A DNA stretch of 64,000 nt from Cellvibrionales bacterium (GTDB taxonomy: Bacteria > Pseudomonadota > Gammaproteobacteria > Pseudomonadales > JAHEIH01). The stretch covers positions 107,119 to 171,118 of the forward strand of contig JAHEIH010000007.1 of assembly GCA_024639455.1 (NCBI GenBank). Direction: 5' to 3'. Shown here one piece after another: positions 1-64,000 of the stretch (the stretch's first letter is position 1; each line of letters starts with the position of its first letter). The translations under genes and the position numbers were made by a program. Under the pieces are notes generated by a model. That model searched no databases. It was not told the DNA's origin and saw nothing but the letters and a program-made list of their open reading frames with translations.

Positions 1-640
1 GTTGTGACATCAGTTTAGATATGCCGGGAACATCGGCAATAAAGTAAGCGCCCGACAATTCGTGGTCAATCGTTGGATCGCCACGTAATACTTCATAAGC
101 CCACAGCCGATTCATATAATCAGCTATCGCGTGCCAAGAATGCTCACGAGCCAATGCCTTATCCGGGGTTTCCTGTTTTTCAATCAAGCTGGCAAAGTTT
201 CTTACTTCGCCGCTGGGCACTTGGTGGCAATTCACACAATTGAGTACAAACTTTGATTTGTCCGCCTGTGGAATACTATTTAGCCACCCCGATGCAGGCG
301 CGACATCGGCAACATTAACGGTGGGCGCCAGAACCAAATGGCCATTTTGATCAGCGATTTGTTTTAAACCCAGCACGCGAGCATGGGGCTGGCCGACTAG
401 TGTTTCCGTGCCTGGAAAGCGATACTCGCCGTTGCTATTGGTGAAAACGGTCACCACATCTGCGCCATCGCGGGTTTCGGCTATCACCATCGCCTGCGCG
501 ATAGGGTCGCCATTTACTGTGTGTACAGTGCCGCTGGTGGGTGGTGCTGCAAAGACTAGGCTTGACGCACTTAAGTATGTGGTAAAAAGTAAACTGTATA
601 CATTTTTTACGCGGGAGCGAGTATTTAATATCAATTGCAT
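1..640 (-). CDS. Secreted c-type cytochrome with carboxypeptidase-regulatory-like N-domain (partial)
   Basis: This gene reads leftwards off the window edge, so only the first 213 codons are present. The start is the ATG at 640; no strong ribosome binding site precedes it. Residues 1 to about 33 look like a signal peptide ending in an Ala-rich stretch (SSLVFAA). Residues about 36-85 resemble a carboxypeptidase-regulatory-like beta-sandwich (AQAMVIAETRDG, then NSNGEYRFPG). A single CVNCH haem c motif sits at Cys135-Cys138-His139, so the protein is a periplasmic cytochrome. It is divergent from the PQQ dehydrogenase gene and shares its upstream region, including a TGTATACA palindrome, so it may be an electron partner or belong to a streptogramin-lyase-like family that carries this domain order. 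The missing C-terminus would decide the family. Confidence 0.75.
   Translation of the reverse strand, partial: MQLILNTRSRVKNVYSLLFTTYLSASSLVFAAPPTSGTVHTVNGDPIAQAMVIAETRDGADVVTVFTNSNGEYRFPGTETLVGQPHARVLGLKQIADQNGHLVLAPTVNVADVAPASGWLNSIPQADKSKFVLNCVNCHQVPSGEVRNFASLIEKQETPDKALAREHSWHAIADYMNRLWAYEVLRGDPTIDHELSGAYFIADVPGISKLMSQ
594..603. promoter_or_regulatory. TGTATACA palindrome inside the start of the cytochrome gene
   Basis: The core TGTATACA at 595-602 is a perfect 8-base palindrome about 40 bases inside the minus-strand cytochrome gene. The same core recurs at 743, 6876, 9154 and 9297, always at promoters of aromatic or C1 genes. That suggests a shared operator, though this copy is in coding sequence and could be chance. 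Confidence 0.4.
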
Positions 641-741
641 AAATGGCACACCGTTTTTATCGATTATTTATATTAACGTGCTGCGATAATGGATACATTC
701 TATGGGTAAGTTTTTAGGAATGGAACCTGAATCTTCAAAAA

Positions 742-751
742 ATGTATACAT
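742..751. promoter_or_regulatory. Putative GntR-type operator ATGTATACAT
   Basis: A perfect 10-base palindrome sits in the divergent region between the cytochrome gene and the PQQ dehydrogenase, 68 bases before the start of the latter. FadR-subfamily GntR repressors commonly bind TTGTATACAA-like sites. The regulator for this family of sites is not evident in the window unless it is the VanR-like protein itself. Confidence 0.6.
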
Positions 752-818
752 ACGCCATCTCTTTTTATACATTAACTGATATCTACTTAGAACTAGAATA
801 ATGACCAAGGACGCTATT

Positions 819-2882
819 ATGACGAAACGTCTTGCCTTTATATCGACGTGGATGCTTGCTGCGGTAGTTGCTTTACCTGTAGTGGCACAACCTGAATCCA
901 TGTTTATGGATAACAGCGATGGCGCTGATTGGCCGAGCTACGGGCGAACGTATGCTGAAGATCACTACACACCACTTGAGCAGATTAACAAGGCAAACGT
1001 CGCTGACCTCGGCCTCGCTTGGTCGCTAGACCTAGATGTAGGGAACACCAATACCTCGCCGCTGGCTGTGGATGGTGTTTTATATCTGGCGGCTGGCTAC
1101 AGCATTGTGCACGCCATTGATGGTAAAACCGGCGAATTGCTCTGGAAATACGACCCTAAAGCGATCGCGGTGGCTGGTAAGACGTTGCGTGCGGGTTGGG
1201 GTATACGTGGTTTAGCCTACTGGGAAGGCAAAGTTTTCGTTGGTACCCAAGACGGTCGCCTGATTGCGCTTGACGCCAAAAATGGTGAGTTAATATGGAG
1301 CCAACAAACCACCGATATTGCAGGTGTGTTTATCTCTGGCCCACCTCGCGTCTTTAACGATAAGGTCATCATTGGCAACGGTGGTGCGGATTTCGTCGCC
1401 ATGCGTGGCTATGTGACTGCCTATAACACTGACACTGGTGCGAAAGAGTGGCGCTTTTACATTGTGCCTGGCAAGCCCGGCGAAAAAGACGGCGAAGTGT
1501 CTGATAGCGCCATGGAGTGGGCTGAAGACACGTGGTCGGGGGAGTGGTGGAAGTACGGTGGTGGTGGTGCTGCATGGAACGCCATGACCTATGATCCTGA
1601 GTTTAACCGCGTTTATATAGGCACCGGAAACAGTGGCCCCTATAACGAAGATATTAGAAACCCTGATGGCGGCGATAATTTATTTATTGCTTCGGTACTC
1701 GCCCTCGATGCCGACACCGGGGAATATGCATGGCACTATCAAAACACCCCTAATGATATTTGGGACTATAACTCGGCGCAGGATATGACGCTGGCGACCA
1801 TCAATATTGATGGTAAACCACGTAAAGTCATGTTCCATGCCCCTAAAAATGGTTTCTTCTACGTGATCGACCGCGAAAATGGCAAGCTCATTTCTGCGGA
1901 AAAGTTAGGTACGGTGAACTGGGCCGAATCCATTGATTTGGAGACCGGTCGTCCGGTAGAAACGCCATTTGCGCGCTACGGCACTGAGCCCGTGTTGATA
2001 TGGCCTAGCTTTCAAGGTACTCACTTTTGGCCACCACAAAGCTATAGTCCGAAAACCGGGCTGGTCTATGTGCCCATCATTGATATGCCTGTGCCATTTG
2101 CGCGTCTTGATGACCCCAAAGACTATGACCCTATTTTATTCACTCCTGACTTTGTCGGCCTAAAATCTGGCGACGGTGATGTACCGGCCGATGCTGGTGT
2201 GAGTTATCTGAAAGCCTGGGATCCACTTACTCAAAAAGCCAAGTGGCAAGTCAAGACGCCGGGTATTTCAAACTCAGGCACCATGGCGACCGGGGGGGGC
2301 TTAGTTTTCCAAGGTTTGGCTGATGGTTATTTGCATGCTTACGATGCTGATAGCGGCGCCGACCTGTGGTCGTACTACGCAAAAGTCGCGGTCACAGGGC
2401 CGCCAGTTAGCTACAGTGCCGATGGCGTTCAATATGTTACCGTTGCCACGGGGCCTCTCAATGGGGCGCCGGGTGCCTTTGGTTCTATTTCGGCGCAATT
2501 TGGTTGGGATAGTCGTATTCACCCGCGTCGCTTACTGACCTTTAAGCTAGGTGCTAAGGGCGAAGTCCCGGCCACGCCAGAACCCATTGTGAGCAAGGCC
2601 TTGTTCGGTGAAGAGATGAACTTAGATATGAAATTGGCGGCGGCGGGCGTGAAACAATGGGCGCGCTGCCAGTTGTGCCATGGTCCCGGCGTGGTGGCGG
2701 GTGGTAATGCGCCCGATCTAAGGGCGTCGGCGATCCCTCTCACTTTTGCAGGCTTTGAGCAGGTTGTTCGCCAAGGCGTACTTGAGCAAAAAGGCATGCC
2801 CAAGTTTGCAGAATTGACTGACCAAGAGCTCGAACAAATCAGGCATTACATTCGCGCTAAGGCGAGGGGCTTACAGTTTTAA
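819..2882 (+). CDS. PQQ-dependent, haem c-containing alcohol dehydrogenase
   Basis: This is a periplasmic quinohaemoprotein dehydrogenase of 687 residues. The start at 819 is preferred over the in-frame ATG at 801 because AAGGA at 807-811 lies eight bases before it and it gives a clean signal peptide (residues 1-24, ending PVVAQ). An eight-bladed PQQ propeller follows, with the typical repeats DGKTGELLWKYDP and DAKNGELIW, the WDYNSAQ segment and GTGNSGPYN. A C-terminal cytochrome c domain has CQLCH at Cys617-His621. The adjacent-cysteine pair found near PQQ in many methanol and ethanol dehydrogenases is not seen: the corresponding stretch reads GWGIRGLAY. The substrate cannot be read from sequence. 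Neighbouring aromatic catabolism suggests an aromatic or hydroxybenzyl alcohol. Confidence 0.9.
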   Translation: MTKRLAFISTWMLAAVVALPVVAQPESMFMDNSDGADWPSYGRTYAEDHYTPLEQINKANVADLGLAWSLDLDVGNTNTSPLAVDGVLYLAAGYSIVHAIDGKTGELLWKYDPKAIAVAGKTLRAGWGIRGLAYWEGKVFVGTQDGRLIALDAKNGELIWSQQTTDIAGVFISGPPRVFNDKVIIGNGGADFVAMRGYVTAYNTDTGAKEWRFYIVPGKPGEKDGEVSDSAMEWAEDTWSGEWWKYGGGGAAWNAMTYDPEFNRVYIGTGNSGPYNEDIRNPDGGDNLFIASVLALDADTGEYAWHYQNTPNDIWDYNSAQDMTLATINIDGKPRKVMFHAPKNGFFYVIDRENGKLISAEKLGTVNWAESIDLETGRPVETPFARYGTEPVLIWPSFQGTHFWPPQSYSPKTGLVYVPIIDMPVPFARLDDPKDYDPILFTPDFVGLKSGDGDVPADAGVSYLKAWDPLTQKAKWQVKTPGISNSGTMATGGGLVFQGLADGYLHAYDADSGADLWSYYAKVAVTGPPVSYSADGVQYVTVATGPLNGAPGAFGSISAQFGWDSRIHPRRLLTFKLGAKGEVPATPEPIVSKALFGEEMNLDMKLAAAGVKQWARCQLCHGPGVVAGGNAPDLRASAIPLTFAGFEQVVRQGVLEQKGMPKFAELTDQELEQIRHYIRAKARGLQF

Positions 2883-2888
2883 TATATA

Positions 2889-2915
2889 GGGGCTGTCTCC
2901 AGCCCCTTTTTATTT
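2889..2915 (+). terminator. Intrinsic terminator after the PQQ dehydrogenase
   Basis: A seven-base-pair stem (GGGGCTG with CAGCCCC, loop TCTC) is followed directly by a T-rich run. It lies seven bases after the stop codon. Confidence 0.85.
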
Positions 2916-2938
2916 CTAGCGAGTTTGCATCTAGCCAC

Positions 2939-3367
2939 TTAGGCGTGTTTGAGCTCTAAGCTGCCTTTGCGCTGTTTGATCAGCCAGTTGCCATCCTGAT
3001 TGACTAGGGTGTCAACGAAACCTCCTACCAGAAGTGGACCTTCGCTGTTCACGGCGCCACCCTCTGATGCTGGGCCACTGACTAACCATACACGAGATGT
3101 GATAACCACCAGGTCCTCACTCTGAATGTCGATAACACTATTCAGTAGGGCGTGACATGTTGTTTTAGGTGGGCGTGAGAGAAAGGATTGCAGAATGGCC
3201 TGCTTACCGTGGACAGCATTATTGGGGTCACTTGGGCGGAACAATACGCCGTCCTCAGTGTACAGATCGACTAGATCGTGCCACTGATTATTATCCATCA
3301 ATTGGGTGGCGCGGTTCAGCAGTTGCTGGCACTCTATTTGTATCATTGCGCGGGTCATTCGGTCCAT
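2939..3367 (-). CDS. NTF2/SnoaL-like protein at the end of the ring-cleavage operon
   Basis: The 142-residue product has the NTF2-fold pattern of SnoaL-like and ring-hydroxylating dioxygenase beta-subunit proteins: an N-terminal helix, WHDLVDLYTEDGVLFRP, a GKQAILQSF helix, then beta strands ending in DGNWLIKQRKGSL. The start at 3367 is chosen because AGGA lies six bases upstream and it clears the upstream hydrolase stop at 3376; an ATG at 3391 would overlap that gene. It is the last gene of a minus-strand operon with the hydrolase, LigB and LigA. No partner oxygenase alpha subunit is nearby, so a small-molecule isomerase, lactonase or binding role is as likely. Function is unknown. Confidence 0.75.
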   Translation of the reverse strand: MDRMTRAMIQIECQQLLNRATQLMDNNQWHDLVDLYTEDGVLFRPSDPNNAVHGKQAILQSFLSRPPKTTCHALLNSVIDIQSEDLVVITSRVWLVSGPASEGGAVNSEGPLLVGGFVDTLVNQDGNWLIKQRKGSLELKHA

Positions 3368-3375
3368 AAGGTTTC

Positions 3376-4080
3376 CTATTGCTTTAGCCATTGGCGCATG
3401 GCGTCAGCCACGGCTTGTGGTGCTTCTACGGTTGACATATGTCCTGCACCGTCGATGGCGACAAGGATGCTTTGTGGAACGAGAGCTTGCATCTCCCTGT
3501 GCTGTGAAATTGGGCTCCAAGCGTCGTGCTCGCTGCTCAGGAGCAGGGTGTTAACCACGACGCTAGCCAAGACTGATTCAGCTTCGGGGCGATTCAGTAG
3601 CGCTTGGATTTCACCGTTGAATTGTGCAGGAGTATGTGAGGTTACCATATTTGTTAGGTCGGCCATCAGTGCATCATCTTGCAAGCCTTCTGGACCCATC
3701 ATAGGAGGTAACCATGCCTCGCATACGTCATGCATACCCTTGGCGTCAGCCAGGTCCAGTAGTTTTCGTCTGCCAGGGACTTCGCTATCGCGTTTGGGGT
3801 GCACGCCAGTATTGAGTAGCGCTAAGTGGGTGATGCGGTGAGGCGCTTGCTTGTAGACTTCAAGTGCAACCCTTCCTCCCATTGAATGGCCCGCCAGTGC
3901 AAATTTCCCGGGGCTATTTTCGAGCACATGTGACGCCATGGCTTCAATGCTATCGAAGCCTGCAAAGCTGAAAATGTGGCATTCTGCCACGTCCGTTAAT
4001 TGGTCTGCGACGGGCTGCCAGATACGTTGGTCGCACAGTAGCCCGCTCAACAAAACCATTGGCGTTTTTTGCTTAGTCAT
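3376..4080 (-). CDS. Alpha/beta hydrolase, candidate ring-cleavage product hydrolase
   Basis: This 234-residue cytoplasmic hydrolase has the alpha/beta hydrolase fold. The nucleophile elbow is GHSMGG, and the acid and histidine of the triad are visible as SSEHDAWSP and GAGHMS near the C-terminus. It starts two bases beyond the stop of the LigB-like gene, so translation is probably coupled. The position suggests it acts on a product of aromatic ring cleavage or on an aromatic ester, but the characterised SYK-6 4,5-cleavage pathway uses the amidohydrolase LigI for lactone opening, not this fold. The substrate assignment is therefore inference. Confidence 0.85.
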   Translation of the reverse strand: MTKQKTPMVLLSGLLCDQRIWQPVADQLTDVAECHIFSFAGFDSIEAMASHVLENSPGKFALAGHSMGGRVALEVYKQAPHRITHLALLNTGVHPKRDSEVPGRRKLLDLADAKGMHDVCEAWLPPMMGPEGLQDDALMADLTNMVTSHTPAQFNGEIQALLNRPEAESVLASVVVNTLLLSSEHDAWSPISQHREMQALVPQSILVAIDGAGHMSTVEAPQAVADAMRQWLKQ

Positions 4081-4082
4081 GG

Positions 4083-4925
4083 CTAGTCTTTGGTCTCGAA
4101 CACAATGTGGCCCAGCGCCGTATTGGAAATCGGTACGTGGTAATGACGGTGGATTTCCTTGACGTTATCGCCCAAAGCGCCGCGCATAATCAGCCACATG
4201 ACGGTCTCACTTCCCTCAGTACCGGTTTCGCGGATGTACTCTGTCTGTGGGATTTTCGCGAGCTCTTCTTGCTTATCGCTTAATTTATCCAGGAAGGCGG
4301 TATCCCATTCGCGGTTAATAATGCCTGCGCGCGCCCCAAGGAGTTGATGGCTCATACCGCCGGTGCCCCACACTTGGATATTAAGGTCGCCATCGTAGCT
4401 TTCAATCGCTTTTCGAATGGCTTTGCCAAGTGCTAAGCAGCGCTCACCCGATGGTGCTGGGTAGACCACCGTGTTGACCATGATGGGAACGACCTTGCAC
4501 GGCCATGCCTCTGGCTGTCCGAACATCAGTGACATAGGCACTGTAAGTCCGTGGTCGACTTCCATCTCGTTGATAATGGTGAGATCGAAGCCTTGTTGAA
4601 TGACGGATTGTGCGATGTGCCATGATAACTCTGCATCGCCTTTTACCGGGGGGACAGGTCGGGCGCCATAGCCTTCGTCTGCAGGGTGGTAGCTTTCGCC
4701 GCACCCAATGGCAAAGGTGGGGATCATTTTCATGTCAAAGGCGTTGGCGTGGTCGTTGTAGACCAGAACAACCACGTCAGGTTTTTCGTTGGCAATCCAT
4801 TGGCGAGTAAAATCGTAACCGGAGAAGACGGGGCGCCATTCCTCGGTGTCAGTTTGGTTGATGTCGATGATACGACCTAGCAGTGGCACGTGTGACGTAC
4901 CGACGCCGGCAGTGATCTTAGCCAT
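4083..4925 (-). CDS. ligB: LigB-type extradiol dioxygenase, beta (catalytic) subunit
   Basis: This is a class III extradiol dioxygenase of 280 residues, close to the length of protocatechuate 4,5-dioxygenase beta subunits. The iron ligand His12 is in GTSHVP at the N-terminus, NDHAN supplies another conserved His, and NEMEVDHGLTVP and GTGGMSHQL are typical of the family. The protein opens protocatechuate or gallate-type rings next to the hydroxyls, using non-haem Fe(II) and O2. Its start overlaps the stop of the LigA-like gene by one base (TAATG), the usual coupling for a two-subunit enzyme. Whether protocatechuate, gallate or 3-O-methylgallate is preferred cannot be told from sequence. Confidence 0.93.
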   Translation of the reverse strand: MAKITAGVGTSHVPLLGRIIDINQTDTEEWRPVFSGYDFTRQWIANEKPDVVVLVYNDHANAFDMKMIPTFAIGCGESYHPADEGYGARPVPPVKGDAELSWHIAQSVIQQGFDLTIINEMEVDHGLTVPMSLMFGQPEAWPCKVVPIMVNTVVYPAPSGERCLALGKAIRKAIESYDGDLNIQVWGTGGMSHQLLGARAGIINREWDTAFLDKLSDKQEELAKIPQTEYIRETGTEGSETVMWLIMRGALGDNVKEIHRHYHVPISNTALGHIVFETKD

Positions 4926-5314
4926 TATTCTGATTCTCCAATGTAGCGATTACCTTCGGGGGATCGGCCGCCCTTTTTCATCATGTCCATGTATTCTTCA
5001 GTAGACATATCGGTCATGGTCGACACTGCCGCGGCAACACTCATGCCTTCAGCCATGGTGATTTTTACCAAGTAGTAGATGTTACCACCCAGTGCGAGGA
5101 GCCTGTTCAGATCTCTTTCTAGCACCGCTTGAATTTGCTCTTCACTCATGGGCCATTTTGACATGTAGCCACGTTCGTCAGCGAAGAAGGCTTTGCGATT
5201 TTCTTCTGATTGTAGTGACATGCAAAATTGGTTGAGGTGAAAGCCAATACGCGCCATGTCGCCGTCGAAGACGGTGGTGCCAGGAATGTCTTGATAGGGT
5301 TTTTCGAGGGCCAT
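4925..5314 (-). CDS. ligA: LigA-type dioxygenase alpha (small) subunit
   Basis: The 129-residue product is the small helical subunit that caps the active site of LigAB-type dioxygenases. LigA features are visible: YQDIPGTTVFDG near the N-terminus, LNQFCMSL, ERDLNRLLALGGNIYYL and a MSTEEYMDMM stretch. The start at 5314 is chosen because AGGAGC lies just upstream; a longer frame reaching 5365 would run through a terminator hairpin. The ribosome binding site directly follows the T-run of that terminator. This gene therefore seems to be expressed by read-through from the demethylase upstream or from an internal promoter that I cannot see. Confidence 0.92.
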   Translation of the reverse strand: MALEKPYQDIPGTTVFDGDMARIGFHLNQFCMSLQSEENRKAFFADERGYMSKWPMSEEQIQAVLERDLNRLLALGGNIYYLVKITMAEGMSVAAAVSTMTDMSTEEYMDMMKKGGRSPEGNRYIGESE

Positions 5315-5324
5315 AATTGCTCCT

Positions 5325-5356
5325 AAAAAAAAGCCCCATCCATGTCGGATAGGGCT
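5325..5356 (-). terminator. Intrinsic terminator between demethylase 1 and ligA
   Basis: On the minus strand a ten-base-pair stem (AGCCCTATCC with GGATGGGGCT, one G-U pair, loop GACAT) is followed by seven T residues. It stands inside what otherwise looks like one operon, immediately before the ligA ribosome binding site. Confidence 0.85.
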
Positions 5357-5373
5357 GATGATCAACTGTGTTA

Positions 5374-6774
5374 TTAGGCTTGTTCGCGCCAGCCTTTAAC
5401 ACCGGAGTACTGTGTGCGTGCAACTTCAACATAAGGCACGGGGCTTACGGTAGCGCGAATTTCCATTTGCTTGTGAGGCTCAACGGTGGGTTTGCTTGTG
5501 CCGCCGTTCTCTTCGCCCCAAACAAATACCACTTCGGTACCTGGTTCTGCAAAATCTTCATCGATCATCGCTAGGGTCAGCATTTTGCGCTCGTTAGACG
5601 TATAAGCTACCCAAGTCGATAGGCCGATCACTTTGCCGTCTACCATAACTTTGTCGAAGGGGTGCATTGAGTAAACGGCTGAGGGGAAGTCGATGAATTT
5701 ACCGCGCTCATTTTCTTTGCCGTACTGCGACATTAACACTTCTGCTACGTCTTCATCGTACAGTGCTAAGGTGACTTTCTTACGTTTTTTAGCCACCGCC
5801 ATTTTTTCTAGGGCTTCGCGGCCAATGAAGTCGTGGTCGAATTTAACAAAGAAGCCGTAACCCAGGTCCCAGGGTGTCAGGTAGTAGTCTTCGATGTTGT
5901 TAGACACGAAGCTACCGCCGATTGAGCAGCTGCCTTCGTAACCGTCTGCTGGCAACCATTCCCGGTAAGCTTTCAAACTGTCACCCGTATAAATTGCTGG
6001 GAGGGGGGAGGGGATCCAGCCAGACTCGATGGTGTTTGAGGCATAAGTACGACCGCCAACTTGGCGCATGCCGAATTCAGCACCCGCTGCAACCAGCGCT
6101 TCTTTAACGGCTTTGCCATCTTCCCATGGGCCATACAGTTCAAAGCCGGGTTGACCCGCCATGCCGTGGCGCAGAGCACCAACAGTCTTACCGGCGATGG
6201 TAATCTCGGTCATATCGAAGAACTTCAAATCTGGAGGGGTTTGGCCAAGGACTTTTTCCATGGCTTTCATGGCGTTGGGGCCTTGAACTTGGTAGCGGTA
6301 AGATTTGCGATTTTCTTTGTCAGGGCGAGAAGCTGTGCGTTGATCCAGGGTGCAAGTTACGTCCCAGTCACCTGTCTCTGCATGGAACATGACCCAGTTC
6401 AACGTTGGTGCACGGCCGACTAAGTTGAAGGTGTTTTCGGCGAGATAGAACAGGATAACGTCACCAATAACATAGCCTTCTGGTGTGCAAGGAACCATTT
6501 GCTTGGCCTTGCCTGGCTTGTAGTTGTTAAAGCTATTGATAGACAATTTTTCTAACAGCTTGAATGCATCGGGGCCTTCTACCAAAAGGTCAGCCATGTG
6601 GTAAGACTGATCAAACAGAACGCATGCGTACTGCCAGCCGTGTTGCTCATCGCGCCAGTTGGTGAATTCGGCGGGCACGCCTGGATAAACGTTTGGTCCA
6701 ACTTGTGCGTTGCGCAGCATTTCCACGATGTTGCTGCTAGCTTGTAATTTTTCTTCTAAATTTTTGTATGTCAT
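5374..6774 (-). CDS. Tetrahydrofolate-dependent aryl O-demethylase (LigM/DesA family), copy 1
   Basis: This GcvT-fold enzyme of 466 residues moves the O-methyl group of a methoxybenzoate (vanillate, syringate or 3-O-methylgallate type) to tetrahydrofolate. The start at 6774 is chosen over 6792 because AGGA lies upstream and the length then equals copy 2. Family signatures are TNWRDEQ, SYHMADLLVEGPDAF, LVGRAP, LRHGMAGQPGFELYGP and RTYASN. Compared with copy 2 the tyrosine pair in the YVYP motif is altered to NVYP (Asn28, Tyr30), so one of two active-site tyrosines is replaced. Placement upstream of ligA-ligB and under a TGTATACA operator suggests a different substrate from the VanR-controlled copy, perhaps syringate or 3-O-methylgallate. 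Confidence 0.93.
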   Translation of the reverse strand: MTYKNLEEKLQASSNIVEMLRNAQVGPNVYPGVPAEFTNWRDEQHGWQYACVLFDQSYHMADLLVEGPDAFKLLEKLSINSFNNYKPGKAKQMVPCTPEGYVIGDVILFYLAENTFNLVGRAPTLNWVMFHAETGDWDVTCTLDQRTASRPDKENRKSYRYQVQGPNAMKAMEKVLGQTPPDLKFFDMTEITIAGKTVGALRHGMAGQPGFELYGPWEDGKAVKEALVAAGAEFGMRQVGGRTYASNTIESGWIPSPLPAIYTGDSLKAYREWLPADGYEGSCSIGGSFVSNNIEDYYLTPWDLGYGFFVKFDHDFIGREALEKMAVAKKRKKVTLALYDEDVAEVLMSQYGKENERGKFIDFPSAVYSMHPFDKVMVDGKVIGLSTWVAYTSNERKMLTLAMIDEDFAEPGTEVVFVWGEENGGTSKPTVEPHKQMEIRATVSPVPYVEVARTQYSGVKGWREQA

Positions 6775-6874
6775 CGAGGCTGTCCTATTCATTGCATTGG
6801 TTTAATTAGCTGCTCGTTGGCACCATAAGGTGGTTTAGCTAATGACGGTGCTAATATATCCTTAACTTCATATT

Positions 6875-6884
6875 TTGTATACAA
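6875..6884. promoter_or_regulatory. Putative GntR-type operator TTGTATACAA
   Basis: A perfect ten-base palindrome lies about 100 bases before the demethylase 1 start. It is the classic FadR-subfamily GntR operator form. Confidence 0.65.
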
Positions 6885-7020
6885 TTGGTGATAAAAAATG
6901 TCATGTTTTTTTTGTTATAGAGGTGATTTTCGCCCTTAAATAGCTTATTTTCTTAGACTAAGTTATTGTTATAAAAGGGATTAAATTATTTTTCGGTGTC
7001 GAGGGGGTGTTGCCCATAAA

Positions 7021-7032
7021 ATTGTGTACAAT
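7021..7032. promoter_or_regulatory. Putative operator ATTGTGTACAAT
   Basis: This twelve-base site differs from the perfect palindrome ATTGTATACAAT (present at 9295) by one central base. It lies midway between the two divergent operons. Confidence 0.55.
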
Positions 7033-7096
7033 ATCTATTTTGCTATTTGATCTGCCGTTTGTCTTTTTCTCGTCGGCAGATGTTATGGCTAAATAT

Positions 7097-7108
7097 ATTG
7101 TATCCAAT
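7097..7108. promoter_or_regulatory. Hybrid operator ATTGTATCCAAT
   Basis: The left half (ATTGTA) matches the TGTATACA family and the right half (TCCAAT) matches the VanR-type ATTGGATCCAAT family. It sits 105 bases before the amidohydrolase start. Confidence 0.5.
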
Positions 7109-7213
7109 GTGTGGGTAGCGAATTAAGTGCGACTCACATTTTTGGGTAACAGTGATAGAATCCGTTAGTAGACATGCCTTGGTAAGGGCGCACAGTAACC
7201 ATTGGAGTAAACA

Positions 7214-8083
7214 ATGATTAATTTGGACGACATTATCGCCATCGATATTCACACCCATGCGGAAGTATCGTGCTGCGACCCAGAAGATCCGGTCATGGGT
7301 AAATTTTTTGATGCCGCATCCGCGTATTTTAAAGTGGATCGTAAACGGCCAACCATGCCAGAAACGGTGGATTACTTCCGCAAACAGAAAGTAGCGCTAT
7401 GTATGTTTACTGTGGATACTGAGTCAGAGATTGGTAATCGCCGTATCCGTAACGAAGAAATTGCTGAGTTCGCGCAAAAGAACGACGACATTATGATCGC
7501 CTTTGCATCGATTGACCCGCATAAAGGTAAGCTGGGTGCGCGCGAAGCACGCATGCTGATCGAAGAGTACGGGGTGAAGGGCTTCAAGTTTCACCCTCCA
7601 ATGCAGGGCTTCCACCCTTCAGATCGTATGGCTTACCCTTTGTATGAAGTGATTGCTGAATACAAATTGCCGGCTATTTTTCACACCGGTCACTCGGGTA
7701 TGGGGACGGGTATGCCTGGTGGTGGCGGCGTAAAGCTTAAATACGGTCAGCCTATGTTGGTTGACGATGCGGCCGCGGATTTTCCTGATATGAACTTTAT
7801 CTTGGCGCATCCAAGTTGGCCGTGGACTGATGAGAGTTTGTCGATGGCGCTGCACAAATCAAATGTTTATATCGATCTTTCTGGTTGGTCGCCTAAGTAT
7901 TTTCCCAAGCAGGTGATTCAATACGCCAATACCCAGTTGAAGCACAAAATGCTGTTCGGGTCGGACTTTCCGCTAATTACTCCCGATAAGTGGATTGCGA
8001 CGGCACAGCAAGTGGGCTTTAAAGAAGAGGTGATGCCGCTGATTCTGAAAGAGAATGCCGCTAAGTTGTTGGGTTTGAAATAA
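7214..8083 (+). CDS. Amidohydrolase-superfamily metal-dependent hydrolase or decarboxylase
   Basis: This 289-residue TIM-barrel protein of the amidohydrolase-2 family (which includes LigI, LigJ, LigW and ACMSD) has the expected metal-site motifs. They are IDIHTHAE at residues 9-16, GFKFHPP, FHTGHSG, LAHPSWPW and FGSDFPL with the catalytic Asp. The start follows GGAG at good spacing. It is divergent from the demethylase 1-ligA-ligB operon and shares its operator region, so it probably handles a 4,5-cleavage intermediate: hydration of oxalomesaconate, opening of pyrone dicarboxylate, or decarboxylation of an aromatic acid. It does not look like SYK-6 LigI as I remember that sequence. The exact reaction is open. 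Confidence 0.8.
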   Translation: MINLDDIIAIDIHTHAEVSCCDPEDPVMGKFFDAASAYFKVDRKRPTMPETVDYFRKQKVALCMFTVDTESEIGNRRIRNEEIAEFAQKNDDIMIAFASIDPHKGKLGAREARMLIEEYGVKGFKFHPPMQGFHPSDRMAYPLYEVIAEYKLPAIFHTGHSGMGTGMPGGGGVKLKYGQPMLVDDAAADFPDMNFILAHPSWPWTDESLSMALHKSNVYIDLSGWSPKYFPKQVIQYANTQLKHKMLFGSDFPLITPDKWIATAQQVGFKEEVMPLILKENAAKLLGLK

Positions 8084-8120
8084 CTCTGAGCCTTCGCAAG
8101 GAAGAGAGTGGTGTTTAACA

Positions 8121-8149
8121 AAAATGGCGCTATTAAGCGCCATTTTTTT
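8121..8149. terminator. Bidirectional terminator between the amidohydrolase and metF
   Basis: A long stem (AAAATGGCGCT with AGCGCCATTTT, loop ATTA) is flanked by A and T runs, so it can stop both convergent genes. Confidence 0.85.
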
Positions 8150-8163
8150 GTCCGTAACCTTGC

Positions 8164-9030
8164 TTACTGCTGTTGGTATTCCTGAACCCAATCAATGGTT
8201 TTGCCTAAACCGCCAAAGGGGTAAAAGTGAAGGCGAACGCGGCCGTGTTTTTCACTAAAGCCGGCAGCAAAAGCGTCGACCATTTTGTCTGGGCCTGCCG
8301 TGCCAATCAGTTTGGTGATCGAAATGCCGTATTTGGTGAGCACCGACGTTGAGGCCGAAACGCCACAGCGCGCGGCGAACTTGATGAGTGTGGGGATGCT
8401 GGTGGGGCCGGGTACACCGAGGCGCACTGGAGCATCGATGCCGTAGTTGCGCACTGCTTCCAGCCATTCCATGAAGGCATCGGGGTCAAAGCCGAATTGG
8501 GTGACGATAATGGGTTTCATGCCGCGATTGTTAATGTTGTCGCACTTTGATTTTAGGACTTCAAAGCATTCATCGTTGGTCATGTTTGGGTGGCCTTCAG
8601 GGTGGCCGCCAATACCGATGGCGATAATGCCATTGGCTTCAAACAGGCCGGTTTCGATTAGGCTGGTGGTGTCGGCAAATGGACCTTCTGGTTCTGGTGG
8701 GTCACCGGCAATGGCGAAGCAGCGCTTAACGCCGGCCTCTTTAACCATGCGCTCGAGCATGGTTTGTAATTCTTCGTGGCTCTTGATGCGGCGTGCAGAA
8801 AAGTGCGGCATGGGTTCGAAGCCTAGCTCGCGGACCATGACGGCTGCTGCAAGACGCGCTTCCAGGCTTTCGCCGGGTAAGAATGTTACCGCGACGGGAG
8901 TGCGTGGGGGCAGTGATTTAGCTATCTTGGGGAAGCTGTCGATGTCCTTGGCGGTAATCTCGATTGAGAAGCCATCGGTGATGTGGTCGGGGGCTTGGTC
9001 CCATTTTTCATGAATAACTGAATAGCTCAT
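8164..9030 (-). CDS. metF: Methylenetetrahydrofolate reductase (C1 oxidation direction)
   Basis: This 288-residue FAD-dependent TIM-barrel enzyme interconverts 5-methyl- and 5,10-methylene-tetrahydrofolate. Family marks are SIEITAKD at the N-terminus, AIAGDPPEP, IGIGGHPEGHP, IVTQFGFD and the C-terminal HFYPFGGLGKT. GGAGA lies six bases before the start. In Sphingobium SYK-6 a metF gene adjoins the demethylase ligM and works in reverse, oxidising the methyl-folate made by demethylation. Linkage here to two demethylases and purU points to the same job rather than methionine supply. It is divergent from purU, with two TGTATACA operators between them. Confidence 0.93.
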   Translation of the reverse strand: MSYSVIHEKWDQAPDHITDGFSIEITAKDIDSFPKIAKSLPPRTPVAVTFLPGESLEARLAAAVMVRELGFEPMPHFSARRIKSHEELQTMLERMVKEAGVKRCFAIAGDPPEPEGPFADTTSLIETGLFEANGIIAIGIGGHPEGHPNMTNDECFEVLKSKCDNINNRGMKPIIVTQFGFDPDAFMEWLEAVRNYGIDAPVRLGVPGPTSIPTLIKFAARCGVSASTSVLTKYGISITKLIGTAGPDKMVDAFAAGFSEKHGRVRLHFYPFGGLGKTIDWVQEYQQQ

Positions 9031-9151
9031 AGTTGTCTCCGCTAAATTGGCCGCGTTGTTTTGTTAGATGTGATTTTGTACGCAATTTTCTGCATTAACA
9101 TTGCAAATATACGCGATATAACAAATAAAAAATATACGTTAAAAAAGCCTC

Positions 9152-9163
9152 AATGTATACAAA
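9152..9163. promoter_or_regulatory. Putative operator AATGTATACAAA
   Basis: The core TGTATACA palindrome at 9154-9161 is about 120 bases before metF and is placed to control it. Confidence 0.6.
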
Positions 9164-9294
9164 AAAAACCTGGGTTTTTCTGGGCTGGGTGGCGCATTCA
9201 AATAGATTTAAGTCGTTTTTGGCGCCATATGTGGTGGTTTTTTATGTCGAGCTTGACGGTTTATGTGTTGTGCGTACCGCGTTTATGAAATACA

Positions 9295-9306
9295 ATTGTA
9301 TACAAT
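9295..9306. promoter_or_regulatory. Putative operator ATTGTATACAAT
   Basis: This perfect twelve-base palindrome about 115 bases before purU is the best match in the window to the TGTATACA family. Confidence 0.7.
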
Positions 9307-9418
9307 TTTTATGGTGGTGCCGAGCTGTTAGGTCCGTTAAAATGCCGCTCCTGCTATTGGGGGCGTACTTATCCTACATTGCCATTTTTTCTCCTGTCAT
9401 TCTTAAAAGGAAACGAGT

Positions 9419-10276
9419 ATGAGTTCGTCTTTTGTTTTGAAATTATCATGTGCCGACCGCCCAGGTGTTATTAATGGCGTGACGGGAGTGCTGTTGGATA
9501 TGGGCGCAAACGTTACCGACGCGCAACAATTTAATGACCCCAGCACAGGTCGATTCTTTATGCGCGTTTTCATGACAACGCCTGACGCGGCAACAGAGGC
9601 TGATATTGCGCAGGCCCTGGCGCCGTTGGTTGAAAAATTTGATGCAAAAATATCTGTTCGTGATCAAAGTGTACCGAAGAAGGTCGTTATCATGGTGTCG
9701 CACTTGGATCACTGCTTAGGCGATTTGTTATACCGCATGCGTATCGGCGAGATGTCGATGGATGTTGTCGCCATCATTTCTAATCACCCAATGAGTAAAT
9801 TGAAAGTGTCAATGATTGGTGATATTCCCTATCACCACTTGCCCATTAGTGCCGATACTAAACCTCATCAAGAGGCGCAAGTTAAGCAGATTATTACCGA
9901 CAGTGGTGCTGAATTGGTTGTGTTAGCGCGTTATATGCAGATTCTATCGGACGATATGTCACGCTTCTTGGAAGGGCGATGTGTCAATATTCACCATAGC
10001 TCGCTGCCCGGCTTTAAGGGTGCCAAACCCTACCACCAGGCGTTTGATCGCGGTGTCAAGTTAATTGGTGCAACGGCCCACTTAGTGACATCAGATTTGG
10101 ATGAAGGCCCAATTATTGAACAGGATATCGAACATATCAGTCATGCTGACATGCCCGACGAGTTGGTGCGTAAGGGGCGCGACATTGAGCGCCGTGTCTT
10201 GGCTCGTGCTGTGGCTTACTTGCTACAGGATCGCGTGTTCTTGAATGGCTCAAAAACAGTGGTCTTCAAAGATTAG
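9419..10276 (+). CDS. purU: Formyltetrahydrofolate deformylase
   Basis: This 285-residue enzyme hydrolyses 10-formyl-tetrahydrofolate to formate and tetrahydrofolate. Residues 5 to about 80 form an ACT domain (LSCADRPGVINGVTGVLLDMGANV). Residues about 88-285 form the formyltransferase-fold domain with CVNIHHSSLPGFKGAKPYHQA and the GATAHLVTSDLDEGPII catalytic stretch. AAGGAAA precedes the start. Its location in an O-demethylation cluster, with a formate dehydrogenase operon 9 kb away, suggests it frees tetrahydrofolate from methyl-derived formyl groups instead of supplying purine synthesis. SYK-6 uses the ligase LigH at this position in its pathway. Confidence 0.94.
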   Translation: MSSSFVLKLSCADRPGVINGVTGVLLDMGANVTDAQQFNDPSTGRFFMRVFMTTPDAATEADIAQALAPLVEKFDAKISVRDQSVPKKVVIMVSHLDHCLGDLLYRMRIGEMSMDVVAIISNHPMSKLKVSMIGDIPYHHLPISADTKPHQEAQVKQIITDSGAELVVLARYMQILSDDMSRFLEGRCVNIHHSSLPGFKGAKPYHQAFDRGVKLIGATAHLVTSDLDEGPIIEQDIEHISHADMPDELVRKGRDIERRVLARAVAYLLQDRVFLNGSKTVVFKD

Positions 10277-10291
10277 TGTTTAAAACTATGC

Positions 10292-10319
10292 AAAGCGCCC
10301 ACTGGGCGCTTTTTTTTTT
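10292..10319 (+). terminator. Intrinsic terminator after purU
   Basis: The stem AAAGCGCCC with GGGCGCTTT (loop ACT) is followed by an uninterrupted T run to 10319. Confidence 0.9.
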
Positions 10320-10323
10320 GCCA

Positions 10324-10395
10324 GGGACGGCCTTATGTCCCGGAGGGCAGGACGCCCGAGAGGGACGCTGCAAGGGGCATTTTTTGCTCCTGCAA
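10324..10395. repeat. Candidate intergenic repeat with three small hairpins
   Basis: The sequence contains three consecutive imperfect palindromes: GGGAC/GTCCC (10324-10341), GGGC/GCCC (10345-10357) and TGCAAGGGGC/GCTCCTGCA (10369-10395). It is GC-richer than nearby spacers and resembles the style of REP-like elements in marine Gammaproteobacteria. Only one copy is in the window, so its repeat status is untested. The last hairpin could also end the MFS transcript. Confidence 0.4.
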
Positions 10396-10430
10396 AAATG
10401 GCATACTCGCCATCCATGGCAGTAATGGCC

Positions 10431-11744
10431 TTATGCGTTTGCCGCTTCTTCTTTTGGAGGTTGCAGCATAAAGATCGCAACGGCCGCAATGAGTGAGCCA
10501 ACGGAAACAATCATGGCAACATTGCTTAGCTCGTGGCCGGCTTCGAATAAGAAGCCTGCCACGACAGGGCCTAGTGCCGCGCCGCCGCGGCCGAGGCCCA
10601 CCACAAACCCGGTGCCGCCAGCGCGCAAGCGGGCTGGGTACGAATGAGCAATCAGGGCGTATTGGCCAACAATAACCGAGTTGGTGAAGAAGCCAGCCGC
10701 CGCGGTGACAAGTGCGAGCATGTTGAGTTCGCTCTGGCCTTGCCCAAAAATGACGACCATGACCGTAGATAATACTGAGGCGCCAATTACTAAACGTTTA
10801 ACATCAATTTTGTGGCTCAAGAAGCCAAGTAATAATGCACCGGTGGCGCCGCCGACATTGGCCCAAACCAGAACTGATCCAGCGGATGAGGCGCTGTAGC
10901 CCATATCAACCACAATTTTGGGGATCCATTTCAGAACGAAGTAGAACACCATGATATGGAGGAAGTAGGCCGCTGTTAACAGAATAGTGGTGCGCATGAA
11001 ATTTGGGGAGAAGAGCTCACCCCAGCTGCTGGTTTTTTCTTTGGCAACAGGCTCTGGCAGTGACTCAACCGTTGGGTGACCCATTCGTTTCAATGTCTTG
11101 TTAATGCGTTCAAGTGCGCCATTTGGGCGTTTTTCTAATATCCATGAAATCGATTCTGGCATGAAGAAGTAAACGACAGGGAGTAAAACGCCGGTCACTA
11201 TGGATCCAAAGATAAATACTGAGCGCCAGTCAAATTGAGAAAGCAAGTAGGACGCTACTGAACCACCCAAAATAATGCCTACAGGGTAACCCACGGCCAT
11301 GACAATAATCGCAAAGCTGCGGTGTTTAGCGTTGGAATATTCGGCCGCCATCGCGTTGATTGCGGCCAGCATGCCGCCTATGCCTAGGCCAGTGATAAAG
11401 CGAATGGCAAGCAGTGTATTCACGGTATTGACCACTGAGGCGAGATACATGCCGCTGGTCATGACGACAAGGCATGTCAAAATGGTTGGTCGACGACCAA
11501 TTTTGTCCGCTACGCCGCCGAGCACCATGGAGCCGAGGGCCATGCCAAACAGCTCCATCGAAAGAATAATACCTAGCTCTGCGCGGTTGACCGACCACTC
11601 TTCGGCAATGCCGGGGGAAGCAAAGCTAATGGCTAGTACATCAAAACCGTCGAGTGCATTGAGTAGAATGCAAAGAAAAACGGCAAATATCTGCAATTTT
11701 CCCATTGGGGATTGATCGATTATCTGCTGCGGGTTGTTGGTCAT
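10431..11744 (-). CDS. Aromatic acid:H+ symporter (MFS, AAHS family)
   Basis: This inner-membrane transporter of 437 residues has about 12 membrane segments. The AAHS signature DGFD is in the first helix (NALDGFDVLAISF), and the MFS loop motif GGVADKIGRRP lies between helices 2 and 3. The family includes PcaK, VanK and BenK, which import protocatechuate, vanillate or benzoate with protons. It starts 12 bases after the stop of the VanR-like regulator, with AAGGTG as ribosome binding site, so the two form an operon. Vanillate or a related methoxybenzoate is the likely substrate. A TGGATCCA match inside the gene (11201-11208) is probably chance. Confidence 0.9.
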   Translation of the reverse strand: MTNNPQQIIDQSPMGKLQIFAVFLCILLNALDGFDVLAISFASPGIAEEWSVNRAELGIILSMELFGMALGSMVLGGVADKIGRRPTILTCLVVMTSGMYLASVVNTVNTLLAIRFITGLGIGGMLAAINAMAAEYSNAKHRSFAIIVMAVGYPVGIILGGSVASYLLSQFDWRSVFIFGSIVTGVLLPVVYFFMPESISWILEKRPNGALERINKTLKRMGHPTVESLPEPVAKEKTSSWGELFSPNFMRTTILLTAAYFLHIMVFYFVLKWIPKIVVDMGYSASSAGSVLVWANVGGATGALLLGFLSHKIDVKRLVIGASVLSTVMVVIFGQGQSELNMLALVTAAAGFFTNSVIVGQYALIAHSYPARLRAGGTGFVVGLGRGGAALGPVVAGFLFEAGHELSNVAMIVSVGSLIAAVAIFMLQPPKEEAANA

Positions 11745-11756
11745 GGAGTCACCTTT

Positions 11757-12455
11757 TTATATCGAATGGTTTATTTTATAGGCCGGTAGGCCGAAGGCGT
11801 CGGTGTAGTGAAGTGCAACTTGAGCGTGTTCGCGCATTAAGTTTTCTGCGCGAGCGCCTTCGCCCTTGATCAGTGCCCCCAGAACGGCTTGGTGCTGGAC
11901 TTGGGCAAACTGAATCTTTTTGAACTCAGCGTCAAGTACTTTGGTATTGATCACCAGTGAATTGACTGACGCGAAGGGAAGGTGGTTATTGCGGGCGATG
12001 GCATCACGAACAGGGGCGCTATTACTCGCATCGATAATGGTGTTGTGGAACGCGACATTGATGATGTTCCACTGCTCGATATCTTCTTCTACAAAATACC
12101 CTTTTTGTAGAAGGCTATTACCTGCTTTTACAGCCTCTTTAAGTTTTTCTAGTGTTGTGTTGTCGAGTCCTTGCTCGGCGAGGCGTCGTGCCGCTATGCC
12201 CTCCAGTGCGCCGCGAATTTCGAGGGCGCATTGAATATCGCTGGTGGAAAATTCCCGTACTTGAAAGCCTCGCTTGCCAGGGCGAATCAATAGGCCTTCT
12301 TGTTCCAATGTTCTAAAGGCTAACCGAACCGGCGTACGCGATACGCCTAGTTTATCCGCCAGAGGGATTTCGGCGAGCTTTTCACCTGGGGCGATTTCGC
12401 CGTCCATTATCATGGCGCGTATCTTGGTTAGAACGTTAGTGGTGTGCAGAGCCAT
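11757..12455 (-). CDS. vanR: GntR-family (FCD/FadR subfamily) regulator, VanR-like
   Basis: The 232-residue product has an N-terminal winged helix (IPLADKLGVSRTPVRLAFRTLEQEGLL, in two adjoining pieces, residues about 30-56) and an all-helical FCD ligand domain from about residue 75. The FCD metal-binding histidine pattern is partly visible (NVAFHNTII, QHQAVLGAL, MREHAQVAL). Its own promoter carries ATTGGATCCAAA ten bases before the start, and two further TGGATCCA sites precede the divergent demethylase 2. Caulobacter VanR binds ATTGGATCCAAT and is released by vanillate, so autoregulated, vanillate-relieved repression is the natural reading. The gene symbol is by analogy. Confidence 0.85.
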   Translation of the reverse strand: MALHTTNVLTKIRAMIMDGEIAPGEKLAEIPLADKLGVSRTPVRLAFRTLEQEGLLIRPGKRGFQVREFSTSDIQCALEIRGALEGIAARRLAEQGLDNTTLEKLKEAVKAGNSLLQKGYFVEEDIEQWNIINVAFHNTIIDASNSAPVRDAIARNNHLPFASVNSLVINTKVLDAEFKKIQFAQVQHQAVLGALIKGEGARAENLMREHAQVALHYTDAFGLPAYKINHSI

Positions 12456-12464
12456 TTTATTCTC

Positions 12465-12476
12465 ATTGGATCCAAA
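12465..12476. promoter_or_regulatory. VanR-type operator at vanR (ATTGGATCCAAA)
   Basis: This matches the published Caulobacter VanR operator in eleven of twelve positions and lies ten bases upstream of the vanR start, so it suits autorepression. Confidence 0.75.
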
Positions 12477-12528
12477 CGTGATTTAAATATTGCCTCATTA
12501 CTTGTAAATATACTAGTAATTGCTTATT

Positions 12529-12540
12529 ATTGGATCCATA
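12529..12540. promoter_or_regulatory. VanR-type operator (ATTGGATCCATA)
   Basis: This is the second TGGATCCA palindrome in the vanR/demethylase 2 divergent region. It lies in an AT-rich stretch suitable for a promoter. Confidence 0.7.
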
Positions 12541-12582
12541 ATTTATGCTTTTTGGCATAATATTCGTAAAAATCATCCATTT

Positions 12583-12592
12583 ATGGATCCAT
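12583..12592. promoter_or_regulatory. VanR-type operator ATGGATCCAT before demethylase 2
   Basis: A perfect ten-base palindrome ends 26 bases before the demethylase 2 start, where bound repressor would block transcription. Confidence 0.7.
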
Positions 12593-12615
12593 TAGTTAAT
12601 AAAATCATGAGGTGA

Positions 12616-14019
<1,404 letters not shown>

Positions 14020-14044
14020 TCAACATATGGCGTGAAAGACGATG

Positions 14045-14072
14045 AAAGGGGTGTTGATACACCCCTTTTTTT
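14045..14072 (+). terminator. Intrinsic terminator after demethylase 2
   Basis: The stem GGGGTGT with ACACCCC (loop TGAT) is followed by seven T residues. Confidence 0.88.
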
Positions 14073-14142
14073 ATATCGTTAGTTGCATGTTTTGAGCAGT
14101 CATTTAAAGTGGTTTGTTAAAGCCCTCAATAAGGAAGACAAG

Positions 14143-15285
14143 ATGAGTTCTGAAAGGTTTATTCATACCAGTCACGTGGGAAGTTTGCCGCGCAGCATGG
14201 AATTGGCTCAGGTGTTGATCGCGAAGGATCACGGTGAGGCGGTTGATGCAGGTGAATTTGATAGCTTGGTTACTCAAGAAATTGGTGATGCGCTGCGCCA
14301 TCAGGTGGCGTCGGGTATTTCGATTGCGAGTGACGGCGAGTTGGGTAAGGTGGGTTATTCAACCTACATGACTGAGCGTTTGAGTGGCTTTGGCGATGCG
14401 CATATCGCACGCAAGCCTGCGCTAGATCTGGCCGAGCACCCTGATTTTGCCAAAAAGTTGGCCGCCATTATGGGTAGCCAAGAGTTCGTGCGTGCCGCTT
14501 GTGTCGACAAGGTGACGTTGGTCAACCTTGATCCCTTGCACGATGACATTCGCCGTTTTAAAGCGGCTATGGCATCGCTCGATAAGCCGGTGCAAGGGTT
14601 TATGAACTCTGCTTCTCCAGGTTTGATTACTGCCTTCCAGCCCAATAAGTACTACCCCACCCACGAGGCCTATCTGGCTGATTTGGTCGATGCGATGAAG
14701 GCGGAATACGAAGCCATTGTCGATGCTGGTTTTCATTTGCAGCTTGACTGCCCTGATTTGGCAATGTCGCGCCACACGGGCTACCAGGATGTTAGCGATG
14801 CCGACTTCTTGAAAATTGCGGCGGCCAACGTGGAGGCAATCAATGCTGCCACCGCCAATATTCCTGCTGAAAAAATGCGTATGCATATTTGTTGGGGTAA
14901 CTATGAGGGGCCGCACGACCACGATATACCGCTGGAAAATGTCATCGACACCATCCTCAAGGCGAAGCCTGCGACTATCTTGTTTGAAGGCGCCAATCCC
15001 CGCCATGAACACGAGTGGACGGTATGGCGCGATGCGGCTATTCCCGATGACAAAATTCTAGCGCCTGGCTTGATTGATACGTGTTCGAACTATGTAGAGC
15101 ACCCTGAATTAATTGCGCAGCGACTGCAGCGGTTCGTTGATATTGTTGGGCTTGAGCGCGTTATTGCCTGTACCGACTGTGGGTTTGGCACCTTTGCCGG
15201 TTATGGCAAGATTGATCCAGGCGTGACCTGGAAGAAATTGAAAGCCTTGCGTGAGGGGGCGGATATCGCCGCCGCAAGAAACTAA
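14143..15285 (+). CDS. MetE C-terminal-domain-like (cobalamin-independent) methyltransferase
   Basis: The 380-residue product matches only the catalytic C-terminal half of MetE, with no N-terminal domain. The start at 14143 is chosen because AAGGA lies seven bases upstream; a frame reaching back to 14083 has no such site. Zinc-ligand motifs of the family are visible as HICWGN (His and Cys) and the Cys of TDCGFGTFAG, with DGELGK near the N-terminus and QLDCPDLAMSR. These proteins transfer methyl groups to or from thiols. Beside the demethylase it may move methyl groups from methyl-tetrahydrofolate to homocysteine or another thiol as a second outlet to MetF. The methyl donor and acceptor are not known. 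Confidence 0.82.
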   Translation: MSSERFIHTSHVGSLPRSMELAQVLIAKDHGEAVDAGEFDSLVTQEIGDALRHQVASGISIASDGELGKVGYSTYMTERLSGFGDAHIARKPALDLAEHPDFAKKLAAIMGSQEFVRAACVDKVTLVNLDPLHDDIRRFKAAMASLDKPVQGFMNSASPGLITAFQPNKYYPTHEAYLADLVDAMKAEYEAIVDAGFHLQLDCPDLAMSRHTGYQDVSDADFLKIAAANVEAINAATANIPAEKMRMHICWGNYEGPHDHDIPLENVIDTILKAKPATILFEGANPRHEHEWTVWRDAAIPDDKILAPGLIDTCSNYVEHPELIAQRLQRFVDIVGLERVIACTDCGFGTFAGYGKIDPGVTWKKLKALREGADIAAARN

Positions 15286-15318
15286 AAAAAAGCCTGATCG
15301 AAAGATCAGGCTTTTTTT
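15284..15318. terminator. Bidirectional terminator between the MetE-like and aldehyde dehydrogenase genes
   Basis: The nine-base stem AGCCTGATC/GATCAGGCT closes a GAAA tetraloop and is flanked by an A run on the left and a T run on the right. It serves both convergent genes. Confidence 0.92.
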
Positions 15319-15322
15319 GGGA

Positions 15323-16645
15323 CTACTGGTGAATGTATACCGCTCGCTCGTGAGAGAAGGCCTTAAAGCCAAAGTAGCCATGGTAGCTACCTGTGCCACT
15401 GTGGTTAACCCCGCCGAAAGGTAAGTTATTTTCCAAATAGTGAGAGAACACGCCGTTGATGGTGACACCGCCGGATGATGTTTTCGCTAAGATGTCGTCA
15501 ATATGTTGTTGATTGCCGCTATAGATATACAGGGCTAGGGGCTTTTCTCGCGCGGTGATGTGGGCGACCGCACTGTCGACGTTATCACAAGCCATGACGG
15601 GGATAATGGGAGCAAAAATTTCTTCCTGCATGATCAGCATGTCGGTGGTGACGTTTGTCAGCATGGTGGGGTGAATGGTGAGCGTGTCCTCTTCCAGTAT
15701 CCCCCCAGCAGCCACCTGTGCGCCCTTGGCGATGGCGTCATCAAACAAGCGTTTAACGCGGGCAAAGTTTTGTGCGTTGACCACTTGAGCAATGCCTTGG
15801 TGGTTGATTTGTCCGTCTTGATAAAGGTTGGCTTGCACTTGTGCGGCAAAGGCACTGGTGAGTGTATCGATCTTGTCTTTTTGTATTAGAACGTAGTCAG
15901 GGCAGATACACGCTTGTCCCCCGTTGAATTGTTTGGCATTGGCCAAGTCGGCCGCAATCTTGTCGATGTCGGCATCGCTGTCTACCACGACTGGCGATTT
16001 GCCACCAAGTTCTAGCGTGACTGACGCTAGATTTTCCGCCGCGGCTTTCATGACAAGCTTTCCGACACGGGTACTTCCCGTGAAGAATATGTGGTGGAAG
16101 GGCAGTTCCAGTAATTGAGTGGCGACACTGAGATCACCTTCGAATACTTTGGCAACGTTCTCGTCTAGCGCTTCATCAATAATCTTGGCAGCAATGGCCG
16201 CTGTAGCAGGGCATAGGTCGGTAAGTTTGATGATGCAGCTGTTACCCGCGGCAATGGCGGCAGCAACGGGCCCGAGCACTAGACCTAGTGGGAAATTCCA
16301 AGGGCCGAGAATTAGGCAGACGCCACGAGCTTCATAGTGGATACGCGCGGCATCGTCGGGGTTAAGGGTGGTGTTAACCTCGGTTGGCTTCATCCATTCG
16401 TCAAGATTGTTGATATTTCTATCGATGTTGCCCAGCACGTTTAATACTTCTGTAATGCGAATTTCTTGCTCGGGCTTGCGGGTATCCTGCAATACGGCAG
16501 CCACGATATCGTCCGCGTACTTTTCTACAGCGGCCTTGAGTGCGGAGAGCTTAGCTTTGCGCTCATCAGTTGAGCTGGCTTTTAAATTCACAACATTGGC
16601 TTGTTGAAGGTTAAAGACGCGTTTGATGTCGTCGTTAATGTCCAT
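15323..16645 (-). CDS. Aromatic aldehyde dehydrogenase (coniferyl aldehyde dehydrogenase-like)
   Basis: This 440-residue NAD(P)-dependent aldehyde dehydrogenase resembles the short class 3 type, which includes CalB-like coniferyl aldehyde dehydrogenases. Signatures are LGPWNFPLGLVLGP near residue 115, the conserved Glu in ELGGKSP, the catalytic Cys in GGQACICPDYVL, and EEIFAPIIPV. The C-terminal VNHSGTGSYHG stretch is typical of the short class. In context it would oxidise vanillin, syringaldehyde or coniferaldehyde to the acid that feeds the demethylases, perhaps after the PQQ dehydrogenase has oxidised the alcohol. No VanR-type or TGTATACA site was found in front of it. Confidence 0.87.
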   Translation of the reverse strand: MDINDDIKRVFNLQQANVVNLKASSTDERKAKLSALKAAVEKYADDIVAAVLQDTRKPEQEIRITEVLNVLGNIDRNINNLDEWMKPTEVNTTLNPDDAARIHYEARGVCLILGPWNFPLGLVLGPVAAAIAAGNSCIIKLTDLCPATAAIAAKIIDEALDENVAKVFEGDLSVATQLLELPFHHIFFTGSTRVGKLVMKAAAENLASVTLELGGKSPVVVDSDADIDKIAADLANAKQFNGGQACICPDYVLIQKDKIDTLTSAFAAQVQANLYQDGQINHQGIAQVVNAQNFARVKRLFDDAIAKGAQVAAGGILEEDTLTIHPTMLTNVTTDMLIMQEEIFAPIIPVMACDNVDSAVAHITAREKPLALYIYSGNQQHIDDILAKTSSGGVTINGVFSHYLENNLPFGGVNHSGTGSYHGYFGFKAFSHERAVYIHQ

Positions 16646-16725
16646 GGATGGTTTCCTGTCATTATTAGTTTGTTCCTATCATGCTGATTTGATCTTGTTA
16701 ATCAACTTGAAATGTGGAATATATG

Positions 16726-16754
16726 AAAAAAGGGGGGCATTGCCCCCCCCCTTT
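16726..16754 (-). terminator. Terminator of the TonB receptor gene
   Basis: On the minus strand a G-run/C-run stem (GGGGGG with CCCCCC, loop CAATG) is followed by six T residues. It sits just past the receptor stop codon and before the aldehyde dehydrogenase promoter region. Confidence 0.8.
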
Positions 16755-16761
16755 GAAAATA

Positions 16762-18984
16762 CTAGAAGGTATAGCCGAGTGTCACGCCGTATTGACGGGG
16801 CGGTAGGTAGGTACCAGTAATCGTGCGGCTAGTAGAAATTGCAAAGGCGCCCGATAGCACCATTTCGTCGGTGAGGTTTTTCACCCAGAAATTTGCGGTA
16901 AAACGTTCATCTGGCGCAGTGTACAACACGTTGGCGTCGACAATGGTGTAGGCGTCAGCGGCCATCACTGGATTGTTGAACTCGGTGTAGTACTGCTTGC
17001 CTTTAGCGGCCACATTACCGCCCCAGCGCAAACTACCGCCGTTGGCGAGGTTGTGATCGTAGCTAACCTTTACGTTGTAGGTCCAGTCTGGGGTGTTGCG
17101 TGGCGAGTTGCCGGCCAAGCTGACGGGCTGCACCGAGGTGCTGGCAGCACCAAACAAATCTTCGTTGAGCGGGTCGAGCGATAAGAACTCATCGAATGAA
17201 ATGTCGTACCAAGTGGCGTTGAAATCGACCGTCCAGTGTTGATCGGGTGCCCAGCGTGTTTCCAACTCAATGCCCTTGCCATCGGTTACGGCCGCGTTCT
17301 CCAAGCGAGCAGAGAAGAAGGGTGGGACTGGGATGGGGAAGGTGCGATCAAACTGTGCATCAGACACTTCATAGGCAAACAGCGCAATGTTGGTTTGCAG
17401 CGTGTTGTCAGCAGACGTTGTCTTGTAGCCAAACTCATAGTTCTTGATGGTTTCGGGGTCTACCACCGAGGGGGTGCGTTCACCGAGGTTGGCGGTACCA
17501 CTTTTAAAGCCCTCCGAATAGGTGGCGTACAACAGCGAGTCATCTTCTGTGCGGTACTCGACGCCGAGCTCGGGCGATACGTCGCTAAATTTTTTGGAGG
17601 TATTTTTGATCGGATCAAACACAGCGGCGTTCACCGTCGGTGCGGGTGAATCCACCCCGAACAAACTCTCGACTGAGCGTTCTTCGTTAGAGTAGCGCAG
17701 GCCAAATTTACCCGACAGCTGATCCGTGAAACGGTAGTTGAAGTTGGTGAACGCTGCGTAGGCTTTGACATCCATGTTAGCGCCCACATATACGCGCACG
17801 CGGTCTGGTGCATTAACGGGGTCCTTGCCAATGAGGACTAGGCTGTCAATATCGTCGGTGAAATAGTACATTCCCACGATGCCCGACAAACGGTCACCCT
17901 CGTAAACAAACTGCAATTCTTCAGAAAATTGAATATTGTCGATCGATTGGCGCTGGGTGGTCGATGTGGTGCCAGGTTCGTCGGGCCAGCCACTGTTGTC
18001 GGTGTCAGAGACGTCAAAGTCCTGTACCAGTACGTTTGAGAACTTGCGGCGATTGGTGATCGACTTAAACGCCCATTCGTCGCTCAGGTCCCAGCTCAAG
18101 GTGTTGGTGAACGAGGTGGTATCAAGGGTGGCCACCGGTACGAAGTCGCCGCCTGCATTGCGTGAATTGGGGTATACGTCCGGCAAGCCAATAGCAAATA
18201 AACCCGGATTGCCGGTGGTCGGGAATGAAGCGCGAATAAACTTAACCGCACGTGAATTTTCATCTTCGTCGAAGTTTTCAATGGTGAATAAGTTATTAAT
18301 GTTATCCGCGATATCCCACTCTAGGTGGGCGCGAATACCCAACTTATTGGCGTCATCGATATCTTGCCCGGTACCGGTGTGAATGCCAAAGCCGTCGCGT
18401 TTTTGTTTCCAGAAAGCCAAGCGACCACGCACTGTATCAGAGAGTGGGCCGCTCACTGCGCCTTCCGCGATGATATTGAGGTCGCTACCACCCAGCGTAA
18501 ATTTACCGTAGCCTTCGAACTCGTCTGTTGGCTTTGCCGTGATCAAGTTGATAGAGCCGCCCGTCGCGTTACGCCCATATAATGTGCCCTGTGGGCCGCG
18601 AAGAAATTCAACCCGTTCAAGGTCGAACAGCGAGGCGAACTGCGCCGCCGCTTGAGAAATGACAGCTCCGTCGACGTGCAGAGCCACCGATGGATCAATG
18701 CCTGCGAAAGAGCTGCTCATACCAACGCCGCGCACGAAGATTTTGGCGAAGTTGAAATCGTTACCGAACGTTAAGCCCGGTACTAATACCTGCAGGTCTT
18801 CAATGTTGTTGATCTGCGATGTTTTAAGGTCATCGGCGTTAATCGATGTGACCGCGGCGCTGACATCCTGCAAATCTTGTGAACGTTTTTGGGCTGTTAC
18901 TACAACCTCTTCAAGTTGTGCGTGTGCGACGCCAGTAGTTAGCAGCGACGCTGCAATAGCAGTCGATAAAAGTGTCTTTTTCAT
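16762..18984 (-). CDS. TonB-dependent outer membrane receptor, probably for aromatic acids
   Basis: This 740-residue outer membrane transporter starts at 18984, where GGTGA lies five bases upstream; the longer frame from 18996 spoils the signal peptide. Residues 1-22 are a signal peptide ending GVAHA. The TonB box-like segment EEVVVTAQKR follows, then the plug domain (residues about 40-150, with DLQVLVPGL and LRGPQGTLYGRNATGGSINL) and a beta barrel that ends in a terminal Phe (GVTLGYTF). Two VanR-type operators lie upstream. Receptors of this class import lignin-derived aromatics in sphingomonads (DdvT), so vanillate-like uptake is inferred. No siderophore genes are nearby. Confidence 0.9.
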   Translation of the reverse strand: MKKTLLSTAIAASLLTTGVAHAQLEEVVVTAQKRSQDLQDVSAAVTSINADDLKTSQINNIEDLQVLVPGLTFGNDFNFAKIFVRGVGMSSSFAGIDPSVALHVDGAVISQAAAQFASLFDLERVEFLRGPQGTLYGRNATGGSINLITAKPTDEFEGYGKFTLGGSDLNIIAEGAVSGPLSDTVRGRLAFWKQKRDGFGIHTGTGQDIDDANKLGIRAHLEWDIADNINNLFTIENFDEDENSRAVKFIRASFPTTGNPGLFAIGLPDVYPNSRNAGGDFVPVATLDTTSFTNTLSWDLSDEWAFKSITNRRKFSNVLVQDFDVSDTDNSGWPDEPGTTSTTQRQSIDNIQFSEELQFVYEGDRLSGIVGMYYFTDDIDSLVLIGKDPVNAPDRVRVYVGANMDVKAYAAFTNFNYRFTDQLSGKFGLRYSNEERSVESLFGVDSPAPTVNAAVFDPIKNTSKKFSDVSPELGVEYRTEDDSLLYATYSEGFKSGTANLGERTPSVVDPETIKNYEFGYKTTSADNTLQTNIALFAYEVSDAQFDRTFPIPVPPFFSARLENAAVTDGKGIELETRWAPDQHWTVDFNATWYDISFDEFLSLDPLNEDLFGAASTSVQPVSLAGNSPRNTPDWTYNVKVSYDHNLANGGSLRWGGNVAAKGKQYYTEFNNPVMAADAYTIVDANVLYTAPDERFTANFWVKNLTDEMVLSGAFAISTSRTITGTYLPPRQYGVTLGYTF

Positions 18985-19049
18985 TGTTGTCACCATATTT
19001 GTGTAGTTTTATTGCCATAATAGCAGATTTTGTACAGTTGCATGTATAA

Positions 19050-19061
19050 ATTGGATCCATT
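19050..19061. promoter_or_regulatory. VanR-type operator (ATTGGATCCATT)
   Basis: A TGGATCCA palindrome 66 bases before the TonB receptor start, matching the sites at vanR and demethylase 2. Confidence 0.7.
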
Positions 19062-19099
19062 TATGGTTAATATTGGGCGCATAATGACCTTGGTATTTT

Positions 19100-19115
19100 A
19101 TTTTGGATCCAAAAT
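19100..19115. promoter_or_regulatory. VanR-type operator, perfect 16-base palindrome
   Basis: ATTTTGGATCCAAAAT is the longest perfect palindrome of the family in the window. It lies between the divergent TonB receptor and fdsG genes, about 180 bases before fdsG, and could serve either or both. Confidence 0.72.
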
Positions 19116-19294
19116 GGTGTGCGGGGCTATGTCGCTTTTAGATAACTCGAGCAACGCAGCAAGCAAAGCACGGTCCAGTAGGTCTCTTTATATTGATGAT
19201 GCTTATACAACGCTAATAACGCTGGGGTGGCTGGACTGAATTCGGCATAATTTAAGCGGTAAAGAGCATAAATAACCTGAAAGTGAAGAATTGA

Positions 19295-19819
19295 ATGATG
19301 AACAACGCAGCGCAAACAAACAGTTATTCGGATATCGATCCGGACCTTTGGCAGCGAGGGGTGGTCGATACCGTTGCCAACCTGAAGAAAAAACGCGGCG
19401 CGTTGCTGCCTATATTGCACGCAGTTCAAGACGAAATTGGATACATACCGCCGGCGGCCATTGATTACATCGGCAAGGCCCTCAATCAGACTGCCGCGGA
19501 AATTTATGGTGTGGTGAGCTTCTATCACCAGTTTCACACGTCGCCTGGCGGTGCCCACCAAGTGGAAATCTGCCGTGCAGAGGCCTGCCAAGCCATGGGC
19601 AGTCGTGCCCTTGAAGCCCATGCTAAAGATAGCTTGGGTATTGATTACCACCAATCCACCAGTGACCGCGAAATTCGCCTGGAGCCTGTTTACTGCCTGG
19701 GTAACTGCGCCTGCGCGCCATCGGTGCGTATCGATGACAAAATCTATGCACGCGTCACCCCTGAACGCTTTGATCGCTTGGTCGAAAGTGTGCGTACTAA
19801 GTCGGTGGAGGTGAAGTAA
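19295..19819 (+). CDS. fdsG: NAD-dependent formate dehydrogenase gamma subunit
   Basis: The 174-residue product is a thioredoxin-like [2Fe-2S] protein related to the 24 kDa (NuoE) subunit of complex I. Cluster cysteines are seen in CRAEACQAMG and CLGNCACAP. The N-terminal helical part has the typical GALLPILHAVQDEIGYIP and AEIYGVVSFYHQF stretches. It is the first gene of fdsG-fdsB-fdsA-fdhD-fdsD, whose product is a soluble molybdenum formate dehydrogenase. The first ATG is used, though the next codon is also ATG. A VanR-type operator lies upstream. Confidence 0.95.
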   Translation: MMNNAAQTNSYSDIDPDLWQRGVVDTVANLKKKRGALLPILHAVQDEIGYIPPAAIDYIGKALNQTAAEIYGVVSFYHQFHTSPGGAHQVEICRAEACQAMGSRALEAHAKDSLGIDYHQSTSDREIRLEPVYCLGNCACAPSVRIDDKIYARVTPERFDRLVESVRTKSVEVK

Positions 19820-21366
19820 TGGTTAAGGTATACGTTCCACAAGATACAACGTCCAAAGCGCTTGGCGCCGATGAAATCGCGTTCGCCATCGAAAGTTATG
19901 CCGCACAGCAGGGTATTGGTATCGAACTCGTGCGTAACGGATCGCGCGGTATGTTCTGGTTGGAAACGCTGGTTGAAGTAGAAACCGACGCGGGCCGTGT
20001 GGCCTTCGGTCCGGTGATGCCTGAGGATGTTGATGGCCTTCTCGCGGCAGGTTTGCTGCATGGCAATGAACAGCACGCGTTGTTTCTCGGCTTGACCGAG
20101 AGCATACCCTATTTGGCGAAACAGCAGCGCTTTTCCTTTGCCCGTGCCGGTATGGATGACCCCCTGTCGCTTGATTACTACACCGCCAATGGTGGTTTTG
20201 AAGGCCTGACAAAAGCGTTGGCAATGAATGGCCAAGCCATCGTTGATGAAGTAAAAAACTCAGGCCTGCGTGGCCGTGGCGGTGCGGCGTTCCCCACCGG
20301 CATCAAATGGCAAACGGTACACGATGCCCCCGCCGATGAAGGCGAGACCAAATACATCGTCTGCAACGCTGATGAGGGCGATTCGGGAACCTTTGCCGAT
20401 CGCTTGGCGATGGAGGCTGACCCCTACCAGTTAATTGAAGGCATGGTCATTGCCGGCCTGGCAGTGGGTGCTGAGTGCGGCTTTATCTATCTGCGTTCGG
20501 AATATCCCGAAGCACACCGCATTCTCAATGACGCCATCGCCCGCGCTGAGCGCGCAGGTTATTTGGGTGACAATATTTTGCAATCGGGCCGTCGCTTCGT
20601 ATTGGAAGTGCGTCTGGCCGCGAAAGCCTACATCTGCGGCGAAGAAACCGCGCTACTGGAAAGCTTGGAAGGCAAGCGCGGCATGGTTCGTGTTAAGCCG
20701 CCCCTGCCAGCGATTAAAGGCCTGTGGGGGCAACCCACCATCGTTAACAACGTTCTGACCTTTGTGGCCGTGCCCTTCATCTTGCGAGAAGGTGCCTCGG
20801 CATACGCCGATGTTGGTTACGGCCGCTCGCGTGGTACGCTGCCCTTCCAGTTGGCGGGTAATATTCAGCGCGGTGGTTTGGTCGAACTGGGTTTTGGTAC
20901 CACCTTGCGTGAATTGATGAATGACTTTGGCGGCGGTACTTTTTCAGGCCGCCCCATGCGTGCGGTGCAGGTCGGTGGCCCCTTAGGTGCCTATTTGCCT
21001 GAAGCTCAGTGGGATACGCCACTGGATTACGAATCGTTTGCGGCGATTCAAGGCGTGCTTGGTCACGGTGGAGTGGTGGTGTTCGACGACACGGTAGATA
21101 TGTCTGAACAGGCGCGCTTTTCGATGGAGTTCTGTGTGGCAGAATCCTGTGGTAAGTGTACGCCTTGTCGTATTGGCTCGACCCGCGGCGTTGAAGTGAT
21201 CGATCGCATTCGCGCCAACGAGTCGCGCCAGGCTAATATTGCCTTGTTAGAAGATCTATGTGAGACCATGGTGGACGGTTCGCTGTGCGCTATGGGTGGA
21301 ATGACCCCCTTCCCAGTAATGAGCGCACTGCGCCATTTCGGTGAAGACTTTGAGCGGGGAGAGTAA
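19819..21366 (+). CDS. fdsB: NAD-dependent formate dehydrogenase beta subunit
   Basis: The 515-residue flavoprotein subunit, related to the 51 kDa NuoF, binds FMN, NAD+ and a [4Fe-4S] cluster. The N-terminal ~130 residues form an extra thioredoxin-like region, as in FdsB. GLRGRGGAAFPTGIKW is the NAD/FMN loop, CGEETALLESLEGKRG follows, and ESCGKCTPCRIGSTRG binds the cluster. The start overlaps the fdsG stop by one base (TAATG), so translation is coupled. It passes electrons from formate to NAD+. Confidence 0.95.
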   Translation: MVKVYVPQDTTSKALGADEIAFAIESYAAQQGIGIELVRNGSRGMFWLETLVEVETDAGRVAFGPVMPEDVDGLLAAGLLHGNEQHALFLGLTESIPYLAKQQRFSFARAGMDDPLSLDYYTANGGFEGLTKALAMNGQAIVDEVKNSGLRGRGGAAFPTGIKWQTVHDAPADEGETKYIVCNADEGDSGTFADRLAMEADPYQLIEGMVIAGLAVGAECGFIYLRSEYPEAHRILNDAIARAERAGYLGDNILQSGRRFVLEVRLAAKAYICGEETALLESLEGKRGMVRVKPPLPAIKGLWGQPTIVNNVLTFVAVPFILREGASAYADVGYGRSRGTLPFQLAGNIQRGGLVELGFGTTLRELMNDFGGGTFSGRPMRAVQVGGPLGAYLPEAQWDTPLDYESFAAIQGVLGHGGVVVFDDTVDMSEQARFSMEFCVAESCGKCTPCRIGSTRGVEVIDRIRANESRQANIALLEDLCETMVDGSLCAMGGMTPFPVMSALRHFGEDFERGE

Positions 21367-21367
21367 G

Positions 21368-24232
21368 ATGACAGTCCAATTTTTTGAAGTCGATAAAGAC
21401 TACGGTACCCCTAAAAGCGTTTCGACTAAGCGTGTTTCGCTATTAATTGATGGTGTTCAGGTCAATGTGCCCGAGGGCACGTCGGTGATGCGCGCGGCCA
21501 TGGAAAATGGTATTAGCATTCCCAAGTTGTGTGCCAGTGATAACCTCGAATCGTTCGGCTCGTGCCGCCTGTGTGCGGTGCAGATCGAAGGCCGCCGTGG
21601 CACACCCGCGTCGTGCACCACGCCGGTTGAAGAGGGCATGCAAGTCACCACCCAGAATGCGCGCCTCGCTAAATTGCGTCGCAACGTGATGGAACTGTAC
21701 ATCTCGGATCACCCGCTGGACTGCTTAACATGCCCCGCTAACGGCAACTGCGAATTGCAGGACATGGCCGGTGCTGTAGGCCTGCGCGACGTGCGCTACG
21801 GCTACGAAGGGGCCAACCACCTCGACGCGCCAACCGACGATTCCAACCCCTATTTCACCTTCGATGCGAGCAAGTGTATTGTGTGCTCACGCTGTGTGCG
21901 CGCCTGCGAAGAAGTTCAGGGCACCTTCGCATTGACGATTGGTGAACGCGGTTTTGATTCGAAGGTCACCGCTGGCGTGAAGCAAGATTTCTTGGATTCA
22001 GACTGTGTATCGTGTGGTGCCTGTGTGCAGGCTTGCCCTACAGCAACGCTGACCGAAAAATCCGTCATTGAGCACGGCCAACCCGATCGCGCTGTTGTGA
22101 CTACCTGTGCCTATTGCGGTGTGGGGTGTTCGTTCAAGGCCGAGATGAAAGGCGACCAACTGATCCGCATGGTGCCCTACAAAGGTGGACAGGCCAACAT
22201 GGGTCACTCCTGTGTGAAAGGCCGCTTTGCCTTTGGTTATGCCACCCACCCCGATCGCGTGACCAAACCGATGGTACGTGAGAGCATCGATCAGCCATGG
22301 CGTGAAGTATCGTGGGATGAGGCGCTGGGTTTTGCCGCTAATAAGCTGCGTGGTATCCAGCAACAATATGGCCGTGAAAGTATTGGTGGTATTACTTCGT
22401 CACGTTGCACCAATGAAGAGACCTACCTGGTGCAGAAACTGATCCGCGCTGCTTTCGGTAACAACAACACCGATACCTGTGCCCGCGTGTGTCACTCGCC
22501 CACCGGTTTTGGTTTGAAGACTACGTTGGGTGAGTCGGCCGGTACCCAAACCTTTGAGTCAGTGTTGCACTCTGATGCGATCTTGGTTATTGGCGCGAAC
22601 CCCACCGATGCCCACCCGGTATTTGGTTCGCTGCTGAAGAAACGCATTCGCCAAGGTGCTAAGCTGCTGGTAGCTGATCCCCGCGCCACCGACTTGGTGA
22701 GCAGTCCGCACATTAAGGCTGAAGTGCACTTGAAGTTGATGCCCGGCACTAATGTGGCGTTGATCAATGCGCTGGCCCACACCGTCATTACGGAAGGTTT
22801 GGAAGCGACCGACTTCATTGCTGAGCGCTGCGATCAAGCGGCCTACCAGCAGTGGCGCAGTTTCATCGCCGAAGAGCGCAACTCGCCCGAAGCGATGTCA
22901 GACGTACTTGGTATTCCCGCAGAAGACATTCGTCATGCGGCGCGCACGTTTGCGGCGGCCCCTAACGGCGCGATTTATTACGGTTTGGGCGTGACCGAAC
23001 ACTCGCAGGGTTCGACCATGGTGATGGGTATTGCCAACTTGGCTCTGGCGACAGGGAACATTGGTCGTTTGGGCGTGGGTGTGAATCCGCTGCGTGGTCA
23101 GAACAATGTTCAAGGTTCGTGCGATATGGGGTCATTCCCGCACGAATTCCCCGGCTATCAACACGTTGCCGATAACAACGTTCGCGCAAGGTTTGAGGCG
23201 AGCTGGGGGGTGACGCTGGACAGCGAGCCAGGTCTTCGCATTCCCAATATGTTCAATGCCGCCTTGGATGGCCAATTCAAGGGGATGTACGTGCAGGGTG
23301 AAGATATTGCTCAGTCAGACCCCAACACCACCCACGTTGAAGCGGCTCTGCGCGCGCTGGAATGTCTGGTGGTGCAGGATATCTTCCTCAATGAAACCGC
23401 TAAGTTCGCGCACGTGTTCTTGCCTGGTTCATCGTTCCTGGAAAAAGACGGTACCTTCACCAACGCCGAGCGTCGTATTAACCGCGTACGCCGCGTAATG
23501 GCGCCGCTGGCGGGTATGGCTGACTGGGAAGTTACCCAAGCACTGGCTAACGCCATGGGCTACCCCATGAGCTACACCCACCCATCGCAAATCATGGATG
23601 AAATCGCCAGCTTGACGCCGACCTTTACCGGTGTGAACTACGACAAGCTTGATAAAATGGGCAGTATTCAGTGGCCTTGCAACGAGCAAGCCCCCGAGGG
23701 GACGCCGACCATGCACATAGAACAGTTCCCGATTGGTCTGGCTCGCTTTGCTTTGACCGAGTACGTGCCCACGCCTGAGCGCGCCAACCGCCGCTTCCCG
23801 CTGTTGTTAACCACAGGGCGTATCCTGTCGCAGTACAACGTAGGCGCGCAAACGCGCCGTACCGCGAACCAACACTGGCATGAAGAAGATATGTTGGAAA
23901 TCCATCCTGTGGATGCCGATGATCGCGGTATCCGCGATGGCGACAAGGTCAGTATTGCCAGCCGTGTTGGCGTGACCGTGTTGCATGCCAAAGTGTCAGA
24001 TCGCATGCAGCCTGGTGTGGTGTACACCACCTTCCACCACCCTAACAGCGGTGCCAACGTGGTAACCACCGATAATTCTGACTGGGCGACTAACTGCCCC
24101 GAGTACAAGGTAACCGCCGTACAGGTAGCACAAGTGAATGCCGATTCGGTGTGGCAATCGCAGTTCAAGCAGTTTGATGAGCAGCAAAAAGACTTCTTAG
24201 CGCAGGCGGAACGCCACAGCGAGGAAGCCTAG
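21368..24232 (+). CDS. fdsA: NAD-dependent formate dehydrogenase alpha (molybdenum) subunit
   Basis: The 954-residue catalytic subunit oxidises formate to CO2. The start at 21368 follows a GGGGAG site and lies one base past the fdsB stop. The N-terminal region has a [2Fe-2S] ferredoxin domain (PKLCASDNLESFGSCRLC), a His-Cys cluster segment and two [4Fe-4S] clusters (CIVCSRCVRACEE; CVSCGACVQACP). A further CAYCGVGC cluster opens the bis-MGD domain. Cys375 in ARVCHSPT is the molybdenum ligand, so this is a Cys enzyme, not a selenocysteine one. The C-terminal dinucleotide-binding domain is intact. It needs MobA (facing the operon) and FdhD. Confidence 0.96.
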   Translation: MTVQFFEVDKDYGTPKSVSTKRVSLLIDGVQVNVPEGTSVMRAAMENGISIPKLCASDNLESFGSCRLCAVQIEGRRGTPASCTTPVEEGMQVTTQNARLAKLRRNVMELYISDHPLDCLTCPANGNCELQDMAGAVGLRDVRYGYEGANHLDAPTDDSNPYFTFDASKCIVCSRCVRACEEVQGTFALTIGERGFDSKVTAGVKQDFLDSDCVSCGACVQACPTATLTEKSVIEHGQPDRAVVTTCAYCGVGCSFKAEMKGDQLIRMVPYKGGQANMGHSCVKGRFAFGYATHPDRVTKPMVRESIDQPWREVSWDEALGFAANKLRGIQQQYGRESIGGITSSRCTNEETYLVQKLIRAAFGNNNTDTCARVCHSPTGFGLKTTLGESAGTQTFESVLHSDAILVIGANPTDAHPVFGSLLKKRIRQGAKLLVADPRATDLVSSPHIKAEVHLKLMPGTNVALINALAHTVITEGLEATDFIAERCDQAAYQQWRSFIAEERNSPEAMSDVLGIPAEDIRHAARTFAAAPNGAIYYGLGVTEHSQGSTMVMGIANLALATGNIGRLGVGVNPLRGQNNVQGSCDMGSFPHEFPGYQHVADNNVRARFEASWGVTLDSEPGLRIPNMFNAALDGQFKGMYVQGEDIAQSDPNTTHVEAALRALECLVVQDIFLNETAKFAHVFLPGSSFLEKDGTFTNAERRINRVRRVMAPLAGMADWEVTQALANAMGYPMSYTHPSQIMDEIASLTPTFTGVNYDKLDKMGSIQWPCNEQAPEGTPTMHIEQFPIGLARFALTEYVPTPERANRRFPLLLTTGRILSQYNVGAQTRRTANQHWHEEDMLEIHPVDADDRGIRDGDKVSIASRVGVTVLHAKVSDRMQPGVVYTTFHHPNSGANVVTTDNSDWATNCPEYKVTAVQVAQVNADSVWQSQFKQFDEQQKDFLAQAERHSEEA

Positions 24233-24233
24233 A

Positions 24234-25019
24234 TTGACCGACCGCGAGTGGCCGATTCAGCGTTGGTCACTGAATGTGGCGGCGTCGTCCGCCACCGATC
24301 GCGTTGCGCTGGAGTGCCCGGTAGCACTGGTTTATAACGGTGTTAGTCACGCTGTCATGATGGCAACACCGAGTGATCTCGATCATTTGGCGCGCGGGTT
24401 TAGTGTGACCGAAGGTATTGTCCCCAGTGTGGATCACATCTATGGCATCGATGTTTTCCCTCATCTCGGTGGAGAGGTTGAAAGCTATAGTGTGGAGCTT
24501 GAAATAAGCGCGCGCTGCATGAGCCATCTGAGCCAGCAGCGGCGACAGTTGTCAGGTCGCACAGGGTGTGGCCTGTGTGGTGTCGAGTCGTTGTCGCACG
24601 TATTGCGAGACGTCGAAAGCGTGAGCTCGGGTGTGGTCATAGCACCGGAGTCGATTGATACCGCTGTGCGTAATCTTTCGCAGCAGCAGCCCCTGCAAGC
24701 CACCACTGGCGGTGTTCACGCGGCGGCATGGTGTGGAGAGTCCGGGGATGTACAGTGTGTTTTCGAGGATGTTGGGCGCCATAATGCCCTAGACAAATTG
24801 CTGGGGTCGCTGCTCGCCGATAAGGTAGATATTAACACGGGCTTTGTGTTGATGAGTAGCCGCGGCAGTTACGAAATTGTGCAAAAGGCCGCGGTAATGG
24901 GGGTATCTACCCTAGTCACGCTGTCGGCCCCGAGTGCCTTGGCTTGCCAACTGGCGAGTCGTTTCGGGATGACATTGATAGGCTTTGCCCGCCCAGGCAG
25001 GCATAGCCAATACAGTTAA
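24234..25019 (+). CDS. fdhD: Formate dehydrogenase sulfurtransferase FdhD
   Basis: The 261-residue protein transfers sulfur to the molybdenum cofactor of formate dehydrogenase. The active-site cysteine pair is in RTGCGLCGVES (Cys112 and Cys115), and HAAAWC, FEDVGRHNALDK and SSRGSYEIVQK are family motifs. The start is a TTG at 24234, two bases past the fdsA stop, with GAGGAAG inside the end of fdsA as ribosome binding site. No better ATG or GTG preserves the N-terminal WSLNVAASS stretch. Confidence 0.94.
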   Translation: MTDREWPIQRWSLNVAASSATDRVALECPVALVYNGVSHAVMMATPSDLDHLARGFSVTEGIVPSVDHIYGIDVFPHLGGEVESYSVELEISARCMSHLSQQRRQLSGRTGCGLCGVESLSHVLRDVESVSSGVVIAPESIDTAVRNLSQQQPLQATTGGVHAAAWCGESGDVQCVFEDVGRHNALDKLLGSLLADKVDINTGFVLMSSRGSYEIVQKAAVMGVSTLVTLSAPSALACQLASRFGMTLIGFARPGRHSQYS

Positions 25020-25032
25020 CAAGGGAAATACC

Positions 25033-25269
25033 ATGAGCCAAACCCACCAACTTGATGCCCTGATCAGCATGGTGAATCAAATTGCTGACAACGTACCACA
25101 ATCGGCCCATTCGACGAGTAAGGCGGATGATGTGGCTAGTCACGTGCAGCGTTTTTGGTCGCGTGACATGAAGTTGTCGATCATTGCCTATGCCCAGCAG
25201 GGGGGGGATCAGCTCAACCCCCTCGCACGCGAAGCGGTGGCTAAAATTGTCGCCCCTACTAATAACTAG
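25033..25269 (+). CDS. fdsD: Formate dehydrogenase delta subunit
   Basis: The 78-residue product carries the small-subunit motif HVQRFWSRDMKLSIIAYAQQGGDQLNPLAREAV, read here as adjoining pieces. AAGGGA precedes the ATG at 25033. FdsD is needed for assembly or activity of the NAD-dependent enzyme. Its last eleven bases overlap the end of the convergent mobA gene. Confidence 0.9.
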   Translation: MSQTHQLDALISMVNQIADNVPQSAHSTSKADDVASHVQRFWSRDMKLSIIAYAQQGGDQLNPLAREAVAKIVAPTNN

Positions 25270-25810
25270 CCAATATTTCCTGCCATTCTTCCGGGGTGTT
25301 GGCGTTTAGCAGCGCCTTTTCATGGCGTGGCGCTATCCCGGACGTGGTGTACATTTCAAAAAAGCTTCGTAATGACAGCGGCCCGCCGTGTTCCAATCGC
25401 GTGGTTAAAGGCGCCAGTAGCCGTGAGGGCTGCGGGATGAACAGCGGGATAAATTGCCTGTCAAAATGGCTGATGCTGTTGTTATTTACCCCAGTCTTTA
25501 ATAACTGTTGTATGTCTTCCACCGCCAGAAGTGGTAGGTCCACCGGGATAATGACCATGGCATGCTGGTGGGCGTGATGAATCGCCGCGTGAATGCCACC
25601 TAAGGGACCGCAGTTAGGGTAAATATCGAATACGTGGTCATGCCTTATGGTTATCACGTCGGCAGCGCCAGCGCGTTTTAATAGCCTTTGGGCTCGTTCC
25701 AGAAGTGTTTGCTGATCGAGCATGAGTTCAGCTTTATCACATCCCATGCGCGAAGATCTGCCACCAGCCAGTACAGCCCCAAGCCAAGGGGTAGGTGTTT
25801 TGAATGTCAT
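25259..25810 (-). CDS. mobA: Molybdenum cofactor guanylyltransferase
   Basis: The 183-residue nucleotidyltransferase adds GMP to molybdopterin, giving the MGD cofactor used by FdsA. LAGGRSSRMGCDKAEL at residues 14-29 is the GTP-binding loop, followed by GPLGGIHA and the metal-binding DLPLL. It is slightly short for the family but all core motifs are present. The gene runs against fdsD and overlaps it by eleven bases, so strong expression of one could affect the other. Confidence 0.92.
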   Translation of the reverse strand: MTFKTPTPWLGAVLAGGRSSRMGCDKAELMLDQQTLLERAQRLLKRAGAADVITIRHDHVFDIYPNCGPLGGIHAAIHHAHQHAMVIIPVDLPLLAVEDIQQLLKTGVNNNSISHFDRQFIPLFIPQPSRLLAPLTTRLEHGGPLSLRSFFEMYTTSGIAPRHEKALLNANTPEEWQEILASY

Positions 25811-25959
25811 AAGGTCTATTAGTGTTTCTCTAAGCTTGAGGATGTTAGGCTACGTTAATTAGCTGCGTGCTTTATATCTCATCAAAATTCTATTAAAAAA
25901 TTGTCTCTTATCGAGAACGAACAGCTACACTTGCTCATGATTATTATCAGGTAAAATGC

Positions 25960-28420
25960 ATGTCTATGTTAAATAATAACCTCACAATAGTCGGAATTGG
26001 TGCCTCTGCTGGTGGTCTGGAAGCGCTCGAGCGCTTCTTTAAAAACTGCCCTCGGACCTTAATGCAGCCTATGTTGTGGTAAAGCATCTGTCGACTCAGT
26101 ATAAGAGTATGATGGATGATCTGATCAACCGCTATACAAAAATGCCGGTTCACATGATCGATGATGACATGGAAATTAAGATCAACAATATTTACTTGAT
26201 CCCGGCGGGTAAATTATTGAGTGTTTCGTAAATCGATTCAAGTTAGTCGATAAAAGTGATACGGTCTTTCACCTTCCCATTGATATCTTCTTTAAATATT
26301 TAGCAGAATCTAACGGCCCCCAATCCATTGCGGTTGTTCTTTCAGGTACTGGCACGGACGGTAGTCGCGGAGCTTCGGAAATTAATGCCTCCGGTGGTTT
26401 TGTCATTGCTCAGTCGCCAGCCGATGCCAAGTTTGACGGTATGCCTAGTAGCCTAATCGCAACGGGTATTGTTGATGAGGTATTGCTAGCGGAAGAAATA
26501 CCCTCGCGCATTGCTGAGCACATTAAACATCCTGTGGCTTTGTTTCCAGTTGATACGGCCAATGATTGAGACGATAACGTATTCGATGTTCAGGACTCCT
26601 TCGACGCCATTCTGCAGCTAGTAAAAAAAGAATTTGGGCTCGACTTTAGCCACTATAAGTGGGGTACGGTATCTCGTCGAATTGAACGTCGTATGCAAGT
26701 TTGCCGTGTTCCTAGTCTTATGGATTACCTAGAGAGGCTGAAGCAAGATAAAAACGAGTTATTGTTGCTGCGCCGCGAATTATTGATTCCCGTGACCAGT
26801 TTTTTTCGCAACGAACAAGTCTTTGACTATATTCGCGAATCTGTTATTCCACGCATTATTACTAATGCTGATCCAGCACAGGGGATTCGCTTTTGGATAG
26901 CAGGCTGCGCGACTGGTGAAGAGGCCTACAGCTATGGGATTTTGTTGTTAGAAGAGATGGCAAAACAAAAACGCTATCTTCCCAGAGTCTATTGCTGGTG
27001 AAGTTCCCAGCGCGCTTTTACAACGCTACTTTCTCGAAAATGAAGGGCGTTATGTGGTGGTTCCCGAGTTGCGCCAGTGTATCGTCTTCGCCACCCACAA
27101 TTTGATGGAAGATCCGCCGTTTACCAAACTGGATCTGCTCAGTTGCCGCAATACATTGATTTATTTCAAAAAATCTGCTCAGGATTTGGCGCTTCAAAAA
27201 TTGCAGTTTGCACTCAAATTGGGCGGTACGTTGGTGATGGGCAAAAGCGAATCGCTCACCATTAACCCCGATAAATTTAGTGTTTTGGACTCTAAGCTCA
27301 AGGTCTTCTCGCAAAAGAGTCCAGTCTACTTGCGCGATTTCGATTCTCGTAATTTAAAACACGTTTCAACAGTTCGCAACGAATGGATGGATTGGAAAGC
27401 AATTTTGAGTCTAAGAACGATATCATCGAGATTGCGCTTAATATTTTGAAGCAAGATTACCTGCCCACGTCGATATTGGTAAACGATGAGCTCCATGCTT
27501 TGCATTTATTTGGTAAGCCTAATGAATTTTTATGCTTCCAAGAAGGCATCATTACCAATCAAGTGGCTCGTTTACTAGATGAACGTTTAATGCCGGTAGT
27601 GACCACATTGTTCTACCGGCTTAAGAAAGAGCGCCAAACTCTGCGTGCAGCGGATATCGATGCGGGGCCTGAACATCCGAATCATGTGGTGCAGATCACG
27701 GGGATTCCTACAGAGGTGATCAAGGATAATTATAACTACCTGCTCGTATTCAACATGGTTGAACGTATTCCTCAAGAAACCTCTGAATTGCCAGCAGAGT
27801 CTGATTTAGAAAACGATTACGTTAATAATTTGGTGAGTCACAACCGCTTACTTGAGAGGGAGTTGGCAGCGACCAGAGAAAATCTCCAGTCCACAATTGA
27901 GGAGTTGTAGACGACCAACGAAGAGTTGCAGGCAACCAACGAAGAATTAATGGCTTCAAACGAGGAATTGCAGAGCTCTAACGAAGAGTTACAGTCGGTT
28001 AACGAAGAATTAAATACCATCAACTCGGAATATCATGAGCGTATGTATATCCTGAGTCAGGTAAATGCTGATTTAGATGCCATGACCCAGGCAACGTCGA
28101 TCGCTTCGGTGTTTGTCAATAACGACATGCGCATTACTCGCTTCACGCCAGATTCGACACACCTGTTCAAACTACGGGAGCACGATGTGGGTCGCCCGTT
28201 GAATGAAATCGTCAACGATTTAAAATATCCAGATCTTTTCGAGGACTTGACGACAACCATTACGCGCGAAGAAAAACTCGAGAAAGTTGTTTATTCTAAG
28301 GAAGGTGTGAGATATCTGGCGCGATTGGTCTATTACAGGCTCAATGTCGAGGTCAGTGGTGTGGTGCTCACCTTTATCGATATTTCTTCCTTGGATGATT
28401 TGGAAAAAAACCAGTGCTAG
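25960..28420 (+). pseudogene. Decayed CheB-CheR-PAS fusion gene
   Basis: The remains follow the order CheB methylesterase (TIVGIGASAGGLEAL; VLSGTGTDGSRGASE), CheR methyltransferase (TSFFRNEQVF; WIAGCATGEEAYS; LDLLSCRNTLIYF), a coiled coil with NEEL repeats, and a PAS domain. Frame is lost near 26055, near 26229, around 26970 (with loss of about 15-20 residues between the CheR motifs) and near 27395. In-frame stops are TGA at 26567 and TAG at 27908, where the surrounding repeats show the codon was CAG. No single piece could make a working protein. All neighbours are intact, so sequencing error is an unlikely cause. Intact homologues are hybrid methyl-accepting signalling proteins in Proteobacteria. 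Confidence 0.92.
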
Positions 28421-28431
28421 CTGGTTTTTTT
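28404..28431. terminator. Bidirectional terminator at the end of lldD and the pseudogene
   Basis: CCAG/CTGG arms around TGCTAG are flanked by an A run on the left and a T run on the right. The element overlaps the last codons of the pseudogene. Confidence 0.7.
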
Positions 28432-29575
28432 AGCGAAAGCGAAGATGGTCGCGCGTAAGCTGGCATAATTGGGTGACACCCATCAGCTTCATATCCCGTT
28501 CGACCTCGGCCTTCATTAGCCCAAGTGCCCTTTCTACGCCGGGTTGTCCCGCCGCGGCGAGAGGGTACAAGTAGCCTCGGCCCAGTCCGACCGCTTTGGC
28601 GCCTATCGCGAGCGCCTTTAGTACATGGGTGCCGCGTTGCACGCCGCTGTCAAACAGGACATCCAAGTCACTTCCGGCCGCATCAACCACTTCTGTAAGG
28701 TGGTCGAAAGGGCTTCGAGAGCCGTCTAATTGCCGGCCGCCGTGGTTAGATACCACAATCCCATTGCAGCCGATGTCTACAGCCCGTTTGGCGTCTTCGG
28801 CAGACATCACCCCTTTTAAACAAAATTTACCGCCCCAAAACTCAACCATCTCTGCCACATCGTCCCAGTCCATCGATTGGTCGAGCATGTCGGTGAGGTA
28901 TTTGCCAATAGATACGGCGCCACCGTCAAAATTGATGTGGGCATCTAATTGAGGCATGGAGAACTTTTCATGTAACAGGTAATTGATACCCCACATCGGG
29001 TTGCTGACAAACTCGTAAATGCCCTTGAGGTTGAGTCTCATCGGAATAGAAAACCCGGTGCGTAAATCACGCTCGCGATTGCCGCCGATGATCGTGTCAA
29101 CAGTGAGCATAATGGTATCTATGCCAGATTCTTTGGCGCTTTCCATCATGGCGCGATTTAGGCCGCGGTCTTTGTGGAAGTAAAATTGGTAAACCTGAGG
29201 AGTGTTAAAATCCCGGGCGATATCGCGCATGTCGACGGTTCCGAGGGTGGAGACTCCAAACAGGGTACCAAATTTCTCGGCTGCGCCCGCCACAGCTCTT
29301 TCGCCTTGGTGGTGAAATAGTCTTTGTAGTGCAGTTGGTGAGCAGTAAAAGGGGACTGCGAGCTTGTGGCCCAGAACTTCTACACTCGTGTCTACCTTAT
29401 CCACACCCGCGAGTACGCGCGGTATCAGGTCACAGCTGTCGAAGGCAGCACTGTTGCGACGCAGGGTGATTTCATCATCCGCCCCACCATCAATATAGTT
29501 AAAGATGGGGCCTGGTAGGCGCTGTTTAGCGAGTTTTCTAAAATCGTGAAAGTTGTGGCATTGACTCAGGCGCAT
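28430..29575 (-). CDS. lldD: FMN-dependent L-lactate dehydrogenase (alpha-hydroxy acid oxidase family)
   Basis: This 381-residue flavoenzyme has the family's FNYIDGGADDE at residues 25-35, LTVDTIIGGNRERDLR, LKGVMSAEDA (FMN-binding Lys) and the active-site SNHGGRQLDGS, with the C-terminal VGLGRGYLYPLAA. It oxidises L-lactate to pyruvate and passes electrons to the quinone pool. It is the last gene of the rhamnose operon, nine bases after the DeoR regulator. This fits the lactate made from lactaldehyde by the RhaD fusion enzyme, so its role here is probably to finish rhamnose breakdown. Another 2-hydroxy acid cannot be excluded. Confidence 0.88.
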   Translation of the reverse strand: MRLSQCHNFHDFRKLAKQRLPGPIFNYIDGGADDEITLRRNSAAFDSCDLIPRVLAGVDKVDTSVEVLGHKLAVPFYCSPTALQRLFHHQGERAVAGAAEKFGTLFGVSTLGTVDMRDIARDFNTPQVYQFYFHKDRGLNRAMMESAKESGIDTIMLTVDTIIGGNRERDLRTGFSIPMRLNLKGIYEFVSNPMWGINYLLHEKFSMPQLDAHINFDGGAVSIGKYLTDMLDQSMDWDDVAEMVEFWGGKFCLKGVMSAEDAKRAVDIGCNGIVVSNHGGRQLDGSRSPFDHLTEVVDAAGSDLDVLFDSGVQRGTHVLKALAIGAKAVGLGRGYLYPLAAAGQPGVERALGLMKAEVERDMKLMGVTQLCQLTRDHLRFR

Positions 29576-29584
29576 GATAACTCC

Positions 29585-30373
29585 CTATTGGTTGGAAGCC
29601 GGGGCGATGATGACATGTACACCATGACTTTTCAGCATGCTGACAAAGTCGGGATTTGCATCGCGATCGGTGATAAGAATATCGACCTCGTGCAGCGCAC
29701 AGAGAACGAATTGGCTGAGCGAACCTAACTTTGAACTATCGGCAAGCACCACCAGTTTTTCGGCTTGTTTACGCAATTTACGCTCGGACCGCACCAGTAA
29801 GGGGTCAGATTCCATAATTCCTTGCTCATGAATCGCAGGGCTGCCCATAAACATGTATTTTGCGTTGTAGTGGGGGATGGCGTCGTCGTCAAAGGCACTA
29901 AGAATAATGCCCTGCTCGCGGTAAAGTTCTCCACCGGGAAGTGTGATTTGGCATTCGGTGTTGGCGGCCAGTTCATTGGCGAGCACAAATGAATTAGTGA
30001 GGATGTTTAATTTCCTCCCTACTAAAAACTGCCCCATCATATAGGTTGATGTGCCGCCGTTGATGATAATCGGATCGCCATCTTGGCACAGCGCCACAGC
30101 GACTTTGGCGATTGCGGTTTTAGCTTGTTTGTGGGCCTCTATCGAAGGCCAAAACGCGCTGCTTTTCAGTTGTTTGTTAGAAGTGTCCTGATCTGCCAAG
30201 ACCTGAGCACCACCGCGTATTTTAAGTAGCTTTTTGTCCTCGTCTAGTTTGGCGATGTCTCGCCTAATCGTCGCCTCCGAGGCGCTCAGCGCGACGGTCA
30301 GATCGACCACTCGCATAAATTGATTGGTGGCCAAAAGCTCAAGTAGTTTTTGTTGGCGTTGTATTTCTAACAT
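29585..30373 (-). CDS. DeoR-family regulator of the rhamnose operon
   Basis: The 262-residue product has an N-terminal DeoR helix-turn-helix (RVVDLTVALSASEATIRRDIAKLDE, about residues 20-45) and a sugar-phosphate isomerase-like sensor domain (INGGTSTYMMGQFL; LTNSFVLANELA; VVLADSSKLG). DeoR repressors usually respond to a phosphorylated sugar intermediate, here probably rhamnulose-1-phosphate. It lies inside the operon between rhaT and lldD, with a gap of nine bases to lldD, so it would be autoregulated. Confidence 0.87.
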   Translation of the reverse strand: MLEIQRQQKLLELLATNQFMRVVDLTVALSASEATIRRDIAKLDEDKKLLKIRGGAQVLADQDTSNKQLKSSAFWPSIEAHKQAKTAIAKVAVALCQDGDPIIINGGTSTYMMGQFLVGRKLNILTNSFVLANELAANTECQITLPGGELYREQGIILSAFDDDAIPHYNAKYMFMGSPAIHEQGIMESDPLLVRSERKLRKQAEKLVVLADSSKLGSLSQFVLCALHEVDILITDRDANPDFVSMLKSHGVHVIIAPASNQ

Positions 30374-30395
30374 GTCATTTCCAATGGTGCCACGC

Positions 30396-31460
30396 TTAGT
30401 TAGCTAGCATATTGCCAGCACCGATAATAACCGTCGAGCCGACCAGAAATATAATGCCTGTCCAAACTTTGCGTCGCACGGGGGCGCTGACACCTTTCCA
30501 TTCCGACAGAGCAAAACCCCATAGGGTTGAAAACAGGATGATGGACGCCATGTGTAGCGTCCAGCTAGAAAAGCCGTACTGACCCATTTGGCTTTCACCC
30601 ATGGTGTAGAAGAAAAACTGCAGGTACCAAATGGTGCCACCCAGCCCCGCCAAGGCATAGTTGAATACCAACACCTTGCTGGGTAATTGGCTACCGTCTT
30701 GCATTTGCCCACTAAATTCACCAAAGGAGCGGTTGCGGTAGATAAGAATTGCGCACCAGATGAGATTGGTAGTGAGGCCACCGGCGAGAACGACGCATAG
30801 TACCGGTAATCCTTGGCTAAGTGGGTTTGTACCCGCTTGCAGTGTCAGGTCGCGTATGGCTTGGCCGGCATCTAGGCCCCAAGCGAAACATCCTGACATC
30901 ACGCCAGAAAAAATAGCGATTAGAATGCCTTTCTTTAGATTAAACTCGGCGTTTTGGCCTTCAACCTGATCGATACCCTGTTCGCGCTCACGCGCTTGAC
31001 CAGCTTTTGCGACAAACACAATCCCTACCAAGGTCACGAGGATACCAAGGAAGGTCATTTGGCCACTTATGGTAGAGGCTAATTCGCCCACCGTGCCATG
31101 AAAAACCGGTGGCCCCATGGTGCCAATCACGGTGGTTAAACCGAGGGCTACCGCCATGCCGAGGGAGAGGCCCAAATAGCGCATGGTGAGGCCAAAAGTG
31201 AGCCCGCCCAGTCCCCACATCGCTCCCCAGAAGTAACACCATCCCAGTACTGATGTAGGGGTTGCAGATAGCACGCCGAGCAAGTCTTCGGTTTGCAGTG
31301 AGGCGGCTAGCCAAGGGGCGATGAACCACGAAAACAGACCACCGGTGATCCAGAAGATTTCCCAGGACCAGCGTTGGATCTTTTTGTATGGGACATAAAA
31401 ACTAGCGGAGGCGAGGCCTCCTATCCAGTGATAAACGACGCCTACGAGTGGGTTTACCAT
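30396..31460 (-). CDS. rhaT: L-rhamnose:H+ symporter RhaT
   Basis: This 354-residue inner-membrane transporter has about ten hydrophobic segments. It matches RhaT throughout: the N-terminal GGLASASFYVPYKKIQRWSWE, GLGGLTFGLTMRYLGLSLG and a C-terminal SSWTLHMASIILFSTLWG. RhaT has so far been known as a rhamnose and lyxose proton symporter. It stands between the isomerase and regulator genes of the operon, 40 bases after rhaI. Confidence 0.93.
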   Translation of the reverse strand: MVNPLVGVVYHWIGGLASASFYVPYKKIQRWSWEIFWITGGLFSWFIAPWLAASLQTEDLLGVLSATPTSVLGWCYFWGAMWGLGGLTFGLTMRYLGLSLGMAVALGLTTVIGTMGPPVFHGTVGELASTISGQMTFLGILVTLVGIVFVAKAGQAREREQGIDQVEGQNAEFNLKKGILIAIFSGVMSGCFAWGLDAGQAIRDLTLQAGTNPLSQGLPVLCVVLAGGLTTNLIWCAILIYRNRSFGEFSGQMQDGSQLPSKVLVFNYALAGLGGTIWYLQFFFYTMGESQMGQYGFSSWTLHMASIILFSTLWGFALSEWKGVSAPVRRKVWTGIIFLVGSTVIIGAGNMLAN

Positions 31461-31500
31461 GTGATCACCTACCTATTGTTATTATCTTGCTGTGTAATAA

Positions 31501-32790
31501 TTAAACGATGCCTGAACCGCTATGACCGTTTGACGGACGTTGTTCTCCCATCGCTTGGCGATAGCCGCTGGTGCGATAGGTTGCCAAGGGATCAATCGCG
31601 CCGCCTTGTCGATAGCGCGCCATGGCCAGAATAGGCGATACATCGAGATTAAAGGCCGCTTTCAGTGTGTTGTGGGCCATCAGCGCGTCATTGCTATCCT
31701 GCAGGCTATATAGTTTTTCACGGTCGACTAACAGTGCCTTTACGTATGAACGCTGCACTTCTATCGCTGAATTCATAAGACTTTCAATCGGGTCGGTCAC
31801 GTTGTGTGATTGGTCAAGCATGTAGGCTGGGTCGAAGCCCTCTTGCTGGCGGTACTCTGCGTCGACCAGTTCGTTGAAGATCAAAAACTGTTGGAAGGGG
31901 TGGAGCGAACCGCTATCGAGGTCATCGTCACCGTATTTGCTGTCGTTGAAGTGGAACCCCGCCAGTTTTTTAAAATGGATCAAGCGCGATACAATCATTT
32001 CAATGTTGACGTTGGGCGCGTGGTGACCCAAGTCCACGAGCGATTTGGCCCTGTCCCCCAGTTCCATAGCCGCCAGGATATTACTGCCCCAATCTTGGAT
32101 GACCGTCGAGTAAAAGGCGGGTTCGAACATTTTGTGCTCTATAAACATTTGCCAGTCGTTTGGCAGCCCTGCATACACCTGTTTGGTGCTATCTAAATAA
32201 CGTTCAAATTGACGTTGAAAGTGGCTTTGCCCTGCGAAGTTGGAGCCGTCGCCAATCCACACGGTGATGGCCTTTGAGCCAATCGCTTTGCCGTATTCGA
32301 TGCAGTCTAGGTTGTGTTGTACAGCCAATTCTCTTACCGCGCTATCAGTGTGCGTCAAACTGCCGAATTTATAGGATACCGCCTGTCCAGGCTGGTCCTG
32401 AAAGGTGTTGGAGTTAACAGCATCAAAGCCCAGGTCGAGGCTGTCGGCGTGCTGCTTCAATTCGCTAAAATCGCTGACGACATCCCAGGGGAAGTGCGGC
32501 GAAACGCTGCCAGTACACTGCACCAATTGGTTGATCACACTGCAGTCTTCTAGTTTTTCGAAGATATTGCGTGGCTCCCCAATACCTGGGAAACGTGCGA
32601 AACGCGTACCACCCGTCCCTGCTCCCCAGCTGGGTACGGCCACCTGAAACTGCTGGGCGCGGGCCGTGATGGTATCGATATCGATATTTTGGCGTGATAG
32701 TTTGTTCGCCAAAGCTTCATAATCTTGCTGTAGGTCTGCTTTGAATTGCTGATTTTGCTCTGCGACGAGGTCGGTATTAATCATTGGCAT
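31501..32790 (-). CDS. rhaI: L-rhamnose isomerase (RhaI/Pseudomonas stutzeri type)
   Basis: The 429-residue TIM-barrel enzyme converts L-rhamnose to L-rhamnulose. It is the RhaI type, not enteric RhaA. Metal ligands lie in FIEHKMFEPAFYST, DLGHHAPNVNIEM and GFHFNDSKYGDDDLDSGS. GGGAG precedes the start, 18 bases after the aldolase stop. RhaI enzymes also act on several rare sugars. Confidence 0.92.
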   Translation of the reverse strand: MPMINTDLVAEQNQQFKADLQQDYEALANKLSRQNIDIDTITARAQQFQVAVPSWGAGTGGTRFARFPGIGEPRNIFEKLEDCSVINQLVQCTGSVSPHFPWDVVSDFSELKQHADSLDLGFDAVNSNTFQDQPGQAVSYKFGSLTHTDSAVRELAVQHNLDCIEYGKAIGSKAITVWIGDGSNFAGQSHFQRQFERYLDSTKQVYAGLPNDWQMFIEHKMFEPAFYSTVIQDWGSNILAAMELGDRAKSLVDLGHHAPNVNIEMIVSRLIHFKKLAGFHFNDSKYGDDDLDSGSLHPFQQFLIFNELVDAEYRQQEGFDPAYMLDQSHNVTDPIESLMNSAIEVQRSYVKALLVDREKLYSLQDSNDALMAHNTLKAAFNLDVSPILAMARYRQGGAIDPLATYRTSGYRQAMGEQRPSNGHSGSGIV

Positions 32791-32808
32791 TATTGTTATC
32801 TCCCATAG

Positions 32809-34986
32809 TTAGCGCAAAAAGGCTTCGTGGAGGCCACCATCGACGCTGATGATTTGGCCAGTGGTCTTGGCGAGTTGTCCGTTGATCAGCAGCGCAGCGG
32901 CTTCCGCCTGATCTTCAGGGGTGATGGGCGCCTTGGTCAGCGTACGCTGGGCATAAAACATCGATAACTTGTCACGCAATTCGTCGTCGCTATCGCTCTC
33001 TGCGAAGGGCACGTCGTACTTAGACAGCGAAGCGATAACGCGGTCGCGGGGAAACATCGTGCTGCCCTTTACCACGGTGGCTGGAGCCAAACCGTTGACG
33101 TTGACGAGCGGTGCAAGTTCCACAGCTAATTCGCGCACCAAGTGGTTGGCGGCGGCTTTACTCGTATCGTAAGCTAGCGAGCCTTTTTTGGGTACTGCCG
33201 CGTTTACGCTGGTAGTGAGAACCAAGGCCCCCTTGAGTTGTTGACGTTGCCATACCTTGTTGGCTTCGGTGGCGACGATGTAGCCTCCTTTAACGTTTAC
33301 CGCGAAGCTAACATCGAACATTTGGTCATCGCTCATGCCGGTTTGTCCGGGCGCTAAGAAAACCCCAGCAGTGACAATGACCTTATCAATGCCACCGTAG
33401 GCCTTGACGACGTTTAGGAGCATCTCCGCAACACTATTGCGATCTGTGATGTCGACGGTCAATGCTATGGCGGGGCCGCCTCCCGAAATATCACTTCCTG
33501 CGACACCGATTCCATGGCCAAAACGTCGAGTGAGCTCATCGGTAGTACGCTGCGCGGCATCGAGGCGCAGGTCGGCGCAAACCACATGGGCACCATCGCT
33601 AGCAACACGGTGGGCGGTGGCCTTGCCAATACCGTCGCCAGCCCCGACGACAACGACAACATCGCGGGCAAGTGCTTTTTCCTTGGGCATGCGCTGTAGT
33701 TTGGCTTCTTCGAGCAGCCAGTATTCGATATCAAATGCTTCTTGCATGGGAAGGGCGACATACTCATCTATTGCTTCGGCACCGCGCATGACCTCGATGG
33801 CACAGTTATAAAACTCGGCGGTAACCCGCGATTCGCTCTTATTTTTGCCCCAGGCAATCATGCCAATGCCAGGGATAAGGCATACGGTGGGGCTGGCGGG
33901 GCGCAACGCCGGTGAATCGGCGTGCTTGCAAGTGTGGTAATAGGTCGCATAATCGGCGCGGTATTGGTCGATGCCATCTACCAATAGTTGCTTAAGGTCG
34001 TCGATACTGTCATTTTGTGGATCCCAGGCCACATAGAGGGGTTTTATTTTGGTACGCAAAAAATGGTCAGGGCAGGAGGTGCCCAACGCAGCGAGCCGAG
34101 GGGCGTCTAAAGAGTTGACGAAGCGAAGCGTGTTGTCGTCGTATTGCAGTGTGGCAATCATCTTTCCTTCTTGTGACACTAAACCGCGCAAGAAGGGGAC
34201 TACCTCCGCGATTATGGAGTCGAATTGCTCGCCATCCAGTGTGCGGTATTGCTGACCACCGAAAGTATTGTTGCCTTTGTCGTGGGCGTGGATATAGCGC
34301 GCAGCACGTTCAATAATATCTAGAGATAAGTCGTAACACTCGCGGTTATCATCGGCCCAGTTGATGACGCCATGCCCACCAAGAATGGCACCTTTAGCCT
34401 CAGGGTTTTTGCTACAAAATGCTTGTAGTTGCATGCCTAGGTCAAAGCCGGGCCGCTGCCATGGTAAAAAGCCAAGATCGCCACCCCATATGGTCTCTGT
34501 CAGCGCTTCAGAATTTTTACTAGCTGCCACTGCTATTACCGCGTTGGGGTGCATGTGATCGACGTGTTTATGAGGGATGAAGGCGTGAAGGGGGGTGTCG
34601 ATAGAGGGTGCCCGACTATTCAAATTGAAGGTGGCGTGGTTGTACATAGCGACCACGTCATCTTCGATTTGAGTTTTTTCCCCATAATTATCTGCACGGT
34701 AGTAAATATCTCGGATGGCATTGAGTTTGTCCATGTAGAGCGAGGCGAAGTTATCTGCCTTAGCGGTTCTTAGATCGCCGCCGGATCCTTTAACCCAAAG
34801 CACTTTTACTTGCTCACCCGTGAGAGGGTCGCACTGCATTATTTTGGCCGATGTGTTACCGCCGCCAGTGTTGGTGATGCGTTGGTCGTCACCTAGGCAG
34901 TTTGACCTATACACTAAGCCTGCGATTGATTCAGGGTCGAAAGTGTTGTCTTGCCAAAGATCGTTTACAAATTGATATTTACTCAT
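32809..34986 (-). CDS. rhaD: Bifunctional rhamnulose-1-phosphate aldolase/lactaldehyde dehydrogenase
   Basis: This 725-residue fusion has a class II aldolase N-terminal domain (residues about 20-400, with TNTGGGNTSAKI, HAFIPHKHVDHMHPNAV and GGHGVINWA) and a short-chain dehydrogenase domain from about residue 435. The latter has VVGAGDGIGKATA for NAD binding and YDTSK as catalytic Tyr and Lys. The aldolase splits rhamnulose-1-phosphate to dihydroxyacetone phosphate and lactaldehyde, and the second domain oxidises lactaldehyde to lactate. The same fusion is known from Bacillus and Rhizobium. It fits lldD in the same operon. Confidence 0.93.
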   Translation of the reverse strand: MSKYQFVNDLWQDNTFDPESIAGLVYRSNCLGDDQRITNTGGGNTSAKIMQCDPLTGEQVKVLWVKGSGGDLRTAKADNFASLYMDKLNAIRDIYYRADNYGEKTQIEDDVVAMYNHATFNLNSRAPSIDTPLHAFIPHKHVDHMHPNAVIAVAASKNSEALTETIWGGDLGFLPWQRPGFDLGMQLQAFCSKNPEAKGAILGGHGVINWADDNRECYDLSLDIIERAARYIHAHDKGNNTFGGQQYRTLDGEQFDSIIAEVVPFLRGLVSQEGKMIATLQYDDNTLRFVNSLDAPRLAALGTSCPDHFLRTKIKPLYVAWDPQNDSIDDLKQLLVDGIDQYRADYATYYHTCKHADSPALRPASPTVCLIPGIGMIAWGKNKSESRVTAEFYNCAIEVMRGAEAIDEYVALPMQEAFDIEYWLLEEAKLQRMPKEKALARDVVVVVGAGDGIGKATAHRVASDGAHVVCADLRLDAAQRTTDELTRRFGHGIGVAGSDISGGGPAIALTVDITDRNSVAEMLLNVVKAYGGIDKVIVTAGVFLAPGQTGMSDDQMFDVSFAVNVKGGYIVATEANKVWQRQQLKGALVLTTSVNAAVPKKGSLAYDTSKAAANHLVRELAVELAPLVNVNGLAPATVVKGSTMFPRDRVIASLSKYDVPFAESDSDDELRDKLSMFYAQRTLTKAPITPEDQAEAAALLINGQLAKTTGQIISVDGGLHEAFLR

Positions 34987-35000
34987 GATGCCCTGTGTTG

Positions 35001-35015
35001 ACGTCTATATGACGT
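35001..35015. promoter_or_regulatory. Short palindrome ACGTC-TATAT-GACGT before rhaD
   Basis: Perfect five-base arms around five bases lie 15 bases upstream of the rhaD start on the minus strand, near its ribosome binding region. It could be an operator for the DeoR protein or may be incidental. Confidence 0.3.
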
Positions 35016-35081
35016 TGAAATGTCTTTCAGTCATACAATCATCAAAGGAGCTACAAATCAATCAAGTTTAATCATATGTTG

Positions 35082-36464
35082 TCATGTTGCGTCGCAAGGC
35101 GTGAGGCTAGTAAGGCCCTCAAATTCGCTTGGTATTATAGTGTTGAATCTATTTAGGCTTACAGGGCATGTTTCGTCCCAGCGCGTAACGCACCACGCCC
35201 CCGTGACTGTACTGGCATCGCCCGCACTGGCCAATACTTGTTGCTGAGGTCGAAGTTGTGCAACCAGTCTAACTAGCCAGGGGTTTTTCTGGGCGATACT
35301 GCCAAAAATAATGGGGCCTTTTGTGTGCAGTAAGCTGAGTTCTAGATCAATCATCTGGGCGAGATAAATGGTCGCAAGGGCGTCTCCCGGTAGTCCTTGG
35401 GTGGATACATGGATGCCGTCACGATTGCGCACGATAACCTTACCTGAGCCGGCGCTACAGGGACCGCTGTTAGCTTCAACACCGGGTACAATATGAATAC
35501 CTTGCTGAAACATAGTGGCGATACTCTGCTCCATATCGTTACTGAGGGTCGGCATAGCGTCGATAATACGCTGGTATTCTCGCCCTCCCATGAACCTAGC
35601 ACAAGCCGTTGGCGTGCCATGGATATCCACATTGGCGAGCATATCCCGCCTTTCATCCAGTGCATCGATTGAATGACTTACCGCCATGCTAACAACCCAC
35701 GTGCCGGAACTGATCACGGTAAAAGGAGGGGGGAGATCGCTAAATAGATAGCGTGCTAATCCTGCATTGGAGTCGTGTAGGCCGGGGTAGACATCCACCG
35801 CAGAGTCGATGCCGAGTTCCTCCGCTAGAGAGGATTTGAGTGTGCCAAGGGGTTTGGTGGCGGGATGAATAGGGGGGCATGCTGAGCGTAGACTTAGCTT
35901 ATCCACGAGGCATGAATACGTCCCTTTGCTCACATCCCAAAGATCGGTATGACAGCCTAGCGAGGTCACTTCATGGCATGCAATCCCGGTCAAGAGATAG
36001 GCAAAATACTGCGGCAACATCAACAGTGTTGCCGTGCGAGCGAAGGCGTCTGGATAGTTGCTCTTCAGCCAATGCAGCTGCGCACCGAGGTTGAGACCTA
36101 AGCCAAGCTTGGGTGAACAGGTGTCGGCGAAAGACGGGCGGAGTGCAGCGTAGCAAGAGTCGGTGTGCTCAGGTAGGGGCGATTCGTAGTCCATGATGGG
36201 CAGCGTGAGTTCGCCACATTCGTCGACGAGTGCAGCGCATGCGCCATGGGTGCTGATATTGATACATTGGAAACCGACGTCGATAAAGGCTGTATGTAAC
36301 TGATGCTGTAACCATTGCCATTGTGCATTACTGTCAATGGTTAAGTAATCGCCGTCCTGGAGAGATATGTTAGCGGTGGCGTTTTGCCATACGGTATCGC
36401 CTTGAGTGTCAATGACGGCAGCTTTAAGGTTGGTCTTACCAATATCAAAAATAAACGTATGCAT
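35082..36464 (-). CDS. rhaK: FGGY-family carbohydrate kinase, probable rhamnulokinase
   Basis: The 460-residue product has the FGGY/actin-like ATPase fold. The phosphate-1 loop is FDIGKTNLKAAVIDTQG at residues 5-21, PIMDYESP follows, and the phosphate-2 region is TVISSGTWVVSMAV. GLHDSNAG is the sugar-binding segment. It is first in the rhamnose operon, about 95 bases before the aldolase, so it most likely phosphorylates L-rhamnulose. The family also holds xylulo- and fuculokinases, but no genes for those sugars are close. Confidence 0.85.
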   Translation of the reverse strand: MHTFIFDIGKTNLKAAVIDTQGDTVWQNATANISLQDGDYLTIDSNAQWQWLQHQLHTAFIDVGFQCINISTHGACAALVDECGELTLPIMDYESPLPEHTDSCYAALRPSFADTCSPKLGLGLNLGAQLHWLKSNYPDAFARTATLLMLPQYFAYLLTGIACHEVTSLGCHTDLWDVSKGTYSCLVDKLSLRSACPPIHPATKPLGTLKSSLAEELGIDSAVDVYPGLHDSNAGLARYLFSDLPPPFTVISSGTWVVSMAVSHSIDALDERRDMLANVDIHGTPTACARFMGGREYQRIIDAMPTLSNDMEQSIATMFQQGIHIVPGVEANSGPCSAGSGKVIVRNRDGIHVSTQGLPGDALATIYLAQMIDLELSLLHTKGPIIFGSIAQKNPWLVRLVAQLRPQQQVLASAGDASTVTGAWCVTRWDETCPVSLNRFNTIIPSEFEGLTSLTPCDAT

Positions 36465-36490
36465 CGCGGGCGTTCTGTTTCGTTGTGATA

Positions 36491-36516
36491 CGCCAGTGTA
36501 ACAATAAACACTGGCG
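36491..36516. promoter_or_regulatory. Inverted repeat CGCCAGTGT-N8-ACACTGGCG before the rhamnose operon
   Basis: Perfect nine-base arms flank eight bases (AACAATAA), 27 bases upstream of the rhaK start. It is not followed by a T run on either strand, so it is not an intrinsic terminator. It is the best candidate for the operator of the operon's DeoR regulator, though an mRNA hairpin is possible. Confidence 0.55.
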
Positions 36517-36535
36517 CGACCCCGAACACTATGAA

Positions 36536-37903
36536 TTATTTATCCTGGCGGGTAACGCTGCGCATGGTGACAAATTCTTCTGCAGCCGTGGGGTGGATGC
36601 CGATAGTACTGTCAAAAACCGCCTTGGTGGCGCCGGCCCTAATGGCGATAGCGATACCCTGGATGAGTTCGCCGGCTTCGGGGCCGACCATGTGCGCACC
36701 GAGTACGCGGTCACTCTCAGCGCAAACGATTAATTTCATAAAGGTGCGTTCGCTATTGTCGGTGAGGGTGTGTTTCATCGCTCTAAAATCAGAGCAGAAC
36801 ACTTTGATTTTGTGATGGTGGCGAGCCGCTTCCTCAGTCAGCCCCACGGTGGCCACGTTGGGTTGGCAAAACACAGCTGTGGGAATGTTGGAGTAGTCCA
36901 GGGTTTTCCACTGCGCTTGTTGAGCGTCGCCCAATTGGAGGTTGTGAACCAATACCATCGCTTCTGCTAGGGCAATAGGGGTGAGCTCCATGCCGCCGAT
37001 GACGTCGCCAATAGCGTAAATGCTTGGTTCGTCGGTACGGTAGTACTGGTCGGTTTGCAGTGTGCCGTCGGGGTGTTTTAATACCTTGACGTTTTCTAGA
37101 CCAAGATCTTCGGTATAGGGGCGTCGGCCCGTGGCGTACATGACCAAGTCAACGTGAAGCGGCTCACCGGTCTTGAAGTGAATGTCAAAGCCGTCTGGCG
37201 ATTTTTCGAGGCGTTCAATATCACTGTTGAGATGAAGATTCACGCCCTTGGTGGCCACTTGACGGGTGACTTGGTCGCGAACATCGCTGTCAAAACCACG
37301 CAATAATTGGTCGCCGCGATAGACAAGGTGTGTCTCTGCCCCGCAGCCGTTAAAAATGCCGGCAAATTCTACCGCGATGTATCCTCCACCCACTACGGCT
37401 ACACGGCCAGGTAGTTGGTCAAGATAAAACGCTTCGTTAGAGGTGATAACGTGTTCGCTACCTGGGAAATTCGGAACGTATGGGCGGCCCCCGGTGGCGA
37501 TGAGAAGGTGTTTAAAATGGTGTACCTCGCCATTCACTTCCACGCGATGTTTGTCGAGGATTCGGGCACGACCATTGAGGATGGTGACGCTGGAGTTTTC
37601 GAGCAAGCGCTGGTATATGCCGTTGAGGCGTTCGATTTCAGCGTCTTTTTTACGGCGCATTACCTGCCAGTCGAATCCATGGATACTGACGTCCCAGCCG
37701 TATTGTTGTGCGTCGTGCATGCCCTCCGCAAAGTGTGATCCGTAGTAAAAAAGTTTTTTGGGAACGCAGCCAACGTTGACACAGGTGCCACCAAGGGCGC
37801 TTTCTTCTGCTACAGCTACGGTTAAACCGTTCGCTGCGGCCATGCGTGCGGCTCGCACACCGCCAGAACCCGCACCGATGACAAATAAATCCCATGGTTT
37901 CAC
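36536..37903 (-). CDS. gor: Glutathione-disulfide reductase
   Basis: This 455-residue cytoplasmic NADPH flavoenzyme reduces glutathione disulfide. The FAD-binding [16 protein letters not shown] is at residues 8-23, and the redox pair is in [31 protein letters not shown] is the NAD(P)-binding Rossmann motif, and the C-terminal [13 protein letters not shown] carries the catalytic His and Glu. It precedes the rhamnose kinase by 71 bases on the same strand, but there is no functional link and an inverted repeat separates them. Confidence 0.95.
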
Positions 37904-38056
37904 TTTTTAATCTCCTAATTAGCTCGTGCGCTCTCGCTGCCATATGTCGTCATGATGAGTACGGGCGTCACTTTGCCACCTTTTGTTTATCCCTGTCTAG
38001 GACTATGATTTTGGTTATGTTTGATTTGATAGTGACCTAGTTAATTGGGATGAAAT

Positions 38057-39754
38057 ATGACTCAAGACGAAATATTGCAATCCTTGCCAAGTCACTTGCG
38101 TCCCTTCGTGGCTGAACAGGATTATCAACAACAATATACCCCTCGCGATCATGCCGTGTGGCGTTTTCTTATGACGAGGCTTCGCCAACGTCTTTCGGCC
38201 ATAGCTCATCCAGTGCATTTAGAAGGATTAGAGAAAACAGGTATCTCGCTCTATCATATTCCTTCGATCGAGGAGGTGAACGCCAGCCTCGCCAAGCTAG
38301 GGTGGCGCGCGGTGGTGGTGGATGGTTTTATTCCGCCGGCAATTTTTATGGAGTTTCAGGCCTTGCGAGTCTTGGTGATCGCTCTGGATATGCGCCATGT
38401 AGATCACCTACTTTATACCCCGGCGCCTGATATTTTGCACGAGTCTGCTGGGCATGCACCCTTTATCGCCGATATCGACTACGCCGAGTACTTGCAGAGA
38501 TTTGGTGAGTTGGGTATGCGAGCCATTCGTAATAAGTACGACGAAGCGCTATACCAAGCGGTACGCCAGCTATCGATTTTGAAAGTGTCGGGCGCCTCGA
38601 CCGAAGACGACATTGCTGCCGCCGAGGAACAACTCACCGCGCTCTCTGCACGTGATGACGAACCGTCTGAGGCCGCATTACTGACGCGACTGCACTGGTG
38701 GACGGTGGAATATGGTTTAGTGGGCGAATTGGATGACTACCGTATTTTTGGCGCCGGCTTGTTGTCATCATTAGGTGAAAGTACGCATTGCATGGATGAC
38801 CAAGCGGTTAAAAAATTACCGCTCACTGTCGAGGCCATTCGCACCCCCTACGATATCACCCGCGAACAGCCCCAGTTGTTTGTCACCAAAAATTGCCGCC
38901 ATTTAACTCAAGTGCTCAACGAATTTGCCGCGGGTATGGCCTATTCCCGAGGCGGTCAATTTGGCTTGGAACGCGCGATAAAGGCAGAAACAGTGTGTAC
39001 CGCCTTGCTCAACTCTGGCTTGCAGATCAGCGGTGTGTTCTGCGAGCAGTTGCAGGATGCGGTAGCAACGCCGATTTTTATCAAGACCTCGGGCCCCACT
39101 CAATTAGCGTTTAGGGACAAGGAGCTTTATGGCCAGGGCACCGTGCAGCATAAACATGGCTTCAGTTCGCCGTTGGGTCTAATCAAAGACTTTAGTCGTT
39201 GCTTGTCGGAATACAGTATTGTTGAGTTGCGCGCCCTTGGCGTCGCCATCGGCCAACAGGTGACATTGGAATTTTTGTCGGGTATCACCGTGTGTGGTGA
39301 TCTGATAGGTATCACCCGTGAAGAACACCGCAATCTTATTTTTACCTTTCAGGATTGTTATGCCCGCGCCCTCGACGGACGGTTGCTGTACGATCCAAGT
39401 TGGGGGGTGTTTGATATGGCGGTTGGCGCAGAAGTAGTGTCGGTGTTTGGCGGCAGTGCAGACCGGGCGGCCTATCCTTTGTACAGCCCCCCGCAGGCTC
39501 CCACCAAGGTAGCTGTCGAACGCGATGAGGCCACCATGGATGCTTATCAAATTGTTGCTAATCTCAATGGTGAGTCTGATATAACGGCCCTCCACGCATT
39601 ACTCGATCGTTTTCCAAATGAGTGGTTGTTGCGCGAGGAGATCTGTCGCCAAGCAGTGAGTTTGCCTCACGGTGCGAGTGTTTTAGTTAGTCGCAGTGAG
39701 CGTGAGTTACAATCGTTGCTCGCTGATCGGCCAGAGATACTGGCACTAGTTTAA
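38057..39754 (+). CDS. Long aromatic amino acid hydroxylase (phenylalanine-4-hydroxylase-like)
   Basis: This 565-residue protein has the catalytic fold of biopterin-dependent aromatic amino acid hydroxylases in its first half. Iron ligands are His128 and His133 in HESAGHAPF and Glu218 in WWTVEYGL, and GLLSSLGES is the conserved later motif. Usual bacterial PhhA is about 260-280 residues. Here about 240 extra C-terminal residues follow, with the repeated pattern GVAIGQQVTLEFLSGITVCGDL and GRLLYDPSWG. Long versions of this kind occur in some bacteria. No phhB or tyrosine catabolic genes are adjacent. The substrate is most likely phenylalanine, but tryptophan cannot be excluded. Confidence 0.87.
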   Translation: MTQDEILQSLPSHLRPFVAEQDYQQQYTPRDHAVWRFLMTRLRQRLSAIAHPVHLEGLEKTGISLYHIPSIEEVNASLAKLGWRAVVVDGFIPPAIFMEFQALRVLVIALDMRHVDHLLYTPAPDILHESAGHAPFIADIDYAEYLQRFGELGMRAIRNKYDEALYQAVRQLSILKVSGASTEDDIAAAEEQLTALSARDDEPSEAALLTRLHWWTVEYGLVGELDDYRIFGAGLLSSLGESTHCMDDQAVKKLPLTVEAIRTPYDITREQPQLFVTKNCRHLTQVLNEFAAGMAYSRGGQFGLERAIKAETVCTALLNSGLQISGVFCEQLQDAVATPIFIKTSGPTQLAFRDKELYGQGTVQHKHGFSSPLGLIKDFSRCLSEYSIVELRALGVAIGQQVTLEFLSGITVCGDLIGITREEHRNLIFTFQDCYARALDGRLLYDPSWGVFDMAVGAEVVSVFGGSADRAAYPLYSPPQAPTKVAVERDEATMDAYQIVANLNGESDITALHALLDRFPNEWLLREEICRQAVSLPHGASVLVSRSERELQSLLADRPEILALV

Positions 39755-39895
39755 CGTTTTAATAGCGAAGAACAGTGCGGATGATCTTGCTGTAAAATTT
39801 CCCTACAGCCGTTGTGGAAATGGCGCAGATACACTGTTGTCTTAGTGATAAATTGGCTATTCTCTATTGACGGTCAGTGGATATTGGAGGAAGCG

Positions 39896-40180
39896 ATGGG
39901 CGAAATAGTATCTTTAGCGTCGCGGGTACATCGATTGAAACCCTACTTGGCAATTTACTGGTTACAGGATGTAGGCAGTGAATTTACCGCAGCGGTTGAA
40001 GCGCGAACGACCACCGATGCTTTAAAACGTTTGGCGGTTCACCCTTTGATGGCGCGACATGCCCCCTACATTACCAAGCTCGAACTTTATCAAGCGGCGC
40101 CCAAGGAAATGGCCGAGCATCCCCAAAGCTACGGTACGGCGGCTATTTTGGACGGTAAGGAATTTCAGGCTTATATGTAG
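39896..40180 (+). CDS. Small conserved-looking protein of unknown function
   Basis: I do not recognise this 94-residue product. The start at 39896 is chosen because GGAGGA lies just upstream. The protein begins MGEIVSLASRVHRLKPY and has no signal peptide, cysteine or membrane segment. It follows the hydroxylase by 141 bases and runs against the ModF-like gene. Confidence 0.6.
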   Translation: MGEIVSLASRVHRLKPYLAIYWLQDVGSEFTAAVEARTTTDALKRLAVHPLMARHAPYITKLELYQAAPKEMAEHPQSYGTAAILDGKEFQAYM

Positions 40181-40231
40181 TTTTTAACACTCGGGATTGC
40201 CCTTGGTAATTGCCGTGGAGCTCGTTCGCGG

Positions 40232-41626
40232 TTAGTTCGCTTTGTTATCTAGGTCTATGTGCTGTGTAAATAGCGCTAAGCGTTCATCTAAACGGTGGCT
40301 TACCAGCACAATCGTGCTGTGTTTAAACGAAGCGATTCGTTCGATAAAACGCAATATTCGCCAACGATTCAAACTATCTAAGCCTTGGGTGGGTTCATCC
40401 AAGATCAACATCAAGGGCGATTTTACCAAGGCCCTTGCAATCAGCGCTAGACGCTGTTCACCATAGCTGCATTTGTGGAATGGCTGTTTTGCCAAGCTTT
40501 CCATTCCCACCATTTTCAGCCAGTGTAAGGCGTGGTTAATTTGAACCTTGTCCGGCTGCTCATAAATCCCTATGGAATCAAAGAATCCCGAGCATACGAC
40601 ACTCAAAACATCGCAGCGAACGCGGTAGTTGCGGTGCAATTCCGCGCTGACGATGCCGATATTGCGCTTGATATCCCAAATTGATTCACCGCTGCCTCGG
40701 CGCATGCCGAATACGGTGACGTCATTGCTATAACACAGTGGGCAATCGCCGGTGATCAGTTGCATTAAGGTGGACTTTCCCGAACCATTGCTGCCCGTTA
40801 TCAAGGTGTGCTGTAGTGGTGCAATTCGAACGTCGTAGTTATCGAACACAACATTATCGGCGAAGCGCACGTTCAATTGACGTAGTTCGGCAAGCGACGC
40901 GAGATCATAGTGGGCGAGAGGGAAGGGCGGTGCTGGCCAATCATTACTCATTAACTGTCGTGTATCGAACAAAGCATTGAGCGCTTCTTCAACGGGTGGG
41001 CTATGCCATTTGCCAAGCACGCTCAATTCACTGGCTTCTACGACAGCGATTTGCTGGCACCATGCAGGGATGTCCTGCACGTTGTTGAGCAGTAAGACCA
41101 CATTTATATGTTGCGCGATGTGGCCCAGGGCGTTCGATAGGGTTTCACAAGCGTCAATGTCGAGGCTGTCGAAGGGGTTTTCGCAAAGTAATAAGCGGGC
41201 GCCGTTGAGTACCGATTGAATAATTAACACTTTGCGGCTTTCGCCGGTGCTGAGTTGGCGATAGCCATTATCCAGTTTGTGACGCATGTGCAATTGATCG
41301 ATCAGTGGGTGAGCGAGCTGATCAGAAGGAAAGAAGTCACGAACGGGGGTACCGTAGTCAACATCGTCCGTCAGATCCGATTCGTCGATGGCCAATTCGT
41401 GTTCAAAAATTTGTTGTTGGCGTTCAAATGAAATCACCCCGACATCGCTAGAGTCTGGCAAACAGCAAGTGTCGGCGCGGTAACTGGTAAGCTCACCTGA
41501 AAGAAGGGCTGTGATCCACTGCTTGCCAGAGCCGTTGCGCCCCATCAAGCACCACGATTCTCCCTTATTGACGCGCCAAGCAGGTATGCTGAGATGGGTG
41601 TGGCTAAGCTGTTGGATGTCTATCAC
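40232..41626 (-). CDS. Tandem ABC ATPase (ModF/PhrA-like), degenerate first ATPase
   Basis: The product has two ABC ATPase domains and no membrane part. The start is taken as the GTG at 41626, with AAGGGC upstream, giving 464 residues; the longer frame from 41674 has no site. The second domain is canonical: GSNGSGKST at 277-285, CSYGEQRLAL and LMLILDEPTQGLD. The first is altered: GRNGSGKQW at 29-37 lacks the Ser/Thr after the Walker A Lys, and its Walker B reads RLLLCENPFD with Cys148 where Asp is expected. ModF of E. coli has this layout, and no molybdate transporter genes are adjacent. Its task in molybdenum metabolism is unproven. Confidence 0.82.
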   Translation of the reverse strand: MIDIQQLSHTHLSIPAWRVNKGESWCLMGRNGSGKQWITALLSGELTSYRADTCCLPDSSDVGVISFERQQQIFEHELAIDESDLTDDVDYGTPVRDFFPSDQLAHPLIDQLHMRHKLDNGYRQLSTGESRKVLIIQSVLNGARLLLCENPFDSLDIDACETLSNALGHIAQHINVVLLLNNVQDIPAWCQQIAVVEASELSVLGKWHSPPVEEALNALFDTRQLMSNDWPAPPFPLAHYDLASLAELRQLNVRFADNVVFDNYDVRIAPLQHTLITGSNGSGKSTLMQLITGDCPLCYSNDVTVFGMRRGSGESIWDIKRNIGIVSAELHRNYRVRCDVLSVVCSGFFDSIGIYEQPDKVQINHALHWLKMVGMESLAKQPFHKCSYGEQRLALIARALVKSPLMLILDEPTQGLDSLNRWRILRFIERIASFKHSTIVLVSHRLDERLALFTQHIDLDNKAN

Positions 41627-41748
41627 GGTGGTGCCCTTTAAAAAATCGCTATCATACCATGCTGTAGCTCCCATGCTTTGGCGCGAGAGATTGCTATAGC
41701 GTGCCGTGCCGTGCCAAGATGCCCGCCATCAGACAAGGAGGCCAAGGC

Positions 41749-42093
41749 TTGAGCGCCATTTTTATAGAAAAACAACTGTTACTTGACGAATTGGAGTCGG
41801 CGTTTGCTCGAGCTCAGCGCCAGGATAGAGGGCAGTGGGCGCTATATGTGAGACCATTGGATGGTCGCTTAGATGTTCTTCATAACAGCCAAGATCGCGA
41901 GGGCTTGGTGCGCCTGATTGGCTGTTGGGGCTTGAGTACAATTCCAGACCAAGAAGGGCATTGTGCCGAACACCCTGAATTTGATGCCTTCGGCGCAGCC
42001 GAGCTTGTCGTGTTAAACACTCGTCCCTATCTGCCGAGCGTGGTGGATGACGATGAAGCCTGTGCTGGTCAGTTGATTTACTACGTGGATTAG
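41749..42093 (+). CDS. Small protein of unknown function, TTG start
   Basis: I do not recognise this 114-residue product. The TTG at 41749 is favoured as start because AAGGAGG lies seven bases before it; the ATG codons further upstream have no ribosome binding site and overlap that sequence. Visible features are a helical N-terminal half (LLLDELESAFARAQRQ) and an acidic centre. There is no signal peptide or membrane segment. It lies divergent from the ModF-like gene and about 110 bases before the antiporter. Confidence 0.6.
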   Translation: MSAIFIEKQLLLDELESAFARAQRQDRGQWALYVRPLDGRLDVLHNSQDREGLVRLIGCWGLSTIPDQEGHCAEHPEFDAFGAAELVVLNTRPYLPSVVDDDEACAGQLIYYVD

Positions 42094-42200
42094 CGCCAAG
42101 CACAAAAATTATACCTGGCAATCGCATGCAGTCGCGAACTATTGAGGTGTTAATCGCGGCGTGATCTATAGTTGGTGTGAGCAATCAAAGGATGTGCACC

Positions 42201-44027
42201 ATGGAAGATCTCACCTTACAACTGGTAACCGTCGGTACGCTATCTATTGTGTGCCAATATTTGGCCTACCGTATGAAAATACCGGCCATTCTTCCCTTGC
42301 TTGTGACCGGATTATTGATTGGCCCTGTGTTTGGTGTGCTCGATGCCGATGCCATGTTTGGCGACTTATTGTTTCCTATCGTATCGCTCTCGGTGGCAAT
42401 CATTCTATTTGAAGGTGCCTTAACGCTGCGTCTTTCTGACTTGTCTGGGCACGGTGTTATGGTGCGCAATCTGTGTACGATTGGCGCCTTGGTCACTTGG
42501 TTGACAGTTACGCTTGCCGCGCAAGCCACCTTGGGGCTAAGTTGGCAGATAGCCTTTTTATTTGGTGCCCTCGTCACTGTGACCGGGCCCACGGTCATCA
42601 TGCCGATGCTGCGTTCGATCCGTCCAACCTCACGGGTAGCCAACATTCTGCGCTGGGAAGGCATCATCATCGATCCCATTGGCGCGCTGCTAGCGGTATT
42701 GGTATTTGAGTTTGTGGTTGCCAGTCAAGATGCACTCCAGCACACCCTGGTGGCGTTCGGTATGGCCCTGCTATCGGGGCTGTCGATCGGCGTTGCAGTG
42801 GGGTATGGCATGGGGGTCGCGCTTCGCAACAACTGGTGGCCTCACTACTTGGTGAATACCGCGGTGTTAACCATTATTTTAGCCGCTTTTGCATTGTCTA
42901 ATCTGTTAGCCCACGAGTCGGGGCTGCTGACGGTGACTGTGGCGGGGATTCTGTTGACCAATATGCGTGACGTTGAGGTCGAGGGCATTCTTGAATTTAA
43001 AGAAACCCTCAGCGTGTTGCTGATTTCAGCGCTATTCATATTGCTAGCAACGCGAATTGAGTTGGCGAGCATCGTAGATCTCGGTGGTGGTGTGATTATG
43101 CTGTTGGCGGTGATTTTATTCATTTCGCGGCCCTTGTCGGTGTGGGCGTCATCGTTTAGTTCTGGGCTGCGCTGGCAAGAAGTCGCCTTGTTAAGTTGGA
43201 TCGCCCCGCGCGGTATTGTGGCAGCGGCGGTTTCGGCGTTGTTTGCTTTGCAAATGGAATCGCAGGGCTACAGCGAAGCCGCCATTCTCGTGCCGCTGGT
43301 ATTCTTGGTGATTGTCGTTACTGTGGTGTTACAGAGTTTGACGTCGGCGACCATGGCCAAGTTACTTGGAGAGCGCTCTCCGCCGCCCATCGGTATTTTG
43401 ATTTTTGGTGGTAATGATTTTGCCCGTATGCTGGCGAAAGAAATGATGGTTCACAAGATTCCGGTAAGGGTGGCAGATACCAACTGGTCGTCGATCAGCA
43501 GCGCTCGGATGGAGGGCATTGCTACTTATTTTGGTAACCCTATGTCGCATCACGCCTCCAATACGCTTGACCTTGAACAGTTTGGGCGTGTGCTGGTGAT
43601 TTCGCCCTACAAGCAAATTAACCCCATGGTGACCTACCATTTCCAGGGGTACTTGGGTAAAGAGTGTGTGTTTGCGTTGACCAACAATGAGCAAGAACAG
43701 CGTGCCAGTCATCAAGTGTCAGAGGACTATGCCAAGCGATTGAACTTATTTGGTGGGGGCGTAACCTACGCGCGCTTGGCCAGTATGGTAGCCAAAGGCG
43801 CAATTGTTAAAACCACTCGGTTGAGTGAGTCTTTTAGCGATACCGACTATCAGCAGAAATACGGCGACCGTGCCGTGCGTTTGTTTGCCATTGGAAAAGA
43901 TGGGCGACTCAATCTTTATACCACCAAGTCACAATTTTCGCCGAAGTCCGACTGGCAAGTTGTGAGCTTAGTCATGCCGGAGGCTAAGGTCGCGCCAGCT
44001 GTAGCAGAGGTGTCATTGCCCGTTTAA
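42201..44027 (+). CDS. CPA1-type cation:H+ antiporter with TrkA-N/RCK-like domain
   Basis: This 608-residue protein exchanges Na+ or K+ for protons. AAGGA precedes the ATG at 42201; an in-frame GTG at 42177 is less likely. About 12 membrane segments fill residues 1-395, with family stretches FEGALTLRLSDL, GALVTVTGPTVIMPML and SWIAPRGIVAAAVSALFAL. A cytoplasmic NAD-binding-like domain (IGILIFGGNDFARMLAKEM) starts near residue 400, so activity may be gated by nucleotide or redox state. NhaP, YjcE and CvrA are relatives. Function in pH or salt balance suits a marine habitat. Ion preference cannot be read from sequence. Confidence 0.88.
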   Translation: MEDLTLQLVTVGTLSIVCQYLAYRMKIPAILPLLVTGLLIGPVFGVLDADAMFGDLLFPIVSLSVAIILFEGALTLRLSDLSGHGVMVRNLCTIGALVTWLTVTLAAQATLGLSWQIAFLFGALVTVTGPTVIMPMLRSIRPTSRVANILRWEGIIIDPIGALLAVLVFEFVVASQDALQHTLVAFGMALLSGLSIGVAVGYGMGVALRNNWWPHYLVNTAVLTIILAAFALSNLLAHESGLLTVTVAGILLTNMRDVEVEGILEFKETLSVLLISALFILLATRIELASIVDLGGGVIMLLAVILFISRPLSVWASSFSSGLRWQEVALLSWIAPRGIVAAAVSALFALQMESQGYSEAAILVPLVFLVIVVTVVLQSLTSATMAKLLGERSPPPIGILIFGGNDFARMLAKEMMVHKIPVRVADTNWSSISSARMEGIATYFGNPMSHHASNTLDLEQFGRVLVISPYKQINPMVTYHFQGYLGKECVFALTNNEQEQRASHQVSEDYAKRLNLFGGGVTYARLASMVAKGAIVKTTRLSESFSDTDYQQKYGDRAVRLFAIGKDGRLNLYTTKSQFSPKSDWQVVSLVMPEAKVAPAVAEVSLPV

Positions 44028-44109
44028 TCTAATGATCTGTTAATGATTTAGAGATATTGTTACATCCATGGTTGCTAAATTAAGATACTATAAATTATGG
44101 AGTTATTTT

Positions 44110-44469
44110 ATGGCACACATTTTAATCATTGATGACGATGACAATGACCGTTTTTTGTTGGGCACTGTTTTGGCAAATCTTGGTCACACTTATGAAGAAT
44201 TGCAAAACGGGCGTTTGTCTTTAGAAAAATTGTCTTCTGGCCAATACGATGCTGTTGCACTGGACCTGATAATGCCTGAAGCAGAGGGTGCGGAAACGCT
44301 GCAACAAATTCATAGTAGTTACCCAGATGTTCCCGTTGTCGTTATGTCGGGGGTGGGAAAGGATTACCTGCCTATGATGACACACTTGGGTGCGTTTGCG
44401 GTGGCCGAGAAAACTGCCGACTTTTCTGCGGTAGTATCGTCCCTGTTAGTCTCACTCGAAAAATTGTAA
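44110..44469 (+). CDS. Single-domain response regulator (receiver only), copy A
   Basis: The 119-residue receiver begins MAHILIIDDDDNDRFLL, with the acidic pair at the N-terminus, the phospho-acceptor Asp in AVALDLIMPEAEGAETL and a Lys in AEKTADF. There is no output domain. GGAG seven bases upstream supports the ATG at 44110. It is similar to copy B in length and pattern (both have an MPxxEGAETL segment and a YLPxM segment), indicating a tandem duplication. Both are beside a hybrid histidine kinase. Confidence 0.9.
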   Translation: MAHILIIDDDDNDRFLLGTVLANLGHTYEELQNGRLSLEKLSSGQYDAVALDLIMPEAEGAETLQQIHSSYPDVPVVVMSGVGKDYLPMMTHLGAFAVAEKTADFSAVVSSLLVSLEKL

Positions 44470-44565
44470 TACGCGTGTAAAATATATCTTTGCCGCGATA
44501 AGTTGTGTTGCCTAAAAATAACGGCATTAATACAATGCATCGCTCCTATCAGAAGTGAATTGTTT

Positions 44566-44919
44566 ATGGCTAAAATCCTTATCGTTGATGATAATGCTGA
44601 TGATCGTCAGTTGATGTCTAGTCGACTTGCCTCGGCGGGGCACGAAGCGCATTGCGTTGAAGATGGTAAATTTGCTCTTGAGGGTATCAAGCGCTTCGAG
44701 CCTGATTTAATGGTGCTAGATATTTTTATGCCTCAGCAAGAGGGGGCTGAAACGCTGTTGGAAGTTCGCAATAAATATCCAACTTTACCTGTAGTCATTG
44801 TATCGGGTGATGGTGCGTTTTATTTGCCCATCATGAAAGAGCTAGGCGCTAGTGGTGTTGCTTTAAAATCAGCGACTTTTGACGAGTTAACCTTAATCGT
44901 TGAATCCTGCCTGAGTTAG
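44566..44919 (+). CDS. Single-domain response regulator (receiver only), copy B
   Basis: The 117-residue receiver begins MAKILIVDDNADDRQLM, with the phospho-acceptor Asp in MVLDIFMPQQEGAETLLE and the Lys in ALKSATFDE. No output domain is present. It is 96 bases after copy A and its last four bases overlap the end of the convergent hybrid kinase gene. It may accept phosphate from that kinase or act as a phosphate sink, as CheY-like orphans do. Confidence 0.88.
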   Translation: MAKILIVDDNADDRQLMSSRLASAGHEAHCVEDGKFALEGIKRFEPDLMVLDIFMPQQEGAETLLEVRNKYPTLPVVIVSGDGAFYLPIMKELGASGVALKSATFDELTLIVESCLS

Positions 44920-47588
44920 ATCCTGCGGCGCAGCTTGTTTGCATCGATATATTTGTTTAACAGGCTGTGCAAGATGCTTATTTCAAACGGTTTTGGCATG
45001 ATGTCGTCAAATCCATTGTGTCTGTACTCGCGAATGTCTTCCGCCATGACATTAGCGGTGATTGCAATGATCGGTGTCAGTGGGTCGTCTGCCTTAATTT
45101 TCTTGCAACATTCTATGCTATTCATATTGGGCATCTGAATGTCCATAAAAATTAATTCTGGTTCAAAATCGCGCAGTATCTCCAACGCTTCTATGCCATC
45201 ATTGGCGATGCGTAATTCAGCCATAGTATCGTTGAGTATGGCTTCAAAGACCGTTTGATTGACGACATTGTCTTCCACCAACAAAATTTTATGGCCGTTT
45301 AAGTCTTGTACTTCGCTGAAGGAATGGTCTTGCTCGGGGGCGACACTTATATGTTTCAGGGGCAATTTAACCGTAAAGGTTGATCCTTTTCCAGGTTGGC
45401 TCTCGACGCTAATCGAACCATTCATTAAACGACTTAATTCGTAACAAATAGTCATGCCCAATCCAGTGCCGCCAAAGCGGCGAGTGATGGAATTATCGGC
45501 CTGTTCAAAGGGCGTGAAAATTCTGCTTACTTGCTCTTGATTCATACCAATACCGGTATCTTTGACTTGAAATACAAGTCCCGAACTTCCGTTGTTGGCC
45601 ATTGTAATATTAATACTACCCTGAGATGTGAATTTTAAAGCGTTAGTCACTAGGTTAATGAGTATTTGTTTGATGCGCGTGGGATCACCCAACCAGCCAT
45701 CGTGAAATTGTTGTAGTCCCTCGATAGAAACACTGATTCCCTTTTGCTCAGCTAATTCTTGGAAGTCGTTGAGTACGTCGTTCACAATCCCTATGAAGTT
45801 AAATGGTACTTCTTCTAGATCTATCCTGTTGGCTTCTATTTTGGAAATGTCTAGAATGTCATTGATGATTGTTAGCAGCGTCTTACACGAGTAAACGGAT
45901 TTTTCAATGAGATTGTGGTGCTCAGAACCTCTTAAGCGACTGCGTAGTAATTGCAAGGTGCCATAAATAGCATTCATAGGCGTGCGAATTTCGTGGCTCA
46001 TCTTGGCGAGAAAGACCGACTTATGTTCACTGGCTTCTGTGGCTTCTTGGACGGCTTGTCGCAATTCGTCCTGCAGCTTTAGACGCTCGCTAATATCGGT
46101 GATGAGGCCAACGAAACGATAGCTATTCCCGAAGGGTACCTTGGTAACCACAATCTCTACAGGGAATTCTGTGCCATCCTTCGCTTTAGCGACGAGTACT
46201 CTCGACTGACCTAGTATGGATTGAACTTTTGACATACCCGCCTGGGTGTCTTTCACATAGTCGCTTAGGAAGCTGTCATGTTTGGCGGCGATATCGGAGC
46301 GCATGAGAATTTTGACGTTGCTACCCTCGACCTCTTCTGCTTGATAACCAAACAGGGTTTCGGCGTGACGCGAGAAACGCGTTATGATACCAACCTTATT
46401 TATGCCAATTAGCGCCGCGCCAAGATTGTCGATAATGGCATCACTGAGTTGAAAAAGATCTTCTAATTGTTGGCTTTTCTTGAGAATAAATTGAATGTTT
46501 TCACTGCGTGTGGCCAACCCAAAAGCCAAAATTACCACAACGGCAAACAGCAGCAAACCAAGGGTGAATTGCGCTTCCCATGGCTGTAGTTGATCAATCA
46601 CATGCCATGGCGTTAGGTTGACAAAAATGTATTGATAGTTGCCAAGTAAGGTTGGGTCAAAGCGCCACAGGGGGTTGGTGTTACGATCCAGTGCTAGCGG
46701 CATCACTGCGCTATAGACATAGATGCCCTCGTCGTTCATGTAGACGCCAGATTTTTTGGTAGAGAATTCATGCCATAATTCAGGGGCGTCGTTTTGAACA
46801 TTGGACCCAGTGGGTGCTCTGCCAGAGAGTAGTGCCAGCTTTGGGTTGAGATCATTAGCAAACCAGTCGCCATTAAATATATCCATGTGGTGCAGCTCAA
46901 AAAGCTGGCTGTTGTTGCTGGACATGCGTTGATAGCGTAAATTCGCCACAACTTTCAAGGCAATGGCGCCGATAAAATCACCCTCATCGTTGAAGAGGGG
47001 TTTACTCAAATAAAAGCTCGGCAATAATTTCTCGTTGCGGTTAAAGCGTCTTTCGAAATGAAAGTTGCTAATGTATATGTAGTTTTCGCGTCCAAACTTT
47101 TGCGTTTCAAAAAAATTTCGGTGTTGAAACTGACCTAGTTGGTCTTTAGGCACTACCACACCTTGTCCTGTTTCTTTGTAAACCAAAAAGCGGTTGGCGC
47201 CATTGGGGTCTATCAAGATGATTTGATCGAAGCGCTTAAACGTCAGTAGAACTTCTGACAAGAAATTGATGCTGGCTTGGCCAAGTTCAGTGTTGGTGGA
47301 AAGGGCTTGTCGAATATCTGGTAAGTTAGTAATAACATTGAGTGCGCCACCCATGTTGTTAAACATAATATTCGTGGCGTTAATCTTGGTGTTGAGGGCA
47401 AGCTTCGATGCCTCGATATGTTTGTCGAGAATGGCATTGTTTTGGTCCGCAATGTAGAACGCGAATGGGGTAAATGTCAGCACCATTAACAGTGTCATAA
47501 GCGTCCAAAATTTCTTGTGAGTCAACAATTGACCCAGATCGATACTCTGCAGCTGTTGGGTATCTATTTCATTGTAGCGTTTTGGCAT
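44916..47588 (-). CDS. Hybrid sensor histidine kinase with periplasmic sensor, PAS and receiver
   Basis: The 890-residue membrane kinase has membrane segments at residues about 27-46 and 339-359 that flank a large periplasmic sensor region of Cache-like length. A PAS domain at about 375-500 follows (LGAALIGINKVGIITRFS). The HisKA domain has the phosphorylated His532 in KMSHEIRTPMNAIYG. The ATPase domain has NALKFTSQG, DTGIGM and GGTGLGMTI. A C-terminal receiver has Asp816 in LIFMDIQMP and Lys in DDIMPKPFE. The DNA overlaps response regulator B by four bases at the 3' ends. The signal is not known. Confidence 0.93.
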   Translation of the reverse strand: MPKRYNEIDTQQLQSIDLGQLLTHKKFWTLMTLLMVLTFTPFAFYIADQNNAILDKHIEASKLALNTKINATNIMFNNMGGALNVITNLPDIRQALSTNTELGQASINFLSEVLLTFKRFDQIILIDPNGANRFLVYKETGQGVVVPKDQLGQFQHRNFFETQKFGRENYIYISNFHFERRFNRNEKLLPSFYLSKPLFNDEGDFIGAIALKVVANLRYQRMSSNNSQLFELHHMDIFNGDWFANDLNPKLALLSGRAPTGSNVQNDAPELWHEFSTKKSGVYMNDEGIYVYSAVMPLALDRNTNPLWRFDPTLLGNYQYIFVNLTPWHVIDQLQPWEAQFTLGLLLFAVVVILAFGLATRSENIQFILKKSQQLEDLFQLSDAIIDNLGAALIGINKVGIITRFSRHAETLFGYQAEEVEGSNVKILMRSDIAAKHDSFLSDYVKDTQAGMSKVQSILGQSRVLVAKAKDGTEFPVEIVVTKVPFGNSYRFVGLITDISERLKLQDELRQAVQEATEASEHKSVFLAKMSHEIRTPMNAIYGTLQLLRSRLRGSEHHNLIEKSVYSCKTLLTIINDILDISKIEANRIDLEEVPFNFIGIVNDVLNDFQELAEQKGISVSIEGLQQFHDGWLGDPTRIKQILINLVTNALKFTSQGSINITMANNGSSGLVFQVKDTGIGMNQEQVSRIFTPFEQADNSITRRFGGTGLGMTICYELSRLMNGSISVESQPGKGSTFTVKLPLKHISVAPEQDHSFSEVQDLNGHKILLVEDNVVNQTVFEAILNDTMAELRIANDGIEALEILRDFEPELIFMDIQMPNMNSIECCKKIKADDPLTPIIAITANVMAEDIREYRHNGFDDIMPKPFEISILHSLLNKYIDANKLRRRI

Positions 47589-47762
47589 GTATGTCCAAAA
47601 AATGTAAAAAATGACCCATCAAAGATAGAAGAAAAGTCGATGTTTTGAAAGAAATAGATGCTTGTTTTTGTATCATTGTTAATGATTTTTGGACCCGTTG
47701 ACGCTGATAGGCGTATGCATATGAGTAATGGCTTGTTACAACAGCCGGAGACCGCTAAGATA

Positions 47763-47783
47763 GGGGGTTTTTAGCGAACCCCC
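47763..47783. promoter_or_regulatory. Hairpin GGGGGTT/AACCCCC in the trpB leader
   Basis: Seven-base arms enclose TTTAGCG. It lies 23 bases before the trpB start, ahead of its AGAGAGA-like ribosome binding site, and no T run follows. It may stabilise or block the 5' end of the mRNA. A short upstream frame exists but encodes no tryptophan. Confidence 0.35.
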
Positions 47784-47805
47784 CCCACGCCAAGAGAGAT
47801 ATATC

Positions 47806-49065
47806 ATGGGTTTATTTGACTTTGCAGAGGGCCGAGAAGGCTACTACGGCAAATTTGGTGGTACATTTTTGCCAGAAATTCTTCATGCCACCATCGAAGA
47901 ATTAAAAGCGTGCTTCCGTGAGTGCAAAAACGACCCTTCTTTTTGGCGTGAATATGTTGAGTTAATGCAAAGCTATTCGGGTCGCCCAACCCCGGTGACG
48001 TATTTGCCCAACTTGTCAGCCAAATTGGGCGGTGCGCAGATTTACGTTAAGCGTGAAGACCTTAACCATACCGGTTCGCACAAGGTGAATAACGTGATTG
48101 GCCAAGGCCTGCTGTGCAAGCGCTTGGGTAAGAAACGCGTCATTGCCGAAACAGGCGCGGGCCAACACGGCTTTGCCACGGCAACCATGGCGGCTAAATT
48201 TGGTTTCGATTGCACCATTTATATGGGCGCGGTCGATGTGGCACGTCAGCGGCCGAATGTTTTCTGGATGGAAAACTTGGGCGCTGAAGTGGTGGCAGTG
48301 ACCGATGGTCAACAAACGCTGAAAGACGCTATCAATGAAGCGATGCGCGATTGGGTGACCAATATGGCGGACACTCATTACGTGTTGGGTACCGCGTGCG
48401 GACCACACCCCTTCCCGGAAATGGTAAGCTGGTTCCAATCTATTGTTGGCCTTGAGGCGCGGGAACAGATCTTGGCGCAGACGGGCAAACTGCCGAACAA
48501 AGTTTTTGCCTGCGTTGGCGGTGGCTCTAATGCCATGGGACTATTCCAAGGCTTCCTCGATGACGATGTCGAATTGATAGGTTGTGAGGCGGGAGGTCAT
48601 GGCCCAGAGTCTCATCAGCATGCTTCACGTTTAGCTTATACCGATGCTAGTTTAGGCGTAGCACAGGGTTACAAGACCTACTTCTTACAAAATGAAGAAG
48701 GCAATATGAACGAGACTCACTCGATTGCTGCGGGCCTTGATTACATAGGAGTTAACCCCATTATGGCTTACTTGTGGGAGCAGGGGCGCGTGCGTTTTGA
48801 TGCGGCTACCGATGACGAAGTACGCGACGCGCTGCGACTGGTGATGTCGACTGAAGGGTTGATCCCCGCGCTAGAATCTACCCATGGATTTGCCAAGGCG
48901 CTGCAAGAAGCCGCTAAAATGAATAAAGACGAGATCGTGCTGATCAATATGTCTGGCCGTGGTGACAAAGATATTTTCACTGTGGCGGATGCTTTAGATG
49001 ACAACAAGTGGAAGCACTTCATTTCACAGAAAGCGGCCCAATACGCACAGGAGAAAAATTCATGA
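47806..49065 (+). CDS. trpB: Tryptophan synthase beta chain
   Basis: The 419-residue PLP enzyme condenses indole with serine. Lys93 in HTGSHKVNNVIGQ is the PLP Schiff base, ETGAGQHG binds serine, and GGGSNAMGLF holds the phosphate. It is longer than most TrpB and reads HTGSHKVNN where HTGAHKINN is usual. It overlaps trpA by four bases (ATGA). No trpF or other trp gene is close. Confidence 0.93.
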   Translation: MGLFDFAEGREGYYGKFGGTFLPEILHATIEELKACFRECKNDPSFWREYVELMQSYSGRPTPVTYLPNLSAKLGGAQIYVKREDLNHTGSHKVNNVIGQGLLCKRLGKKRVIAETGAGQHGFATATMAAKFGFDCTIYMGAVDVARQRPNVFWMENLGAEVVAVTDGQQTLKDAINEAMRDWVTNMADTHYVLGTACGPHPFPEMVSWFQSIVGLEAREQILAQTGKLPNKVFACVGGGSNAMGLFQGFLDDDVELIGCEAGGHGPESHQHASRLAYTDASLGVAQGYKTYFLQNEEGNMNETHSIAAGLDYIGVNPIMAYLWEQGRVRFDAATDDEVRDALRLVMSTEGLIPALESTHGFAKALQEAAKMNKDEIVLINMSGRGDKDIFTVADALDDNKWKHFISQKAAQYAQEKNS

Positions 49066-49832
49066 GCTTGCGTGAATATTTAGCGACAAGTCGCGGCGAC
49101 AAGCCCATGCAAATCATGGCCCACGTGGTCTGTGGTTACCCTTCGTTTGAAGACAATATGCGCGAATTGGAAATTATGGCCGCGAATGGTGTCGACGTGG
49201 TTGAGTTGCAATTTCCTTTCTCTGAGCCCAGTGCTGATGGCCCGCTTTTTGTACGTGCTAACGAATTGTCGTTGAAGGCAGGCACTACTGTTGAGCAGTG
49301 CTTTGACTTTATGGCTCAGGTGAGCGGGAAGTTCCCCTTCAAGGTCTTGATGATGGGCTACTACAACACTATCTTTAAAATGGGCGAGGAGAAGTATATT
49401 GCTCGCCTGAAGGAAGCTGGTGGCGTCGGATTTATCGTACCGGACTTGCCCATCGAAGAAGCTGGTGAGCTCTACTCGGTCGCCGATCGCGAAGGTATTT
49501 CGCCTATTGTTTTGATGACGCCGACCACCAGTGATGCGCGCATGGAAGTATTGGGTAAAGCGGCGTCAGGTTTTGTTTACGTGGTAGCGCGCAAGGGTGT
49601 GACCGGATCAAAAACCCAGATGGGCGATGACGTGAGCGCTTTGGTTAAACGGGTTCGTCAACACACCGACGTGCCCGTAGCCGTTGGCTTTGGTATCAGC
49701 AGTCGCGAGGATATCGACTTCCTCAAAGATATCGCTGACATCGCCATCATCGGTACCGCGGCGCTTAAAACGTGGGAAGAGCAGGGTCCAGAGGCGTTTG
49801 ATGCATTGTTTGCCTCGTTAACGGCACGTTGA
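49062..49832 (+). CDS. trpA: Tryptophan synthase alpha chain
   Basis: The 256-residue TIM-barrel subunit releases indole from indole-3-glycerol phosphate. The catalytic Glu48 is in VVELQFPF and the catalytic Asp59 in SADGP; the segment reads PFSEPSADGP in place of the common PFSDPLADGP. GYYNTIF and IVPDLPIEEAGEL are also present. The start at 49062 overlaps the trpB stop (ATGA), with AGGAGA upstream. Substitutions around the active site make this a divergent TrpA, but both catalytic acids are kept. Confidence 0.92.
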   Translation: MSLREYLATSRGDKPMQIMAHVVCGYPSFEDNMRELEIMAANGVDVVELQFPFSEPSADGPLFVRANELSLKAGTTVEQCFDFMAQVSGKFPFKVLMMGYYNTIFKMGEEKYIARLKEAGGVGFIVPDLPIEEAGELYSVADREGISPIVLMTPTTSDARMEVLGKAASGFVYVVARKGVTGSKTQMGDDVSALVKRVRQHTDVPVAVGFGISSREDIDFLKDIADIAIIGTAALKTWEEQGPEAFDALFASLTAR

Positions 49833-49837
49833 TTAGT

Positions 49838-49862
49838 AAGGGCGCTACAAGCGCCCTTTTTT
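49838..49862 (+). terminator. Intrinsic terminator after trpA
   Basis: The stem AAGGGCGCT/AGCGCCCTT with loop ACA is followed by a T run. It stops just before the convergent malate synthase gene. Confidence 0.9.
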
Positions 49863-49872
49863 ACACTCAATG

Positions 49873-52068
49873 TTATGCCACCTGGCGTTTATTATCTGAT
49901 GTAGCCTTCGCCTCTCGACGATAGGCGTGTAGCAATGGCTCTGTATAGCCATTAGGTTGTGTTTCGCCTTCGAAGATCAGCGCACAAGCAGCTTGAAAAG
50001 CAATACTTTGTTTAGCGTTGGTCGCCATGGGCAGGTAGTCGTTGTCTGCACAGTTCTGAGCGTCAACGACGGCAGCCATTTTCAGCAGTGTATCCATCAC
50101 TTGTTCTTTGCTACATAGGCCATGGTGTAACCAGTTACAAATATGCTGGCTGGAAATACGCAGTGTGGCGCGGTCTTCCATGAGGCCGACATTGTTGATG
50201 TCTGGTACCTTTGAGCAACCCACGCCTTGATCTATCCAACGCACCACGTAACCGAGAATGCCCTGTGCGTTGTTATCCAATTCGCTCTGTATAGCGGCCT
50301 CATCGAGGCGGTTTGGGTCTGTTAGTAGCGGAATCTCTAGAATCTCATCGACGCTTGCACTCATGGCGTGTTTCATGCTGTCCTGCAGGGCAAAAACATC
50401 GACCTGGTGGTAGTGCAGGGCGTGTAAAGTAGCACCGTTTGGTGAGGGCACCCAAGCGGTGTTAGCGCCGGCTTTTGGGTGGGCAATTTTTTGCTCGAGC
50501 ATGGCGGCCATCTCATCTGGCATGGCCCACATGCCTTTGCCGATTTGCGCCCTGCCTTGTAATCCACAGGCTAGCCCTGTATCGACGTTCCAGTTTTCGT
50601 ATGCGCCAATCCACGTGGCTTTTTTCATCTCGGCTTTAGGCAGCATGGGACCCGCTAACATGCTGGTGTGAATCTCATCGCCCGTGCGGTCCAAGAAGCC
50701 AGTGTTGATAAAAACAACACGCTCACGCGCGGCTTGGATGCATTGTTTTAGATTGACCGTGGTGCGGCGCTCCTCGTCCATGATGCCCATTTTGATGGTG
50801 TGTCGCGGCAGATCCAGCGCTTCTTCAACGCGGGCGAATAGAGTATCGGCGAATGCCACTTCTTCGGGGCCATGCATCTTTGGTTTCACGATGTAGATGC
50901 TGCCGGTGCGGCTATTGCGGTGAATACCCTTGCCCTGCAAGTCGTGCAGTGCGGCCAGGCAGGTAATCATGGCGTCCATGATGCCTTCGGGTACTTCGTT
51001 ACCTTGCTTGTCTAAAATGGCATCGTTGGTCATCAGATGGCCGACATTGCGAACAAACAGCAGACTGCGACCGTGCAGCGTCAATTCGCTGCCGTCAAGA
51101 CCGGTATATCCCCTGTCGCTGGCCAGTTTGCGGGTCATGGTTTGACCATGTTTGACAAAGCTGTCCTCTAAATTGCCCTTCATAAGGCCTGTCCAGTTGG
51201 CGTAAACCTCGACTTTGTCTTCGGCATCAACCGCGGCTACCGAATCTTCACAGTCCATAATAGTGGTCACCGCGGCCTCCAGGAGCAAGTCTTTTACACC
51301 TGCCTTGTCTCTTGCGCCAATGGGGTGTTGCGGGTCGATTTGAATGTCAATATGCAGTCCATTCTGGCACAACAAAATAGCACTCGGTTGCTGGCTGGTG
51401 CCACGGTAGCCGCGCAGTTGGGCGGGATCTGCGAGGGATGTTTGTTCGCCGTTGCTCATGGTGGCGCGGAGCTTTTTTCCCTCTATACGGTATTGGCAGA
51501 CATCGGCATGGCTGCCTTTTTGTAATATCGCAACGCGGTCCAGGTGACGCTTGGCAAACTCGATCACTCGCTGGCCGCGGATAGGGTTGTAGCTGCTGCC
51601 TTTGTCTGCGCCATCGGCCTCGGTGATCGCATCGGTGCCGTAAAGTGCATCGTACAAGCTTCCCCAGCGCGCGTTGGCGGCGTTGAGGGCGAAGCGGGCG
51701 TTTTTAACAGGCACTACCAATTGTGGACCTGCTTGGGTGGTGATTTCGCTGTCAACGTTAGCAGTATTAATCTCAAAATTTTCGACATCTGGGGCAAGGT
51801 AGCCGATCTCTCCCAGAAAGGATTTGTAGTCGGTCGCGTTGTGGGCTTGGTCGCGATGTGCGAGATGATAGTCATCAATCTGTTGCTGAATCGCGTCGCG
51901 CTTGGCGAGCAGTTCACGGTTGCGAGGTGTGAGCTCGTCTAGAATGTTGGCAAACGCTTCCCAAAAAGCGTCACTACTAATACCCGTACCGGGGGCGATG
52001 TCCTGTTCTACTAAATTGAAGAGCGATGTAGCTACCTGCAAACCAGCTATAGATGTGCGCGTTGTCAT
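49873..52068 (-). CDS. glcB: Malate synthase G
   Basis: The 731-residue form G malate synthase joins glyoxylate and acetyl-CoA. The start at 52068 follows AAGGA at eight bases; the upstream ATG at 52086 would put that site inside the gene. [54 protein letters not shown] and [14 protein letters not shown] are family motifs. It lies divergent from isocitrate lyase, so the two glyoxylate shunt enzymes share a 262-base regulatory region. Confidence 0.96.
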
Positions 52069-52330
52069 GTTCTGTTTCCTTGCCATATATCGTTTTGAGT
52101 GATTTTAGGCGAGGCTTTTAGATAGAACCAATTTATCCATTTAATTTATTCCATTCATGAAAATTATATTGACTGGCGGCCTTGGCATAAATTTAAAAAA
52201 TGGCTGAAATAAAACTTATAAATTTCATTTATTTTTAGAGTGGTCCTAGTATGAATCTTAAGCAGCGGCGAGGGATAACAAATTCGCCCTGAAAAACAAG
52301 GAAACGGTCAACATCGTCGAGGAAAATACC

Positions 52331-53932
52331 ATGACATATCAACAAGAGATCAATCAAGCCGCTCAACTTGTCGCCAACAATGGCAGCCCCTGGCAGTCAA
52401 TTGATGCGGAATCTGTGGCGCGCATGCGTATGCAAAACCGCTTTCAAACCGGCCTGGAAGTCGCGCAGTACACCGCTGATATCATGCGTGCCGATATGGC
52501 GGCCTACGACGCTGATAGCAGTCAATATACCCAGTCGCTAGGTTGCTGGCACGGTTTCATCGGTCAACAGAAAATGATCGCTATTAAAAAGCATTTCAAT
52601 GGTGAAACGCGTCAAAAGTACCTTTACCTATCAGGCTGGATGGTGGCAGCGCTGCGCAGTGAGTTCGGTCCTTTGCCTGACCAATCAATGCACGAAAAAA
52701 CCTCAGTACCTGCCTTGATCGAAGAGTTGTACACCTTTTTGCGCCAGGCAGATGCGCGCGAATTGGGCGGTTTTTTCCGCGCCTTAGACGCCGCACGTGA
52801 GACGGGTGATCAGGTGACTGAAAAGGCTATCCTGAATCAGATCGATAATTTCCAAACCCATGTAGTGCCCATTGTTGCCGATATCGATGCCGGTTTTGGT
52901 AATGCTGAAGCGACCTACCTATTGGCTAAGAAAATGATTGAAGCCGGTGCCTGCTGTATCCAGATCGAAAACCAAGTCTCGGACGAGAAGCAATGCGGCC
53001 ACCAAGACGGTAAAGTGACCGTGCCCCACGAGGATTTCTTAGCCAAGATCCGTGCTGTGCGTTACGCCTTTTTGGAATTGGGTATCGACAACGGTGTTAT
53101 TGTGGCGCGAACTGATTCACTAGGTGCAGGTTTAACCAAGCAGATCGCGGTGACCAAACAGCCCGGCGATTTGGGTGACCAATACAACAGCTTCCTAGAT
53201 TGCGAAGAGGTTGACGCTAGCCAGCTGCAAAACGGTGACGTGATCATCAACCGTGAAGGTAAATTGCTGCGTCCCAAGCGCCTAGCGTCTAACTTGTTCC
53301 AGTTCCGCAAAGGTACGGGTGAAGATCGTTGCGTGTTGGATTGTATCACCTCGTTGCAGAACGGTGCTGACCTGCTGTGGATTGAAACAGAAAAGCCCCA
53401 CATTGGCCAGATCGCCGGAATGGTGAATCGCATCCGTGCCGTGATCCCAAATGCCAAGCTTGTTTACAACAATAGCCCGTCGTTCAACTGGACGCTGAAT
53501 TTCCGTCAACAGGTATTCGATGCTTGGGCTGAGCAGGGTAAAGACGTGTCAGCTTACGAGCGCGATCGCCTGATGAGTGCCGATTACGATGCCACTGAGT
53601 TAGCGCAAGAAGCGGATCAGCTTATCCGAACGTTCCAGGCTGACTCGGCGCGTGAGGCGGGTATCTTCCACCACTTGATTACTCTGCCAACCTACCACAC
53701 AGCGGCGTTGTCTACCGACAATCTGGCCAAGGCCTACTTCGGCGAAGAGGGCATGCTAGGTTATGTACAGGGCGTGCAGCGTAAAGAAATTCGCCAGAGT
53801 ATTGCCTGTGTGAAACACCAGAATATGGCGGGTTCAGATATGGGTGATGATCACAAAGAGTATTTTGCAGGTGAGGCGGCGCTGAAGGCGGCGGGTAAGG
53901 ACAATACTATGAATCAATTCGCTAACGTATAA
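52331..53932 (+). CDS. aceA: Isocitrate lyase
   Basis: The 533-residue enzyme splits isocitrate into succinate and glyoxylate. It is of the longer Pseudomonas-type AceA. VADIDAGFGNAEATY and IQIENQVSDEKQCGHQDGK (active Cys in KQCGH, where KKCGH is common) are present, with NNSPSFNW and TLPTYHTAAL further on. GAGGAAA precedes the start. With malate synthase it allows growth on acetate, fatty acids or aromatics that yield C2 units. Confidence 0.96.
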   Translation: MTYQQEINQAAQLVANNGSPWQSIDAESVARMRMQNRFQTGLEVAQYTADIMRADMAAYDADSSQYTQSLGCWHGFIGQQKMIAIKKHFNGETRQKYLYLSGWMVAALRSEFGPLPDQSMHEKTSVPALIEELYTFLRQADARELGGFFRALDAARETGDQVTEKAILNQIDNFQTHVVPIVADIDAGFGNAEATYLLAKKMIEAGACCIQIENQVSDEKQCGHQDGKVTVPHEDFLAKIRAVRYAFLELGIDNGVIVARTDSLGAGLTKQIAVTKQPGDLGDQYNSFLDCEEVDASQLQNGDVIINREGKLLRPKRLASNLFQFRKGTGEDRCVLDCITSLQNGADLLWIETEKPHIGQIAGMVNRIRAVIPNAKLVYNNSPSFNWTLNFRQQVFDAWAEQGKDVSAYERDRLMSADYDATELAQEADQLIRTFQADSAREAGIFHHLITLPTYHTAALSTDNLAKAYFGEEGMLGYVQGVQRKEIRQSIACVKHQNMAGSDMGDDHKEYFAGEAALKAAGKDNTMNQFANV

Positions 53933-54219
53933 GAAACGGGGCTAGCTGCGTGGCTATTGCTTCGTTGAATTCCCCATTCGAGCGCGTCATTTAGGATAAC
54001 TAAAATCCTTGCTCAAAAGGGGAGTTCGCCTCGCACTAGCGGCCTCGCTAACGCCCCTCTTATAGCTTATTGCTCGTTAACGCTTCCAAAAATACCCGCA
54101 TGTGCGGGTATTTTTTTAGGGAATGTTTGTTTTTGTGAGCAAACTCACAAAACGTGGCTGAAGAATTTCCTATCATTGATGCCAAGTTGAGTAACAAAAT
54201 ATCTTTACAGGAGTTACCC
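53933..54219. other. Noncoding spacer after isocitrate lyase
   Basis: This 287-base spacer shows no supported gene. An intrinsic terminator lies at 54087-54117: stem AATACCCGCA/TGCGGGTATT, loop TG, followed by a T run. The part before it has no clear hairpin with a T tract, so it is probably part of the aceA 3' untranslated region. Confidence 0.65.
54087..54117 (+). terminator. Intrinsic terminator, 3' of isocitrate lyase
   Basis: Stem AATACCCGCA with TGCGGGTATT, A-rich before and T-rich after, so it may act on both strands. Confidence 0.85.
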
Positions 54220-54402
54220 ATGCAAACACGTCGCGAACATACCGCCAAAAGTGTCCAGCCTGAAGTGTCGGCCGGGATTTTTGAATGTCGTCGCCAAAGC
54301 ACCAACGTGTCGTACTTCGGTAAGGAGCGTCGAGCGAGTCGCGAGCAATTCGGAACTCAAAGCGATTGGTGGCTGAAAGTCGGCATCGTGGAAGAAGTGT
54401 AA
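54220..54402 (+). CDS. Small (60-residue) protein of unknown function
   Basis: I do not recognise this protein. The ATG at 54220 follows AGGAG with seven bases of spacing, and a terminator comes soon after the stop, so it forms its own transcription unit. The sequence is polar and basic, with one Cys (GIFECRRQS) and two adjacent Trp (SDWWLK). It has no signal peptide or membrane segment. Its good ribosome binding site and terminator argue that it is real. Confidence 0.6.
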   Translation: MQTRREHTAKSVQPEVSAGIFECRRQSTNVSYFGKERRASREQFGTQSDWWLKVGIVEEV

Positions 54403-54450
54403 CCTCCCAGGTTCATCCCAGTGGCACAGGATGTGCCGCCCCTGTTAAAG

Positions 54451-54471
54451 CCCACCTAGGTGGGTTTTTTT
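54451..54471. terminator. Terminator between the small protein and the beta-propeller gene
   Basis: The perfect palindrome CCCACCTAGGTGGG is followed by seven T residues and ends at the convergent gene's stop codon. Confidence 0.8.
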
Positions 54472-56452
54472 ATTGCGGTCCGAGTTGGTTGATCGGACTT
54501 TGCCAAAACGCCGAATAAACCCGTGTGCCATTGATGTAAAACACGGCGTCATCGTGCAGCACAGTGCGGTTTCGGTGAGAAGGGTACTGATTGTCTTCAA
54601 GATTGTTCACTTCGAGGAAACCCGGTGATTGAATGAACACCGCGCTAGGGTCGTTCTTATCGACAATGTCAAATAAGTGAAGCTGTTGGCGATGGCGCTG
54701 CGCGGCCTCATCCCATCCCGCCACGGGGATGGCAAACCGGTCATTGTCGCTACCAGGTAGGTAGGCGAAGGCGTGGCGGTCGTACTCGGCTTCGCTGTTA
54801 GGCCAACTTAATTCTTGTCCAACGATCACTTCTTGGCGTAACTGGGGTGACGTCATGTCACTGACATCGAACAGGGCCAGTTTCACTTTGCGTTCTGCGC
54901 TTTGGCCAAGCCCCAGTAAAAGGTCATCGCTCACGGGGTGTAGAAAGTTAGAAAAGCCTGGAATGTCTAAGCTGCCAGTAATCAAGGGGTCGCGCGGGTC
55001 ATTGAGATCCAACACGTACAGCGGGTCAATGCGTTCAAAGGTGACCAAATAGGCGCGGTCGCCCATAAAACGCACGCCGTAAAGGTCTTCATTAGGCTTG
55101 CCAATCTCGTCAGGGCGACGGCTGTTTGGTAGCTCGGCAAGGGTGCTAAGGGTTTTGTTGCTGGCATTGGCGTCGAGCATATAAAGACGGTGATCGAGGC
55201 GATCGGTGCTATCGTCCATCCACTCGCTAGTGACCAAACGCAAGACATCGCCGTGGCGGCTGATGCGGAAGTCTTGGTTGCCATTTAAATAGAGGCGACC
55301 ATCCAGCCGCGCTGAGCCCTCGTAATGGCTAGCGCCGCTGAGGGCAAATTGGTGTACAAAGACGCCGCTATCGTTGCCCTCGCCATAGTAGTTCTGGGTG
55401 ACCACGAGATCGCCTTCATTGATATAGACGCCGTCGCTGTAACCGACAAAACAAAAGCCATCGTCAATGCTGCCATCAAGGGGATCAATGGTGGTGACCG
55501 TGGTAATAGTCGGAAAATAACTGAATTCGCGGTAACTGCTGCTATTGGGGTTGTTGAAGTAGCATTGCGATAAGTTGGGGCCTGTGACATCGACACCGTC
55601 GATTTGTATTTTTGGCAGCAGGTCTTCACTGTTAAGGTTGTTGACAAGACTGTCGTTAGCGGCTTTTTCAGCGTCGTTGCTCGGGTAGTAGATGTAGCCA
55701 TCAATGCTGGGGCTGTGGCGGGTAATGAGGTGTATGCCCGCGCTGGTGCGGCGCGTATTGACCAAGCTGCCTTCGACACCAATGCGTGCAATTCGCGCAG
55801 GCGATTGAATGGTTGTCGTGTCGTAAATATCGACTTGTGTGAATTGATTCGCCCAGGGTTCGATGCGGGTAAAGTTATCGCCATAGGTACCCCACCAGGC
55901 TGAGGTGCCGATCGTGCTGAGACGCTGGTCGTGGTGATACATGCCCTCAATGAGGAGGTCTTCATCTATCGGCAGTGTGGCCACCTCATAAGCGCTCGCG
56001 TTGTCTGGGTCGGTGGCGACAATCCTGATGTCCTGACTGTCGTTGGCCACGGGTACCGGGGCAATGTCAGCCGCCAAGGCCAGGCCATCGGTGGCAACAA
56101 AACAGCAGCCGCTGTGCCCCGCTGGAGCAATATAAAGGTATTGGCCGTCGTATTTCACCACGTCGTGTTCGTCGACGTTGGCTTCTTGGGTGTAGGTGGT
56201 GGTAAAGCTTCCCCCACCAGCGCTGTCCGCGGCCATAGCCACTTCCATGCGCAAGACACGCACTTGCGCGGCATGGCTGAGCGCTTCACGGTAGGCTGCG
56301 ATAAATGCCGAGCTGTCGTTAGTGCTGGTAAGAATGGCAGTGTCTACCGGGGCGGGATCAGGGCGCGGGGTGGGTGTGGTTGATGTTGTTCCGCCACCGC
56401 CACAGCCGAATAGGTATAGGCCAAGGCATAGGATGATCACTGGCTTTTGCAT
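54470..56452 (-). CDS. Beta-propeller lipoprotein
   Basis: The 660-residue product has a lipoprotein signal: hydrophobic residues 4-15 followed by the lipobox LFGC with Cys17, a Gly run and a Thr/Pro-rich linker. TTYTQEANVDEHDVVKYDGQYLYI is the entry motif of the secreted Beta_propel family, given here in adjoining pieces, and repeated blade patterns follow (VLDLNDPRDPLITGSLDI; LFDVSDMTSPQLRQ). A CC pair lies in GHSGCCFVATDG. The function is unknown; these proteins are surface or periplasmic. It is not in an operon. Confidence 0.87.
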   Translation of the reverse strand: MQKPVIILCLGLYLFGCGGGGTTSTTPTPRPDPAPVDTAILTSTNDSSAFIAAYREALSHAAQVRVLRMEVAMAADSAGGGSFTTTYTQEANVDEHDVVKYDGQYLYIAPAGHSGCCFVATDGLALAADIAPVPVANDSQDIRIVATDPDNASAYEVATLPIDEDLLIEGMYHHDQRLSTIGTSAWWGTYGDNFTRIEPWANQFTQVDIYDTTTIQSPARIARIGVEGSLVNTRRTSAGIHLITRHSPSIDGYIYYPSNDAEKAANDSLVNNLNSEDLLPKIQIDGVDVTGPNLSQCYFNNPNSSSYREFSYFPTITTVTTIDPLDGSIDDGFCFVGYSDGVYINEGDLVVTQNYYGEGNDSGVFVHQFALSGASHYEGSARLDGRLYLNGNQDFRISRHGDVLRLVTSEWMDDSTDRLDHRLYMLDANASNKTLSTLAELPNSRRPDEIGKPNEDLYGVRFMGDRAYLVTFERIDPLYVLDLNDPRDPLITGSLDIPGFSNFLHPVSDDLLLGLGQSAERKVKLALFDVSDMTSPQLRQEVIVGQELSWPNSEAEYDRHAFAYLPGSDNDRFAIPVAGWDEAAQRHRQQLHLFDIVDKNDPSAVFIQSPGFLEVNNLEDNQYPSHRNRTVLHDDAVFYINGTRVYSAFWQSPINQLGPQ

Positions 56453-56549
56453 GTTCTACTCCCTCCATGGGTCAATGCGTTTATTTTAGCTGACATTGGG
56501 GCTTTTTCGGAGTTGTTTTGGCGTTACAATAGGCAAAACGGAGAACACT

Positions 56550-57887
56550 ATGCGTATATGGACCCCAGATAGCTGGCGCGACTTTCCCGCCGCTCAACAA
56601 CCCCTTTACCCTGACGCTGTGGCGCTGCGACGCGTAGAAGCCTCATTGGGCGGGATGCCGCCGCTGGTGTCTATCGGTGAGATCGATGCTCTGCGCGAGC
56701 AGTTGGGGCAGGCCTCGCGCGGGGCTGCCTTCTTGTTGCAGGGCGGGGACTGCGCAGAATCATTCAGTCAGTTTAGCGCCGATGGCATCCGCGATCTTTA
56801 CAAAGTGTTGATGCAGATGGCGGTCGTCTTGGCCTATGCCGGCTCGATGCCTGTCATCAAGGTGAGTCGATTGGCGGGGCAGTTCGCGAAGCCTCGTTCG
56901 GCTGACCATGAGGAGCGCAATGGTGTGCGTTTGCCCTCCTATCGCGGCGATATTATCAACGACATTGCCTTTACCTCCGAGGGACGTCGCCCTGATCCGC
57001 AGCGTATGCTGCAGGCTTATCACCAGTCGACCGCTACTATGAACTTGGTGCGCGCGTTTTCGCAGGGAGGTTTGGCTGATTTGCAGAAAGTCAGTGAATG
57101 GAACCTCGATTTTGCCTCGGATAGCGCCATTAACGAGCGCTACCAGTCGATGGCACAGGAAATTCTGCGCGCCTTGCGTTTTATGCAAGTATGTGGCGTG
57201 AATAGCAACAATACCCCATCGCTGCATGAGACACACTTGTATACCTCGCACGAAGCACTGTTGCTCAACTACGAGCAGTCATTGTTGCAAGTCGCCGAGG
57301 ATGGTCGCCACTACTGCGGTTCGGCCCACATGTTGTGGATTGGTGAGCGTACACGTCAGTTAGATGGCGCCCATGTGGAGTTTTTGCGCGGCGTCGCCAA
57401 CCCGATCGGTGTAAAAGTTAGTGATAAGATTGGCGATGAAGATTTGATCAAGTTGGTCACAGCATTAAATCCCAACAACGAGGCGGGCCGCCTAACCCTG
57501 ATTAGCCGTATGGGCGCCGACAAGGTTGAGGCTGGGCTGCCGAGACTGGTAGAGGCGATCACGCGTGAAGGGTTGCAGGTGGTGTGGTCTTGTGACCCGA
57601 TGCACGGCAACACCAAGTCCGCCAGCAACGGTATGAAAACTCGCTCCTTCGATGCGGTGAGCTCGGAGATTATGTCGTTCTTCAGGATTCTTCGTCAGGC
57701 CGCTGCGATCCCTGGCGGTGTGCATTTAGAAATGACCGGTGCTCACGTGACCGAGTGTGTCGGCGGTGCCTACCAAGTGACAGAAGAAGATTTGGCGCAG
57801 TGTTACACCACCCAGTGCGACCCCCGCCTTAATGCTCAACAAGTATTGGAGCTAGCCTTTGCCCTGGCGGCGGAGATCCACCGCTAG
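56550..57887 (+). CDS. Class II 3-deoxy-7-phosphoheptulonate (DAHP) synthase
   Basis: The 445-residue class II (plant/AroH II type) enzyme joins phosphoenolpyruvate and erythrose-4-phosphate as the first shikimate step. GGDCAESFSQF near residue 70 contains a metal ligand Cys, followed by RLAGQFAKPRS, LNPNNEAGRLTLISRMG, WSCDPMHGNT and HLEMTGAHVTECVGGAY. The ATG at 56550 is preceded by GGAG at seven bases; an upstream in-frame start at 56496 is less plausible. Its end overlaps the rlmJ end by four bases. Confidence 0.95.
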   Translation: MRIWTPDSWRDFPAAQQPLYPDAVALRRVEASLGGMPPLVSIGEIDALREQLGQASRGAAFLLQGGDCAESFSQFSADGIRDLYKVLMQMAVVLAYAGSMPVIKVSRLAGQFAKPRSADHEERNGVRLPSYRGDIINDIAFTSEGRRPDPQRMLQAYHQSTATMNLVRAFSQGGLADLQKVSEWNLDFASDSAINERYQSMAQEILRALRFMQVCGVNSNNTPSLHETHLYTSHEALLLNYEQSLLQVAEDGRHYCGSAHMLWIGERTRQLDGAHVEFLRGVANPIGVKVSDKIGDEDLIKLVTALNPNNEAGRLTLISRMGADKVEAGLPRLVEAITREGLQVVWSCDPMHGNTKSASNGMKTRSFDAVSSEIMSFFRILRQAAAIPGGVHLEMTGAHVTECVGGAYQVTEEDLAQCYTTQCDPRLNAQQVLELAFALAAEIHR

Positions 57888-58726
57888 GCGTCTTCAACCA
57901 ACCAGTGTAAGCGCTGGTTGGCTGCCTCGTCGGCCTCCAATGTGTTAGCTAGCCATGGCAGTAGTTCGTTAAGCTGTTCGGGCAGTTTCCAGGGTGGGTT
58001 GACCACAATCATTCCTGAGGCTGTCATGCCGTAACCGTCGCTATCTGGCGCAAGGGCGAGTTCAACTTGCAATGTCGGTCGCTTTACATGGCGGCGAATT
58101 TTGCGCTCCAGTTCATCAATGGTGCCGCGATCAACTACGGGGTACCACAGGGCAAAGGTGCCTGTCTCCCAGCGTTTTAGGCCGTCTTGTAGGGCGTTGA
58201 AAAGTTTCTTGTACTCATCCTTCATTTCGTAAGAAGGGTCCATCAATAGCACGCCGCGACGAGGGGTTGGTGGGAGTCGATCCTTGCAGAAATGATAGCC
58301 GTCCATCGCGTCGATGTGGGCGCGGCGGTCGCTTTTGAATTCTCGCGCTAATAATGGAGCGTCTGACGGATGAATCTCGTTAAGGGTGAGTTTATCCTGC
58401 TCGCGCAGCATCGCTTTGGCGAACAGTGGACTGCCAGGGTAAAAGCGCAGGCCGCCGCCGTTGTAGTGTTTTACCACGTTCATCATCGGGGCAAGCATTG
58501 ATGGGATGTCGTTTGTCTGCCATAGCTTGGCAATCCCCCCTTGAAACTCGCCGGTCGCTCTGGCGTGTTCTGAAGCCAGTGAATAGATACCTGCCCCCGC
58601 GTGGGTGTCGCCATAGAAATAGGGTTTGTCTTTTTGGTTGAGGGCCTCAAGGATCAAACACAGGGTGGCGTGTTTGAGGATGTCGGCGTGGTTACCTGCG
58701 TGAAAACTGTGGCGGTATGACAGCAT
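57884..58726 (-). CDS. rlmJ: 23S rRNA (adenine-2030-N6)-methyltransferase
   Basis: The 280-residue SAM-dependent enzyme begins MLSYRHSFHAGNHADILKH, the diagnostic N-terminus of RlmJ. The catalytic DPSYE motif is in LLMDPSYEMK, and YGDTHAGAGIYSL supplies the SAM loop. It runs against the DAHP synthase gene with a four-base overlap. Confidence 0.95.
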   Translation of the reverse strand: MLSYRHSFHAGNHADILKHATLCLILEALNQKDKPYFYGDTHAGAGIYSLASEHARATGEFQGGIAKLWQTNDIPSMLAPMMNVVKHYNGGGLRFYPGSPLFAKAMLREQDKLTLNEIHPSDAPLLAREFKSDRRAHIDAMDGYHFCKDRLPPTPRRGVLLMDPSYEMKDEYKKLFNALQDGLKRWETGTFALWYPVVDRGTIDELERKIRRHVKRPTLQVELALAPDSDGYGMTASGMIVVNPPWKLPEQLNELLPWLANTLEADEAANQRLHWLVEDA

Positions 58727-58980
58727 ATTTGGGGCCTCTCGTTAGGACGGGCAAATTATGCGTTCAGAAGGTGAGAACTTCTAGCGATTTCTTGCACAGC
58801 CACTGCTAGACTGCCTGCTGCAGGGTATTTTGAGACGTTTTTAAAGTAATGCATCTATCCTTTTAAGATTCCCGTAACATTTATACCCTTTAATGCTTCT
58901 TTTTTGCTAAGCTCGTTGGGCATTAGAACGAGATTTTTAATAATTATTTGCTTGGTTTTGCCAAGTTAGTGACGCCTTTA

Positions 58981-59955
58981 ATGAAGAATGGATTTTCGCT
59001 AGACGCCAGTCAGTTGTCCCAGTTGCGCTCTTTGGGCAGCGACAGGGGTCGTCGAGTGCTCAGTGCCTTATTGGTGATCGCCACGGTGTATGTTGTGGCT
59101 AAAACGAGCTGGTCGCTGGTTCCCCTTGATGTACCCCTGCCAGGTACTTTGCCAATCGCAAGTGCCACCGATAGCCCTGTGTCCAAAACGCGTGCGGTAG
59201 ATGTTGAAGCCATAAGTTCGGCGCAGTGGTTTGGTGCTTCGAGCGTTAGCTCGTCTAATGATCCTGTTAATAATCCCCAGCCTTCGTTGTCTATTGCAGA
59301 GGCCGAGGCGGTTGAGTCTAGCCTTCGCGTTAACTTATTGGGTGTGATCTTGGCGGATGATGAACGCTTGTCGCGTGTGATTGTCGATCATCAGGGTAAG
59401 CACCAACAATTTGCCGTTGGTGAAACCATGCCGGTGGGGCGCAACGTGAAGTTGGTTAAAGTGCTGTCTGACCGCGTCATCGTCGATAACGGCGGCCGCT
59501 ATGAATACATTGCGCTGTACGAATCTGATCAGCAGACATTGGGCAGCGTCGCTGCTCGTTCTGTGGTGGATGAAGCGGATGTGGTGGTGGAGGACGAGCC
59601 CGAGGAAATTTATGTCGACCACAGTAACGACACTGACATCAGTGCGATGCTATCAGAGGTGAAGCAGAAAGTGCTGTCTGATCCCGCGTCTCTGACTCAG
59701 CTGATCACCATCGGTGCGAGCTACCAAGACGGTGAGTTAGTGGGGTATACATTGGCGCCAGGTTCGATGCGTAAAGAATTTAGTCAATTGGGGCTGCAAA
59801 CCGGAGACATTGTGGTTGCGGTCAATGGTATGCCGCTCAACACCCCCGAATCGCTGCCCCAGGTGATGGCCGCGATGCAAAGTGGCATGGTAGATTTAGA
59901 GCTACTGCGCAACGGTGGTTCAGTCAATATTAGCGTGTCGCTCGACGCGCCTTAG
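58981..59955 (+). CDS. gspC: Type II secretion protein C
   Basis: The 324-residue inner-membrane protein has a single membrane segment (VLSALLVIATVYVVA, about residues 25-43), the HR domain (VNLLGVILADDERLSRVIV) that contacts the secretin, and a C-terminal PDZ-type domain (LGLQTGDIVVAVNGMPLNTPESL). The ATG at 58981 is preferred over a TTG at 58948, though both have weak ribosome binding sites. It opens the gspC-D-E-F series. The 254-base spacer before it is AT-rich and shows no gene. Confidence 0.9.
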   Translation: MKNGFSLDASQLSQLRSLGSDRGRRVLSALLVIATVYVVAKTSWSLVPLDVPLPGTLPIASATDSPVSKTRAVDVEAISSAQWFGASSVSSSNDPVNNPQPSLSIAEAEAVESSLRVNLLGVILADDERLSRVIVDHQGKHQQFAVGETMPVGRNVKLVKVLSDRVIVDNGGRYEYIALYESDQQTLGSVAARSVVDEADVVVEDEPEEIYVDHSNDTDISAMLSEVKQKVLSDPASLTQLITIGASYQDGELVGYTLAPGSMRKEFSQLGLQTGDIVVAVNGMPLNTPESLPQVMAAMQSGMVDLELLRNGGSVNISVSLDAP

Positions 59956-59973
59956 CAAAGGGATAGTGGTTTG

Positions 59974-61953
59974 ATGTCACTGCAACGTTCTACACGCCGT
60001 TTGATCGGTGCTGGTTTGATGATGGCCATGTCGGCCACTGCACTTGCGCAGAATTGGACGGTTAACTTTAAAGACGCCGATATCCACGAGGTGATCAAGT
60101 TTGTCGCTGACGCGCGCGACTTGGTCGTTGTGGTTGACCCCCAGGTTAAAGGCAAGGTGCGAGTGGTTTCTTCGAAGACTTTAAGCGATGATGAGCTCTA
60201 CAACCTGTTCCTAACGGTATTAGATATCAATGGCTACAGCGCTATCGACAGTAAGGGTATCTTACACATCGTGCCCAGCAAAGATGCACGTACTTCGCCC
60301 TCTGCGGTGAACCCTAGCCAGCCCTATAATGCCCAGTTCATCACCGAAGTGATCCAGCTGAAAAACATTGATGCAGCGAAGCTGATTCCTATTTTGCGCC
60401 CCTTGGTGCCACAGCAGTCGCATATGGCCGCTTATGCAAATAGCAACGCGATCATCCTATCGGATACTGCGGCTAATATTGAGCGCATGCGCAAGCTGAT
60501 CGAGAAAGTTGACAACAACGCCGTTGAAAAAACCGAAATCATTACGCTGCAATTCGCGTCCGCGGAAGACGTGGTGTCGCTGATTACCAACCTAGACAAG
60601 CAAGAAAAAGCCGACCGTGGTGCCGCCATGTCGCCCGCTATGTTGGTGGCGGATACACGCACTAATAGCGTGGTCGTACTGGGTGATGAAATGGCGCGCG
60701 AGCGGGTGAAATTCTTGGTGAAACACCTCGATGAACCCAATCGCCAAAACAGCAATTCTCGCGTGATCTACCTCGAGTACGCCAAGGCGGTCGACGTGGC
60801 AGCGGTATTGAATAAGGTGGTGCAAAACCTCAGTGCGGTCACCGCGGATAAAACCAGTAAGAAATCCGCCGCGGTAGAAGCCGACGAAACCACCAATGCC
60901 TTAATTATCACTGCGGATAAAAACCTCATGGGCGAATTAGTTGGCATGGTGAAAAGCCTTGATATTCGCCGCGCCCAAGTATTGGTCGAAGCCATTATCG
61001 TCGAGCTACAGGATGTCGGTGGCCGCGAGTTGGGGGTGCAGTGGTTGTTCCAAAATGAAAACCGTGGTTTTGGTAGCTCGGTTAATAGTGTGGGTAGTAA
61101 TAGTGCCTTGCTGGGTAACGTGGCAGGATCTGCCTTGGGCGATAGTACCGATGCCAATGGCGATGCTGTGAACACCACCTTGAATCTGGCCGCGGCACTC
61201 GCTGGCTCTCCGGGCCAAGTGTTTGGTATTGGTAAACTGCAAAATCCGGGTACTGATTTTGCTGTGTTGTTGAATGCATTGTCGACCGATACCGAGGCCA
61301 ATATCTTGTCGACACCCAGTCTATTAACACTCGATAACAACGAAGCCTCGATTACCGTCGGTCAAGAAGTTCCCTTTGTGACGGGTCGCTACACATCAAC
61401 CGGCAATACCACTAATCCTACTAGCCCCTTCCAGACTATTGAGCGTCAGGATGTAGGTATTACTCTGAAAGTGACACCGCACATCAATGAAGGCAATTCC
61501 CTAATTTTGGAGTTGGAACAAGAAGTGTCGAGTTTAACGGGTGCCTCGTCGAGCGACTTAATTACTAACCAGCGCAAGATCAATACCTCGGTGATGGCGC
61601 AGGACGGTGAAATGATCGTTTTGGGTGGCTTGGTAAAAGACGATGTCCAAGAATCGGTCCAAAAAGTGCCGTTGTTGGGCGACATCCCTGTGCTGGGACG
61701 CCTATTTCGCAGTAATAATACCAAGTTGACCAAGACCAATTTGTTGGTCTTTATTCGCCCCACCATTATTCGTAATACTGAACGTTTACGTGGCGCCACG
61801 GCAGAAAAATACGGCTATATTCGCGATTTGCAGTTGGAGGAACGCGAACAGGGCGTGAATTTCGCTAGCGACGAATCCCTGCCCGTTTTACCCGAGTGGC
61901 AAGAGCAATTGGACAAAATGCAGCGCGAGCAAAATGCTGAGGCGAGTGAATAA
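59974..61953 (+). CDS. gspD: Type II secretion secretin
   Basis: The 659-residue outer membrane channel protein has a signal peptide (residues 1-25, ending ATALAQ), an N0 domain (FKDADIHEVIKFVADA), N1-N3 repeats and a C-terminal secretin domain. Secretin motifs include VGQEVPFVTGRY and LGGLVKDDVQESVQKVPLLGDIPVLGRLFRS, read in pieces, then LLVFIRPTI. The ATG at 59974 follows a TTG codon at 59971. It stops at the gspE start, with one base of overlap. Confidence 0.95.
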   Translation: MSLQRSTRRLIGAGLMMAMSATALAQNWTVNFKDADIHEVIKFVADARDLVVVVDPQVKGKVRVVSSKTLSDDELYNLFLTVLDINGYSAIDSKGILHIVPSKDARTSPSAVNPSQPYNAQFITEVIQLKNIDAAKLIPILRPLVPQQSHMAAYANSNAIILSDTAANIERMRKLIEKVDNNAVEKTEIITLQFASAEDVVSLITNLDKQEKADRGAAMSPAMLVADTRTNSVVVLGDEMARERVKFLVKHLDEPNRQNSNSRVIYLEYAKAVDVAAVLNKVVQNLSAVTADKTSKKSAAVEADETTNALIITADKNLMGELVGMVKSLDIRRAQVLVEAIIVELQDVGGRELGVQWLFQNENRGFGSSVNSVGSNSALLGNVAGSALGDSTDANGDAVNTTLNLAAALAGSPGQVFGIGKLQNPGTDFAVLLNALSTDTEANILSTPSLLTLDNNEASITVGQEVPFVTGRYTSTGNTTNPTSPFQTIERQDVGITLKVTPHINEGNSLILELEQEVSSLTGASSSDLITNQRKINTSVMAQDGEMIVLGGLVKDDVQESVQKVPLLGDIPVLGRLFRSNNTKLTKTNLLVFIRPTIIRNTERLRGATAEKYGYIRDLQLEEREQGVNFASDESLPVLPEWQEQLDKMQREQNAEASE

Positions 61954-63479
61954 TGAGTGATGTGCCCGCGCACGCCGCCGCCCTAGATGAGGCCCAAGCG
62001 CTCGAGTCGCAGGGGATTGATCGTCTACCGTTCAGTTTTGCTCGCGACAAAAAAGTGCTGTTGCTGCGTCAGCATGGCGAGCCACTTTTGCAGTATGTGC
62101 CGCCACTTAACCTGGCAGTAGTGGCCGAGGTACAGCGTGCCGCCGGTGAGTTGTTGCAGCTACAAGAGATTCCCGAAACGAGTTTTGAACAAGCTTTACG
62201 CCAAGCGTATCAGACTGCCGATAATGAGGCTGCGAGGGCGGCGGAAGACCTCGGTGCGGATATCGATCTGTCGCGCTTGGTAAATGAAATTCCTGAGTCG
62301 AGCGAGTTGATGGACGGCGAAGACGACGCGCCGGTGATTCGACTGATCAACGCTATTTTGTCGCAGGCGGTGAGAGAAAATGCCTCGGATATCCATGTTG
62401 AGACTTTCGAAGATAACCTGATTGTGCGCTATCGCGTCGACGGTGTATTGCGCGAAGTACTCACCCCTAAGCGGCAGTTAGCGCCGTTGATTGTGTCACG
62501 CTTAAAAGTCATGGCCAAGCTGGATATCGCCGAAAAACGCGTGCCACAGGACGGCCGAATCACTGTGAAATTGGCCGGTCATGCCGTCGATATCCGTTTG
62601 TCGACCATGCCTTCGGCGCACGGAGAACGCATCGTATTGCGCTTGCTGGATAAACAGGCAGGGCAGTTGAGCTTGCCGCAGTTGAATATGGGGCAGCAAG
62701 CCGTGGCGGACTACGATCGTTGTCTTAAGGCGCCGCACGGCATTGTATTGGTTACCGGTCCAACAGGGTCTGGTAAAACCACCACGCTGTACGCCGGATT
62801 GACCCATATTAACCAGAGTTCTCGCAATATTTTGACCATCGAGGACCCCATCGAATACATGCTGCGCGGCATTGGTCAAACCCAGGTAAATCCCAAAGTA
62901 GACATGACCTTTGCTCGTGGGCTGCGCGCCATTCTGCGTCAAGACCCCGACGTGGTGATGGTGGGCGAGATCCGCGATGCCGAAACCGCCCAGATCGCGG
63001 TGCAAGCCTCGCTGACGGGGCACTTGGTATTATCGACCCTGCACACTAATACCGCCATTGGTGCGGTAACTCGTTTACAGGATATGGGGATTGAGCCTTT
63101 CCTGTTATCGTCCAGTGTTCTGGGGTTGTTGGCGCAGCGCTTGGTACGCCTGTTATGTAAAGAATGTAAGCAGCCCTATCAAGCGAGCGACGCCGAAGTC
63201 GCTAAATTATTGCTACCCGTGGGCAGCGACGTGACCCTGCACAAGCCGGGTGAGTGCCGTCACTGCAATCACACGGGCTACCGCGGCCGCACCGGTATTT
63301 ATGAGCTTGTAATGATCGATGAAACTATGCGTCATTTGATCCACGAGCAGGCCAGTGAACAGGACATGGAAGCCCATGCCCGTAAGCATTCGCCGAGTCT
63401 TTATCAAGATGGCTGTCAGCGCGTGATCAATGGCGATACCAGTTTAGAGGAGCTGCTGCGGGTGACCGCGGTCGCATAA
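61953..63479 (+). CDS. gspE: Type II secretion ATPase
   Basis: The 508-residue cytoplasmic ATPase powers pseudopilus assembly. Walker A is GPTGSGKT at 269-276, the Asp box is TIEDPIEY, and Walker B is VMVGEIRDAETA. The zinc-binding tetracysteine of GspE is present (Cys402, Cys405, Cys435 and Cys438). It starts at the gspD stop (TAATG). Confidence 0.96.
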   Translation: MSDVPAHAAALDEAQALESQGIDRLPFSFARDKKVLLLRQHGEPLLQYVPPLNLAVVAEVQRAAGELLQLQEIPETSFEQALRQAYQTADNEAARAAEDLGADIDLSRLVNEIPESSELMDGEDDAPVIRLINAILSQAVRENASDIHVETFEDNLIVRYRVDGVLREVLTPKRQLAPLIVSRLKVMAKLDIAEKRVPQDGRITVKLAGHAVDIRLSTMPSAHGERIVLRLLDKQAGQLSLPQLNMGQQAVADYDRCLKAPHGIVLVTGPTGSGKTTTLYAGLTHINQSSRNILTIEDPIEYMLRGIGQTQVNPKVDMTFARGLRAILRQDPDVVMVGEIRDAETAQIAVQASLTGHLVLSTLHTNTAIGAVTRLQDMGIEPFLLSSSVLGLLAQRLVRLLCKECKQPYQASDAEVAKLLLPVGSDVTLHKPGECRHCNHTGYRGRTGIYELVMIDETMRHLIHEQASEQDMEAHARKHSPSLYQDGCQRVINGDTSLEELLRVTAVA

Positions 63480-63482
63480 CGT

Positions 63483-64000
63483 ATGGCGGCTTTTAGCTAT
63501 CAGGCTCTCGAGGCCAGCGGCAAGCGTGTGAAAGGGGTCCTGGAAGGCGACTCTGAGCGGCAGGTGCGAGGTAAACTCCGCGAACGCGGTCTTAAACCTA
63601 TTGAAGTGGTAGCGGTAAGCCAGCGCGCAGGCCAAAAGAAAAATACCCCGGTGGCGGTATCGCGTTTGCGCTTAAGCATGGGCGATTTGACCCTTCTTAG
63701 TAGGCAGCTTGCCACCTTAGTCCAATCCAATCTCCCTCTGGCCGATGCTCTGCAGGCGGTGGCTCAACAGAGCCAAAGACCCAAAGTTCAATCCATGGTG
63801 CTGCAGGTTCGCTCGCGCGTGCTAGAGGGGCATACGTTGGCCTATGCCTTAGCCGAATTCCCCCATGTGTTTGATCACCTGTTCCGCTCTATGGTGGCGG
63901 CGGGTGAGCACGCCGGTTTCTTAGGCATTGTACTGGAGCGCTTGGCGGATTACATCGAGACCGCCCAAGCGACGCGCAACAAGATACGCATGGCCATGCT
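63483..64000 (+). CDS. gspF: Type II secretion platform protein F (partial)
   Basis: The first 172 residues are present; the gene runs off the right edge. It begins MAAFSYQALEASGKRVKG, as GspF does, with SMGDLTLLSRQLATLVQSNLPLADAL and the GEHAGFLGIVLERLADY loop typical of the T2SSF domain. It starts three bases after the gspE stop. Confidence 0.95.
   Translation, partial: MAAFSYQALEASGKRVKGVLEGDSERQVRGKLRERGLKPIEVVAVSQRAGQKKNTPVAVSRLRLSMGDLTLLSRQLATLVQSNLPLADALQAVAQQSQRPKVQSMVLQVRSRVLEGHTLAYALAEFPHVFDHLFRSMVAAGEHAGFLGIVLERLADYIETAQATRNKIRMAM

Follow-up and report, generated by a model that had tools for sequence, protein, structure and literature searches.

What is a protein that resembles only the catalytic half of the methionine synthase MetE doing beside genes for the demethylation of methoxylated aromatic acids? 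The question is raised by a gene in a 64,000-nucleotide stretch of DNA from a Cellvibrionales bacterium, referred to hereafter as the window. A profile search with the predicted 380-aa protein gave a match of 39 bits, above the cut-off, to PF01717 (Meth_synt_2, the MetE catalytic domain); this was the sole domain found, and there was no match to the N-terminal folate-binding domain of MetE (PF08267). Scores against all curated methionine synthase models were far short of the cut-offs, the highest being 81.5 bits against a required 406. An AlphaFold model built on 38 aligned sequences (pLDDT 92, pTM 0.92) was compared with solved structures, and the predicted fold was closest to the structures of Thermotoga maritima MetE with zinc, with homocysteine and with methyl-tetrahydrofolate (methyl-THF) (TM approximately 0.77) and to the MesD-type structure 3rpd, then to uroporphyrinogen decarboxylases.

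The active site was mapped by alignment to Escherichia coli MetE and 94 family members. In addition to the zinc ligands (Table 1), residues S14, E66 and D202 aligned with S433, E484 and D599 of E. coli MetE, which are named as its homocysteine contacts (PMC7857596). All seven zinc and homocysteine residues are kept in 93–94 of the 94 relatives. Other positions, including P257, D261, N285, H288 and H290, are invariant in the family and absent from MetE, and give it a signature of its own, CWGNYxGPH...D and E-x-x-N-x-x-H-x-H-E (NxxHxHE). The position of MetE Trp561, which we take to be the residue stacking on the pterin, is occupied by Phe in 90 of the 94 relatives. A sequence-only reading of this DNA had described a protein with the zinc-site motifs of MetE and the catalytic half alone; this description held, with PF01717 as the only domain and the aligned zinc ligands conserved in 94/94 relatives. 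Judged from the alignments, the protein is a single PF01717 barrel with predicted intact zinc and homocysteine sites.

Going by its sequence, the protein is not a known methionine synthase, as it scores below every curated cut-off and falls in a clade of its own. Phylogenetic analysis placed the family apart from MetE, MesD and YxjG-like proteins with a support of 99, although long branches make the deeper joins unsure, and within the same tree the close orthologues formed a clade with a support of 100. Identity to MetE and MesD was 21–24% (approximately 21% to E. coli MetE, 22–24% to four MesD proteins). Tree position and identity together ruled out a MesD or YxjG-type identity; membership of MesD is recognised by about 55% identity or more to MesD together with a neighbouring MesX (DUF1852) gene, and no MesX-like neighbour was present among the window genes examined. 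The family is an uncharacterised clade within the MetE superfamily, and the papers found contained no activity, expression or mutant result for it. Single in-frame TGA codons in six roseobacter relatives were considered as selenocysteine codons and rejected, every one being an ordinary C-terminal stop.

Comparison with characterised enzymes of this superfamily shows what is shared. The catalytic barrel, zinc ligands and homocysteine contacts are common to the MetE proteins of E. coli and T. maritima, whereas the MetE-like protein lacks their N-terminal folate half, has Phe for Trp561 and carries the CWGNYxGPH and NxxHxHE motifs as additions found only in its family. MesD, the aerobic core methionine synthase that works with MesX, is likewise a single-domain PF01717 protein of aerobic bacteria and 3rpd is among the best fold matches, but its partner is MesX whereas the usual partner of the MetE-like gene is a SnoaL protein. 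Methionine synthesis by MesD requires oxygen and MesX, and does not require MetF. The core-MetE/MesB of Dehalococcoides (PMC7005905), set beside the MetE-like protein here by its description, is also a single-domain zinc enzyme and acts on homocysteine without folate, but belongs to strict anaerobes and uses corrinoid donors.

Table 1. Features of the window considered here, with positions in the window and the basis of each assignment.
Feature	Position	Strand	Basis
SnoaL-like (NTF2) protein, MgaD-like	2939..3391	-	PF13577, 52.5 bits
Alpha/beta hydrolase, position expected for a DesC/MgaC-type CHMOD esterase	3376..4080	-	PF12697; putative function by analogy (PMC12314914)
LigB-type extradiol dioxygenase beta subunit	4083..4925	-	PF02900; NF009903, 481 bits, over cut-off
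LigA-type extradiol dioxygenase alpha subunit	4925..5365	-	TIGR02792, 149 bits, over cut-off
DesA, syringate O-demethylase	5374..6792	-	NF047633, 858 bits, cut-off 800
Divergent methylenetetrahydrofolate reductase (MTHFR)	8164..9030	-	PF02219, 58.8 bits
PurU, formyltetrahydrofolate deformylase	9419..10276	+	TIGR00655, 318 bits, over cut-off
LigM, vanillate/3-O-methylgallate O-demethylase	12619..14019	+	NF047885, 733 bits, cut-off 580
Terminator-like hairpin between ligM and the MetE-like gene	14044..14069	+	11-pair stem and U run; dG -21.1 kcal/mol, z -5.9
MetE-like single-domain protein, 380 aa	14143..15285	+	Open frame with ATG start; PF01717 over cut-off
Zinc ligands H248 and C250 (HxC)	14884..14892	+	E. 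coli MetE H641, C643; 94/94 relatives
Zinc ligand E282	14986..14988	+	E. coli MetE E665; 94/94 relatives
Zinc ligand C346	15178..15180	+	E. coli MetE C726; 94/94 relatives
Terminator-like hairpin 3' of the MetE-like gene	15285..15318		dG -22.3, z -6.6

The genes around the MetE-like gene are those of methoxylated aromatic acid catabolism. The minus-strand run from 6792 to 2939 encodes DesA, LigA, LigB, an alpha/beta hydrolase and a SnoaL-like protein, which by analogy with MgaC and MgaD would be the expected set for converting syringate into 3-O-methylgallate, opening the ring to give CHMOD, hydrolysing the ester and then isomerisation (PMC12314914). In the available part of that paper, the syringate operon of Pseudomonas sp. 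NGC7 likewise combines a hydrolase (MgaC) and a SnoaL_4 protein (MgaD) with an extradiol dioxygenase, but demethylation is by a Rieske enzyme and no MetE-like gene is described. The likeness between the window SnoaL protein and MgaD is at domain level only. A designation of its gene as DesD was ruled out, as DesD of Novosphingobium aromaticivorans is listed as a glutathione S-transferase (PMC12997858). Genes for an aromatic-acid transporter, a GntR regulator, an aldehyde dehydrogenase, a TonB receptor and formate dehydrogenase with FdhD also lie around the DesA run and LigM. The MTHFR homologue scores far under the usual MetF cut-offs, and its type fits, by analogy, the methyl-THF oxidising enzyme of Sphingobium SYK-6 (PMC12585457). 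The one-carbon module of SYK-6 leading from LigM/DesA to MTHFR shares its demethylases and MTHFR type with the window, while the available part of its published description contains no MetE-like protein.

Three further observations concern the oxidation of one-carbon units and the demethylase complement. A gene at 801–2882 (+) converges on the DesA operon from its SnoaL side and encodes a methanol/ethanol-family PQQ-dependent dehydrogenase (TIGR03075, over cut-off) that carries a cytochrome domain at its C-terminus; this enzyme could oxidise methanol freed from CHMOD. At 19295–25019 (+) lie genes for formate dehydrogenase subunits, of which alpha exceeds its curated cut-off, and for FdhD; together with PurU these would complete oxidation of the methoxyl carbon to CO2. 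The host also has a third intact gene of the LigM/DesA family (L140 5079-6446, contig C13), which at 557 bits does not reach the LigM cut-off and precedes a transporter-like gene; that this third copy is broken was ruled out, the TGA concerned being its stop codon.

The sequence-only reading had placed weight on the position of the MetE-like gene directly after a methyl-folate-producing enzyme, suggesting that methyl groups could pass directly to a thiol. LigM, a THF-dependent O-demethylase, is indeed encoded upstream on the same strand, and the co-occurrence in Sphingomonadaceae described below agrees with a link to demethylation; position is nevertheless no proof of a methyl-folate donor, as the 123-bp gap between the genes contains a terminator-like hairpin. 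In a same-genus relative the two genes are divergent (L003/L018). Given the hairpin and this divergence, the ligM transcript need not include the MetE-like gene. The case for methyl-folate as donor from the LigM position is weakened further by orthologue clusters that contain a Rieske VanA-type protein or no demethylase, and by the Phe at the Trp561 position.

A scan of public genomes identified 80 orthologue loci at 67–81% identity, mostly from sphingomonads, the remaining hosts being roseobacters, Rhizobiales, Betaproteobacteria and a few Gammaproteobacteria. DesA or LigM was encoded within 10 kb of the MetE-like gene in 43 of the 80 loci. A SnoaL-like gene was directly adjacent on the same strand in 48/80 (43 downstream, 5 upstream), its start often being overlapped by the stop codon of the MetE-like gene, and was found anywhere in the locus in 58/80. 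Of all partners, the SnoaL gene is the most constant, ahead of the demethylases; genes of this kind have been assigned to products of 3-O-methylgallate ring fission. A homologue of the hydrolase encoded at 3376-4080 was found in 31/80 loci, MTHFR in 22/80 and PurU in approximately 20/80. The clearest cluster, on plasmid pLA3 of Novosphingobium pentaromativorans, comprised genes for the MetE-like protein, an NTF2 protein, IclR, an aminomethyltransferase (DesA), the hydrolase, MTHFR, PurU, LigA, LigB, FolB and FolD. Roseobacter orthologues had unrelated genes around them.

Co-occurrence with demethylases was assessed in 200 Sphingomonadaceae genomes, counting as orthologues proteins of at least 67% identity and more than 560 bits, and as DesA/LigM proteins over the curated cut-offs. 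An orthologue was present in 39 genomes and DesA/LigM in 37, all of them among those 39; orthologues were thus found in 37/37 genomes with DesA/LigM vs 2/163 without (Fisher's exact test 2.6e-38, which ignores phylogeny). LigA was present in 58/200 genomes, including all 39 with the MetE-like gene, and among these LigA-bearing genomes the orthologue occurred in 37/37 with DesA/LigM vs 2/21 without. An MTHFR homologue was found in all 37 DesA/LigM genomes and was absent from the two that had the MetE-like gene and no DesA/LigM. The genome counts are uncorrected for phylogeny, and genes of one block are gained and lost jointly. The MetE-like gene lay within 15 kb of a DesA-type gene in 30/39 genomes (of a LigM-type gene in 0/39), and such linkage can alone produce co-occurrence, so that the tie to demethylases might reflect shared inheritance of a gene block and no function. 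We regard this as very improbable: the pairing recurs with differing order and orientation in Alpha- and Gammaproteobacteria, it held in a genome where gene and demethylase are 660 kb apart (G146), and overlap with the SnoaL gene is frequent.

Beyond this sample the association with demethylases was looser. DesA/LigM over the cut-off were lacking from 12 of the 45 orthologue genomes reached via public loci (one of them a fragmentary genome); one such locus encodes SnoaL, hydrolase, LigA and a VanA-type Rieske protein with the MetE-like protein (L034), another SnoaL, hydrolase, LigK and LigU (L035). Among 150 Rhodobacteraceae genomes, any MetE-like protein was found in 10 of the 18 with DesA/LigM and was missing from 8 of the 18 (Fisher p 0.06), and nearly all of those found belonged to a clade of approximately 50% identity. 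Demethylase-like genomes with MTHFR yet without the MetE-like gene, among them G213 and G225, were also seen. These cases indicate that production of methyl-THF is neither necessary nor sufficient for presence of the gene; its steadier association is with SnoaL and ring-fission genes.

Relatives at 35–52% identity sit in catabolic clusters of other kinds. One type contains a HisD-like dehydrogenase, a LacI regulator, a cupin, a hydrolase and an RraA or HpcH/HpaI aldolase, another a CaiB-type transferase, a glyoxalase and a second PF01717 protein, while further relatives lie beside a VanA-type Rieske protein or PDC-hydrolase-like amidohydrolases. A 2-oxoglutarate oxygenase was encoded near the Dietzia relative, AMP-binding proteins and branched-chain amino acid transporters near that of a haloarchaeon, and one Sphingobium genome had seven copies of the MetE-like gene. 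With such varied clusters and the seven-copy genome, the wider family looks like one of catabolic rather than biosynthetic enzymes. Wide occurrence of homologues away from demethylases, which the sequence-only reading would have counted against itself, is seen in this wider family (roseobacters, haloarchaea, actinobacteria) and not in the close Sphingomonadaceae orthologues.

Some sphingomonads (L108-L113, G095, G272, G259, G253 and G293) carry more than one distant MetE-like paralogue, frequently with a pair inside 4–8 kb, and have amidohydrolase-like, MFS-like, HpcH/HpaI-like and small carboxymuconolactone-decarboxylase-like neighbours, constituting an undescribed catabolic cluster. Loci L127 8486-10719 and L114 8046-10194 each pair a MetE-like gene from the 44% clade with an immediately adjoining gene whose PF01717 product belongs to a different subfamily (105 bits); a CaiB-type transferase and a member of the glyoxalase family are encoded there too, and the two paired proteins are possibly a two-protein enzyme. 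Roseobacter clusters L099 and L100 encode a MetE-like protein, a hydrolase, an RraA-family protein, a cupin, a HisD-like dehydrogenase and several SnoaL-type 'ester cyclases', and the Marinovum version lies near a DmdA gene.

The constancy of the SnoaL gene, present also in genomes without DesA/LigM (L029, L034, L035, L039 and L051), bears on the main rival explanation, namely that the MetE barrel here serves a new purpose, thiol or zinc chemistry other than methyl transfer. The protein would act with SnoaL on what ring fission of 3-O-methylgallate, gallate or protocatechuate yields, for instance by isomerisation or opening via a thiol adduct. LigA in 39/39 Sphingomonadaceae with the gene, the aldolases (HpcH/HpaI or RraA-type), hydrolases, cupins and PDC-hydrolase-like amidohydrolases beside wider relatives, and the family-specific H288 and H290, not found in MetE, point the same way, and the UroD superfamily offers a precedent for repurposing such a barrel in its epoxide:coenzyme M transferase (PMC10418091). 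The complete homocysteine set S14, E66 and D202 is kept, however, which another substrate would not require, and 19 of the 21 LigA genomes without DesA/LigM also lack the gene, so that ring cleavage alone is no reason for having it. On balance this explanation seems to us rather doubtful, though it deserves serious consideration.

A biosynthetic role was considered from the methionine supply of the host and its relatives. By PF01717, the host genome has neither MetE nor MesD, only the MetE-like protein and one YxjG-like protein. Full MetE, recognised by its N-terminal domain, was found in 0/39 Sphingomonadaceae with the gene vs 18/161 others, while MesX, present in 8/200, always accompanied it, a distribution that would allow a possible role in reserve methionine synthesis without B12. 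The protein could then be a cobalamin-independent core methionine synthase for B12 shortage, merely regulated or inherited with the aromatic catabolism genes; the conserved active site agrees with this, as does a Phaeobacter core methionine-synthase-like gene, likened here by description, that is suspected of residual methionine synthesis (PMC12366255). The host's single PF02574 match, however, lies in a 1241-aa frame of the size expected of MetH; the MetE-like protein is therefore not its sole methionine synthase, which argues against a purely housekeeping role, and a MetH-type PF02574 protein occurred in 49/51 genomes with the gene. As the eight MesX genomes all already have the MetE-like gene, it is no substitute for MesD, and such close tracking of DesA is not expected of a biosynthetic enzyme. 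We consider this explanation unlikely.

The reading that we favour, tentatively and at somewhat less than even confidence, is that methoxylated aromatic acid catabolism (of syringate, 3-O-methylgallate and vanillate) has recruited the MetE-like protein as a zinc-thiolate S-methyltransferase, with homocysteine the likely acceptor. What the analysis shows is the predicted fold, the zinc and homocysteine sites, the separate clade and the genetic linkage to the DesA/LigAB/hydrolase/SnoaL module, and from these we infer acceptor and reaction. A methyl group freed in the methoxy-aromatic pathway would be taken up by a thiolate bound to zinc, most probably that of homocysteine. Candidate donors are 5-methyl-THF from DesA/LigM, or the methyl group while still on 3-O-methylgallate or the ring-fission ester CHMOD. 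In the handling of methyl groups this step would form a side branch, the main route being MTHFR, PurU and formate dehydrogenase. Against this reading stand the missing folate-binding half, the change of Trp561 to Phe, and methionine being no obvious sink for a catabolic methyl flux. A direct route, in which the MetE-like and SnoaL proteins would together move the methyl group of 3-O-methylgallate or of the ring-fission methyl ester to homocysteine without folate or cobalamin, strikes us as a long shot.

Syringate and vanillate are main products of lignin breakdown, and the fate of their methyl groups limits engineered strains; use of LigM in place of VanAB in Pseudomonas needed extra folate-recycling genes and a host mutation (PMC12997858). 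The MetE-like gene, which accompanied DesA/LigM in all sampled Sphingomonadaceae genomes positive for these demethylases, is a concrete gap in the published pathway schemes consulted, where it does not appear. If the protein is not a thiol methyltransferase, it would represent another re-use of the MetE barrel. If it is, lignin catabolism would be tied directly to methionine supply, and were the direct route to hold, a methoxyl-to-methionine path would exist inside lignin-monomer catabolism.
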